DNA of 64,000 nucleotides, taken from positions 36,921,366 through 36,985,365 of the forward strand of contig CAIIXF020000001.1 in assembly GCA_903813345.2 (NCBI GenBank), in the 5' to 3' direction. The notes beneath the pieces are model-generated. The model made no database searches and was not told the DNA's origin. It saw nothing but the letters and a program-made list of their open reading frames with translations. The DNA is from Owenia fusiformis (lineage: Eukaryota; Annelida; Polychaeta; Sabellida; Oweniidae). This document shows, piece by piece, positions 1 to 64,000 of this stretch (positions within the stretch are counted from its first letter, which is position 1; every line of letters begins with the position of its first letter). The translations under genes and the position numbers were made by a program.

Positions 1-504
1 CTTAAGCTACTCTTCAATGGCCTTGTTCGTCCAATCTTGGAATATGGGAACTCAGTTTGGAGCCCACAGTATAAAAAAGACATTGAAGCCATTGAAAACA
101 TACAGAGGAGAGCAACAAGACTTTTACCAAACCTCAGGCAATTAACATACCCCGAAAGACTAGCCACACTTGACATGACAACATTAGCATTTAGAAGGTT
201 ACGAGGAGACATGATTGAGATGTACAAGATCATGAACAATTTCTACGACATCAACCCCAAGACTATCTTTCCCCAATTGAACAATATAACAAGACAACCA
301 GCAAGAGGACATACAATGTACCTAAAACGACAACACTGTAGACTTAACACGAGGCAGCATTTCTTTTCCAACAGAGTCATATCACCCTGGAACAAACTGC
401 CTGAATATGTTATCCAAGCAAAAAGTGTTGACCAGTTCAAGAACAGGTTGGATGACCATTGGTACAGCCATCCACTGAAATTAGACTGGGAGCATAAGCC
501 TTAA
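1..504 (+). CDS. LINE ORF2, C-terminal part of reverse transcriptase (partial)
   Basis: The frame is open from the first base of the window, so this is the 3' part of a longer ORF cut by the window edge. The TTG at 37 is not a real start. The peptide begins LKLLFNGLVRPILEYGNSVW and continues with IQRRATRLLPNL, LTYPERLATLDM, RRLRGDMIEMYKI and, near the end, NRVISPWNKLP. These blocks are typical of the region after the catalytic palm in CR1/L2/Jockey-clade non-LTR retrotransposons. That protein nicks the target and reverse transcribes the element RNA. The catalytic motif would lie upstream of the window. No stop or frameshift is seen in this part, so the copy may be young. The TAA is at 502-504. 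Confidence 0.85.
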   Translation, partial: LKLLFNGLVRPILEYGNSVWSPQYKKDIEAIENIQRRATRLLPNLRQLTYPERLATLDMTTLAFRRLRGDMIEMYKIMNNFYDINPKTIFPQLNNITRQPARGHTMYLKRQHCRLNTRQHFFSNRVISPWNKLPEYVIQAKSVDQFKNRLDDHWYSHPLKLDWEHKP

Positions 505-660
505 CTGAATATATGCCAAAAATTGACTTGATGTGTATACGAAATACACACACCCATACAGGCAAAAGGCTACATAAGCCTACAAGCCGGTGTTTTTCTT
601 ATCTTATCTTATGTTATCTTTGATGTAAACATAATAAACTCACCTTCATTGATCTTTACA
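505..660 (+). mobile_element. LINE 3' untranslated region and simple tail
   Basis: This follows the reverse transcriptase stop directly. It holds a small hairpin (AGGCTACATAAGCCT, about 568-582) and then a TTATC-rich tail at about 597-621. CR1/L2-type LINEs often end in short simple repeats instead of poly(A). The exact end of the element and any target-site duplication are not clear. Confidence 0.6.
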
Positions 661-926
661 CGCAGTCCTAGTTCATACATTCGTCTACTTCGCAGGATGT
701 TTACTCACAAAAATTAAGTTAAAACTGAAAGAAATATTTTATAACAAGCGCGGCCATCTTGTCTTTTCGCTATAGCGGAAATAAGGCATGCTTTCAAAAT
801 GGAGAACGGGACAACGTCTATTTTAAATGAAAACGTTCAATATCTCATCAACAAGACAAGCCATTACCATTTCAATTCTTGAAATATTAACAGGACGGTT
901 TTTAGAATATTACTTAAAATCATTGG
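661..926 (+). promoter_or_regulatory. Probable promoter and 5' leader of the BTB-kelch gene
   Basis: The stretch is less repetitive than its surroundings. It holds GCGGCCATCTTGTC at 750-763, a reverse-strand match to the YY1 site (AAGATGGCCGC), common near starts of housekeeping genes. A short upstream ATG frame (MENGTTSIL..., from about 799, 26 codons) precedes the proposed start at 927. No TATA box is evident. The promoter role is inferred from position and motif. Confidence 0.4.
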
Positions 927-3900
927 ATGGCGGCTAAAGATTTTACAATAGTTCACGGTGTTCCAGATGGAATTACTTCTAGTCAAGAATTGGCTAGAGA
1001 CTCGAGTAATGGCCGAGAAGCATCAAAATATAAGAGGTTACAGACTTTATAAGCCAATCGTGCAATATGAATATATTTTTCTATATATTATTGCATAATA
1101 ATATTTAGACTTCTTATTTTTTTAAGTTCAAATCATAGGCTAAGGTCGATAGAAATAATTTTTAAATAAAGATGGCATGGTAATCGATCTGTGTTTATCT
1201 ATGTTTCTCATAGAAAAAGATATATACTGGATTCTTTCTGGTGCTGCCATCTTTATATCGGCCCAGAACCTATGGTTCAAATGGTTGCCTTGAGGCAGTT
1301 TAACAGACACTGACTATAGGCTAGGTATCTAGATCTAGCCTATAAGTTATTTTTATGAGGACACACCATTGGTCTGAATCTCATTTGTCCGAGTCCCAAT
1401 GGTCTGAATCTCAATCATCTGAATCCCAATCATCCAAATCCCAATTGTCTGACTGAATGTGATATTTTTGAGGGACCACAAGGAAATACCATGATAGAAA
1501 AACTTTGCTCGATGTCTTAGCTTCAAGTTTCTAAAATCTGCCTTCAATTCTGTTGACCAAATCTAGATGCGAATGACGTTTCTTTATGTGCAGATACATT
1601 TAGGGATACGGTAAACACAAAAATGGGGCTTTTGTACGTGTTGGATAATAACATATCTAATTTTAACATTCAAGTAAATTGTTGAACATAATAATCGCAA
1701 TAGAGACGTTTCGCATGTCGCAACATTTCAAGCATTAGATATCAAAATCCGTAACGCATCGCTATAGAAAATGTGTAATGTATCTCTGACTATCTCAGCT
1801 CATTGAGTATGTGGTATAAAGGGTGTCTATAAAGTACAGTAGAACCTGTGTATCTAAACACCTGGCTAATCCGAACACCTCCCAATCTGAGCATTTTTTT
1901 TGGTCCCATTTTTTCCTCCCATTGACTTCCATGTTAAAAAAACCTTGAAATGTGAACTCCTCTCAATTTGAAGAGTGAACAGTCATATTTGAAAAGACAA
2001 ATGGGATTCGGACCATTGGATTCGAATGATTGGGATTCGGACGATAGGGATTCGGAACATTAGGATTCGAACCAATAGATTCGGACCTATGAGGTGATCC
2101 CATTTGTATATGGCTCATTGACCGTGATCAACATCATGTGCATGTGGTCAGGTGGTGCATTTGTTGAGTTTGTTCATTCTAAATTTAATGTAGTTGCTGA
2201 GCATTTTGAGCCTAACATGACTAAATGTCAGATATGGTATATTTCTCTCAGGTATTCCTCATTGGTAAAAGTTTTTTGTTGTCCTTGTGGCAGTATTAAA
2301 GCGTACCTACACTAGGCCTAGTTTTTTGTTTACTGAAGCCGGAGGACGAACTTTGGCCACCTATACCAAATTTGTAAATAGAGGCCCTATTTTTCCACTA
2401 ATAAGTTGGAGAAGGATTTTTGATGTGGTAAATCCCCTCAACCCCTTTGTTAATCTCATTTCACCTGGCTTCCCTTGATTGTCAGATATACCCCTCGCCA
2501 TGTTATTTGTGCCTGACCCAATTTTTGTAATATTAATTCTGAACCAAATCAACATGTGAATACTTTTGAATTTCTATTGCAGAATAAGGAAAGAAAACAT
2601 GTTTTCCAAACGTATCAAAGAAGAAACTAGTCAAAGGTTATCTGGTGGTGATAAAATTTACGTCAGCTTGGGTTCAGGACCAGGAACTGTTTCAGCCACT
2701 GCTCAGAAAGGTTTCAACAAAATGAGAATTGATGATGTCCTGTGTGATTATACCATCAAAGTGGAAGGAAAACAGTTAAAAGTTCATAAGGCCTTACTTG
2801 CAGCAGTCAGTGATTATTTTAGGTAAAACTGCACATCATATGTCTCCGATAGATCTAATGTTAATTATAAACATGGAGTAATAGGGATCTTAATGAAATA
2901 AAATTTTAGTAAAGTCGGTAATGGCTAAAGGCCCTAAAGGGATAAAGCTCTTGCCTTCATATTAAAACTTTCATGACCATCCTTTTTGGTTTTAAATGTC
3001 CCTGAAATTTTGAATGGCTGGTAATGAGGTCATTCAGTTAAATTAGCTGCTCCTTGTCTAAGTACATTAAGATGTGTGTAGATAAGTTTAGTGGCATCTC
3101 CATCCTCTCTTAATCCCTTGTCAGTGACTTTAAGGATACCGTTCACAAAGATTAAATGTCCTTAATTCAGTAATGTCACAGGTAAAAACAGGTGGAGCTT
3201 TATACATAAAGTACTTGAATTATCTTTGTAGGTCGATGTTTACAGGGGGAATGCTAGAGTCGAAGCAGGACTTTGTTGAACTTAAGGATACTAGTGTTAG
3301 TGGAGTAGAAGCTGTACTAGATTTCATATACACAGGCGAGCTGGCAATCAACATTGAATGTGTCAATGATATATTAGCTACAGCATCTCTAACACAGGTA
3401 CTGTAATAGAAGTTTGTATACCATGTATACTGTATTATAAAAGCGCTATGGTTTGGGTCACATCTCACATTACTTTTCAAATTGTAAATTGTGGAATTTT
3501 GTAAATAAAGCATTCATTTTGTTTCTTGTGTATACATATGAGACATAGGCTTGCCATTTACAGTCCTTGATTTATATGCTGGATTTTAACATTGTAAATG
3601 CAGCATGGTCAATCTCTTGAAAATGGGTCACAAATAGGTTCTATAATCATGAAAATAGTAGGACATCCAAAAGATGTGACCTGAAAGTTTTATATAGAAT
3701 TTACGTTACCGTCCTTTTAGATATTTTTTTCAAATTCTATATTATTAATTTATTTAGAAAAAAAATGTATATACAATAATAATACATGACTAATACTGAC
3801 ACCAAATGGCATATAAAATATATTAACTGATATTCCCCTTGGATTCTCATATCATCTGTTGTTATGAATATTTTATGAAACACTTGTCTTTGAAATTCCT

Positions 3901-5331
3901 AAACTGAAGATGACAAAATTGTATTGTACTTCATTGTTTCAGGTAGAAGATGCCTTGAAGTTATGTGAGCTATTCCTGCAGGATGCGCTAGACCCATATA
4001 ACTGCCTTGAGGTGCTTAATATTGCTGATGTGTACAACTTAGAAGACACCAAGCAACATTGTCAGCAGTATATCACTGGTAACTTTGAACGTATAACACA
4101 TACAGACGAATTTAGTAAAATCACAGTGGAACAACTAGAGCGTATTGTTTGTAGAGAAGATTTAGGGATTGATTCAGAATTGAATCTGTTCTTTAATTTA
4201 ATGCTTTGGATAGCTTATGATCGACGTGAGAGAGAGAAACATGCTACTAGATTACTCAAGCATGTGCGTTTTGGATTGATTTCCCCTGAGGATATTGTTG
4301 ATGAGATACAAGCTCATAGTATTATGAACACTAACTCTGAGTGCCGAAAATTTGTAGATGAAGCACTGAAGTACCACGTGCTTCCTTTGAGACAACCCCT
4401 ATCAAACATGCAATCTATACGTACCCAAGTCCGTGGAGAGCCTGCATTAATTGTGCATGATACAAATGAATCGCCTGAACAACTCAGACTTGTACCAAAA
4501 AACATGCAATGGGAGAAGCTTCCAAACGCTCCTCAGCTCCGTGTGTCAACTGCATCTCTTGCCACTCACAACAACTTTCTTTTTGTATGTGGAGGTAAAA
4601 AGACCCCAACTGCAGACCCCAATAATATACTACGGATGTACAACCCTGCATCTGATAAATGGACAACATTGGCTAACATGAGGGAATGTAGAAGTGGCTT
4701 TCCACTTGTTGAGCTAGATGAGAAATTATATGCTCTTGGTGGGGAAACAGTGGATAGTATATGTACATCGACTGTTGAGCAGTACTGTATTGAAAAATGC
4801 AAGTGGCAGGATGTTAAACCTCTGCCCCAAGGGTTGATATCGCATGCAGCGTGTGCTTGTAAATCAAAGTTGTATGTGAGTGGTGGCTACAACACGTCGA
4901 TACAGCGTCAATCAACCATGTATAGCTACCATCCAGCAATTGATAAATGGGACCATCTCCAGCCTATGATTAAGGTACGCTCACGACATACCATGTGCTC
5001 AAATAATGTTGATGAAGTGTTTGTGATTGATTGCTTAAGTGACCATATTGAGACATACAATGTTAACACAGATCAGTGGACATTACTTGACCGGGTTGAC
5101 CTTGCAGCCCTCCATATATCACTACCAGTGCGTGAATGTAGAATCGTCACAAACAATACTGATGTTTATTTCATCTCGGAACAAGTAGACGATCCAACAG
5201 ACTCTACCAATTTCAAACTGGACTTAAAAAGCATGAGTGTTAGAAAATTCGAAAGATACACAGGTCTCGATTCAAAACCGTTTGGATATTTTTTGACAAT
5301 ACCTCTTAAAGGAGAACCTTTGAAATTGTGA
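927..5331 (+). CDS. Kelch-like protein (BTB-BACK-kelch), probable CUL3 adaptor
   Basis: Proposed coding exons are 927-1036, 2583-2822, 3232-3397 and 3943-5331 (TGA). All junctions are GT/AG and in phase, giving 634 residues. If the weak first exon (donor GTTACA) is wrong, translation starts at ATG 2599 and gives 592 residues. In the 634-residue model the BTB domain covers about 85-195 (DDVLCDYTIKVEGKQLKVHK, then SDYFRSMFTGGM across an intron). The BACK domain follows from DPYNCLEVLNIADVYNLED to YHVLPLRQP. Kelch repeats begin at FLFVCGGK, LYALGGE and LYVSGGYN. KLHL proteins bind CUL3 through BTB-BACK and recruit substrates through the kelch propeller. The last kelch blades lack the Gly-Gly pair (VFVIDCLSDHIETYN), so the propeller is degenerate. 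It resembles the KLHL9/13/26 group; the orthologue is uncertain. Confidence 0.88.
1361..2090. mobile_element. Non-autonomous inverted-repeat element with tandem short repeats in both arms
   Basis: The left arm (about 1361-1456) repeats GGTCTGAATCTCA / GAATCCCAATCAT units. The right arm (about 1998-2087) holds the complementary series GATTCGGACCATTGG / GATTCGGACGATAGG. The arms therefore pair, and each is itself a short tandem array. No coding capacity is seen. It lies in intron 1 of the kelch gene and has a pogo-like fragment inside. Confidence 0.6.
1836..1985 (+). mobile_element. pogo/Tigger-like MITE fragment
   Basis: It starts TACAGTAGAACCTGTGTATC and continues with CTAATCCGAACACCTCCCAAT. 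This matches the end of the copy near 59575 (read in reverse) and the usual CAGTGGAACC start of pogo/Tigger terminal repeats. Only one end is clear here, and the other side runs into the tandem arm of the surrounding element. Confidence 0.5.
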
Positions 5332-5602
5332 TTCAGAATCACGAATGCTCCCCTAGGAAATGGAAGAGCGCAACGCTGTGCACTCTGGGGAACCAATGTA
5401 TTCCATTGATTATCTTTGAGAGTAAAGCTTTTTATGAATCTAACTGTATCTGGCTATCATCATTTTTATGCAGAGGGGCAGCAGTTCATTAGCTTGAGTA
5501 GCGATAATAATTACCCCTTTTGGTCATCATGTTGAGTTTGCAATATAGAATGGAACTATAGTACTTCACACAATAATGTGTTAATCATTCCAATGAATTA
5601 AG
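5332..5602. other. 3' flank of the kelch gene
   Basis: This is probably the 3' UTR of the kelch gene. No AATAAA is seen here; the nearest downstream on the plus strand is at 5911-5916, inside the next element. Nothing else is recognised. Confidence 0.35.
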
Positions 5603-6193
5603 TACAGGGTGACACAAAAATGACACTCACCTTAAGTTGCATAACTTGTTTGTCTATTAACATAGACTTGTCCTTTGGCACATTTAAAGTAGACATAATG
5701 CGAAAGCTCCTCCAAATATTTCAGATGTGTAGCTCAAGTGGGTCAAATTTTATGAGTGTTATAACATTTGCCCTTAAGTCGTCCATTCCTTCGCAGACAC
5801 ACATGGATTCTACACAAAAAATGCCACCATGCTTTTGTAACATAACTTTGTAAATACTAATGATTATGGCTTGTACTTTCAGGGAAATGAAGTCCATTTA
5901 TTAAACACAAAATAAAGTAGTTGTTATTGATAAAATCGTAACTTATTTCCAAAATCATGATACAAAAGCTGGGTGTCATTTTTTGTGTAAGATCCAGTTG
6001 TGCCAGCAAAGGAATAGACAACACATTTTGAAACGCTCATAAATGTGCATCTAGGTGAGCTAGTCATCTGAAACTTCTTGTGGAGATGCAAAATGAAATT
6101 TAAATTTAATGTGTGAAAAAATTCAGAATTCCTTCAGACAAAAAAGTTATGAAACATTCTGTGGGTGGGTGTTAATTTTTGTGTCACGGGATA
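5603..6193. mobile_element. Tc1/mariner-type MITE (about 590 bp)
   Basis: The left end is TA-CAGGGTGACACAAAAATG and the right end, read in reverse, is TA-TCCCGTGACACAAAAATT. Both continue into (C)ACTCACC/(C)ACCCACC. TA at both ends and CAGGGTG-like termini fit a Tc1/mariner-superfamily non-autonomous copy. No transposase is recognisable inside. The AATAAA at 5911-5916 might serve as the poly(A) signal of the upstream kelch gene. Confidence 0.6.
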
Positions 6194-6415
6194 CTTGTAG
6201 AAAAGTCAACCATCCATTCCATTTTTATAGAAAACAAAGGTTGCGACAAAGTATGTTGGTGATGCATATTGCTTGGTAATATGCTTTTTAGAAATACTAG
6301 GTATTGACTTTAAAACTGTCATGAATTTATTTCTTGCACCTTGTCAACTGTGAATACTAACAGTTGTAATGAGGTTAGTTGAATTGCAATATATATGGTT
6401 CATTGTATGGATGAA

Positions 6416-6990
6416 GTTTTTCATGAGATTTTGTCCCAAATAACTGCTTAAAAATAAGACTGGACCAAATAACTTCTTAAAAATAAGACTGTACCAAATA
6501 ACTGCTTAAAAATAAGACTGTACCAAATAACAGTTTAGAAATAAGACTGTACCAAAAAATAACTGCTTAAGAATAAGACTCTGTACCAAATAACTGCTTA
6601 AAAATAAGACTGTACCAAATAACTGCTTAAAAATAAGACTGTACCAAATAACAGTTTAGAAATAAGACGGCACCAAATAACTGCTTAAGAATACAATGTA
6701 AGACTCTGTACCAAATAACTGCTTAAAAATAAGACTCTGCACCAAATAACTGCTTAAAAATAAGACTCTGTACCAAATAACAGTTTAAAAATAAGACTCT
6801 GTACCAAATAACTGCTTAAAAATAACATAATTTGTATTTGTATATCAACATTTGTAAGCTGTTACTTGGTACAGATTCTGAATATTTAAACAGTAATTTG
6901 GTACAAAGGCTGTATATTTTTACAATATTATGGTGCAGTCTTATTATTAAGCAGATATCTGGTTATTTGGTGCAAAATCTCATCAAAAAT
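6416..6990. mobile_element. Inverted-repeat element whose arms are tandem arrays of 29-34 bp
   Basis: From about 6430 to 6833 a unit of 29-34 bp (core CAAATAACTGCTTAAAAATA, then AGACTGTAC) is repeated about 14 times. From about 6855 to 6990 degenerate units in the opposite orientation occur (GTTATTTGGTGC, CAGTCTTATTATTAAGCAG). Outer ends also pair: TCATGAGATTTTG on the left, CAAAATCTCATCA on the right. It is probably a non-autonomous DNA transposon in which one arm expanded. Confidence 0.6.
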
Positions 6991-7335
6991 TGATCAACAA
7001 ATCAATCAAAAGTGTATTCAGAATTCCACTTTCATAATCTAGCAAAGAAATTAACTTTTTCTCTTTAATGAATCTCTACCACGAATTTTGTAGGCTATTT
7101 TGACTTTGGTATAGGCCTATGTAGAATCATTGTGACCTTTATAATAGCACTGCTGACAACCGGCAAGTGAATAATCAACAGAATGAATTGTCAATCTATG
7201 TAATTTTTATCTAATACGATTATCCTATTTGTGCGATTATTAGAATGGAGATGATAAATTAATCTGAAACTGGTGTACATTTATCACTGTTTACCAGGCA
7301 CCAGCATTTGAGAAGGAATAGGTCATTCTAAGGGG
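6991..7335. other. Upstream region of the lectin-kringle gene
   Basis: AT-rich sequence between the repeat element and the first coding exon. It should contain the promoter and 5' leader of the gene that follows. No clear TATA box or other motif was recognised. Confidence 0.3.
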
Positions 7336-10300
7336 ATGCGTGTACGTACTGTCAGAGAATTGAATGTTAAAAGTGCTTAAAGGAATGGGTTCAGATAATT
7401 TCGTTATTAACAAGTCTTACAAAGAATGCAAAAATTGCGCACGACGCAATATCGAATTCAAAGATGTTCCATTTTACGTGAATATTCAATGGTTTCTTTC
7501 TTGGATAAATAAACATGTAACGTTATTTCAATGCTCTCCAGGTCTTTTTACTTCCGTTGGTGCTCCTGGCCTGTGCCGCGTGTAGCATTGACGCCTATGG
7601 AAGCGGCAGTGGAAGCGGAAGCGGTAGCTATGGTGATGATGAGGATAGTGAGGAATCTGGAGAAATTGAAGAATCGGTTGAAGTGATCAACGAAAATGGT
7701 GAATTTTAATGAAGCGTGATAGGAATATGCGTTAGAAGAAAATGAAATTTATCTTTCAACGTTCTAAATAATATGTGCAACTGCATTCTGATAGTCCTAG
7801 CATCTTTCTGTTTCACCTGGGCTGAGAAGAAATGAGATGTCATTGTTTATCATGATGTTCATTGTTAATCATTATGCAAATCGTTCGATTCTACAGCTTT
7901 TTGTTCCAATGGTTGGGAGAGCTTTCGTGGTAAATGCTACTACTTTGGCAGAGCTGATTTAAATTTCACAAAAGCTAGATCATTCTGCCAAGGTGTTGAC
8001 TCCGACCTTGTAGTCATTGGCTCTAGATTGGAAAGCAATTACATTACGAAGAAGGTAACTGAACATAAGCTTGGATGGGCGTGGATTGGCCTAACGGATG
8101 CAGAAACTGAGGGCCAGTGGAAAACTGTTGAAGGAAATCAGCTGAAATTCAAAAGTAAGATTGAAAGTCTGAAATAAGATTGCTTTTTAAACCAGCGTAA
8201 AAAGAACAAATATGACCATAAATGTAGTTTCCCCTCCTTAACTTTTTTTTGTATACCCTGTTCACTTTTTAGTCCCCAATCCTCTAGATTAGGGTAAAAG
8301 ATAAGAATGATATTGAGTTAATTGCAGATTGGCAAGATGGCTCTCCAAGTCAGTGGCGGGGTGATACGACGGATTGTGCACATATCGGTTTTATACCATA
8401 TGTTCCACACGGACGAGGCGTCGACAAGTGGAAAACTATACAATGTTCACAAGATTTGCCATTTATCTGCGAAAAAAGCGGTAACCGTTTAAAATGTTTT
8501 AATTATCTGTTTAAATGACTAAAAAGCGCATTTTCTCTGTTTTAAAAAACTTGTAAAAGTAAAAAAGACCTAAAATCTGTAAAGATTTGGTTAGGAAGGC
8601 TTTGGGAGGCGGTAACCACATACGATTCATCTATATTGATAAAAAGGCCTTATTTAAACCTTTTTCAAATGATATTGACCTCTTCCATCAGAGTAGTTCC
8701 AACACGATAATATTACAAAATAGTGTACATTATCATATCAAGAGAGCTAATAGGCCAGTCCCAATTTCCTATTTTCTAATTGTAAATATATAATCATTAG
8801 GTAATTATTACAATCAGAGGCATTAATTATCTACTACTGAGTATTTATCTGTCATTAATTAGCATCCGAGTTCTCTACACTGTTCCAACAATGTAAGGTA
8901 ACAGGATTAGGGGCGGAGTACATGGGCAACGAGACCAAGACGAAATCCGGCAAGCCATGCCTAGAGTATGTATCAATAAACCAACTTATTTTCTCAATTT
9001 AATTCATGATTAGTTTGATACTTCCCCTTGTTGCCATGATAAAAGTTAAAATTTCATCATCTGTCAATAGTTGTTATATAAGTGAGGTTAGCCATGCGTA
9101 TAATCGAAACGAAAACGTATAACGTATTAACACTTGAAAATGGTTAAAACGGGAAAATGAACGGAAAAGATTTTCCCATGTTTCCTAAATGTACAGTTAT
9201 GTGTGTTTCTTCAAATGTACAAAACGTACATACGATGCCATTGGTAATCCTATAACTGGTTTTCTGATACATATTTTGAACAATCTCGTTTAATAAGATA
9301 TTTGGAGTGCGTGACGTGCATCATTTTCTTCAAAACATATTCAACTGTGAATCGAAACCAAAAATTCCGACATAGTATTAAATAAACATAAGTGTAATCA
9401 TTCCCGTAGACACCTACGTGTAATTTCAAAGTTTCCATTCTAAACATGAAACGTTGAAGCTGAACAGGTACTGAAAAGGTAAAAAAGTATGCTCCTACTA
9501 GATATAGTACACATTCCTTTGATAATCAGATTTAACTTTATTGACTTCAAGTGTCTTTCCGTTCACGTTTACGTTTTGAAAGACCGTGCAAGCTTAACCT
9601 CTCTATTGGCGTACTGTTACGGAGCCATCCAGGGTTGTGGAAGCACTAAAATAATCCGATCCTATTGTGTTGTAATATTTGACAAGGACGATTGCTTTGA
9701 TATCTCGTTGTTACTTTGTTGAAGAAAATCAAATGGTGGAGGTGCATGAGTTACAACTGGTCCATATCTATGAAGATATCTATGATTTGGTAGTTGGCTA
9801 TTTGGTTTTATATGACTCGCTATGGTTTATTACGCATTTTCTTCACATTTTGTACTTTTTAAATTCATCCATGTGGTGATAGTTGGGAGAAAGCTGTTGG
9901 TTCCAATAAGGAATGGCTAAAGGCTGTTGACTGGCCCAAATGCAGAGGATGTAAAGCTGAGAAAGCCGAAACTCCAAAAGCTAAAAACTCCTGTAGAAAT
10001 CCAGATTCAACAGAATTTGGACCGTGGTGTTTCACGGATCTTAAAGGCACAAAAGAAATGTGCGATGTTCCATTCTGCGAAGGCCAAGACGAAAATATCA
10101 GTAAGTTTCGAGTCATTGTAGATAGGAACCAAGGACGTCTATCTCGATAGGCGTCCTTGTAGGAACTATGCAGTGACCAAAAATGCGACCAACGAATGAT
10201 CATAAAAACGTCAGTGACTCAAATTCACAAGTTGTAAAATTTTTAACATTTTTGTAACTAATACGAGCCATCTGATTCTCTATGGCGATAGTAGTCTCCG

Positions 10301-11899
10301 ACATATAACATCTTGGTTCATTATGATTCATTTCACAAACAGAGACAGTTTCTGATACGTACTCCGGCAAGGAATACACCTTCGTGCTTCCTCCTACCTT
10401 GATGACATACCGCACAGCCAGCGCCTTTTGTAACTCTCGGGGAGGAGCCAAGCTGTTGATGATTGACAACGAAGAGGAGGATATGTGGGTTGCCAAGGTG
10501 ATGGTGAAGTTGGGTCAGCGTAGATCTCTAATTGGGATAACTGATGACCTCTGGGAGTGGGACTGGAGAACACAGGATGGCGAGGATTTTTACAGGTGGA
10601 AGGAATACCATAGTAAGATTTTCCTTTTAAAACTGTGGTGGGGATATTGAGAGGGGGGTCTATCGTAATACTAGTAATGTCTAACGTAAATGCTCGTAAA
10701 GATAGGACAGGCCTATATTGTCTATGGCACCTTTTTGGGAAAGGTGTGTCTTAGTCGTGATTAAACCATAGGCAATGAGCCATCTTTGGATCTACATTGA
10801 AATCGTGATTTCCGTGGCAATTTTATTGGAACAAAATTCACGCTTTGCAGATTGGGGATACAGAGAACCAACTACCATCGGAGGCGAAACACAAGACTGT
10901 AATTATGTAGATGTCGATTTTCTGATCGACCCAGCAATGCTCCCCTCGGCTAAAAAACCTTATTGGGCTGACACTACTTGTAATACGCCACTCAATGTCA
11001 TATGTGAAAAGCCTTTAGCTGGTAAAGGTAGGCCAATCTTAGTTGAATTGTGTAACTCTTCCAAACAAATTAATTTCAAAGCAGACGTTCTGTATCATTT
11101 CGGTTAGTATCGGTCAAGATATTTACATTTATAGTGTATCTAATGCAGTTAATAATTTGAGAATTAGTAAAACGAAAACCATGGATCCAGAGTCGTTCAA
11201 TGCTGAACTAGCCTACAACGTTTTTTTGTTTGTCTGAATTGTTCAAAAATAAGCTGAAACAAATACATGTACTTATATCCATGAAAACAAATATTGTCCG
11301 AAGAAATCATTAAAATTTTGCTAATAGCAGCTGATAGGCAAATAATCATTTGCTCAACGAAAAATTATGTTAAAGGCCCACGTATTTTCAACGTTTTTGA
11401 GCAAAATAAAGACTTACAATTAAATTTCATAGTATGTCGAATGTATTGATAAGAACCTTATCTTTCATTTGGCACCAACAACAGCTCAAACGGACCACAT
11501 CAAAGCTTACAATAAATTATCAAAAAATATTTTCGATCTGTCAAGCTTTGTATACCAAGTTTTTATCAATGCCATTGAAAGATGGCAGAGTTGTTTGTAT
11601 TACATGATACATTCATTTTTATAGAAGTGTCGTCATCTTTTAAATCAACAGTAATTTAAAACACGCACTTTATTTAACATGTGCATGCATGTCTAAAGAT
11701 CTCTGAACTTCAAATGCTTTTTTCTATGCGATTATTTTTTTGGTTCAATATTAAAGCAAATCAAACTTTGTGTCATATTTGAGCGAGTGTGTGAATAACA
11801 TTGAATGATTATTTCTTTATTTTTTTCTTCTAAATTAAGTATAGTGAGCCTTTAAATGATTTTTTTATTCTTATTTCAGGTAAAGAAACAAAGATCTAG
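7336..11899 (+). CDS. Secreted C-type lectin / kringle / C-type lectin protein
   Basis: Nine coding exons: 7336-7341, 7542-7698, 7897-8154, 8328-8480, 8863-8965, 9883-10100, 10343-10612, 10851-11027 and 11880-11899 (TAG). Every junction is GT/AG and in phase, mostly phase 1, giving about 453 residues. Exon 1 codes only Met-Arg before a GTACGT donor, completing a signal peptide (MRVFLLPLVLLACAAC). Then come a Ser-Gly repeat and an acidic stretch (to about 54). CTLD1 (about 57-190) has GKCYYF, ARSFCQ, WIGLTD, DCAHIG and LPFICEK, with an extra N-terminal Cys pair (long form). The kringle (about 200-290) has GAEYMGNETKTKSGKPCLDW, SCRNPD, GPWCFTD and CDVPFC. CTLD2 (about 300-445) has SAFCNSRGG, REPTT, DCNYVD, WADTTC and NVICEK. 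CTLD1 lacks EPN/QPD. CTLD2 keeps EPT and WAD, near the Ca2+/sugar motifs EPN and WND. An alternative exon 8 donor at 11022 removes two residues. The function is probably extracellular glycan or protein recognition, such as immunity or coagulation-like; that is inference. Confidence 0.85.
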
Positions 11900-12043
11900 A
11901 ATTATGATGCATCCTCACTACTATCATCACAGATCGCACCGCAATGGTCGAACATATTTATCTATCAAAAGATGATCGTAGGAAGATGAATGTTCTTTTT
12001 GATGAACCCTGGGTGTCAGTATTCTGTACCTGTAATGAATATG

Positions 12044-12049
12044 AATAAA
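12044..12049 (+). terminator. Poly(A) signal of the lectin-kringle gene
   Basis: AATAAA lies about 145 bp after the TAG stop of the last exon, a normal spacing for a short 3' UTR. Cleavage would be expected at about 12060-12080. Confidence 0.6.
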
Positions 12050-12654
12050 GTAAATATTAAGCTACATCTTGTGATTTTTTGTTAAAATCCTTTTGTTTAG
12101 TGGTTGAGGCAGCCGGGATGTAATAATCATTTGTTACTTCGGATATGTATACAATACAAATCACATTTTGGCTACAGTCTGCTAGCCATATGAGGATATG
12201 AGGCATTACGACCCTTGTCGTGCAGTACACCCGACGCTGCTACGTAAAGAACCTTCTCGATCAAGATCAGGCCTATCTATTTATTCGATTTCCGCATTTC
12301 CGCTGATATAATGTAAGTTAAGTCTAAAAATGGTCATCTACGATGAATTTACATTTTCCAGAACATGAATAACGGTCAACTCCCTTTCCCCTTTGGACCT
12401 GTTTATGTTTGGAAAAAACATCTTTGTCACACATTTCCGAAATAATTGTGATTGAGTGATATAAAGAGGTTATTTTATGGGAGGTTTTTGATACAGGGTA
12501 TATCCGAGGGAATACAATATATCTACCCGACGGACCGTATGGACCGAGGTAAATATATTGTGTTTACCGAGGGATATACCCTGTATCAAAAATCGAGCAT
12601 TCAATAATTAGTAGATGATGAGAATTGAATGTGCATTGAATGTTTAATATATCT

Positions 12655-13462
12655 GATATACTCTAGGAGCTAGCAAACATTTATAAGACATCTCGAGTAC
12701 AAAAGGTTTGAGGCCTGTAATTAGTAGATGTGGGTCTAACATCCCCAAAAAGGCAACTCTTAAGTGACAAATTTGGGGCTACCACCAGGGGGCACTTTTT
12801 GAAATGCCCCTAAATTTAGTTTTAAATGACATCTCGAGTACATCAATGAAACCTTTGTCAAAATGTTCCTTTGGACCCTCTGAAACATTATGAGTCCTTA
12901 AGAGTAGCCAATTTTGGGGTTTAACCCGTTTCTGAGTGAGTTAAAGGTCACCATGGATACAGCCACACACAATCAAAATGCTGTATCAGAGCCTTGTGAA
13001 CTTGAATATATTTGATATTCTGATATATCCATAAAATATGTAAGAAGACCTTTCTAACTGTCATAATACATCAATATATGACAACTGAATCCAGAGATAT
13101 TGAACTTTTTTCGTCAATTTTGATCCGAAAATGTACACTTTTAAGCCTCGTCTAATTTGTGTTTGTAGCTTCAGGCAAAATGTTACAGCTTTAACAGCTC
13201 AAAATAGTATTCCAAGAACATTTCCAAGGTTTGAATGATATTGTAATACAATTTTTTTTAATGATGAATCACTATTTTGTAATTTAAATATGACGTTATA
13301 GTGCCCTACACCTTCAAAAAGAGGAAAGCAGGCATAGTCAATGTAATCATTTTGCAGCATTAAGTTGGAAACATGTAGCACTAGAAAGTGAATCAATGCA
13401 TCAAAAGCATCTTCATATGTTGTTTGACATTGTAATTTATCTTTTACTAGAATATAGGACTC
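12655..13462 (+). repeat. Left arm B of the large inverted repeat
   Basis: Begins CTAGGAGCTAGCAAACATTT and ends near TTTATCTTTTACTAGAATAT. The same sequence in reverse complement lies at about 15655-16468 with few differences (for example ATAAGACATCTCGAGTAC against GTACTCGAGATGTCTTAT). The high similarity of the arms suggests a recent duplication or gene conversion. Confidence 0.7.
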
Positions 13463-14794
13463 ATACACATTTTATATAACATATATAAGTTTTCAATATA
13501 GTACATGTATTATAATAGAATACTAATGTATCATGCAATCCAGACAAAGGCATATTATAAACATTATATAACTATTAATATTTTTCATCTGAGTAACAAG
13601 ATTTAAATTGTGCCCCATGTCATTTGAGGCATATACCTTAAATGTTGAAATCTGTATGTCAATCAATGTGAACTTAACCAGTGAAGGCCGTTTCCAGTAT
13701 GCTTGTGCGATCTTAATAAAAGCATTCTGCTCTTCTCTTCTCTGATGCTTTATGGCTTAATGAGGACCGGGAATGAGAACTGCAATATGGTCAGATGATG
13801 AGAACTAAGGGGCCCTCTTCAACAATTCGTTCTGTCAAATATTTTACAAATATTTAATTACTCAGATGTGAGTAGGTAGTTACCAGTTTCGCCACTAGGT
13901 GGGTAATTTGGGGAAAATAACATAGCAGGGTATTACAAAGTTCTCGTAAACTTGAATATTCATTAGTTTTAGTGGTTCACATACAAATGTCCAGTAAAAT
14001 AAAATATTATCTGCCCAACACAAGAAAAGATATTTTTGAATTTTAAATCTTTAATGTCGTAAGTCAAGATAATTTCTACTCGCATTTAGTCTATTCTATT
14101 GAGGTGAATACCTGTCTTTATTCCACCCTTAGTAGTGTTATAGGTAAATAACACGCAGGAATATAATTGATATGTGACGTGAGCGGATGATATATATATA
14201 TCACCCGCTCATCTGATCTACAACATCAAAAATTCAGGGGGTAGATACTGAGCCAGGGGACTTGGCTTTTATTCCTCATAATCTCAGTTTAAAGGTGCAA
14301 CAATTAGTGCAATTCAACAGTGTCAAAATATATTTAAGTTTGGATGTTTCATCAAGACTTAGTTATATTTTTATTATCTACGAAGAAACCCACCGGATGA
14401 ACACTATTTGAAGTCTATTTCAGCTGATATTCCTCTTGAAACATAGTAGATCTTAAAAATCTTTAAGTGGGACTCCCTTTATAGAATCATTGAATTGAAT
14501 TTACACTTCTTAATGCTGAAATTGATATATTAGTTTATCCATACATTTTACAAGAAAATAGGTATGCCAAAGAAGGTGTTAAGCCAAATGTTGACCTGAT
14601 AGATCAAAAAAGTAACAAATTTCGAATTTTCTCTCTACAGGCCTTGTTGCCCCTTTAAATGCTCGATTTTTGATACAGGGTATATCCCTAGGTGAATACA
14701 TTATATCAGCCCTCGGTCCCTCCTGTCCCTTGGGTAGATATATTGTATTTCCCTCAGATATACCCTGTATCAAAAACCTTCGATTCCATTAAAT

Positions 14795-15500
14795 AACCTT
14801 TATATCTTTCACAAGTGATATTCCACGAAGCCCGAAGGGCTAATGGAATATCATCTTGTGAAAGTGCCACATTTATTCACCTCAATAGAATTAAATATTT
14901 GTTTTACTATTCACTGTTATATTCCTCACTCACATTCCTTGAATAATAACTGATGTGTAATCAATCACAACAATGTACTCCTGGGCTATATTAAATTGAA
15001 ATAATACGGGACCAAGTCTTGACTGGTGAATATCATTTGATATTTGATGCTAGTCTTGGACTTCCGTTGATTTCGCCTATTATTTCCAGTACATGGACCA
15101 ATCAGAGAGTGAAGAATCTGACAGTGAAATAATAAAATACAAATACTTAATTCTATTGAGGTGAATATTTGTACCTCTTTCACAAATAATATTCCAGAAA
15201 TCCCGAAGGGCTAGTGGAATATCATCTTGTAAAAGTGTCACAGGTATTCACTGAAAATAGAATTACATATTTTTTTATTATTCACTAATATATTCCTCAC
15301 TTACATTAATGGAACAACAAACTATTGATGTCTGATTAACCATAACAATGTACTCCCAGGACTACATTAACTTGAACAAAGTCGATCGTGACTAGTGAAT
15401 ATCATTTGATATTTAACGGATGTCACATGACTTCCTTTGAATATCGCTTGTTATTTTTAGTCACGTGTGGGACATGGACTTATCAGAGAGTGAGGAATAT
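14795..15500 (+). repeat. Direct duplication of a unit of about 350-370 bp with a hairpin
   Basis: Two adjacent copies share CTATTGAGGTGAATA, a hairpin around CCCGAAGGGCTA(A/G)TGGAATATC flanked by CACAA...TTGT, GTGAATATCATTTGATATTT and TCAGAGAGTGA. They lie in the spacer of the large inverted repeat. Confidence 0.55.
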
Positions 15501-15654
15501 GTTCTTTTTTCGTCATGTATATTACATAGACAAATCAGAGTGAGGATGTCTAAAAAAAACATTGTTATAATTATAATATTTAGACTGCATGATTACATAA
15601 TATTTCACTGATTTCATTTTAAGAGAGGCACTATATCAACAACTTACATATAAA

Positions 15655-16468
15655 ATGTGAAGAATCCAATATTCTAGTAAGACATAAATTACAATGTAAA
15701 GCAACATATGAAGATGCTTTGGATGCATTGATTCACTTTCTAGTGCTACATGTTTCCAACTTAATGCTGCAAAATGATTACATTGACTATGCCTGCTTTC
15801 CTCTATTTTGAAGGGGTAGGGCACTACAACGTCATATTTAAATTACAAAATAGTGATTCAGCATTATATAGTTGTATTACAATATTACACAAACCTTGGA
15901 AATGTTCTAGGAATACTATTTTGAGCTGTTTAAGCTGTCACCTTTTGCCTGAAGCTACGAATGCAAATTAGACGAGACTTAAAAATGTTCATTTTCAGAT
16001 CAAAATTGACGAAAAAAGTTCAATATCTCTGGATTCAGTTGTCATATATTGATGTATTATAACTTGTTAGAAAGGTCTTCTTACATATTTTATGGATATA
16101 TCAGAATATCAAATTTATTCAACTTCACATGGCTCTGATACAGCATTTTGATTGTGTGTGGCTGTATCCATGGTGACCTTTAACTCACTCAGAAATGGGT
16201 TAAACCCCAAAATTGGCAACTCTTAAGGACTCCTAATGTTTCAGAGGGTCCAAAGGAACATTTTGACAAAGGTTTCATTGATGTACTCGAGATGTCATTT
16301 AAAACTAAATTTAGGGGCATTTCAAAAAGCGCCCCCTGGTGGTAGCCCCAAATTTGTCACTTAAGAGTTGCCTTTTTGGGGATGCTAGACCCACATCTAC
16401 TAATTACAGGCCTCAAACCTTTTGTACTCGAGATGTCTTATAAATGTTTGCTAGCTCCTAGAGTAATA
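15655..16468 (-). repeat. Right arm B of the large inverted repeat
   Basis: Reverse complement of 12655-13462. It ends GTTTGCTAGCTCCTAGAG, mirroring the left arm start. Small indels separate the two arms. Confidence 0.7.
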
Positions 16469-16720
16469 TGATTATGTGAGAAATATATCTCCCGCTCACC
16501 TCAGCGGGAGATATATATATCACTCGCTCACCTCAGATATCGATTATATTCCTGCATGTTATTTACCTATAACACTACTAAGTATGGGATAAATCCGAAT
16601 ACAAACGTGAACATAATTTTAATACGCTATCCAATGGGACGTGATCGGGTAACCGAACGTTTGGAGTTTGAATATGATTGTCAATTTATAATGTTTTTAC
16701 GACCGCATCGATTGTAATTT

Positions 16721-18601
16721 CTACACTAACGTCCCTATTGTTGGATCTTCATTCGTACCGCTATCCAAAGCTTTGCTCCTCAGATAAACACTTCTAGTTA
16801 TTATACTATCCAAAGATTCGTTCCAAGGTATAACGTACATGACGTTGTCAGGGTTTTGTTCTAGAATAGCTTTACCCTGGTGTCTTCTCATACACAAACA
16901 GTAGGAAAAGCAGGATGCAATAACGATGACACAAATGCATATTGCAACTGTAATTGCTACGACAATCCCCAATAATTCAAGGAAATTATCATTTCTTTCG
17001 GAAATGCCAAAATCAGATTCGATTGACACTCCAGTTGCGTTTTCTTCAACATCAATCGCGTCCATAGCTGTATCAGTTGGGATTGTATCTACTTGCTTGG
17101 TTGTTCGTACAGTGTTAAAATAACTTTCCGAAACGTTTACATTCTCTGTGATTACATCCTCTGCTGATTCTGTAATCACGGGTATGAATATCCCAGTAGT
17201 TAACTCCATCTCACCACTAGACTCTTCGAAACCATGTTCCTCCACACCTTTTGTAGATACTCTAATCTGCGATGTTGTCGAGTCATCTCTATAAGGTGAA
17301 ACTGGTGAATGATCATTGAAAGTGACGTGAGTAGCCGGGACATCAGTATTGCCTACACGGTCGCGATTTACAGTTGTTTTCATTGCTGTTACCGCTGTTG
17401 TTGATATCGCAGATGTTGTCATATCAGATGGCTTTACTTTTGGTCGTGTATTAGCAGTCTCCTTTGTGATCTTTTCTTCAATGGTATGATAAGTTGTATA
17501 CAGTACATGGATCGGTTTGCTACCTATTGTTGTCGTTCTTGTCATGGAGTACGTTTGTATTGTAGGTGTCGTCCCATCAAACGCATTCGTATTTGGTTGT
17601 GTGATATCAGACTCTGTTTGTAGTTCTTCTTCAATGAAACTCGTACTTTGTTCTATAGTAGTGGTCTCGTTAAATCTTTTCATTCTCATCCAACTCTTTG
17701 TGGTCAATTCATTATCACCAGTTTGTCTGTTTGGGCTGTACCGTCTAAGTGTCGTCCCATTCCAACCAGAAGGACCAGTACAGTACATAGGCCCGATGAA
17801 TAAAGTGGAACGTTTTTGTATGATCTCCTTCAATTCCATGATACGTTCATCACACTGAAAAGTGTTGTAAATTATGTTGATCAAAGAAATATTGGTGAAT
17901 CGTTGAATGACTTTTGCTGGGAACGTTGTAAATCGGTTGTGACTGAAATCTAACTTTGTTATCCCCTTTGGCAAGTAGTTTACTTCTCTTGGCAGTTGAG
18001 ATAGCTTACAGTGAGAACAATTGAATAATCCAAGTTTTAGCGGGATATGAAAGTCCAGTATGGCTAATGGATTGTGACTGAGGTTTAACTCAATCAGTTT
18101 TCTCAATTTTTTGAAAGTCGTCTTCCCAATTTTCGATATCTCATTATTACTGACTTCAAGTCTAGTAACGTATTTTGAATTAGCAAAAATATTAGACTTG
18201 AGTTCAACAAGATGATTATAACTCAGATCCAAAATCGTTAACTTCCTCAATGGATAAAAAGTCCGATCCTCGATTATTTTGATTTCATTATGTGAAAGTA
18301 TGACCATTTCCAAGGACTTTACGGGCCGGAAAGTGTTATATGCTATAGATTCGATATTATTGAATGATAAGTCCAACAGTAGAAGACCAGATGGCATATT
18401 GGGGGATTTGGTCAACTCCGTGATGTTGTTGTAGTTGATCTCGAGGCTGGAAAGATTCATCGGCAGATTGTTCGGAACTGCAGTCAAACTATTGTTCAAA
18501 CATGTTGCTACGGTAGATGTGCACTGACATGTTGCATTGCACGGGTTCCCGTACGTGACATCATATAGATGCAGCAATAAAATCACAGTTATCCACATCA
18601 T
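16721..18601 (-). CDS. LRR type I transmembrane receptor, single exon
   Basis: One uninterrupted frame of 626 residues. I place the start at the ATG at 18601, because the nine upstream codons begin with GTG and this ATG leads straight into a signal peptide (MMWITVILLLHLYDVTYG). Next come an LRRNT cap (CNATCQCTSTVATC), about seven leucine-rich repeats (LLLLDLSFNNIESI, MVILSHNEIKII, LTILDLSYNHLVEL, RLEVSNNEISKI, ELNLSHNPLAIL, KLDFSHNRFTTF) and an LRRCT cap with Cys pairs. A Thr/Ser-rich stalk of about 230 residues, probably O-glycosylated, follows. The membrane helix is near 543-568 (LLGIVVAITVAICICVIVIA). The tail of about 55 residues has two tyrosines (MYVIPW, SVYLRS) and ends in TLV, a class I PDZ ligand form. 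The ligand is unknown; adhesion or immune recognition are family-level guesses. Confidence 0.87.
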   Translation of the reverse strand: MMWITVILLLHLYDVTYGNPCNATCQCTSTVATCLNNSLTAVPNNLPMNLSSLEINYNNITELTKSPNMPSGLLLLDLSFNNIESIAYNTFRPVKSLEMVILSHNEIKIIEDRTFYPLRKLTILDLSYNHLVELKSNIFANSKYVTRLEVSNNEISKIGKTTFKKLRKLIELNLSHNPLAILDFHIPLKLGLFNCSHCKLSQLPREVNYLPKGITKLDFSHNRFTTFPAKVIQRFTNISLINIIYNTFQCDERIMELKEIIQKRSTLFIGPMYCTGPSGWNGTTLRRYSPNRQTGDNELTTKSWMRMKRFNETTTIEQSTSFIEEELQTESDITQPNTNAFDGTTPTIQTYSMTRTTTIGSKPIHVLYTTYHTIEEKITKETANTRPKVKPSDMTTSAISTTAVTAMKTTVNRDRVGNTDVPATHVTFNDHSPVSPYRDDSTTSQIRVSTKGVEEHGFEESSGEMELTTGIFIPVITESAEDVITENVNVSESYFNTVRTTKQVDTIPTDTAMDAIDVEENATGVSIESDFGISERNDNFLELLGIVVAITVAICICVIVIASCFSYCLCMRRHQGKAILEQNPDNVMYVIPWNESLDSIITRSVYLRSKALDSGTNEDPTIGTLV

Positions 18602-18683
18602 CAGTGATCTTGCAACATTCAATAGCACTTATTGATTCATAAGTACGTTTTTCACAATTTTGAATAATTTTCTTCTATATACT

Positions 18684-18693
18684 CTTATATATA
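18684..18693 (-). promoter_or_regulatory. TATA box of the LRR receptor gene
   Basis: On the minus strand CTATATATAAGAG lies about 85 bp before the chosen ATG at 18601. Transcription would start near 18655-18660, leaving a 5' leader of about 55-60 bases. It is the clearest core promoter element in the window. Confidence 0.55.
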
Positions 18694-18699
18694 GCTTTC

Positions 18700-19785
18700 A
18701 CATTTCCACTTATGAATCGTACATTGAGCGCGTATAGATAAGTTCATTTCTTGGAAAGTAACAAGGGAAATTATCTCTCAATGTGGGTGTTACTCCATCT
18801 GTGATAATCCACACTAATAGATTTCTTCCTGGTGCAGGCACTTTCAAATAAGAACAACAAACCACTGATACTGTATAGTGCTCCCATCCAATAATATTCT
18901 CAATGCAGGAAGAGAATACCATTTGCAAGAGATCCATTTCATCTACACTCTTTAATAGACTAGATCCAAGTAAAAAAATCTTAATTTACGTCATTAAAAA
19001 TTCAAAATTCAGTCAAAGTGAATCTAGAATGTTGTTTTAAAAAGTGTCTATTAGTTTAGAGAATATAATTTTTTTTGAAACTGTGACTTCTATGACTTCA
19101 TGATGTAAAATCACAAAAAGTGAAATTAAATATCTTTTCTTATATTGGACAGATATTATTTTCTTTTACTGGACATATTCTCATTTATATGACAATAACG
19201 TAAGGGTAACATGAAAGTTGAACCGCTAAAACTGATGAATATTCAAGTTTCAGGGAACTTTCTAATACCTTGCCATTTATCTGATCCGAATTAGTCACGC
19301 TACTCGCATCCAGGTAATTACAATATATTCTTTGATCCATCTTTTCAGAATATGAAGAAACCCACGATCGGTTTGCATTAGGTGAAAGATACATTTAGGT
19401 GAGATACATTTGAGATCATTGAGATCCCAACACTATTGAAAACTGTGAAACCATTTATAATAGTCAGAGGGTAGTGTAGTTAACTGATGGGGATTCAGGG
19501 TATGCCAAGAGGATTGAGACTTTCTGAGGGAATTATTCAATTAAGCTATATTAATTGCCTGGAGTTAGTTTTGATAAGAATATGTTGAGAGCTGAGATTC
19601 TGGAGGAGATATAGCCTATCTGCATCCTTCAGGAGTTTATTTGCCAACAGATATGGAAACACTTAGGCGTTTTGAACCACTGTGTTTTGATAGTGTATTC
19701 TATAGCCTACAGCACAGCATTGTGTATGAAATGGGAGTCTGTAAATCACACATCACTCCAATGTCCATGACCTTTCAGAACAAGG
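18700..19785. other. Intergenic sequence, nothing recognised
   Basis: AT-rich DNA upstream of the LRR gene. Short open frames on the minus strand show no family motif and no signal peptide. No repeat structure stands out by eye. Confidence 0.4.
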
Positions 19786-19789
19786 CATT

Positions 19790-20460
19790 AACATGACAAA
19801 ATGTCACCACCTAGTTGCTCACAATGTTATGAGTTAGATTAAGTCAGATTTGAATTTCTGAGAACTTGTAGATTTTAAAAAAATAAATTGGTCAATTTGA
19901 AGCAAGATGAAAATAGACCTTTTTGACCTTGAGAATGTCATTGAAGGTTAAATCTTTTTTGACCACGAGAAGGTCATTGAAGGTCAAATCTAAAGTCAGA
20001 TTCAAACTTCTGATAACTTGTAGATGATTTTGAAAAAATTGGTCAATTTGAAGCAAGTTGAAAAAAGACCTTTTTGACCTTTATTTGACCTTGAAAAAGA
20101 CCTTTTTGACCTTGAGAATGTCATTGAATGTCAAATCTATAATCAGATTTGAACTGTTGAGAAAATGTAGATAATTTTGAAAAAAAATTGGTCAATTTGA
20201 AGCAAGTTGAAAAAAGACCTTTTTTTAACTTGATCAGGTCATTAAAGGTCAAACCTCAAATCTTAAGCCAGATTTGAACTTCGGATAACTTGAAGATGAT
20301 TTTGAAAAAAATTTGGTTAATTTGAAGCAAGACCTTTTTGACCTTTATTTGACCTTGAAAAGGTCGTTGAAGGTTAAATCTTAAATATAAAGTCAGATTT
20401 GAACTTCTGAAAACATGTAGATGATTTTGAAAAAAAATTGAAGTCAGTCTAAACAGTATC
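19790..20460 (+). repeat. Dispersed repeat with internal tandem units (TTTTTGACCT / AAGGTCATTGAAGGTCA family)
   Basis: It starts near AACATGACAAAATGTCACCAC and then repeats a unit of about 110-130 bp. The unit reads GAACTTCTGAGAACTTGTAG, ATTTTGAAAAAATTGGTCAA, TTTGAAGCAAG, CCTTTTTGACCTTGA, then AAGGTCATTGAAGGTCAAATC. About five units are visible. Related copies lie at 21370-21820 and 51400-51650. No protein is coded. Confidence 0.65.
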
Positions 20461-20534
20461 TGTTAAGTTATTGGAAGTTGTAAGAATTTTATCCAGATGC
20501 TGATTGCCAACTGCCAACCACCAACCGCTGTCAA

Positions 20535-20590
20535 GAAAAAACGGAGACCATAACAATATGTCACCACTTTTTGGTGGTGGTGACATAAAA
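20535..20590. repeat. Terminal hairpin of the dispersed repeat family
   Basis: The sequence ACCATAACAATATGTCACCA runs on into CTTTTTGGTGGTGGTGACATAAA. The same end occurs at about 24180-24220, and variants lie near 45360 and 54290, so this looks like a defined 3' end of a repeat family. Confidence 0.45.
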
Positions 20591-20969
20591 ATTGAAAATA
20601 ATTTGTCACATGTACAAGGTACAAGAGTAGTTATTTGCAGTATAGTCCAATGGTCTTATATATGGTGATCCCTAAAACTCATGAGGAAGATACAAATAAC
20701 ACATTTACCTAGGTTTTGCCTCTCACACCTCATGTTCAAAATGCCCTTATACTTTATCTTGATATTACCCCCATTTGTCATGTTCACAGAACAATAGCTG
20801 ACTGTTTAAGCAACCCTTATATGACATCCATCTACCTCTTAAGCTGAACAATTTAACAAACATAACAAGGTCCACCCAAGGGTAGATAGAGCAGTCAATT
20901 AGTTCTATCAACATCGCAAATTTAGATCTTTACAGAATAACAGAGAAAGCACTTAGAACTTGGCCCTAT

Positions 20970-21062
20970 GCGAACCTCAAAAATGAGAAGTTTCAGTGAC
21001 CTTCTTTTTGTACTTTTAAAAAGTAGGTCACTGAATTTTCTCATTTTCATTTTTGTAAAAAA
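20970..21062. repeat. Short palindrome
   Basis: AAAAATGAGAAGTTTCAGTG, then ACCT, pairs with AGGTCACTGAATTTTCTCATTTT across a loop with TTTTAAAAAG. It could form a hairpin or be a small foldback insertion. Confidence 0.5.
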
Positions 21063-21369
21063 ATGTTCTCCACATTCTTTTCTAGGTACAAAAAAAACCC
21101 TGAAAGATGTAGACAATGTGGGGAAGGAGGAGTTCATATTTGAAAAGTAAAACGGGATTGCATCAAAATGGACAAAAGTACAAAGTTACCTTAAACAACA
21201 GCTTATAGGCGGTGGGTAAACTAGGAAAATTAATAATAATGCCTGGGATATCCTCTTGAAATTGCATTTATAGAAATGTCATTTATGAGGAAATACCATT
21301 ATCTATATTCATGTATTTTGCTAGAGGATGTATGAAATCCCCTCATCCTTATGTACAAACAAGAGCTTT

Positions 21370-21820
21370 AAGTTACATAAGAAACATTCTGAGAACTTGT
21401 TGATGATTTTGAAAAAATTGGTCAATTTAAGGCAAGTTGGAAAATACCTTTTTGACCCTTTTTACCATGAGAAGGTCATTGAAGGTCAAGTCTTAAGTCT
21501 AAAATCAGATTTGAATTTATGAGAACTTGTAGATGATTTTGAAAAAAATTGGCCAAGTTGAAGAAAGACCTTTTTTTGACCTTGAGAAGGTCATTGAAGG
21601 TCGAATCTCAAATCTAAAGTCTTTGAACTTCTGAGTACTTCTAGATGAATTTGAAAAAAATATTTAGTCAAATTTGAAGCAAGTTGAAAAAGACCTTTTT
21701 GACCTATTTTGACCTACAGAAGATCATTGATGGTCAAATCTCAAGCCAGATTTAAACTTCTGAGAACTTGTAGATGATTTTGAAAAAAATTGAAGTCAGT
21801 CAGTATTTGACATGTTTGAG
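21370..21820 (+). repeat. Second block of the AAGGTCATTGAAGGTCA repeat family
   Basis: About four units like those at 19790-20460, with the same ending (TTGAAGTCAGTC...GAAGTTATTGGAAGTTGTAA) as the first block at about 20440-20490. The two blocks look like related insertions or a segmental duplication. Confidence 0.6.
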
Positions 21821-21839
21821 AAGTTATTGGAAGTTGTAA

Positions 21840-23815
21840 TAATTTGTTACAGGCGCCGATCGTCCAGGTCAATAGTACGAAATATTTGTATAATATACAC
21901 TATGTGTGAAAAGAATTTAAGCATTGACTCATGAATTGTACATAATTTCTTGTCTACCCGCTGTTGAATTTGGATGCCTGGCCCAAAGTCTCAAACAAGG
22001 CAATCGTGCTTAAAATAATACACAATTCATTGAGCCCTGGGGTCAAATCGTTTAGTCAAATGTACGTAATATCAAATTATATAAAAAACAAAAAGTGAAT
22101 TCTGTATGCTTAACACAATTATATTTTCTTCTCTATAAATATATTATATAAAATGGTTTACTCTATCTATTATCTAATAAGTCAGTCTCCTTTCAGAGAG
22201 ATGTTCTATATAATATTTATATAATATAAATATCTTATAATATCAATAAAACATGTATAGACTATATTGTAAATTACAACTATGGTTATTTCAACTAGGT
22301 ACTGATACAATAGAGTATGTAAGTATATAATAAAGAGCCATTCAGCACTAAAATTCTACAAGATAGCACCAGAAGCGCTATAGTAACAGGAGCGCTTGTA
22401 AAAGCTTAACCTGATATCAGCCAAAGGAATTCAGAATTATCAACTCAACAAATATAACATTTTATATTAAATTGGAGTTCCTTTAAGTTTAATATTTGTG
22501 ATCATGCTTAAAATATCAGACAAATTATTAATTCAGATTTGTAAACTGAGCTGAATTCAGAGGGTTCTATGACCAAGCTCATCATAATTACATTACAGTG
22601 ACTAAACTACCTTTATTTGAATATTCAAATCACTATATGCAAATAAACTTTCAAATAAATTTACGAAATAGTTCATTTTCATTTTTAGACTACATACACA
22701 TGTATATGGTAGCATAGAAAGCATTTTGCATGTCTCAACTAATTAGTGACTTTCTAAGACAATTCTGGAACAATTTTGGCGAAAAATGGTTTCCTTTCGC
22801 AAAAGTCATGTCCTGTTACTTTTGGAACACCCTGTACTGCAAGGAAACCAGTAACAGGTTGAAGCATCAAAATATATTCTAAGAATCATATAATAATTTG
22901 CCTGCATCTCACTGGCTCACTTTGTTCAAATTAGACATTATTATTATATTTCAAATTAGTCTATCAGTCAATATTTTTAATAAGATGATCTACATATAGA
23001 GCACACAATGAAAAAAGAACATTACAAATATTCACGTTGCAAAAGCAATACAATGTAGATGTTTCTATACAGTACAGGTACAGTACATAACAATATCAAA
23101 TGTGGTAAATTGAGTACCTAAATCCAGAGAATCAGAATACATGATTCAAATAAATATAAATATGTTGATGATTGTTATTTTCATTCCAAAATATATAAAA
23201 TAGTTATCAGGGATTAACATGACAAAATTGCACCACTTGGAAATAGTTGTAAATGTGGAACATTGTTCCTCATGGTGTCACAAAAACCCTGTCTGTCTTG
23301 CTTACTACAGAGTGGGACAAAAAACAAATAGACAATGAAATGATAAAAATGAAATAGACAATCTTAAATGAAATAAATTATATACATCACATATGAATTG
23401 ATTTCCAACATTTTGGTAAATAACACTTTTGCATTATCTGGATTGGGAAGCTGTAACAAATCAATATGCTGGAAGTCCTCTTTAAACCACATCTATGATG
23501 AATGTTGTGTTGTAATAATTTCTTCTTGTAAGATTTACATTTAATACAGTTTCTTTCTTTTTTGACCCACTCTGTAGATATCTCTACAATTCAAATAAAT
23601 TATTGCTGTGATATACAAGTTGAAAAATGAAAATAATATAACACCTGAAATTTGTGGTTGAAATGGTGTTCATTCACTGGACATTACTCCATCAGTTATA
23701 ACATAAACAGAAGATACCAGCTACATTTAAAGCCTCAGTCACAATTGCTTACTATGGCAGCCTAAAAATGGATTATTATTGTGCCTCCACTTTTCAATTT
23801 TCAAATTCCCCTTAT
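21840..23815. other. AT-rich intergenic sequence, no gene seen
   Basis: Low-complexity AT-rich DNA, for example ATATTTATATAATATAAATATC near 22215. A lone mariner-like end (TTTTGGAACACCCTGTA) is at about 22820-22836. No coding potential or RNA gene was recognised. Confidence 0.4.
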
Positions 23816-25090
23816 AGGTAGCGATCTGAGGCACTTCGATCAGGGTGTTGTCGGGACAATTTCTCTTGTGACTTAGGTTATGTATTTAGGTCTATCTCAA
23901 CAGATTTTACTGGTCTTATGCTTATGTAACATGGGGTCTATTGGGAATCAACCCGAACTAGAAGTCACATTTTCAAAAAAAATTAAATTTTCAAAGTTGA
24001 TAAACAATTTTCGAAACCATATTTCTAGATGTACTTTTACATGTAGATTTCAAATATGACATCACTTTGAATTTCGAATATTTAATGACATAAATCAAGA
24101 TTATTTTTACTCGCATCTAGTCTATTGCCAAGCTCCAACCACAAACCGCCGACCACTGACCACTGTCAAAAAAGAACAGAGACCATAACAATATGTCACC
24201 ACTTTTTATTGGTGACATAAAAATGATAACATGATATGAACCATCCTCCTAAGCAGGTGTCCAGAATCCGTACCTCCTTCTTCCCCCTACCTCCTTCTTC
24301 CCCCTACGATAACCAATTTGGACGCGCCTGATTTAACTGAATCACATGTTCTAATTATGCACAATGACGTATACATGATTTCTGTCGCAGTGTTGCGACA
24401 GCCAATCAGATTGCGAGTTCTTAATCGGGGAAATGGTAACTGCTTATTGCTGGGGGTAAAAAGAAAGAATATGTTTTGGATTTTGAAGCCCTGTGATCGG
24501 AGGATGGATATGAACATGAAGTATTTATTTTGAGATGAACATGCCAATATGGCCACGCCCTTCTAAAAAGGGAAAGAGGGGAGAGGTAAATTGACCCATA
24601 TAGGCAAAAAACATGTTAGAGTTTGAGTTTTTTTTTTATGGTAATGTGTTGGGGACATGTTAGTGCTACTTTTAGGAAAGTTCCATTAATATTAAACTGA
24701 GATTGATTGAGAAATTAAAAAATCAATTCCAATCAATGTCTCCCAACCCCCCTAAATTCTATGATTTTAGGGTGAAAAAATGTTGCTGTTTTTAAATAAA
24801 GTTAAAATTCTTCAATTTTTTTACATATGCATTTCAAGTATGATTACTCTTAACAGAAACACCAAAAGAAAAAAAGCATTGGTTGTTTAGTTTTTGTTTT
24901 ATAGCTAAATAATAATGTACCCCCAAGAAATCTGAATTTTAGGGTCGAAAATGCAATTTTAACATCTTTCGCACCATTTGCGGCGCATAAGACCAGTAAA
25001 ATCTGTTGAGATAGACCTAAATACATAACCTAAGTCACAAGAGATATTGTCCCGACAACACCCTGATCGAAGTGCCTCAGATCGCTACCT
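23816..25090. mobile_element. Foldback / MITE-like element with terminal inverted repeats of about 105 bp
   Basis: The left end AGGTAGCGATCTGAGGCACT continues as TCGATCAGGGTGTTGTCGGGACAA. It is mirrored at the right end, which reads AGTGCCTCAGATCGCTACCT. The match runs to CATAAGACCAGTAAAATC. The interior holds a copy of the TGTCACCACTTTTT...GGTGACATAAA end and low-complexity DNA, with no recognisable transposase. Confidence 0.65.
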
Positions 25091-25922
25091 ATTAGGTTTT
25101 ATGTTTTACTTATACTTTTCTTAATACTGGAAGAAGTAAGGTCTACTAATATCAATATTGTCTGATATGATATGTCTAATATCAATGGTAATCGGTCAAT
25201 GATGTGAAGTTTAAGATAAATTGTGAACACTGTAAAAGTATGTCTATTCTCAATGCCACAGCAAATAGTTGAACATTTTTGTGTCAAGTAAGATGATGTC
25301 AGGTGCAATGCACTTGATGTCAGGTCAATAATGCTGTTGTATGACATCTAATAACTGATAGCAGCTAGGTAAACTAATCAGTCTAGCTTTAAATACTCAC
25401 TCATAAATACCCTTAATCTAATTGGATATAATATAACTACCGTAGATTTCTTAACTTCTGGATAAACAAAGTATGATCTTAGTAAAGTAAAATGCAATTC
25501 AAAATGGATTCCACGCTATTTTTCTGACCAGAGATGATCGCGGACAGAGTTGAATGCTGACAGCTGCAGGAAAATATAATGATGAATTTGATTTTGATTT
25601 TGACCCCTCCCAACATTTCTCAAATTCTGATATTCCATAGAAATCTAGAATTTTCACATTTGTTATATTCCTAATTTGGTGGGTGAGTACATTGGTTCAT
25701 AAAGTTACAACCGAATATAACAAGCAGACATTTTTATGAAACCAATCCATCATGTAATGCTGTTGTACTTTACTGACAGAAAATCCATATTTTACTAGAA
25801 CTGAAAAACTGCTTTCAATCTCTACTCTTACAACTAATTATATATTTTCCACAGCTGTTCATCCAGAAAAGAGAGCCCAATGATTAAAAGAGGTAAATGA
25901 AGTCCTATGTGGTGTGTCATGA
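25091..25922. other. 3' flank of the RhoGAP gene
   Basis: Probably holds the 3' UTR of the minus-strand RhoGAP gene ending at 25923. No convincing minus-strand AATAAA (TTTATT on this strand) was placed with confidence. Confidence 0.3.
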
Positions 25923-27536
25923 CTAAACGAACTGTGGTTCTCTGTCATCATCAGCATAAGGAACCTCTTGTTCATCACCACCTTCAAATGCTGGAGTCTT
26001 GGATAAAGCAGCTACTGAAATAATCAATTTCAAAAATTTAAAAATGCAGATGACCAGAGGATTGTTATTGATTTTGACCAGCTGATATGAATTCATTAAA
26101 ACACTACTTGACATAGCGTGAATTGCAAAATAATTGATTTGGATACAAGAGGTGTCTGAAATCAAAACCGCTGAAATAAAAATCATGTTTCAGAAAACTG
26201 GTTCACATTGTACCACGGAATTGAGGAGCAAAAGCCATGTATCAACTTCTGTAGAATTATCTGAAGATCATATTAAACATATTATCTAAATTTTCTTTTG
26301 ATATGATGTGAAAATGCATGGCCTACCTGTTGAAGGATTGGTGTCTTCAGGTTGACTAGTTTTACTTGGGGCAACTAAAAGAAAAGTTAAAACAAAAATA
26401 TTAGTCAAATTGTCAAAGACAGTGTGGCATGCTTCTGAATATTTATATAATACAGGGTGTCATGAAAGTATGGCCCACATGTAACTTTCCACCATTTGTG
26501 AGTTGAACCATGATACTTGGCAAATCAATGTAACTTTGGATAAGCTTTAAAATGATATTCGACACATACTATGGAGACATTGGTAAATGTCTGCCTAGGG
26601 GGTGGACATACTTTCGGGACACCCTGTATATCAACAAAATCACTCTACAGCATTTCAAGTTACTGCCAAAAATTTAAAATAGCAGTTATGGCCACCAGTT
26701 TTTAAGATGGCTGCCATATTTTTGTGAAAAAGTGATTCGGATTCAATTAACATCATAAAAAGTATTATGCAAATAAACATATAAATATTACAATTTTATA
26801 TTATAAAATTATTATATATTATAAAAATACTGTAATATTGACACTAGAATAGTAAGCATTTTGAAACATGAGGATATATGGCTGGAGGAACCATCTATAT
26901 ACTTGGAATATTAATCATGTTCATGTAGATATCAAATTTAATTACCTGAGCTGACAGATGATGATGCTGCGTCTGTAAGAGGGGCTATATGAACTGGATC
27001 TGCCATGCCTGGTAGGCTCATTGCACCAGATATTTCCTCCTGCAAATTAAAGTACATGTTAGCGTCATGTTGTCTTGATATTTCCACATGCAAGTACTTA
27101 TGAGGGGCTATAGTAGACAGAAATGTAATTTTTAGTCCTGCAGAATAACACCATATTTTTATTAATGGTCCCGAAGGAGTATGTATGCTTTGTCTTTGCA
27201 TTTTGTTAATTAAAAATCAGAACTGGGCCAGTTTGGCACAAATGGGCCGAATATAATTTTGTAAGAAAATATTAGCTAGACGTCATCTCCATGTCATAGT
27301 CAGTGAACTGAACTAACATATTGTTTCTTCTGTATCATTATTTGTCACAAATCTAAATGGTTTCAAGCCATGACTCTATTCATTGGAACAACAGAGCAAA
27401 ACACTTACATCAGGGTTCATCTGAGAAGGCTGTACAAGGAGATCATTTGTTGAAGAGGCCTCTTTCTGAGATGAAGCCTCTTTCTGATCTGTAGTGTCAT
27501 CAGCATTTTCCTCATTCAGGCTCTCTAATGTTGGCT
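25923..27536 (-). CDS. ARHGAP45: RhoGAP gene exons 22-25: acidic tail and C-terminal PQFV
   Basis: Four small exons encode a disordered Ser/Glu/Asp-rich tail (DQKEASSQKEASS; YADDDREPQFV-stop). The final PQFV matches, from memory, the PDZ-binding C-terminus described for vertebrate ARHGAP29 (PARG1, partner PTPN13). The tail contains two copies of QKEASS in tandem. Confidence 0.85.
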
Positions 27537-30500
27537 CTGTTGTGAGATAAGAACATAATTCATTGCAATAATAAACCAAAATTGTAAAGGTCCAATTTTA
27601 AATCTTTAAATTGGCCCAATCAAGTTCATGCTTAAAGACCAAGGTCTCAAATAAATGGAATTCACATATGAAGGTCCAAAACTAAAAATGTAACGCTAGC
27701 TAAGTTCAAGGTGACATTTAGAGGTCAGAAACATTTAAGAATCTTTGATTGTTTCATTGTTCCAAGGTTCCTTTGAAGTCTATGGTGGCAAATGTAATGC
27801 ATCTTGAGATTTGCCACCACTCAATGGCTAATAAGTTACACAGACAAAAATATATGAAACAGTCCCAATTTTAGTCAAGCAATCAATTGACCAGGAACTA
27901 AATGTTAAGAGTTCTGAGCTCATATATAATATTACATACTATCATTTATTCTTAAATAACTAGAATACCCTGGAGCAGTAAATTCCACCAAAATACAACA
28001 TCCAAGTATTTTATAAGATTATTCATCAGTAGCCGTCTTGGAAATTCCTTCTTGAAAAAGGGTCCATTTCGATGACAGGTCATCTCAAACCACATAACTA
28101 TCCTGTTGGCATGCTCACAATAAAATCTTTCACATAATAACAGTTTAAGGAAGTGATATAGGGAGCTGGGAAACTTACCTTTAGGCTGCATTGACTTAGG
28201 GTAAACATTCTCAGCAGGTCCAAACAGCATCTCTGCATTGATAATGAGGAGCTCAACAGACCTTGTCTGAAAAGGTGTATCCTTCAGGGAGTTCAGAGAG
28301 GCATTTCCTTCGCTGAAATATGAGAAAATATATACAATGACAGCATTTAGATATCCAGGATGGATCGTTAATGAACATATTAGAATAAATGAAAAGCCTG
28401 ATTGATACAAGCTTAGCAGTTATCTCTAAAAACATAATTTCTTCAAAATAATTTAGCTTGGTGAATGGTAGTTCCCAGTAAAAATATATAAATCTTTTCA
28501 TAATATGCTTAACTTTTAAAATAAAGCAATATTTTGTGCTTCTTTCCTACACTGTTATTGCCTATTGGCAAGGTTATGAAATTTGAGAGTAGATGACATC
28601 ACTACCTGAGTGAAATCTTAAAAGATGGTAGAGTATATATATATTATATGATTATAGCTATCATATCAGGATAGAAATGGTCTGGCCAGGAATGTCCCTT
28701 TAAGGATCAGAATAACAGAAACTGTAAAGGGCTGTAAACCTTGTTAATAATTGAAACGAAGTAAAAAATATTAGAATATTATTTATAGAGGTGCAAGGAA
28801 ATGAAGATATGTACATCCTTGAAAATGAGATGCTTAATTAAGTAAAAACTAGAAAACAGCAACGCCAAAGCAAAGCAAATCCCATCGAACAGCCATGGCT
28901 GGCATTTTTACAAACAAAGTACATGTATATAGAAAAATCGTAAAATAACATTTTCAAAATGGTTGCTCACTATAGCCAAATTGTCATCAGAAAGTGTAAT
29001 ATGCTTCTTAGTAGGCACATATAATATTTCAACAAAATCACACACATGTTCATGTAAATGGTGGCAATTTTTCAAAATGGCCGCCTACTTGCCAAAATGC
29101 ATAAGACAGTGTGCAATGGTTATTCACATCACAAAATCACAATTTCATTCACAAAATCGCTCTATTACTTTTGAGTTATAGTACAAAATGTAAAATAACA
29201 CATGTAAAAATAGTGGCAATTTTTCAAAATGATGGCACCTACAAAGGTGTCATTAGACAGTGTGCCATGCTTATAGTATTCACATACCAAATATGAACAA
29301 AATTGCTCCATCGCTGAAAATCGGCTTTCAAAAGAACTTCTACCACAATAGGGTGTATGTGTACTAAATATGAACAAAATCGTGCCAAAGGTATTTGAGT
29401 TATTGCCCGGACGGACGTACGGACAGACGGATGCATGGAGGCATTCCCTATTAGACTATTAGTCACATGAAACATTCAGTCTTGTGACTTACCTTGGTCG
29501 GAGGAGTGTTGGACCAAACACAATGCCAAGATTACAAGCTCCCATCTGATTATGTTCTTCCATCTTACTCACACGACTTAAATGGTGCATCATCATTGCA
29601 CATGTTTTAAAGTTTTGAACAGGGAGCTTCTGGACTAGAGACTTCAGCGTTTGCAAAGTTTCGGCACTGCCACCTGTTTCTGTTCCTTGGTCTTTTTCCG
29701 CCATTTTGATGAACTCAAGGTAAAGTCTAAATGTAAGCAGGGGCTCTGGAAGCTGGAGAAAAACCCAGAAATTTATTTTTCTACTATGTTTATATACATT
29801 ATCTGTATTATATTAAAGCATAATGAAATTGCACAAAATAATGTGTATTGATATGTATATGTGATGAAAGCATGACATTTTGTACAGGTGGTAATATTCC
29901 TTTACAATTCTAGATACAAAACATTAACCATATCATTTCTTTAACTTTACATATCCAAGATGGTTGACAATTAAAATTTGTAATTTTACCCTTTCTCAGG
30001 CTGGTGGATGGTTCCAAACTTAAAATTAAAATCATAAGTATATGAAACAAACATACCTGCCGTAGATATAGCTTTAATACATTGGATATAACATTGACAT
30101 TGTGTTCTGAGAGATCGACGGAGGATTCATTGTTCTCAAAACTCTCACACAGTTTCTCCACCTTTGATTTCACTCCAGACACCCTGTAGATCCCCTAAAT
30201 TGACAATAATGAAAACAAGTTCAGTGGGATACACCCTGTAGATATACTAAATTGACAATAATGAAAACAAGTTCAGTGGGATACACCCTGTAGATATACT
30301 AAATTGACAATAATGAAAACAAGTTCAGTGGGATACACCCTGTAGATATACTAAATTGACAATAATAAAAAACAAGTTCAGTGGGATACACCCTGTAGAT
30401 ATACTAAATTGACAATAATGTAAACAAGTTCATTGGGATACACCCTGTAGATATACTAAATTGACAATAATGTAAACAAATTCAGTGGGATACACCCTGT

Positions 30501-33500
30501 AGATATACTAAATTGACAATAATAAAGACAAGTTCAGTGGGATACACCCTGTAGATATACTAAATTGACAATAATAAAAAACAAGTTCAGTGGGATACAC
30601 CCTGTAGATATACTAAATTGACAATAATGAAAACAAGTTCAGTGGGATACACCCTGTAGATATACTAAATTGACAATAATAAAAAACAAGTTCAGTGGGA
30701 TACACCCTGTAGATATACTAAATTGACAATAATGAAAACAAGTTCAGTGGGATACACCCTGTAGATATACTAAATTGACAATAATAAAAAACAAGTTCAG
30801 TGGGATACACCCTGTAGATATACTAAATTGACAATAATGTAAACAAGTTCATTGGGATACACCCTGTAGATATACTAAATTGACAATAATGTAAACAAAT
30901 TCAGTGGGATACACCCTGTAGATATACTAAATTGACAATAATAAAAACAAGTTCAGTGGGATACACCCTGTAGATATACTAAATTGACAATAATGAAAAC
31001 AAGTTCAGTGGGATACACCCTGTAGATATACTAAATTGACAATAATGAAAACAAGTTCAGTGGGATACACCCTGTAGTTACCCAAAATGTCCATAAGATA
31101 TTAGCCTATAAAATTTGCACATTTGCACGTTTTAAAATTCACCAATTATCTTAAAAAAATTTTGAACAGAGCTCCTATATTTCTATGCATCAGCCTACAA
31201 AATTTTAACAAAACCTGTCACCTGGTATTTGAGTTATCAATCAAATATTACATTTTTTACGAAAAATCCTATCCTACACCCATAAGGCATAAGCCTGTAA
31301 AATTTGAATGACATCTGTCATCAGTTATTTGAGTTATAGCCCTGAAACACTAAAGAACAAACGGATGGCTTCTCTATATCCTGACGAACTTAGATTGGTA
31401 GGATAATGAGAATAATGATGGAAAGAGACATACCTTTATATCTATTCCTCTTTCTTCTATCTCTTTGACACATTTCTGCACCAAAATGGGGATTTCTACA
31501 TTGGTTTCTTTGACATGAGCCATGAAATCTACACCAAAGGTAGTCATCCTCCTAACCGGTGGCTTACTTCCACATGGCACCCCTAGGACCTCTAGGCACT
31601 TCTTATGGCAGGCTAGACCACACTGGAAAAATGGTGTATAATCTTAATGATCTAAATAAAGTGCAATATCTTAACTTAAGGAAGTACAAGTGGAAGTGGA
31701 AAAATGGAAACTGGAAATTGAATATTAGATGACAATGGTGAGAACCTAGAATAGATGAGATAATTTTCTCATATTTCCGTTTAAAGACAACATGTTCTGT
31801 ATTCTGAGCTTTGTTTAATAACACAACCTTTCATGCTCAGTTAAAGGGTGACGCATATCGTTTAGCAAATCGAACGCTCGTTTCTGGTGTTGCTCACCTT
31901 TTAGTATAAAAGGCCCGATCCCGGAATAATACTCAAGGGTTCACAGGTTCGAGGTCGTTGTGTCAACACCTCTAACTGTTATATAGCATAAGTATATTAT
32001 AGATCGTCACACATTTATACAAGAACACAAATGTGTACAAAATGTCCCCACCAATGGGTGATCCCATGAAATGGTTATCCTGAAAATGAGTAGACAAGAC
32101 TTTACTGACACAATTTGAGAACGGAAAATCCAAAATGGCTGCCTTAAAATTTACCCAGAATCCCCCAAAATTAGCTAGTTCTAGATTTTCATACTAAGAA
32201 CCACCCCTGAAAATTTGAAATTGATCCGTCAAACAGTTAAACAAAACTTTACAGACAAGATTTTAGGATGGAAAATCCCAAATGGCTGCCTTGACATTTA
32301 CCCAGAATGTCAAAAAACTAATCAGTTCTAGATTTTCATACTGAGAATCATCCCTGAAAAGTTGAAATTGATCTACCAAACGGTTCACCTGAAAACACGT
32401 AGACAAGACTTTACAGACAAGATTTTAGGACAGAATATCCAAAATGGCTGCCTTGACATTTACCCAGAATGATCAAAATACTAATCAGATCTAGGTTTTC
32501 ATACTAAGAATCACCCCTGAAAATTTGAAATTGATCTAACAAACGGTTCACCTGGAAATGCGTAGACAAGACTTTACAGACAAGATTTTAGGACGGAAAA
32601 TCCAAAATGGCTGCCTTGACATTTACCCAGAACGCCAAAAAACTAATCAGATCTAGATTTTCATACTAAGAATCATCCCTGAAAATTTGAAATTGATCTA
32701 CCAAACGGTTCACCTGGAAATGCGTAGACAAGACTTTACAGACAAGATTTTAGGACGGAAAATCCAAAATGGCTGCCTTGACATTTACCCAGAACGCCAA
32801 AAAACTAATCAGATCTAGATTTTCATACTAAGAATCATCCCTGAAAATTTGAAATTGATCTACCAAACGGTTCACCTGAAAACGTGTAGACAAGACTTTA
32901 CAGACAAGATTTTAGGACGAAAAAACCCAAAATGGCCGACAATAAAAAAGTGATTATGAGTTTTTGCTGATTTCCTTTTACAAAATTATCACATATAACT
33001 ACTGTTAACAATAACTAGGCTTTTTCAACAAAGTACACCTGAAATTATTTATAAAGCTACTAAATAGTTAAAGTATGAAAACTCAAAAACACCATTCAAT
33101 ATGATACAAAGTATTATCGCGCGCTAACTTTTCTTCAGACATTCAAAATGGCTGACATGACTGAGCTAACAGGTCCAAAACCTAATCAGATGTAGAATGA
33201 AGTGAGCTGAACAAGATGTTAAAGTTTTAAAAGCAACTGTGAAGCCGTTTTTCTTAAAGTTTGCAGACAAGGATTTTAGCATTTGACCTCAAAATGGCCG
33301 ACAGGAAGTAGCTATCAAGTTTATTTTTTTTCATCCACATCTGTATGCACTCACAAGTTATTCCTGAAAATTTGAAGGTGATACCTGTAGCGGTTTTGGA
33401 GAAAACTGCCGGACGTCCGGACGGACAGACAGACAACCAGACAGACAGACGGACGGATGCGCCTAGGACGACAATATGGCCCCACACTATGTGGTGGGGA

Positions 33501-36500
33501 CATAAAAAGGGTGATTTTTATTTTGACAAATCAATTCCACATTTATGGGTGAAGTTTCAGGATCTTCTATTTGTATATAATAAGGAAAAATTGGCATCTA
33601 AATTTCCCCATAACGTAATAGCACACAGCTTGGCATATGAAATATCCTACAAATGAGACAAAGCAAGACAAACTGGTTTCTAATACAAGGATTTATATTG
33701 GCTGTTGTACATGTATTCTTTGAACGCAATCACTCTTTGGATAACGTTTTCAAAATCATTATAAACGGATTACTTTATCTCAAAGACAATTTCAATAAAC
33801 TGGATTTTACAGAACTCCCCTTATTTCTTAAAAATGGACTGATCCAGTTGATTCGCCTGGAGCCGCCATATTGTTTTTATACGGGATGCTAATCGGAACC
33901 CTTTAAAACTAGAAAAACAGCAACTACACGGAGTGGACTATCAAAACAAAACTATCTCCCACCCCCCATTCAGGGAAAATTATCGCAATCCAAGATCACA
34001 AGACCAGGGGTTTCACTAGAATTTCTCACAACTGGATAAATAAATGAAAACAACAGGCAAAATTAATGGAAATCATAAATCTAACATGGAAAAGTTGAAA
34101 GTCCCTAAAAACAACAGGCAATTTTGTGAAAACAACCAGTGAAAATCGCCTGTTGCCTACTGCTAATGAAACCCCTGCAAGACCATGGGATATTTCATTC
34201 ATACTGAGGACCATTACAATACACATATTGAAGAATAAATTAGAATTGATAACCAAATCTCTGACATCAAAAATAGAAATTTTACAGACATAAACATCCT
34301 GTTTTCTATATGCATCTTCATCATTAATAGTAGTGCTAATGGTTATGTAGTTTTTTTACATGTAAATGTCTTCTTTTTCCTTCCTTTATAATTGTTATAA
34401 TTTTTGTTTGTACATGTACTTGACCCCAAGGGGTGTGAATGTACTTGAAGAATAAATAAATATGTATAACTTACCTTTTCACATTCAGCACCTTGAAAGT
34501 ATACATAGCTGTCACACTCTCTACATTTTGCGGGTGATCTCAGTTTGCGGAACACATGGGTAAGGCCACATTTGGATACAAGGGCATTCTGAAATGGCCC
34601 ACTGAGGTTAAGACCTAAAAGTAAAACAAAAATTGTTGATGAAATATTTATTTAATTTTCATAGATATTTCACAAATTAATGGATTAATGATTAATTCAA
34701 ATTGAGTTCTAATATAGTTGAGCAAGGTGACAACATGAAAACATTTTTTGCGTAAAACTTTTTTCAAATAACCATATTTCGATCGATTATGGAGAAAAAT
34801 TAGTTAAGTTGTATTAGAGTTATTTTCCAGACAAAGGGATAAACTGCTGGATGGAGGGGTTCACTATATCCGTATTGAACTAGGTTCATTTGGGAAACTA
34901 GTGAAACTCTCTAAGCCAATCAAATTAATCCAAATGATATTGTACTTTTATCTTTCTAATGGTGTATTGCAACCTTGGGGGAAATATTGTCAATTTGTGC
35001 ACCTTAATGGAACATCTTAGAAGCTCAACTCTGCTCAAGAGCTCATGAAAAATAGATAGGAAGTATTATCATGCTATTAAAATGTGTAAAACAGCACTTT
35101 TTCAGTTGATCTTAAAGTAAAAAAAGAAGCTTACTAGCATCATTTTCGTCGTGGTCTGCCATTTCTTCCAGACTATGTCCACTAACGATCTTACGACGTT
35201 GTTGAGTGTACGGTGAAGCAGAAGGAGATGAATCTCGTGATTTACTACTGTCGGTATCACTCCCTTGTAACTGTCCCCACGCTCTTACTGCTTGCTGTGC
35301 ATTGCGGTGCTTCTCTGAAATTAATATACTTATACATAAGAGACATATCATTAACTAGACTTGGGAAATTGAACGAAGTTCAATTTCAGACTCCAGATCT
35401 AGACTTTTTTTTAGCAGAGTCATCCAGAATAAGCCGAGTCATCCAAAATAAGCTGAGTCATCCAGAAAAAGATGGATGGATGGATGGATGAAAAAGGAAG
35501 GAAGGATAGGCTAGAATAGGAAGGGACGATAGGATAGAATAAGAAAGAATGATAGAATAGAATAGGAAGAAGGAATAGAATAGGAAGGATAGGAAGGAGA
35601 GGATACGAAGGAAAGGTAGATAAGAAGGATACGATAGGATCACAAAGGAAGGATGGATGCATTTTTCAATATTTTCTTCTCTACTCTTGACTTTCTATCA
35701 GGATACCATCAGATCGATTTTTCTCGAAATTTCAAAACGCCATAACTTTCGAACCGGAAGTCTGATCGAAATTTGGTTTGCAGAGTCGGATTCCTGAGAA
35801 AATTCTGACTTTAATTCATAACTCATATGTTAAATTTTGAGAACATTTAATTTTGACCTACTTTTCGGACACCATATCTCAAAAGTGGGTCGAAATACTT
35901 TCTGACGGCAAAAGGCAAACACTATTAGCACACTCTTTCCTACCTGTATACAAAATTTTGAAGCAAATCTTATAAATATAGTGTCAGAATCGCAAAAATA
36001 AGGAAAAACTATGAATTTGACCTAGATTTTGACCTAGGGATTTTGGTGTCCAAATTTTGAAGTTAGGTAGCCTTCGAGGTCCCCTTCTTGCATAGGCTTT
36101 CATTATTTTAAGCTGTACTTAGTCTATATCTCGTATTTTACACTTCAAAAAAATCCTTTTTCCCATTGACATAACATGGGGCACCAAATTTAGCGATTTT
36201 TGAGCTTTCAAAATGTCATAACTTCCGAACCGGAAGTCGGATCGAAATTTGATTTGCAGATTCGGATTCCTGAGAAAATTATATACTTAATTCATAACTC
36301 AAACGTTAAATTTGGAGAATTTTTTATTTTGACCTACTTTTCGGACACCATATCTCAAAAGTGGGTCAAAATACTTTCTGACGGCAAAAGGCTAACACTA
36401 TTAGCACACTCTTGGCTACATGTATACAAAATTTCGAAGAATATAATTAATCTGTAGTGTCAGAATCGCAAAAATAAGGGAAAACTTTGAATTTGACCTA

Positions 36501-39500
36501 GATTTTGACCTAGGCATTTTGGTGTCCAAATTTTTATGAAAAGAGGGTTTTGAGGTCCCTTTCTTTTATGGGCTTCCATTATGTTTAGCTGTGCTTAGTC
36601 TATATCTCGTACTTTACACTTCAAAAAAATATTTTTTCCCATTGAATTAACATGGGGCACCAAATTTAGCGATTTTTGAATTTTCAAAACGCCATAACTT
36701 CTGCACCGGAAGTCAGATCGAAATTTTGTTTTCAGATTCGGAATCCTGAGAAAATTTCCTATAAAACTGATATCCTGGACATTGGATTCGAAGATTTTTT
36801 TTTTGGACCTCGTTTTCGGACACTGATATCTCGAAATCGGTTTGAGATACCAAAAAACTAAATCGACCCTAGATTTTCTACTTTTTTATGAGGAACACAA
36901 TGAAAAAAACCCAGATCAAAAATATTGAAGGACGACCGAGAAAATCGAAAAAAGTGACAAAGTACTGGATTTGACCTAGTTCTTGACCTTTGACCTAGAT
37001 AAAAATTTGACCCAATTTCCCACCAACTAGATACTGAACCTAAATGAACTGTATAATGGTCTTTACTGGATACCTTATAGTTATTGAAAAAACTCTTAAA
37101 GAAAAATAATAATAATAAGAAGAAGAATACTGGCAAAAACAATAGACTCCAGATTGACATCTGGAGTCTAATAATTAGTAACAAGAGAGGTAGCATAATT
37201 TATTAACACAATTTTGCCTTCAAGATTCCAATTCTCTTTTGTTTTAAAATTTAATTAGGAGGATATGTGACAGAAAAGTTGAAAATCAATGTTACATTTT
37301 TATTTCATGAAGGAAAGGCTATTATCTTTTTTCAATATTTTAAAACTTTAATAACGTAGTTACTGGGTAACAACTATGGGTGATTCTTTGAAAATTATTC
37401 ATTACTATCTTCAATACTAGTACTTGACATAAGAAGTATTCCAACTCCCTCCCTCTATCCTTTCATTCACATTATCAACTGATTTAAACATGTCTCTGGA
37501 TGATTTTAAGATATGTCGAATTTATCTATGAAATCTCTGCCTAGAATATTACATCCTCTATGAAAGGAGGAGGGAAGTTAGCGCAACAGATTTTGGACAG
37601 TCATATGTTTGATTTCGGCCATTTCCTGGGGATTTAAACAGGTGCATATGTTTGGCGAATGTTTTACCTCCAGGAAAATCACTTCTAGAGATGATAAAAT
37701 AATTTTGACTTTGAGACAGGGTAGATGCAAACAACCCACCCACATGTTTTTCTGAAATGTTTTCCTGATTTTCAACCCCTTCCATCCTTTCTTTTTTAAT
37801 TTTTCTTGCATCAATATGTTGCGTTTCCCTCCTCCTTTTACAGGAGTAGCGCTAATTGTTCTTTGTATCTCCTGAAATACATGTATCGTGTCATATCAAG
37901 GTAAAACTCAAATTACTATTCCTTATTAAATAAACACGAAACAATGTATTATATTAGTTCATATCTAACCAGAACAAAGCAAGCAGACCACACGAAGACA
38001 GACAAGACTAAGTAGCTAACTTTCAACAAAACAAATATTGTAAAATTGATTGTCTTTCTTGGTGTAACTATAGAATAAAGTAAAATGATTTTCACACTTC
38101 ATGGTATCACAATAAAATATACAAATGTTTTTCAGCATAGAATATGCACAGACAGGCTTCAAGTAACACAATTATACATGAAAACTTACATAATTTAAAA
38201 GGATCAAGTCGTCCAAAAGCGCAATTAGAGTAACCCCTTCTGGTATTTTCGTGTTATATTATGTAAAACAAGTATTTCTATCGACTTACCAATGTTGGGG
38301 CTTCCGACTATTCTTTAACGTTGTCAATTTGATGATTGTTCTCAGCCATAATTTTCACTTACATCAGTGGTAATTCGACAAATGTTCGAAATAAAATTGA
38401 AATAACCCGTTTCAATGTGCTCTGATCTGTGATTGGCTGCCTGGGCTCAATATCCTGGCAACCAATGTTTTTGCCAAGACTAACGACTGGAAGTTCGATG
38501 CTCAATAAAACATTGTAATCAATTAATTCAGTTTCAAAAAACTTTCAAAAAATCATACATTTCAGTTGGACTCTTATCATCCTATCATTTTGTCCAAAGG
38601 TGGGGGTTAGGTTCCTGGCGTGGGCAATCTTTTTTTTCTTTTTTTTATTACAACATATTTTTATCCTTTGGGAATGTTATTTTAATTACTTAAAAGGGTT
38701 TTACAATATAGATTAATCTAAAAAATTGTATGTTTTAGACTTATTGTGTTCTAGACAATTGGTTGTTCTTTGTTTGTCCTGTTGATTTTCTCAATATATT
38801 GGTAAAACTGAGCTCATGATTTGGTCTCAACATATCTCTAAGGTATATATGATGTTATATGAGCAGTTATATAAGGACATTACTGGTTGTCCGGGAGAAA
38901 TATCCGGACGATCTGATCCCTTTAAGGTAAATATATAACAGATTTTCTGAATTTTGCCGAGAACCATGTAATTAACACTAAGAGAGTACTATTACCAAGA
39001 GCAAGGCCATACTGGGCAAATGTCGGTGTCATTGATAATGGTGTGTAGCTAAATTTTTTGTTTTTAATTATAATATATAAATCAACCTTAGTGGAATAAA
39101 TAAAGAGTAAGAATAACAATGTCAATAATCTTTTAATAAACAGGAAAGAAGATAGCTACCTATTGCCTTTTGCATTTTATGTCCACACTATTTATTTTTT
39201 GAAGACCTACTTGTGAGATTTTACCTTTAATTTGAAAAACAGCAACCATGCAGAGTAGCAAATGCCACAAAACAAAACACATTTTATCAAACCAATCATC
39301 ATTTTGAGAATTTCATGATTGAAGTAACCAGGTAGTAGTATTATCCTATTTGGCAAAATCTACACCCATGACCTGACATGGCAACATATTGGAAATTTCT
39401 CCATTATGGCATTGTGCCCATAAGAAACAATAAAATTTGAATCAAATTCTAGTACAATTTCTTATTTGTCAGCAAGGCATATAAAATTTGAAACAAACCT

Positions 39501-42500
39501 GACGACTAGTGTTTGAGTTATCGAAGATTTTCATCTTTTACAAAGGATGGGAGCCATATTGGAAATTCACAGCGGTGGTCCTTAGCCTATATGCCATTGG
39601 ACAATAAAATTTGGACCAAATGTGATAACTGGTATCTAATGGTAATCGAAATTGGTAGCCATCTCGAGTACATGTCCTATGACCCCAAGGCATCAGCATA
39701 TGTTATTTTAACTAAATCCATCAAATGGCATCTGAGTTATCAAAGATTTGAATTTTTATGAAAAATTATGGACAGTTTGAATTGACTGGCAATATTCCTG
39801 AAATAAGCCTGAAACTAGTCTGTCAACAGGTATTTGAGTTATCCCTTTATAAATGGAATGGATGGACAAAGAAACTAACAGATAGTTGGCTTCTCTTTAT
39901 CCCTCCCGACACTGGTGAGATATTGTAAGTTATCACACATTTCAGCACTTGATACTGGAAATATTCCATAAAAGGTAACAGTGTATCATCCACATTGATA
40001 CATTGTTACCCGAGTGGAATATTTCCTGTATCACATAAACCAAAACTTGTGATGACTATTTTATCACATGTCTAGGAGTTTATAAGCATTTTGATTTGGT
40101 CAATTATGATTATGTCCTATACTCTGCACGGTAGTTTATTATATTTTGCGTGTTTTCAAATTTCACTGTGTAATAGTATGACATCATACCGTTGTCTCCG
40201 TACTTGTTTGTGAAATAATATGACCTCAAAAGTGATTGTGACTCCGTAGTGATTAAGTCTATCATATCACATGAAAATGAGTCACATGCCATGTGATATG
40301 GAAAATGCATCATCACAATTGACCAATCAGAATACTTAGAAACCATGTGATATTGAATTGTGTAAAGTGTACTTCATGCTGCATATAGCGTGTAGTGAAA
40401 AGCAAAGCACACACCCAAATATCCACCTTTACGAGGATATCCTTCTGTGTCATCAACTGTGATCTGCACGTCTCCACTCCCCTTCCTGTCATCTCTAAAA
40501 CAAAAAGATTTTTTAAATATTCATCTGATATATTAATATAATTTCTTCCACTTTATGTGCTATATTGTTGTTGTCTTGTGCAGATGGGCCTGCATCTGTG
40601 TGTGTGTGTGTGTGTGCATTTATATCACATTTTTGTCTTGTTATGTTATTACAGCTTCAATAGTTTATAATTAAGAAATATTTTCTGGGAAACATCATAC
40701 ACGTATTTCCATAATGACTGATAACCCAATACCTCCCAGTACATCCTTACATATTAACACTGTATTCATATTTCACATGAAAAACACATATTCAAAGTGC
40801 AAGTTAATTGAACTTTTGATTATGTATCTTCGAAGATGTGACGCTCTCCTTTGTAGGAAGATCATATTGGGAATCATCACATACTTAACAGAGGTATAAG
40901 CTCTTACTTGCTCCCTGTATATGGCTCAAAGACATATGGCTCTGGTAGACAACTGGTCTGTGGTACTGGCAAGCAGCGAACAAACTCTGCATACTGGGCA
41001 CCTTGCTCATAAAGCCTACTGCTCTCACAAAGTGTCTGAAACTGCAGTAGAGTATCACTTTAAAAACTCTAATTTTCTCTTTTCCAAATTAAAAGAAAAA
41101 AAATTGAAAAAAGTGTTTGTGGCAATGTTTGTCATATCATGTATCATCATATTTGATGTGTTTATAAGATTTAATTAGTCTTATGTTATGTTTATGGATG
41201 GTTAAAACAAATAAAATGTATGAATCATTGTAGTTATGATCAAAGTAACTGATAGGCATTCATTGTCACACCTTGTCTTGTATGCTTCCTGGTGTCATCA
41301 TGTTTGAACATAATTCAACCTCTAAGAGCCATAGCAAGTACAAGGAGGTTAGTATGATCTTATGGATTTGATAAGTCTCAAGGGACTCGAGGGTTGCTTC
41401 AAATTACTTGGTTAAATGACTAAGGACTTTGCAAAAATAAACTAGACAACAGCAACGCCAAAGCGAAGCAAATCCCATCGAACATCGGCTGGCATTTTTA
41501 CAAACAAAGTATATAGCAAAAATGGCAGCCATTTTTCAAAATGGCCACCTTCTACCAAAAGTGTCATTAGACAGTGAATCATGCTTATAGTATTCACATA
41601 CCAAATATGAACAAAATCGCACTTTAATATCTCGTCGCGTGAGAATAACTTTGTACTAACTGCCATTTTCAAAAAAATTGAGATAGACATGGAATTTTAC
41701 TATTTGAAACACAGGCTTTCATCTCAGATACATGCCCCATCTCAATTCCCTCTCATTAAGCTAGAATTCAGTGTGAAATTGTACCATCTCCAGACAAACA
41801 GCTTATTTCTAATTTCAAATTGTCATATCTGATATCAACTGTTTCAACCAATCAACTCTCTCAGAATTGGTCATGTGACTTGCAAAACTTGGAGTTATAA
41901 CAATCTTATATTAAAACGAAGTATGCCAATATGCATGATATTGTATCTAGAATGAAATAATGTTTTGTAACACAATACCATGCCAGTTTGCATGCCTGGC
42001 CTTTCATGTTTTAGTTTTAGAACTATTACAAGTAGATCAAAAAATAAAATAATACAGTATGTGTAATCCCATGCATATTCAAATTATATGCCATCAATTA
42101 CTCTTTGTATTATGGATGCTCATTGGATTATTCATGGCCACATGATATGAAATAGAATTACTAATTTCCTCGAAAACCTAAATCCTTGCTGCCAGGGAAG
42201 ATGAAAAGTACAAATGACCAATTAATTAGATCATGTGAGCAGTCAAAAGTACCCTTTATCTTCCTTGCTACCAGGTCTTATAGGGGTTTGAATGGCCAAA
42301 TGTAATAGAAATGCATATACGAAGCTGTCATCATTAAATGTTGAAAATGAAAGACTACTTATTTGTTTCTTCAAATAGAGTACATAATAATAGGTTATAT
42401 ACTAGATATAGTAATCAAAACAAATAGTAACTGTCATATTTTGCACTACATTGCTCAAAGGCAATCACTGTCTGTATACTATTGAAATCTCTTTCAAAAT

Positions 42501-45500
42501 GATGTTTTATAGTTTGTGGAAAAAAGCTAAATCTATTTAAAACTAGCTTTAACTTTTACTGATCATACACTATATCAATAAGGAGTTATCTTTATGTTAG
42601 TATAGTCCCTTAAAACACTTATTTTATTTTCTGTTCATCTATGATTTACTTTGCGCTTTTCACTGAACATCTGGGATCTTTTTAGTTATTTTATTACTAG
42701 TATGTTTTTCAGATTTGTCCTTCCTTTTCCATTTTTGGGATCATTGTTTTTAGATCATCTACATTTTATTTTGGAAAAGTAACAAATTGGTTCAATTTCT
42801 TTACAAAGAGCCACTCTTAGTCTCCACTTCTACAATTGCTTCAATTCCCAATTGTACTCCACAGAGTAGCAAACAACAGAAAATGAATGGATAATGATAG
42901 CTGCATCCCAATGAACAAAATGTGATTACCTAAATCGAGGTTTCATCACTTTCATTAATCTAAAATGAATTAGAAATTATTTTTCTATTTTCAAATTTCT
43001 TCCATGTGCATGTAATAAAAATTGTTTATGTCTTAGGCCCTAAGGATCTGAAACCTGCTGGTCAAAATGGAATTACGGACCAGTTGCAATGTTATTCTCC
43101 TATACCCAGTGAAAAAATCAACTGGTCTGTATCAAAAATAACCTGATAATGACCAGCAGACCGGCCCTTAGGGGCTACATTGTAATGTGCTGGGAGGTTT
43201 AGGCTACAGGGTTTATACCGAGGGAAATATGTGGGGGACCGTATTGGCATCATTGGTTTCAATGCATTGTATTTCTGCCTTAGTTTCAAAGGCAATAAAT
43301 TCTTTTTGAAGGGTGTCCTGAGATTCCAAAATTAAGAAATAATTGTGCTTATTTGAGAAATTGATTTTAAAGTTTTATAAATTGAATTTTCTTTATTTTA
43401 TTAAATAATATTCTTTGGTTTTTGAAGATTTTTTTACAAAGCAAAACATTATTTTCATTCTAGATACAATAACATGCATATTGGCATACTTTGTTTTAAT
43501 ATAAGATTGTTATAACTCCAAGTTTTGCAAGTCACATGACCAATTCTTAGAGAGTTGATTGGTTGAAACAGTTGATATCAGATATGACAATTTGAAATTA
43601 GAAATAAGCTGTTATTCCGGTGGGAAATTGTATCAACTCCATTTCCATAGTTTTAAAAAAGGATCTTGTAAATTGTTTCAAGGTATGATATTTCATATAA
43701 GATATCTCTAGGGTGAGACCAGGTGACATACAAAAAATCAAGTTTCACATAGCAATACTAAGTAAGATACAGACCTCTAAACTTTCAAACCTTGATTTCT
43801 CAGTTCCGTAAAAATGTGAGATAGTACAAAGTTATTCTCATGCGACGATCTATATTTCTAGCTTTATTAATGTCCTATATTAAACAAATACTGGATGACC
43901 ATGAGGTGGATATGCCAGATTATAACATACCTATGACGAAGTATAGTGTAAACTCTTCACAAGAGAGCGGGCCAATATAAATTTTGAAAAGCCCATGCCC
44001 GCTAACTTTCTAAATGGTCAAGCACTGGGACTACGTCATACATTAGGCCTAGGTCAAATTGACTCGTACATTCGTAAGATACAAACATGGGAATAAATCA
44101 TCATTTCCGAACCATTGCTAGTCAATTAGATAAGAAAAAAAAGATACTCTCTGACCAGACTAGATCATCATAGGTATGTTATAAATCGTTTATGTGACTA
44201 TAGTTGCACATATGCCCTCGGTTCTCAGTGATCAATGTCCCTCCCAAGGTCGGGCCATATATCCCTGAAACCCTCGGGCATATATGCAACGATAGTGACA
44301 TAACCTCTAAATACCTATCCAAGGAAAAAAATACTAGGCAAGGCGAAGCCGAGCCTAGTATTTTTTTTCGAGGATAGGTATTCTGGCATATCCACCTCAT
44401 GGTCATCCAGTATTTATTTTATTATGCACCTCCCTTGGTTAATATCATATTCCTAACATTAATTTACTATAGATAAATAAAAGATGGTGTTAAATTGTCA
44501 AGAAATACTTTACTTTAAAGAATGGGTCTACTAAAACAGAAGCCGAGCCTAGTATTTTTTTTCGAGGATAGGTATTCTGGCATACGGGATGGTTGGAGAT
44601 CTCGTTCCTTCAATACTGGATAGAACGAGATCTTGCTGCCATGTATGGCAATAGATCCTGCAGCTCTTAACCAATCAGATTTGAGTATTTTAATGAGGTG
44701 CATAATAAAAAAATTTACATTTAAAATATATTGCTATTACAGTTTTACATATTGTACCTAAATTGACCCTATCATAAACTTTTTTAAAGGCATTTAAACA
44801 AAACTATATTCCAGTCTTAAATAATATGCAAGGGCAATCTGCTGAACATCATGTAAATAGCCCTAGCAGAAATGTCTGCAGCAGTTATAGCATTGGCAGA
44901 TTTTTGATATCTTGGTATATCACAGCATATTTTTCCAAATATACATGTTCTAAAGTCATTCATAACTTTTTGTTTATATAGTGCTGTCATGTAATTTTTG
45001 ATAGACAATATAAAGGATACCCTTATTGTTTTAATCATCAAAAAATGAATTAATTAAAAACATTACATTTTGAGCATTTAGACTCTAAACTTGACTTATT
45101 TGTAAAAAAGTCCCATATAACTGAATGACAGAATGAATCTGAGACTTTGTTTACTGCAGCATGGAGTAAAGCTGGAGATTTGATTAAAAGTGCAGTTGGA
45201 AACAGCCATGACAGACAGACGGAGGCGTTCCCTATATCCCTCCAAACAACGTTCGATGGGATAACAAGACATTAACATGCAAGAGGCCGCCACCTGTCAC
45301 TTGTTGCAGACACTGAATGCTGAACACCGTCTGCCGAATGCCATCAAAAAAATGTGGGAGACCATAACAATATGAACCTGTAATAAAAAGTATTGAACTT
45401 ATCAATTGTAGTATCCTTTACCTGTACTGGGGCTGGTGCAGTGGCTGTATGTTGGAGCTGAAAGTAGCCAACTGTGACTGTCTTCATTGTTTCATCACAC

Positions 45501-48500
45501 TGGTGCATCAAACTTCTAATCCTGGCCAGAATATCAGCCTGCAAGCAACATACAATTTATAGTGACTGTTTGCCTCAAGACTTTTCATCAACTAAATCTA
45601 GAGCAGCTAGACACCTGTTATTCAAACCCTTTTAGACTAAATTGAGTAACTGGATAAAATACTGGGTAAACAGTTTCAAAATGTTTGTAACACATGACGT
45701 TTTTTTCAAGGCTGGGTAGACCACTTTCATTTTTTGATATACAGGGTGTTCCAGATGTTTCAGGAATGATGCTGTGTTTTATTGGTTTTTTTTTCAATCT
45801 TACTGAAATTTTGACACAATTTGTCTAAACATGTTTTGAATAAGTTGGGGAAGTTTCATATCGCGAAGTTTAGTAGTCTTAATTATATGGTTGCTATAGT
45901 AACCTAGGGGTAGGGTAGGTGGAGCAGGTGTAACAACGCGCAAAATATATGAAATATTTGTAAAAAAAAAAAATTTGTACGAAATGTGACCAAGTATTAG
46001 GTTGTCAGAGTTGGATCAAACTTGTCAGTAATTAAACAAAAATGAAGGTGGATTCCAAGAAAGTAAACAAATGTCATCATCCTTGATCATATCACAATTT
46101 AATCACCTGCCATGTCATGAGTCACAAAGGAGAAAAAACACAGGTCATTTTGGACGAGCGGCCATCTTGAAAAGTGAAAAGTCATTAGCAAAGGAAAACC
46201 TTCGACTTAGGCAACACACATCAATCTGTGACAAGACATGACATGTGTGAATAACAGTTTTCTGCAGCAGGCACAATTAAACTCCTGATGAATGCACATT
46301 GGGGACTCAATGATGGTAACCTCTAGAGTGTATGAATTGTACAAGCGGTTCAAATCTGGAAGGGAAACTGAGACCGATTATCCAAAATGTGGACATCCGA
46401 GAACAGTGAGAGCGCTAACTAATGCGGAAGGGATAGATGCTGAAATAATGATGATGGCTAATAAAGGGTGTGATAACATTTTTAATTTCCAGGAATCCAC
46501 CTTTATTCTTTTTATTTTCCAACAAGTTTGATGCGACTATGACAAATTAATACTTTGAACACTTTATACAAAAACTACTATTTTTACACAAATGTCATGT
46601 TTTGCGCGTTGTTACACCTGCTCCACCTACCCTACTCCTAGGTTACTATAGCAACCATATTATTCAGTCTACTGAGTTTCATGATATGAAACTTTTCAAC
46701 CTTATTCACAACATATTTGGACACATTTTGTCAAAAAATCAGCTAGATTGAAAAGAAAACCAATAAAATACAGCATCATTCCTGAAACATATGGAACACC
46801 CTGTATAGCTGGCCATTGGTCATTTTGTCCCCTGTAGAGATACAATGATAGTGTGTGACATGAGCAAAGGACGCACAGCAGTCAATTTCTGTACATACTC
46901 TTTGATATTTCCAATGTAATGGGGGTTTATATGCACTGCATACTGTTTGTTTGGTTCGACATCTGAATGTTGAAACTGCATATGATCGTTAAAATACCAA
47001 AACGATTCTCCAAAGGGAACAATTACCAAACCCTTTAATGGAACATTTTCCTACTTTGATTTTCTCCAGCTCTTGTTGCCTGTTATTGGCCTCCACTATA
47101 CATGCCTTGTAGGTAGTCTCAGCCTCAACAGCCTAAAACAACACAATATTCTATTAAGGGAGGCAACAAAGTATATAAAATACACAACAGTGGTATGACA
47201 GTCTGTGTTCTGACAGTTCATGTTCTAGCATGAGATTGGTTAAAGTGGCCATGCAAAAAAGCATTTCACAAGCTCTTACGCTTGATCATTTTCAAATCCC
47301 CAAATCTGCTAAAAGCACTTAACTGATGATATCTCATATCATGTATATTTTAACTCAAGACTGATCATGTGTGAAACAAGATAATTGCAAGCCATGCCAT
47401 TCCTGTCAAAATGTTTATCACATGACTGATTTTCATTATTTTGATCCTTGAGAATATGGAAGTCAGGTATGATTGAAGTGTTTATGCTTAAAGTAGCTTG
47501 TGTTGTGATTCCAGTATTCAATTAATAGTATCTCAAAGATATAATAATAGCAGGTCTTGTCTCCTACCCTGTGTAATGCCTCCTCTTCCAGCTTCTTTCT
47601 CTTATCAACCTTGCTCTCAGCCTTACTACTACTCTTTTCTTGAACCTCATACTCAGCCTTTGCCACCGAATCCCTGGCTTTGTCATACTCCTGCTGTCTC
47701 TGTATATACAGGGCCTTTGCTTTCTGCAGGTTAATGACTGCATCTTGCTGAAATGATATAAAAGTAGGATGACTTAATTGAACTGAATTTTTTCACTGTA
47801 TTGCATGTAGTTCGGAATTAATAGGTACATGTACAAATGAACAATACATGAAGCAGTAACTTGAAGTTTGCACAACTTGATTGTTCATATACATATTCTA
47901 TTTTAAGTTCTAACCAAATGGAACAATAGGCAGCAATAAAAAACAAAAACAAATCCAAGACTTAAAATAAAATTACGAGAGTCTCTTTCATAAAATGTGT
48001 GAATGTGTATAGGGCATGCACAGATGGAGGATTTCTCGATATCTGACATAATGTCAATTCCTTATTTACCATTTTCCTACACTCTTTGGCCCACAGATCT
48101 TTTAACGCTTTTCTAGATTTCTCATGTTCATTTCTTCTTGCTTCTAAGGGCTGAAAATATAAAAGTTATATGCATCATGCTTTATTACTCCAGCATGTGA
48201 ACAGATTTCTATCCATTGTAGTACATACATTTCAACTCTTATATAGCAGTACATTTCAACTCTTATATAGCAGTACATTTCAACTCTTATATAGCAGTAC
48301 ATTTCAACTCTTATATAACAGTACATTTCAACTCTTATATAACAGTACATTTCAACTCTTATATAACAGTACATTTCAACTCTTATATAACAGTACATTT
48401 CAAAAAATTGAATTTTATTGAATTATTTGTGTTGAAAGGCACTTACCTTTCAAGATTGATTCATGGAATAAAAACACAGCCCCCCCACAAAGAAGCAAAC

Positions 48501-51500
48501 CCCCCAGAACAAAACATTTTTAAAATAAAAAAATTATATCTCATTTTGAATTTTCATGATAGAAATAGCAGTGGAGTTGAAATTAGCAGCCATTCAGAAA
48601 TTCCATCTGATCAGGGAACTGAACCTATTAAATATCATTATTTGAAATATGACCAAAGTTGGTAAAGAAGCAAATGATGATTTTTTCATGAAAAATAGCA
48701 GCAGTTTTAAACCAACTTGCCACTTTGAGTAAAAACCCGATTTACACTTCTACAATCTACACCTATGAAGTACAGTTCCTAAATTAAGCCAAAACATAAA
48801 TCTTAGCAAAATTGAAATTTCCTTTTGAGCAGATATAATCAAAATATGAACCCCATATAGGATAGTCTCTATATATTTGTAGGCATACATATACTTTGTC
48901 CAAAATTTATTTAAAAGTAACTCTCGAGGATATCAAGTTTACTGTATCTTACTTCAATGAATTTGTGTGTATTAATGAGAGCACATGTGCCTTGAAGCAT
49001 GCCAGCATGGTCAAGATCCTGGTCCAGAGCAGTGCAATAAATGGATTGCATGGGGAGGAAGCTCTGAAATAACAAATAAATCAAGTTCAAAGAATAGTGA
49101 TAGATGACAAACAAAAAGTAGAATTATCAGCCCTTATCTACTTGAAGTGGTTGTTACAAAACAGGAAGGCTGGTCAGGGTCGGAAGGTGGGGATCTTTTT
49201 GTTGCATAAAATAAACCATTTCACCACCCTACCTGAGTATTATCCCGGAGATTCTTTAGTGACAAGGGGTCTAGATGGTTTGTAAAAGTACCTTTCTAAA
49301 ACCCAAATCACGGTTACACCTGAATTTAAGGAGCGTTATACCCTAAGGTGCTTTTCTTAAAACACTTAGTCTAATTCCAGTAAATGTTAATTCAATTGAT
49401 ATGAATGTTTTGAGGTTCTATAAATATATCAGCTCAATAAAGAATACAAAATTTTTACCATATCTACAAATCATAACCTCAACTCAAACAACAGACTTTA
49501 ATTAAGATACTGCTTTACATGTTACAACATTGCAAGCCCTGAACACTATTTTCAGCTTTTATTCCAAAAGTTTATATGCTGGTTATATACATCATGCTAT
49601 ATAGTGATAAATCCTTTTATCTAATCAATCAATTTACTGAAGTCGTAGCTAATTATAATATTGTCACTTCCAGCATTTCTGAATGTCGGTGGAGATTCAA
49701 ATTATTTTCCTTATGCAAATGGCCTATTATAACTTAAAGCAGAAAACACGTTCGTAGCTTATTATAATATTGTCACTTCCAGCATTTCTGAATGTCGGTG
49801 GAGATTCAAATTATTTTCCTTATGCAAATGGCCTATTATAACTTAAAGCAGAAAACACGTTCGTAGCTTATTATAATATTGTCACTTCCAGCATTTCTGA
49901 ATGTTGGTGGAGATTCAAATTATTTTCCTTATGCAAATGGCCTATCATAACTTAAAGCAGAAAACACGTTCGTAGCTTATTATAATATTGTCACTTCCAG
50001 CATTTCTGAATGTTGGTGGAGATTCAAATTATTTTCCTTATGCAAATGGCCTATTATAACTTAAAGCAGAAAACACGTTCGTAGCTTATTATAATATTGT
50101 CACTTCCAGCATTTCTGAATGTCGGTGGAGATTCAAATTATTTTCCTTATGCAAATGGCCTATTATAACTTAAAGCAGAAAACACGTTCGTAGCTTATTA
50201 TAATATTGTCACTTCCAGCATTTCTGAATGTTGGTGGAGATTCAAATTATTTTCCTTATGCAAATGGCCTATTATAACTTAAAGCAGAAAACACGTTTGT
50301 AGCTTATTATAATATTGTCACTTCCAGCATTTCTGAATGTCGGTGGAGATTCAAATTATTTTCCTTATGCAAATGGCCTATTATAACTTAAAGCAGAAAA
50401 CACGTTCGTAGCTTATTATAATATTGTCACTTCCAGCATTTCTGAATGTTGGTGGAGATTCAAATTATTTTCCTTATGCAAATGGCCTATTATAACTTAA
50501 AGCAGAAAACACGTTCGTAGCTTATTATAATATTGTCACTTCCAGCATTTCCGAATGTTGGTGGAGATTCAAATTATTTTCCTTATGCAAATGGCCTATT
50601 ATAACTTAAAGCAGAAAACACGTTCAATATTAGATAATTCTTAACAAGCCTTATAGGCTAAAATCACTGAATTTTACAAAGACGTGGACCAGCACCTCAA
50701 GACAAGTAATAATAATACTTTTACTTAATGAAAGGAAGAGGGTGATCATATTCCCAGTTTTACCTTCCTAATTCTTCTAATAATAAAACAAATCACATGT
50801 TGGGATTGGCCAGGGAATGTGACTTTATAACAATTCTACAGAAGGAAAAGGATATTTCTCACTAATGGGAGCGCAGTGTGTTTATGAGTATCTGAGTGGG
50901 AATTAAGATTTATAGATATGGTTTAAAATGTTTATTCTCATTTGAGCTAATTATAATTAAAGCTAATTTGAGCTAATTATTTTAAAACAGCCAATCAATA
51001 TTGGAAATTGACCCCTCAAAACACATTGTTATGATAACAGGAATTTGATGGATGTTCAGACTTTTTTCATTCTTTTAATGGTAAACAGACAAATTGGTTG
51101 TTAGGTCCCTATATGGAAGAGAGGTCTGAATTTTGGGCTTTATTAATGACCTTTGCCTAAAATGTAAGGTATATAGTCATGTTTCTTTCAAAATAATGAA
51201 TTTGGGAGAGAGAAATTATTGATATAAAGTATATTTAAACCTGTCAAATATTACATATTATAATATGATACGTGGCATCACAATAGCTAGAACAATTGAT
51301 AAACTGGTCGATTTTATGATTTATGTCAAATATATGACCTCAAATTTTATTCTGGCCATTGCCAGTTATAGAACATCAAATCAACTTGAATAAATATTAA
51401 ACAAGGCATTAACATGACAAAATGTCACCACCTAGTTGCTCACAATATTATGAGTTCAATCTTAAGTCAGGTTTGAATTTCTGAGGACTTGTAGAAAATT

Positions 51501-54500
51501 GGGCAATTTAAAGCAAAATGAAAAAATACTTCTGATAACTTGTACATGATTTTGAAAAAATTTGGTCAATTTGAAACAACTTGAAAAAAGACCTTTTTGA
51601 CCTTTTTTGACCTTGAAAGGTTACTGAAGGTCAAATCAGTGACCTTGTAAGTACTATATTTAGCATACTGGAGGGCTATTGGCCAAAGTTGGACAAAAAC
51701 TTCAAAATATCAGTACAGAAGTCTTTATCAACACATTGTCTCTTATAAAAATGTTATCTTTCAAAACGTTATACTAACACATACCTCATCAGTTAGTACA
51801 GATTTCATTCCTTGAGCTAACTTGCTCAGATTCTTGGCAAATTCAAATTCTGAAAAACATAAGTGTAGGCTGTATTGGCATGTTTTCTTTGATTCAAATA
51901 CAGTGAAATAGACTGACACATGACAGCTTTTATGAACTCATTCAATAGAGAACAGACATCAGAGTTTAAAATCTTGAAAGCACATGTACCTCTTACGCAA
52001 TAGGTCCCGGATTCGATCCCTGGTTCAGGCAAGACTTAATTTGCTTGTTTGCGTAAAGTACTTCAGATTGGTTGACTGAGTGATTAATAACTTGTACAAA
52101 AGGCCATGGATTATATTTATACAGGGCTCCTTCAAGGAGAGGTTCCTGGGTCTGCCTTCCATGATTGCATACGTTAATTTTGACCGTATATATACGGGAT
52201 ATACCCAATTGCTCACCTTCATTGGTGGTAAACAAAATGCAATACAATAAGAATTGAAGAAGGCAGTCCACTTTTATCTTTTGCAAGATGACCTTAAAAA
52301 TCGAAGGAATATCCTGAAATAAAGTCAGAAGTGTTTGTTAAGGTATCAACAAACTAGGTTATATCCTACCTAAATGTGTCCTTTTATCAATGTAGGTGAT
52401 GATGTCTTTGGCATATTTCGACCAGGCTTTACTCCTCTGGAGGGCAAGCTCCACACCAGATGTCATCTTCAGTAAGGCATGATCTATGTCTTCCCCAACA
52501 AGAGCCTCTGCAATACAAAGGAACCATAGCATTAAAATGACAACATTTCACAATCTAGTTGCAATCATCCAAGTGTAACCATTTCGTGCTGACTGTACAT
52601 TACAGATGTATTCCATAACTACTGAGGTTCTTTGTACTTTATACCTCATTAAGTTCTAAACTTCAAAAATGTTTGTGTATTCATTTTCTTGGGTCTTAAA
52701 AAGTATTTTTTAAATTTGTGAGTTTGTGACACATATATTACTGGAGAAGATCAATGAATTAATATTAAATTTTAAATATACAGTATAAGTTTGAAAAATA
52801 TAACCTTTATTTTGTAAATTGAGTTAAACATAAATTGAGTTTGCTTTTCAGGAGCGATAGGTCCATAGATACACTATATATTCCCGCTCGTTGGGATTTC
52901 AACAAGTAGGACGAAGGTAGTGTGGCTAGCCACTGGTAATTCAGAATCAGACTCATGCAAGAACAAGAGATCATCTAAAGAATGTCCACCTACCCATTTG
53001 TACTTCAACAGGTTCAGATGATCCAGGGAGCTCTTCAAATGACTGAAAAAGAGTTATGGAGGGTCATGAATCATATTGATCTCAAAACATTAAAATGTTC
53101 TCAAGAAAATATACTGTTGTATGTTTTTTTGATTTTGCTTAGATAGCAAGCATAATTTGATTTGATGTTCCTCAAAATATTAATAATTAGAGACTGAACA
53201 ATATGTCAGTTCAACTGTAACACATACTCTAGTTTTTGCCATAGGCTGTACAATGTCCACATCTCCCATCAGGTATTCTGAGACACTAAAAACAAAAGCA
53301 TGGTATGACACTTATGTTCTCATGTATCACTTTATTACTGTATACTTAAAAATAATTAGACTTTCAGTAATATTGAACTACAAAATTGTAGAATAAAATC
53401 AGCTAGAGATTTCAAAATAATCCCTTAATGTCACAATATAACATTTGGAATCTATCAATGATTTCAGCAAATTTCTAACTTTTAAACAATGCCCACATTT
53501 AAGCAGCCATTTTGATTGTTTTTGTGCAACCATTTACTTCGAGACATACATCCTTCCACCAATTTTGAAAATGGTCTCTTAGTATTTGTGCTATCCCAGT
53601 TTCCCATATCCCTTACAAACTTGTTCATTAGGATATTAATACTGTATCAATAAAAATGTCAATTTAAAGCTGTTAATGAACTCCAAAAGATATACTGTAT
53701 ACCATAAACCACAATTTGATATAATGTTTTCAACTTGGTATAAAAGAATAAAATTCTTTCAACTTCTCTTAATTCACATGCATGGGAGAATATACAGGGT
53801 GCATATTTTGTATTATCCCATATACATGCTACCCCTACATAACCCCACGCATACATACCTGCTGCTGAATGCCAAGGCAAGTTGGTCTATGTTATCATGA
53901 AACTCTGCAAGTTGACTAGTGGCACCATCATATGTATAATCTACAAATATGAAAGATTCAAATAAAGGATTATATACAAATCAAAGTTATTCTACCAGAT
54001 GAAACTTCATACTGTTCTTCTGTGTTTCTGTGTTCTTCATTGGTGATAACCAAACGGGGCATTAACACCAAAAATCTAATAAACAATACAGTATAAAGAG
54101 TGTCAACATGAGCACATTGTTAGTAAATGTAACAATTGTTACAAAATGGTAGCTTTACAGCTATAATAATGTGTTCCACTTCTTGGAGAAAACATAATAA
54201 AAAAAAACAAGGCATTAACTTGCAAAATGTCACCACCTGTCTGTGTTACAGATTCCAAACTCCGAATGTTGAACACAATCCATAAAAAAGTTAGAGACTA
54301 TAACAATATTTCACAACCAAAGAGACTATTCATTGAATTTCATTAAATTGAAAATCAGGAATTACAATGCACATGAGTTTCCAAACATCTTCTAGAATTA
54401 AAATAGCTATAAACAGTATACAGAAATGACATCTATCTGAAAACTAACATTTTATTCTTACTTTTGATGAAAGATATCAGAAGTCCTGCAGCAGTGAGGA

Positions 54501-57500
54501 TATCTGTAGAGTGGAGGGAGGGATACTTCTGTAGCACCATCTTTAATATAGAGAGCACCTCTCCCAACCTGTCATGCGCCAAAACACGTACACTATCTCC
54601 CTTCTCAGATTTGTCTGCAAAATAGTGAAAATGCTGTGTTATAATTTGGTACATGAACAGCCCCCACGAAGGAGTATAATGTGACATCGTTGGTAATATT
54701 CTAGCTAAATAGAAGTGTATTCACAAGCTAAACTATACACACAATTCATATGAAACTTTTATTGATGTTAAATGTCAACATTGGTGGCTATATATTCTCC
54801 ATACTTCTATGAGGTGGCTATATATTCTCCATACTTCTATGAGATTGAAAGTGCCAGTTACTCCATTTTTGACTTCAGTTGATTAAAATTACTCTAAACA
54901 TTATTTTGATACTTAAATCACGGCCAAAATCGCTTGCTAATCATAGAGATTGAATACAAGACTAAGCACACAATTTCTTTGCTATTTTTCCTTACTAAGA
55001 CTTTATGCGATCATCTCAAAACACTGAAATAAGAGCAAATAAAAAGAATGATGTATCTACTGAGAGATATAACAAAAGATTGTGGCTCTGCAAAAACTTG
55101 TTTCACTTGATTAGATCTTAAATAAATAATACATAAATGTGATGTGCTTGTATTTGTGATAAAGGTATAATCAAGTGAAGGACAAATCAACATTTTTAAA
55201 GTTTCGTTACATGAGGGAGGGGTTAAACCTGAACAAACTAACTTTCCATGACATTTGATAACTAGACACCATCTCAAGGCCCATATATATCAATGACAAG
55301 CAAACTTTTAGGGTTTGCTAAACTTTCTCTGTTTTTTATAGGTTATTGTTATTTATTTCCATATTATTCAACATAATTATTTACATAGATTGTGAGGGGC
55401 CGAGGCTATATAGCATTATTGGCCCCCCTCTCTGTTCTGCATTTTGGTCATAAATATACAATTACAAGTTTAAAGTGTTTATTTCTATGGAACACTCTCA
55501 TATCTGAAGTAGACTGGTAGAGATTAGAGTATTATCCTTCTCCCTAAGTCTACACACATATAAATCCATGTTCTTAAGATAAGATCCACTTTGAAGATGT
55601 TTGTAATGGTATCACAGGAACATAAGATATGAAAATGAACATTTCAGTATTTAACCTTAAAGGCAGAATCAGATCTACAGGGGTGACAAAGAGCTACAAG
55701 CAACATTTACAATTGACCTACAAATCTATTCCTTACAATCTCAAATACAAAAATTTCCCTAAAGATTCACAATATGTTATAAATTGGTGAAGTTATATAA
55801 TGTATAAAAATGTTTAAATTCTTCCAAATAGTAAGAATGATAACCATTCTTATAGAAAAATAATACTCTATCTTTAGTTTTCCTGAAATAAAGTGTGCAT
55901 TATGGGTATTTTTAGAAAATAGACATGACAAGGAATGACATGAGCCAGAAATATTTTCTGTTTGCCTGCCTGCTAGATCTGATTCTCTCTTTTATTAACA
56001 TGTCAAGTGAATGACACAAAGACTAAGGACATTTGGTGATTAAGGTCACAGATTTGCCATTAAAGATGTAGACTCACTCTGTTTTTTCCTGTTTCAATTT
56101 ATCTTGATAATACTTTCTATATTTATATACAGGAAACTGACATAATCTTTTAAAAATGCCAACTCAGAAACGAAATACCAGTCACAAAAATGGTAGATAT
56201 AACAAAATTCTTAATGAAGAAATAAAAGCTTAAGTGAGACTGAAAATCTTACGCACTGAACAATATCTAATTTCCCGGGGAAAATTGCTGGTCATTAATT
56301 GCACTATTGACCGCCATAATGGACCACCACTATGACGTCACATATTGCGTAGGTCGATATAATAAATGAATGCCTTCATAACTAGCACTAAAACCCCTAG
56401 AACTGGCCTGGCAAGGTGGTAATAATTGTAATTACTGCATCATACAAGCAAGTGTGTTCTAATTGAAAGCCTGGCATTGCAATTAAATCATAGTTAAGGT
56501 GTTGTGAAAGGTTATGGTGAAGTGAGATTAATTGAATGTGATAAACAAGAGGCCAGCTTGACTTACACATTGCATCCATGCTAATTACCCAATCTGTTAC
56601 ACAGCTTCAAGAAATATATCCATGGTTAAATTTCCCAGATTTCTTCATTGTTTATGACCCAGCATGAAACACAGCTACAAAAATGTATCCAGGATTAATT
56701 TTCCAATCTGAAGCAGAGTCTCAAGATAAACTGCCATAACTAATATCACAGCTTCAAAAAAATTTTTTTTTTAATTCATCACTTGGTCTGAAGCACAGCC
56801 CCAAAAATTGTGCCCATGATAATTTGTTGATTCAGAAGTATGTTTCCAAATTCATTCAAATTCCAATATAAAAACAAAGTCTGGAGGAATAGAAGGAGCA
56901 TGTATATGAATATTTTTTCTTACTCATTTTGTGCCGTATCATTCAATGAAAATCCAACAAAATTAACAACATAAAATTTGTGTTGAACTATGTATATTCA
57001 TTAGTATGAGCTAGTAATTATCTATTGTATATGAATCCAGGATTATGCATGAGACTGCCTCTTCGTTTGATAAGACAATACATGGTACAGTGTATATATA
57101 GAGGTTGTTGACTTAAACAACTGGACCATTCTGCCATTGTTATCAGCTAGAAAAACTTATTGTCCAAAGTGTCAGAGTCTAGTACATTCTAAAGATGAAG
57201 CTTTCTTTTAAAAGAGCTTCATCAAACTATTAAAAAGGGTTATACTTTATTGCTTTGATAAATGAAACAAAGAAATATGTCAGGGTAATGAACAGTGGGC
57301 AATGAACTGCCCGCTGCAATGAATTGCTGGTTTGAATATATTGCATATTTAGACAGATTTTTATATAATTATGTTTTTCAATGAAAAATTAAAATAATCC
57401 CTGTTTGTAATCATGCCCTCAGAATTTGAAAAACTGAAATAATAGAAAACCCCTGTATGTAATCATGCCCTCAGAATTTGAAAAATTGAAATAATACAAA

Positions 57501-60500
57501 ATCCCTGTATCTAATCATGCTCTCAGAATAACATTGAAGCGTTTTCATATTGAAAATAATACAAAATATCTATTTGCAATCATGTACACGGAATGACAGT
57601 GAAGCATTTTGTTAACGTGCCAACAAATTAATGAGAGATATTGTTAAGTAGAGCCAGTGAATCTATGCCAAAAATGACACTTAATGGAAAGATAGTCACA
57701 ACTAATATTGTTTTCATACCATAGTTTGGGAATTTGAACACAATTTGTGAAAACAATACAATTTGCATTTTTTAGGTTAAGTTAGGGGGGGGGGGGTAAA
57801 GCAGCCTTTCAATCAGTATAAATATGTAAGTGTATGTTGTATACAATGTACATGAATGTTCATATATCTGGCACTAATTGAAAAGCCTTAGTTAGTCATA
57901 GAGTGGTTGACCTGATGAGGTCACAGTTGTGTCCTAAAGCCATTTAAATACACTAGAGATAATAGTGAGAGGATACCAAGAGTAAATCAATGTTAATATA
58001 TTGTACAGTAAAACATTTGGAAATAAACATCTTATCTCTCTTATGTACACATCTCTCATATATGAGATAAAATGTTTCTGAGACAGGACAGCGTGCAGTT
58101 ATTTTCATGTCATATAAAGTGTTCACATTGAACATGATTTTCTACATACCCTCGAGGTACGGCGTTGAAGGCTAGTCTTAGCATCAGAATTCACCAAAAT
58201 CTTGTAACAAATGTACCACCCATTCTATTTAAGTATTTTTAATGTAATTTACATATTTCATGTATGAAGCAAAACTATCGCCACTTGTGCCAAATAATAT
58301 AAGTGTCCCTAGAAATCATCTCTTTTAAAATAAATTGGTCAACAATAATTGTTTCACAGACCATATAATGCTAATCTATATGTACTGCCAATGAAGCCAG
58401 GGAGCATATTTTGTAAATATTTTCAAAATGTACAACAGGAGTTAAAAGCAAGAACAGAACATCGCTTTCACAGATATATTTCATTCATTCATAGAACTGT
58501 ATTCTCAAGCTTTTACTAATAGCAACATGGCTTTAATGATGTTTCAATAAGAACCGATAAATGAAGTCTCTGCCAAATTTTTGTTATGAAATTCCCTCGC
58601 AATTTTTTGTTATGAAATTCCCTCGTCGATTTAATTCCTCACTGAAGTTACATAAAGTATTTCGAAAAACAGTTAAGATCTGCACTTTAAACCCATACCG
58701 TTTTTGTAATTTAAGTGAGGAATTAAATCGACGATTCGGTTGTCTTCTGAGCTATTTTTTCGCAAAAATGTACATTTTCTAAAACATATGATACTGATAC
58801 ACGTTTGTGAGAAAAAATGTCATGGGATTTCTGCCTACAATGCGTAAAATAAGGAAAAAAAGGAAAAATTGTACCTTTGACGTTCCGACATTTTGTTAGG
58901 GAAACAAACCGTTTCAGTAACCCGCGTAATCGAGCGGATCACCAGTGAGCTGGGGATTCTGAACTGAAATACTATACCCATATCCCCTGATGAACCAATC
59001 GACAGGGACATGTCCAGTTTTTTGGCCATAATTCCAACTATAGTCCCATATGGAGGGGGGGGGTATGTGAAACATTGTTCCCAATTTTTGACAGATGAAG
59101 TTATATATCAAAGAAATTTACTTTAATAAATTCAAAAGTGTTTGACTTTATAAACAATAGGCGTGACATTTTACGATGACATGGCCATATGGGGGGTATC
59201 CCATGAAATATTGTTTTCAATTTTTGACAGATAAAGATATCAAAGAAATATACTTATATAAAGTCAAAGGAGTTGACTTTTAAAACAATGACCTGGCAAA
59301 AAGATTGTCAAATTGTGACACCTCCTTGAGACTCTCAATGTATCTTTATCCTCTCTTGGAGGGTTTTGAGTAAAACTTGACGACTATAAAACCTCTATAA
59401 TTCAAACGCCTCTAGGACAAGCCAAAAATGTTCGGATTAGCAGGTGTTCGCATTTTAAGTTTTTTCAACATGTAAGTCAATGAGAGATCACAAATTTGGG
59501 ACCCAAAAAGTGTTCTCATTGAGAGGTATTCGGATTTGAGAGGTGTTTGAATATACAGGTTCCACTGTACTTCGAAGTCCAGAGACTAGAAGTAAATAAA
59601 ATACTACTGATGTAAAGTTCCCAATTTTAGAGTGGTGAAGTAAGATAAAAATTCAAGAAAACATACCTGTATCACTTTGAAGGATTTTTTTCAACCTTGC
59701 AAGGACATCAGAAAATCTTCTTACATCTTGAGTGAGTGAGAGGATCTCGCTATGATCCATATAAGGAGAGTCGGTCGAGTCACGTTTAAGATTCTCAGCA
59801 CTACCTCTTCTACGCATTTTACACGCATCTCTCTTAAAAAGAAAATTATTCAGATTCAGAATGAAATTTAGAACTATGTGATTAAAGATTCAATAGTGAA
59901 TGTCACTGAGGCTCAAATATGCCTCATAACATCGTGGAAATAATTGCTATTTTGTAGTTAATTTCCCAGTTTTGGTAATAAAAAAACATTTACTTTTTTT
60001 GTTGCTCCTTTGCAAAGTATTAATTTTATTGATGGAGGACTTCATAGTCTCTCAATGCTCTAGTGTTTTTAATTACTAGTATTTTTTCACATGGACACAT
60101 ATATTTCGTATCCCAGTGCACTATTTATACCAATCAGGCTTAACAGGTTAAATGGGTTAAAAAGGTGTTCTACTTAATTAAGGGTACTTTCAATTTAAGT
60201 TATTTTTGTTGATTCTTATTCTCGATTTTATGTATAAAAGTAATTTGTTTTTTCAATTAAATATTTAATCACAGTATAATTATTAGCTATTTTTTCTGAA
60301 TTGAATATTAAGGGCAGAATCAGATGTATAGGGGTGAAAAATACAAGCAACATGTACAATTGACCAACCAATCTATTCCTTGTAATCTCAAATACAGTAT
60401 CTCCCAAAAGTTTCATGATATTTTATAAATTGGTGAATTTATTATGGGTTCAAAGTGCAAAAATGGGTGAAAAATGTCTAAATTCTCCCAAATAATAAGA

Positions 60501-63165
60501 ATGGTAACCATTCTTATAGAAAAATAATTATTGTAAAAATCTTTAGTTTTCCTGAAATAAAGTGTTCACTTTGGGGATTTTTAGAAATTAGATGACAAGC
60601 AAAGACATGACCCAGAAATATTCTAAAATTGAAACAATTTTTTGTTGGCCTGCTCGCTAGGTCAGATTCTCTCTTTAAACTTAATCAATAGCAGAAGTGA
60701 GCATAGGCCGTGGGAACATGTGTAAATCAAAAAAAAAAAGTCAAGTTCTATTAGAAAAGAGATAACTTCCTATTCTCTTTTCATAAAGAACTAGAATTAG
60801 TTTTCTCAATATATGTTCCTAAGGCCTATGGTCGTGAGAATATGACAGTCATCAGACCTTTTCGTCTTTCCAAATACAGTGGTATGCCACTTGCCAAAAT
60901 ACAATACATGAACCTGTTATAAGACAGCACAGTGAATTTTGGCACATCAAGTTGTTTTTATTTTTGTTGATACCTTTTCATTTTTGTACTTGTCATCTTG
61001 ATTCGTCTTGGTATATCATGCCTTGCCAAAACTGCACTTCTTTTCTATTCACAATATGCCAACAAACATATTTTCCAAATAGGATTTTGTGATTGACATT
61101 GAGTTTTTTATTATCTTACCTATATTCTTATATTTAAATCTATAAGTCCATCATTTAGAACTATAAATGCAAAAGTCGAAGCTCTCCAAAATGCACTTGT
61201 TTAAGATCAGTTGTGTACATAAGATGTTTCCATTGACTGATGTGCATTCAGATTTCTAAGGAAAAGCAATAGTAAGGAGGTTTAAGGAAAGACAATAGTA
61301 AGGAGGGCTGTTATATGGTGTCTTCAAAAATGCCCTGAGAGGATCAACATTGTGAAGTCCCGTCATTACCATCATTTTTATAAAACAATCAACAAACATG
61401 AGATAAAAGGAACTCTTGACCAGCATATAGACAAGGTAGATAGTGGTCCAGCCATGAATTCTTCTCCAAAACGAGGCCTCAACACAGTACTGACCCAAAT
61501 AGCAACTATTCAAATTAACAGATTCACTTTTCCCTTAATTTACTCCAAATCTAAATAAATTGTTGAATGCATTCTTTTAAAGTTGGTATCACAGAAAATA
61601 TACTTGTATTTGGCATGGCCTATGTGTCAAGAATCATAAAATTACATACATGACATTATGCATAAGCCATATAGCTATAAACTACATTTGAGAATGGCTG
61701 GAATACCCACAGGTTCCCTGTTGAAGCAGGATACCAGGGATTTGCTGGACATTGTTGTGAAGCTGTGCTGGATGGCTGCCCCACTAATCTACCATCTCAT
61801 TTCCACCACCATAAGCTTGTTCTTTGTGCATGCACAGCTTCTCATTATGGTTTCCATTATAGATGGAACATAACAGCAAAAGACACTTAAGGATTCACCT
61901 GGTGTTGTACCATCCATGCATATAGACTTGAGAAACTATAGAGTAAGTTAGAAATGAATTGGGGTAACAGTTCATCAGTGTTTAATTCAACTTAACTCAC
62001 CTTTTACCTACAATTCCAGTCAAAACATAAACAATCTAGACAGGTGTAGATTTTTCCATATATCTAATCCTGTGCATAATTAAATATAGGTAAATCGTCC
62101 AAAATGCCCTAGATTTTCACCTAATGTACATTGTAGTACAGTGACAATGTCACAGGGATCTCAACTCCTCCAAAACAAAATCCAAAATTTCCCAATCATA
62201 CCAGTTATTAAAATGTCAACTAGGGCAAAGGGGTGTAATGTCGACGTGTGGGGTAATGTTGACATAATAGACGGGGTAACTTTGACACTTACTTATTGGA
62301 AGTAGAATTTCCGTTTTCCGCCATGTTTGATTTCTGGAAAAATCTCTCGAGATCTCGCTCTATGCGAGAAAAAAACATAGCTTCCCCCTAGATCGGAAAT
62401 TAGAGCAAATAAACAATAAGGTGTCAAAGTTACCCCAATATGGTGTTGACGTTACACCACTTCACCAAAATCAATGGTGAGATATAATGCCAATTGTGCC
62501 AATGTGAATTAGACTATATCCTATTTAGTCTGAATTATATTCAGACTATAAGGCACCTATGTTAAAGTTTGGTAATTATAGATATTTGTTTACATAGGAA
62601 GTGCTATTCAAAATGGCCGATTGGGTAAAATTAATTTGCAATTTGTTACTTCAACTAGCTTTATTTCCACTTGACAATATGCTGTGTTACTTTTTATTGC
62701 ATTCAATTGTACCTTACTATTTAATTGAAATTTTGTAATGTTTATTTTATTAAAAAAATGGTTCCCCTAATTGATAATTTTGTGCAAAAAATTTTACTGC
62801 AATTTCCACAGGAAAGTAGTACATCATAACAGACTGACTTCTAGTCAGTCTGTTGGATACATACTACAATGTGAATTCAATATTCTGTTTTCATTTTGTT
62901 CAATTCTTGATTTTGTTTTTTTCCGTTTATATAGGGTAGTAACTTTGTAAAAACAAAAGTAATTTATGTGCAAACTCAACATGTACTCACGCTCTCTTTG
63001 TGGTAAAACATCAATCAAGTGTAAATAAAATACAAGCTCGGCTAGAAAAAATAAATAAAAAATCCTCACTGAATTTTGCAGGGAGTCCTCAGGAATGTTG
63101 GTCTTTTTCTTCGAACCCCGCGACTTTCCGAAGCCTAACACCAACTTCTTCCCGGCTGATGACAT
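25923..63165 (-). CDS. ARHGAP45: F-BAR / C1 / RhoGAP protein, ARHGAP29-ARHGAP45-GMIP family
   Basis: Twenty-five coding exons, 5' to 3' (minus strand): 63165-63070, 59832-59667, 54614-54462, 53940-53859, 53285-53228, 53042-52994, 52507-52370, 51849-51785, 49063-48953, 48150-48070, 47747-47568, 47132-47055, 45538-45422, 41041-40908, 40494-40433, 35314-35135, 34614-34475, 31622-31434, 30194-30057, 29752-29493, 28312-28179, 27536-27409, 27039-26946, 26374-26327, 26014-25923 (TAG). All joins are GT/AG and in phase, giving about 990 residues; exon 15 has an alternative donor that adds two. The start is the ATG at 63165, not the upstream TTG. The order matches vertebrate ARHGAP45/29: N-terminal conserved block, F-BAR coiled coil, C1, RhoGAP, acidic tail ending PQFV. 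Such proteins stimulate GTP hydrolysis by Rho at membranes. It is probably a co-orthologue of the three vertebrate genes, so the symbol is approximate. Confidence 0.92.
26451..26628. mobile_element. Short mariner-type MITE
   Basis: TA-CAGGGTGTCATGAAAGTATG on the left and, in reverse, TA-CAGGGTGTCCCGAAAGTATG on the right, about 180 bp in total. It has paired terminal inverted repeats and TA target sites and lies between exons 23 and 24 of the RhoGAP gene. Confidence 0.65.
28179..30194 (-). CDS. ARHGAP45: RhoGAP gene exons 19-21: catalytic RhoGAP domain
   Basis: Exon 19 begins GIYRVSGVKSKVEKL; the Arg in GIYR is the arginine finger that completes the GTPase active site. It continues with NVLKLYLRQ, and exon 20 with LPEPLLTFRLYLEF and NLGIVFGPTLLRP, the other hallmark motifs. 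All catalytic landmarks are present, so the enzyme should be active. The first bases of exon 19 are the seed of the adjacent minisatellite (30187-31078). Confidence 0.92.
28847..29460. repeat. Dispersed repeat (CAGCAACGCCAAAGC family) with GGACGGACG tail
   Basis: Starts ACTAGAAAACAGCAACGCCA and has repeated TTTTTCAAAATGG(C/T) segments and CACATACCAAATATGAACAA. It ends in GGACGGACGTACGGACAGAC. A second copy is at about 41438-41640. It is non-coding; short open frames here are by-products. Confidence 0.55.
30187..31078 (-). repeat. Minisatellite of about 52 bp (17 units) derived from the exon 19 splice acceptor
   Basis: ACACCCTGTAGATATACTAA followed by ATTGACAATAATGAAAACAAGTTCAGTGGGAT is repeated with a period of 52-54 bp. 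I count 18 copies of ACACCCTGTAG, the first being the real start of exon 19. Read on the minus strand each unit has a pyrimidine-rich stretch, CAATTTAG and then TATCTACAGGGTGT, copying the acceptor and the codons for IYRV. Small variants (GAAAAC, TAAAAAAC, TGTAAAC) mark subunits. Confidence 0.85.
31434..34614 (-). CDS. ARHGAP45: RhoGAP gene exons 17-18: C1 zinc-finger domain
   Basis: The C1 motif runs from the His in THVFRK through AKCREC, GAECEKCGLACHKKC and ends at GVPC. The intron falls between EK and CGLAC. Spacing after the first His is 10 residues before the Cys, as in vertebrate ARHGAP45 and not the classical phorbol-binding C1, so it is likely an atypical C1 involved in membrane or protein contacts. 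Exon 18 also starts the RhoGAP domain (TTFGVDFMAH...PILVQKCVKEIEERG). Confidence 0.88.
32030..33515. repeat. Repeat element with about five tandem units of about 160 bp
   Basis: Units contain AAAATGGCTGCCTTGACATT, TACCCAGAA, CTAATCAG(A/T)TCTAGATTTTC, CCTGAAAATTTGAAATTGAT and GACAAGACTTTACAGACAAG. The block starts near ATGTCCCCACCAATGGG. It ends with a GGAC/GACAGAC-rich stretch and the hairpin GGCCCCACACTATGTGGTGG. It lies in intron 17 and no protein is evident. Confidence 0.6.
33520..34470. other. Intron sequence, no gene seen
   Basis: A 79-codon plus-strand frame at 33653-33892 shows no family motif. A fragment GAAAAACAGCAACTACACGG near 33911 matches the dispersed repeat at about 39235. Confidence 0.35.
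35465..35660. repeat. Purine-rich microsatellite (GGAT/GGAAGGAT/AGAAT)
   Basis: Starts GATGGATGGATGGATGGATG and continues with imperfect GGAAG, GATAG and AATAG blocks. The one-sided purine bias makes it a candidate for triplex DNA. Apparent Leu/Ser/Pro-rich frames on the other strand result from this bias. Confidence 0.75.
35690..36990 (+). repeat. Three direct repeats with a period of about 480 bp
   Basis: CGCCATAACTTTCGAACCGG (about 35740), GTCATAACTTCCGAACCGG (about 36217) and CGCCATAACTTCTGCACCGG (about 36700) begin successive units. Units 1 and 2 also share TTTTCGGACACCATATCTCA, CTGACGGCAAAAGG and TTGACCTAGATTTTGACCTA. Unit 3 diverges after about 150 bp. Confidence 0.65.
37552..37850. 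mobile_element. Small inverted-repeat element (MITE-like)
   Basis: AAAGGAGGAGGGAAGTTAGC on the left pairs with GCGTTTCCCTCCTCCTTTTA on the right, about 290 bp apart. There is no coding content beyond a chance frame. Confidence 0.45.
38284..38470 (-). promoter_or_regulatory. Candidate internal promoter and first exon of the RhoGAP gene (intron 15)
   Basis: On the minus strand a perfect donor GTAAGT (38289-38284) ends a possible exon. It holds the short frame MAENNHQIDNVKE-stop (ATG at 38349). Just upstream lie an ATTGG at 38432-38436 and a CCAAT at 38462-38466 in opposing orientations, and CCTGGCAAC. Spliced to exon 16, translation could restart at MADHDEND, giving a C1-RhoGAP protein without F-BAR. 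This is inference from motifs only. Confidence 0.3.
39220..39910. repeat. Dispersed repeat (GAAAAACAGCAACC start, TTTGAGTTATC modules)
   Basis: Begins GAAAAACAGCAACCATGCAG. It contains several modules with 'AAAATTTGAA...TTTGAGTTATC' and ends GGATGGACAAAG...TTCTCTTTATCCCTCCCGAC. Related pieces are at 31100-31380 and 33905-33950. Confidence 0.5.
39945..40040. repeat. Near-perfect hairpin
   Basis: GATACTGGAAATATTCCA and GGTAACAGTGTATCA pair with TGATACATTGTTACC and TGGAATATTTCCTGTATC around a short loop. Probably a foldback insertion in intron 15. Confidence 0.6.
40597..40617. repeat. (TG)n microsatellite
   Basis: A run of about ten TG dinucleotides in intron 14. Confidence 0.8.
40908..52507 (-). 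CDS. ARHGAP45: RhoGAP gene exons 7-14: F-BAR coiled-coil region
   Basis: Exons 7-14 (about residues 202-503) code a charged helical region. Landmarks are KAWSKYAKDIITYIDKRTHL, EFEFAKNLSKLAQGM, SIYCTALDQDLDHAG, EHEKSRKALKDLWAKE, DKARDSVAKAEYEVQ, DKRKKLEEEAL and TLCESSRLYEQGAQYAEFVR. The F-BAR dimer binds and bends membranes. Exon 14 is longer at its 5' side than a quick reading suggests: the acceptor at 41042-41043, not the one near 40999, keeps the frame and adds FQTLCESSRLYEQG, a block conserved in vertebrates. Confidence 0.88.
41625..43865. mobile_element. Foldback element with arms of about 350-400 bp
   Basis: The left arm (about 41625-41975) contains GAGAATAACTTTGTACTA, ATTGGTCATGTGACTTGCAA and TGGAGTTATAACAATCTTAT. 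The right arm (about 43450-43860) holds the reverse complement: ATAAGATTGTTATAACTCCA, TTGCAAGTCACATGACCAAT, TAGTACAAAGTTATTCTC. About 1.5 kb of AT-rich spacer shows no transposase. It lies in intron 13 of the RhoGAP gene. Confidence 0.6.
43888..44413. mobile_element. MITE-like element with terminal inverted repeats of about 32 bp
   Basis: TACTGGATGACCATGAGGTG (followed by GATATGCCAGA) on the left is mirrored by TCTGGCATATCC and CACCTCATGGTCATCCAGTA on the right. Inside is a hairpin AATACTAGGCAAGGCGAAGC...GAGCCTAGTATT. Confidence 0.6.
44413..44715. mobile_element. Second MITE-like element holding a partial copy of the first
   Basis: Ends pair as TTTATTATGCACCTC and GAGGTGCATAATAAA. Inside, AGCCGAGCCTAGTATTTTTT and GGATAGGTATTCTGGCATA repeat the 3' part of the neighbouring element, so the two share history. 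Confidence 0.45.
45740..46805 (+). mobile_element. Internally deleted mariner-type transposon with long terminal inverted repeats
   Basis: Both ends read TA-CAGGGTGTTCCA(G/T)ATG, then TTTCAGGAATGATGCTGT. The similarity continues inward for at least 200 bp, including GGTTGCTATAGTAACCTAGG and GGAGCAGGTGTAACAACG. Between the arms a frame from 46292 holds VYELYKRFKSGRETETD and HPRTVRALTNAEGI, which resembles the N-terminal DNA-binding part of mariner/Tc1 transposases. The catalytic D,D,D/E domain is absent, so the copy is non-autonomous. Confidence 0.7.
48227..48403. repeat. 24 bp tandem array, about 7.3 units
   Basis: Unit ACATTTCAACTCTTATAT plus A(G/A)CAGT. The first three units end in AGCAGT and the rest in AACAGT. 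Because 24 is divisible by three, the array stays open on both strands and gives artificial repeat peptides. It lies just upstream of exon 10 in transcript order. Confidence 0.85.
49644..50625. repeat. 109 bp satellite, nine units, each with an ATGCAAAT octamer
   Basis: Units start at 49644, 49753, 49862, 49971, 50080, 50189, 50298, 50407 and 50516. Each reads CGTAGCTTATTATAATATTG, TCACTTCCAGCATTTCTGAA, TGT(C/T)GGTGGAGATTC, AAATTATTTTCCTTATGCAA, ATGGCCTATTATAACTTAAA, GCAGAAAACACGTT. Units differ at a handful of bases, so the array is young or homogenised. It is in intron 8 of the RhoGAP gene. Confidence 0.9.
51400..51650 (+). repeat. Third block of the AAGGTCATTGAAGGTCA repeat family
   Basis: Begins GCATTAACATGACAAAATGT like the copy at 19790 and has one to two units ending in TTTTTTGACCTTGAAAGG and TTACTGAAGGTCAAATC. 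It lies next to exon 8 in intron 8. Confidence 0.55.
52994..59832 (-). CDS. ARHGAP45: RhoGAP gene exons 2-6: conserved N-terminal region
   Basis: Exons 2-6 encode about residues 33-201. They include DVRRFSDVLARLKKILQSD, LGEVLSILKMVLQKYPSLHS, TDILTAAGLLISFIK and ALAFSSSVSEYLMGDVD. These blocks align by eye with the N-terminal part of vertebrate ARHGAP45, which has for example AVAFSSTVSEFLMGEVD. A low-complexity spacer (SFEELPGSSEPVEVQ) leads to the F-BAR region. Exons 5 and 6 are only 58 and 49 nt. Confidence 0.85.
55660..55998. mobile_element. MITE-like element, copy 1 of a pair
   Basis: Starts AGGCAGAATCAGATCTACAG and ends GCTAGATCTGATTCTCTC, so the ends are inverted repeats. A second copy lies at about 60310-60678 in the same orientation, with shared internal text such as AATCTATTCCTTACAATCTC and CCATTCTTATAGAAAAATAA. 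Confidence 0.6.
56000..59390. other. Intron 2 of the RhoGAP gene, little recognised
   Basis: AT-rich. It contains a short tandem block at about 57400-57600 (AATCATGCCCTCAGAATTTG, 3-4 loose units), a run of 12 G at 57785-57796, and a hairpin at about 58580-58740 (TCGTCGATTTAATTCCTCAC mirrored by GTGAGGAATTAAATCGACGA). No exon of another gene was found. Confidence 0.45.
59395..59575 (-). mobile_element. pogo/Tigger-like MITE
   Basis: Read in reverse it starts TACAGTGGAACCTGTATATTC, continues AAACACCTCTCAAATCCGAA, and at the far end pairs with ACCTCTATAATTCAAACGCC. The fragment at 1836 is from the same family. It sits just downstream of exon 2 of the RhoGAP gene in transcript order. Confidence 0.6.
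60310..60678. mobile_element. MITE-like element, copy 2 of a pair
   Basis: Starts GGGCAGAATCAGATGTATAG and ends GCTAGGTCAGATTCTCTC. It matches 55660-55998 along its length with substitutions and small insertions. Confidence 0.6.
62225..62475. mobile_element. Small inverted-repeat element in intron 1 of the RhoGAP gene
   Basis: AAGGGGTGTAATGTCGACGT and GGGGTAACTTTGACACTT on the left are mirrored by AAGGTGTCAAAGTTACCCCA and GTTGACGTTACACCACTT on the right, about 250 bp overall. The stem includes a YY1-like CCGCCATG. Confidence 0.5.
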
Positions 63166-63614
63166 TATCAATATATCGGTATTATGTATTCCTCAAAATA
63201 GTTTATATTCCTGCAACTATTTGAGATTGTTCCAGTACAATTTTTGATTTTCTAAGTTTATCTCGACTTCCATGTTTGATCTATTTTTAGAATGACACGC
63301 CACACGTAAGATTCAAAATCAAGACAAAAGCCACATGGACTTGTGCATCGCAATAACCCCCTCCCGCAACCGACAGATAAGAACGGGTCTGGTAAGTAAA
63401 GCCAGGATTGATATTGATACGATTTGCTATTCGCACCTTCACATCTTATGAAGATGGCGAGCGTTCGCAATACTAGCATAATATAACTATGTTCGTATTT
63501 TTAATGTATGCGTTTTTTTGAAAAACGTCAAGTACACTTTCTATGTTTTCATTCTTGTAAAACACGACTTTTAAAGATCTATAGTGTACTATTTCAATGT
63601 ATTAGAATAGTAAC
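63166..63614. promoter_or_regulatory. Shared (bidirectional) promoter between the RhoGAP and Integrator genes
   Basis: About 450 bp separate the two opposed start codons. The region is less AT-rich than its surroundings. It holds AAGATGGCG at about 63451 (YY1-like), which also opens a ten-codon plus-strand frame (MASVRNTSII, 63454-63486) that could act as an upstream ORF. No TATA box is obvious for either side. The sharing of one promoter is inferred. Confidence 0.5.
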
Positions 63615-63642
63615 ATGTCAGAGATTAAGGTGGTACCACTTG
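63615..63642 (+). CDS. INTS11: First coding exon of Integrator complex subunit 11 (partial gene)
   Basis: ATG-TCA-GAG-ATT-AAG-GTG-GTA-CCA-CTT-G is followed by a perfect GTAAGT donor. It encodes MSEIKVVPL plus the first base of a Gly codon. Human INTS11 starts MPEIRVTPLG from memory, so the position, the phase 1 break and seven of nine residues (identical or similar) agree. INTS11 is the RNA endonuclease of the Integrator complex, a metallo-beta-lactamase/beta-CASP enzyme that cuts snRNA and other nascent transcripts. The remaining exons would lie beyond the right edge; no GAGQDVGRSC exon was found before 64000. The match is short, so confidence is moderate. Confidence 0.6.
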
Positions 63643-64000
63643 GTAAGTGCAAACTCTTCTAAATTTGTTAAAAACTCATATACAATGAGGTTTGAATATA
63701 ACTCGTGGGTGATAATAGTTCAACAAGCTAAACTTCATCCGGCTTATCCAGATCATATCTCAGTTCCCCTTTCAACTTCAGAAAGTCTAGGAAATGATTA
63801 ATGTCAGATCTGTCTTTTTTACAGTGTTCAGGTTTCTCTAATCCATTATAAATTCATTCACATCAACCTTAGATTCCTCGATGCCCCCATGGGCTTTCAA
63901 CTCTAATTGAAACTCTAATTGGAGAAGATCAATGCAGGCAGAGATATCCCGTGAACTTCTAGTACATTTTAACCTATGCAGCTGCACAGATCACTAGTCT
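63643..64000 (+). other. Probable first intron of the INTS11-like gene
   Basis: Begins with GTAAGTGC and runs off the window. Open frames here show no similarity to the metallo-beta-lactamase start, so I see only intron. Confidence 0.4.

Follow-up and report, generated by a model that had tools for sequence, protein, structure and literature searches.

Minisatellite-like tandem duplications of an intron/exon boundary have been described in amphioxus under the name mirages, in the genes Adh3, BflGb6, and BflGb9 (PMC3087553, excerpts). According to these excerpts, the mirage in BflGb6 is of the acceptor type (150–160 bp, 6 or 3 units), cluster boundaries lie outside homogenization, and RT-PCR together with the Adh3 data is said to suggest that regular splicing is undisturbed. 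The same excerpts cite the model of Rogers, in which introns are gained via duplication of AG/GT sites.

The array reported here, at an acceptor junction of a RhoGAP gene of Owenia fusiformis, is a mirage, a kind already described in amphioxus. Its repeat unit spans an exon-intron boundary, its repeats carry potential cryptic splice sites (16 decoys with CAATTTAG), and its units have evolved in concert, as seen in block duplication and in the TAT of 16 of 16 decoys, with the exon-boundary unit (GGG) exempt; the boundary unit on the intron side is unremarkable. As far as the excerpted account goes, the amphioxus mirages share boundary duplication, possible cryptic sites, exemption of the boundary from homogenization and, in BflGb6, the repeated acceptor with the exon start. 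They differ from the present array in unit size and copy number (52 bp and 16 decoys here, compared with the BflGb6 figures above), and here a transposon-end word lies in the unit, the phylum is probably another one, and seven such arrays occur in a small sample of one genome. In keeping with a probable annelid host, the linker family PF16915, annelid-specific to judge by its name, has 3 matches above its cut-off; its absence from 14 control genomes has no bearing on other animals, as RhoGAP likewise scores in 0 of the 14. The minisatellite of the human interferon-inducible gene 6-16 (IFI6/G1P3), with its multiple splice donors, is likewise a tandem repeat that lies at a splice site and provides several of them, but it is on the donor side and its unit is shorter. 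As in the Rogers model, so far as it is excerpted, tandem copies carry splice signals, whereas the copies at this locus lie within an existing intron and no new intron was seen.

A preliminary description made from this DNA is supported in part by what follows; it lacked the assignment to mirages, the recurrence of such arrays in the genome, and the identity of the exon word as a transposon terminus.

Host gene and anatomy of the array

The array is hosted by a RhoGAP gene on the minus strand. The features that concern it, within the window (the whole stretch of DNA analyzed, 64,000 nucleotides), are:

31434–31622, minus strand: preceding coding exon (exon 18; end of the C1 domain to GIDIK), with its own acceptor TTCCAG/TGT
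30179–31077, minus strand: minisatellite array, 52 bp x 17.2, across the acceptor junction (TRF and unit list)
31067–31077, minus strand: end of the array on the intron side, CTACAGGGTGT, 11 bases that recur in the exon at 30179–30189
30247–31038, minus strand: 16 decoy acceptors, CAATTTAG/TAT (unit list)
30195–30202, minus strand: true acceptor, CAATTTAG/GGG, splice at 30195/30194 (unit list and frame)
30057–30194, minus strand: coding exon of 138 nt (labeled 19 in the preliminary description), starting GGG ATC TAC AGG GTG (GIYRV) and ending CAG/GTATGT
29493–29752, minus strand: following coding exon, LPEPLLTF...FGPTLLRP, donor AAG/GTAAGT

The exon at 30194–30057 reads GIYRVSGVKSK...LKLYLRQ. 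A protein assembled manually from five exons, with one wrong residue (R for S) at the last junction, matched Pfam RhoGAP (PF00620, E 4.4e-46) and C1 (PF00130, E 1.8e-7), both domains running across the flanking exons, and its best PDB matches were chimaerins, whose GLYRVSG aligns with GIYRVSG. These matches confirm that the repeated bases lie in a coding RhoGAP exon (IYRV), as had been proposed. The Arg of GIYRVSG is presumably the arginine finger.

In the 64-kb window, TRF places the array at 30179–31077 with period 52, 17.2 copies, and 95% matches, in agreement with the approximately 17 units first reported; one place was found for it in the assembly, where counts are lower bounds. The minus strand of the array holds 17 AATTTAG acceptors (16 decoys and the true one), separated by 16 whole units of 52 nt (12 units) or 53 nt (4 units). 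Each unit combines the last 36 bp of the intron with 16 positions of the exon, 13 of which are the same as the exon while three differ (GGG/TAT), so the construction from an intron/exon junction holds, with 36 bp of intron in place of the earlier estimate of about 37. In its intron part, the last unit is identical to the most frequent unit as far as the splice site, and the periodic stretch opens and closes on identical 11 bases, CTACAGGGTGT. The left flank was also considered as a decayed unit and rejected, since 473 of 500 shuffles (mean 8.7) reached or exceeded its local alignment score of 7.0.

Along the transcript, unit types 1–16 run C T D E F C F C F G D E F C C C (letters assigned by us). 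The block D-E-F-C recurs eight units on, so whole blocks were copied. The excerpts of PMC3087553 report aberrant assembly of one mirage in a draft genome, and the present array might likewise be an assembly artifact; its distinct unit variants in non-periodic order, its position in a 62 Mb contig, and the similar arrays at other loci described below make this very improbable.

The last G of each decoy falls at 31031, 30979, 30927, 30875, 30823, 30770, 30718, 30665, 30613, 30560, 30508, 30456, 30404, 30351, 30299, and 30247. Apart from small unit variants, decoys and true site have their upstream intron sequence in common; the true acceptor is followed by GGGATCTACAGGGTG, and each of the 16 decoys by TATATCTACAGGGTG. 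At the true acceptor the frame of exon 18 continues without insertion (GIDIK/GIYRV). Use of the nearest decoy would add 52 nt and shift the frame, leading to a stop 33 codons past exon 18, and all 16 decoys lead to a stop 25–34 codons past exon 18, including the three whose inserts (732, 261, and 156 nt) are divisible by three. Both the row of decoys ahead of the true acceptor and the frame-breaking 52 nt of the nearest one had been anticipated in the preliminary description.

In the window this was the sole array found on a junction, its other arrays being judged by unit only. They include a 109 bp x 9.0 array (49643–50625, 98% matches) between exons of the RhoGAP gene and a 24 bp x 7.4 array (48226–48403, 99% matches) approximately 75 bp upstream of one of that gene's exon acceptors. 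A 162-bp tandem repeat of similar consensus occurs at 32241–32936 and at two places outside the window (L071:1698–2501 and L062:2814–3182; handles with L denote other stretches of the assembly); with three separate places, it is probably a dispersed tandem family. On the minus strand, 16721–18628 holds an open frame of 635 residues that by eye resembles a leucine-rich-repeat membrane protein.

Junction arrays elsewhere and the mark of the true site

Mirages are common in the Owenia fusiformis genome. Thirty of 48 RhoGAP matches and 30 of 42 RhoGEF matches yielded 51 stretches totaling 171,480 bases. In these, 28 distinct arrays pass the thresholds of at least 3 copies, a period of at least 20, and at least 70% matches; their units total 1,233 bp. 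In this gene-centered sequence, a splice junction is contained in the focal array and in six or more others. Of the 28 arrays, seven is thus a minimum, because the other 21 were only partly checked against exons. The six are:

L039: acceptor array, 90 bp x 12.9
L061: acceptor array, 35 bp x 21.6
L021 with L073: donor array, 51 bp x 21.8 in L021, running on in L073
L035 with L071: donor array, 62 bp x 6.5 in L035, running on in L071
L036/L040: donor array, 49 bp x 14.4
L064/L067: donor array, 81 bp x 12.5

Five of the seven, including the focal one, overlap a Pfam match, and the exons of the other two (L035 and L036/L040) were read by eye. Three more junctions (L045, L050, and L057/L060) are duplicated about twice.

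Two of the donor arrays have open frames. In the 51-bp array (L021:2044–3154 and L073:1–566), the frame stays open from the exon for 388 codons, at 17 residues per unit, so alternative donors could add 17-residue repeats. The 81-bp array (L064:1654–2670) has a unit of 75 exonic bases plus GTAAGT and a frame open through nine units of 27 residues each. Because these frames run open through many units, stops would not reveal the use of other donors there. Beside a RhoGAP exon lies an array of 37-bp units that exceeds 2 kb (L037:2057–3120 and L072:1–1348).

The preliminary description had proposed that GGG after the AG distinguishes the true site from decoys with TAT. This is correct for the focal array, where all 16 decoys have TAT, but it fails as a general mark. 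At L061, GGG is kept in 18 of 20 decoys; seven of the 20 are identical to the true site over 28 exon bases, and six of those seven also over the 15 bases before it. At L039, two of 12 decoys are identical to the true site over all 38 exon bases of the unit. Within the RhoGAP gene itself, 11 other acceptors (read by eye) have at +1 G in four, C in four, A in two, and T in one, the last being the acceptor of exon 18. With decoys that match the true site and an exon that starts with T, GGG/TAT is no general rule.

In all seven junction arrays, as read, the exon-adjacent unit is where the conserved protein meets the array. Judged from this meeting point in the sequence, the simplest common rule would be that splicing takes the copy adjoining the exon body, as expected under exon definition. 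If the decoys were used instead, the array could act as a dial that shuts off the GAP domain through early stops, graded by copy number. The decoys do have the same upstream intron sequence as the true site, bar small variants, and every one of them brings an early stop; but similar arrays lie at other genes and on donors, where common regulation is not expected, and the RT-PCR reported from amphioxus (PMC3087553, excerpts) is taken to suggest regular splicing, which leaves a dial improbable.

Origin of the array and the transposon-end word

The focal array is, with good probability, a mirage-type minisatellite in which a 52-bp boundary was duplicated and amplified, and in which splicing is exon-proximal, the decoys stay intronic, and the array itself serves no function. 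On this explanation, a 52-bp piece of the intron/exon boundary would have been tandemly duplicated and then amplified, several units at a time being copied as blocks. The array is bounded by 11-bp direct repeats, CTACAGGGTGT, and slippage or unequal exchange between them may have produced the first duplication; an origin of this kind from flanking repeats of 5–10 bp is attributed to Haber and Louis (cited in PMC6947457, excerpts). The presence of CTACAGGGTGT at both ends would then be the overhang left by such an event, although partial loss of a unit at a later time could have produced it as well. The last unit, within the exon, would be held by selection on the protein, which would keep GGG there; the change from GGG to TAT in all 16 decoys could, on the other hand, reflect selection for weak decoys rather than a chance founder. 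The exon and its donor are presumably recognized as one unit, so that the exon-proximal site would normally be spliced and the decoys would remain in the intron, and nonsense-mediated decay would clear any leakage to decoys. Given such splicing and decay, the array itself would most likely be functionless.

The exon and the unit have the word TACAGGGTGT in common, which lies within the bounding 11-bp direct repeat and is the end of a high-copy DNA transposon. The window contains it 23 times (18 of them inside the array), whereas shuffles give an expectation of 0.10. Two elements in the window are relevant:

45738–46807, unstranded: DNA transposon copy in another intron of the RhoGAP gene, with terminal inverted repeats of 211 nt, 88% complementary, and ends TACAGGGTGTTCC
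26450–26629, unstranded: short element with inverted ends of 26 nt beginning ATACAGGGTGT

The 13-base end TACAGGGTGTTCC was found at 1,177 places in the assembly, and its reversal at four; among the first 100 places listed, many are inverted pairs approximately 1,050 bp apart.

In a variant of the duplication origin, which we regard as possible though doubtful, the intron-side TACAGGGTGT was a transposon end that by chance matched the TAC AGG GTG T codons of the exon, and the resulting direct repeat, 52 bp apart, started the array. The abundance of TACAGGGTGTTCC relative to its reversal and the start of the array on CTACAGGGTGT are consistent with this, as is the finding of TACAGGGTGT in two of the 28 sampled array units (the focal one and that at L044), with seven sites outside arrays in 171 kb. 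The form present in the unit, TACAGGGTGTNNCCCA, also occurs at 17 places outside the array, compared with two for a reversed control. Against such seeding, the exon word alone could explain the match, the unit is by eye unlike any of the five other window copies past ten bases, and no inverted repeat of at least 14 nt was found at 31000–31450. In these comparisons, neither the inverted ends nor the similarity beyond TACAGGGTGT that would make the transposon the source of the unit was found.

Searching with the unit at up to three mismatches gave 49 matches, compared with 3 for the control; 17 of the 49 lie in the array and the other 32 outside it. Ten of the 32 were read by eye, and seven of these (L002–L007 and L010, as opposed to L001, L008, and L009) resemble a different dispersed repeat that has TACAGGGT(T/G)T as an internal motif, which also speaks against the transposon. 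A pattern search showed almost no inverted partners, a result of little weight because one alternative of the pattern could not match; a separate search for inverted repeats covered six of the ten. The array at L044:1823–2122 (33 bp x 9.1), whose unit starts with TACAGGGTGT, lies 104 bp from a RhoGEF match.

That the exon word is also a transposon terminus might further suggest that the repeat came first, with the start of the exon either overwritten by the repeat or resembling it by coincidence. This is hard to reconcile with a GIYRVSG that is encoded by the exon and conserved in RhoGAP proteins, and with a last unit whose intron part equals the commonest unit up to the splice site, and we consider it highly unlikely.

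Frequency of junctions among tandem arrays

If array units were placed at random, approximately 1 to 2.3 of them would be expected on a junction, an estimate that assumes (rather than counts) 120 to 300 junctions in approximately 159 kb outside arrays. Seven were seen, or six without the focal array that started the search. The donor word AGGTRAGT was also searched genome-wide as tandem triplets with periods of 30–60, by word alone and irrespective of real exons. It gave 1,131 triplets for 33,163 single occurrences (3.4%), in contrast to control words TGARTGGA (534 of 47,644, 1.1%), GTAGRTGA (326 of 42,927, 0.8%), and AGTRGATG (513 of 33,618, 1.5%), so that the donor word stands in tandem triplets 2.2–4.5 times as often as the controls. 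The first 100 donor-triplet matches listed represent six or seven arrays, and with such clustering the significance of the excess is uncertain; some control-word matches sit in units that also hold donor-like GGTAAGT or GGTGAGT. As a single word, AGGTRAGT is rarer genome-wide than its reversal (33,163 vs. 47,644), while outside arrays in the window and L011–L070 it occurs 31 times vs. 19 for the reversal (256,630 bases, overlaps kept).

From these counts we tentatively suggest, as a conjecture that could well fail, that minisatellites of this genome arise preferentially on exon-intron junctions, that rows of decoys are consequently present in hundreds to thousands of genes, and that the exon-proximal copy is chosen even against decoys equal to it in the acceptor and 28 to 38 exon bases.

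Work on how the spliceosome chooses among many equal sites usually relies on engineered constructs. The genome of Owenia fusiformis offers natural rows of near-identical donors or acceptors, in which splice-site choice could be tested repeatedly within one species. Since some rows have differences beside the site and others have none, the effects of proximity, exon definition, and local sequence would be separable by ordinary RNA-seq. If junctions are truly favored for the birth of minisatellites, this would also hint at how tandem repeats originate, and possibly introns too.
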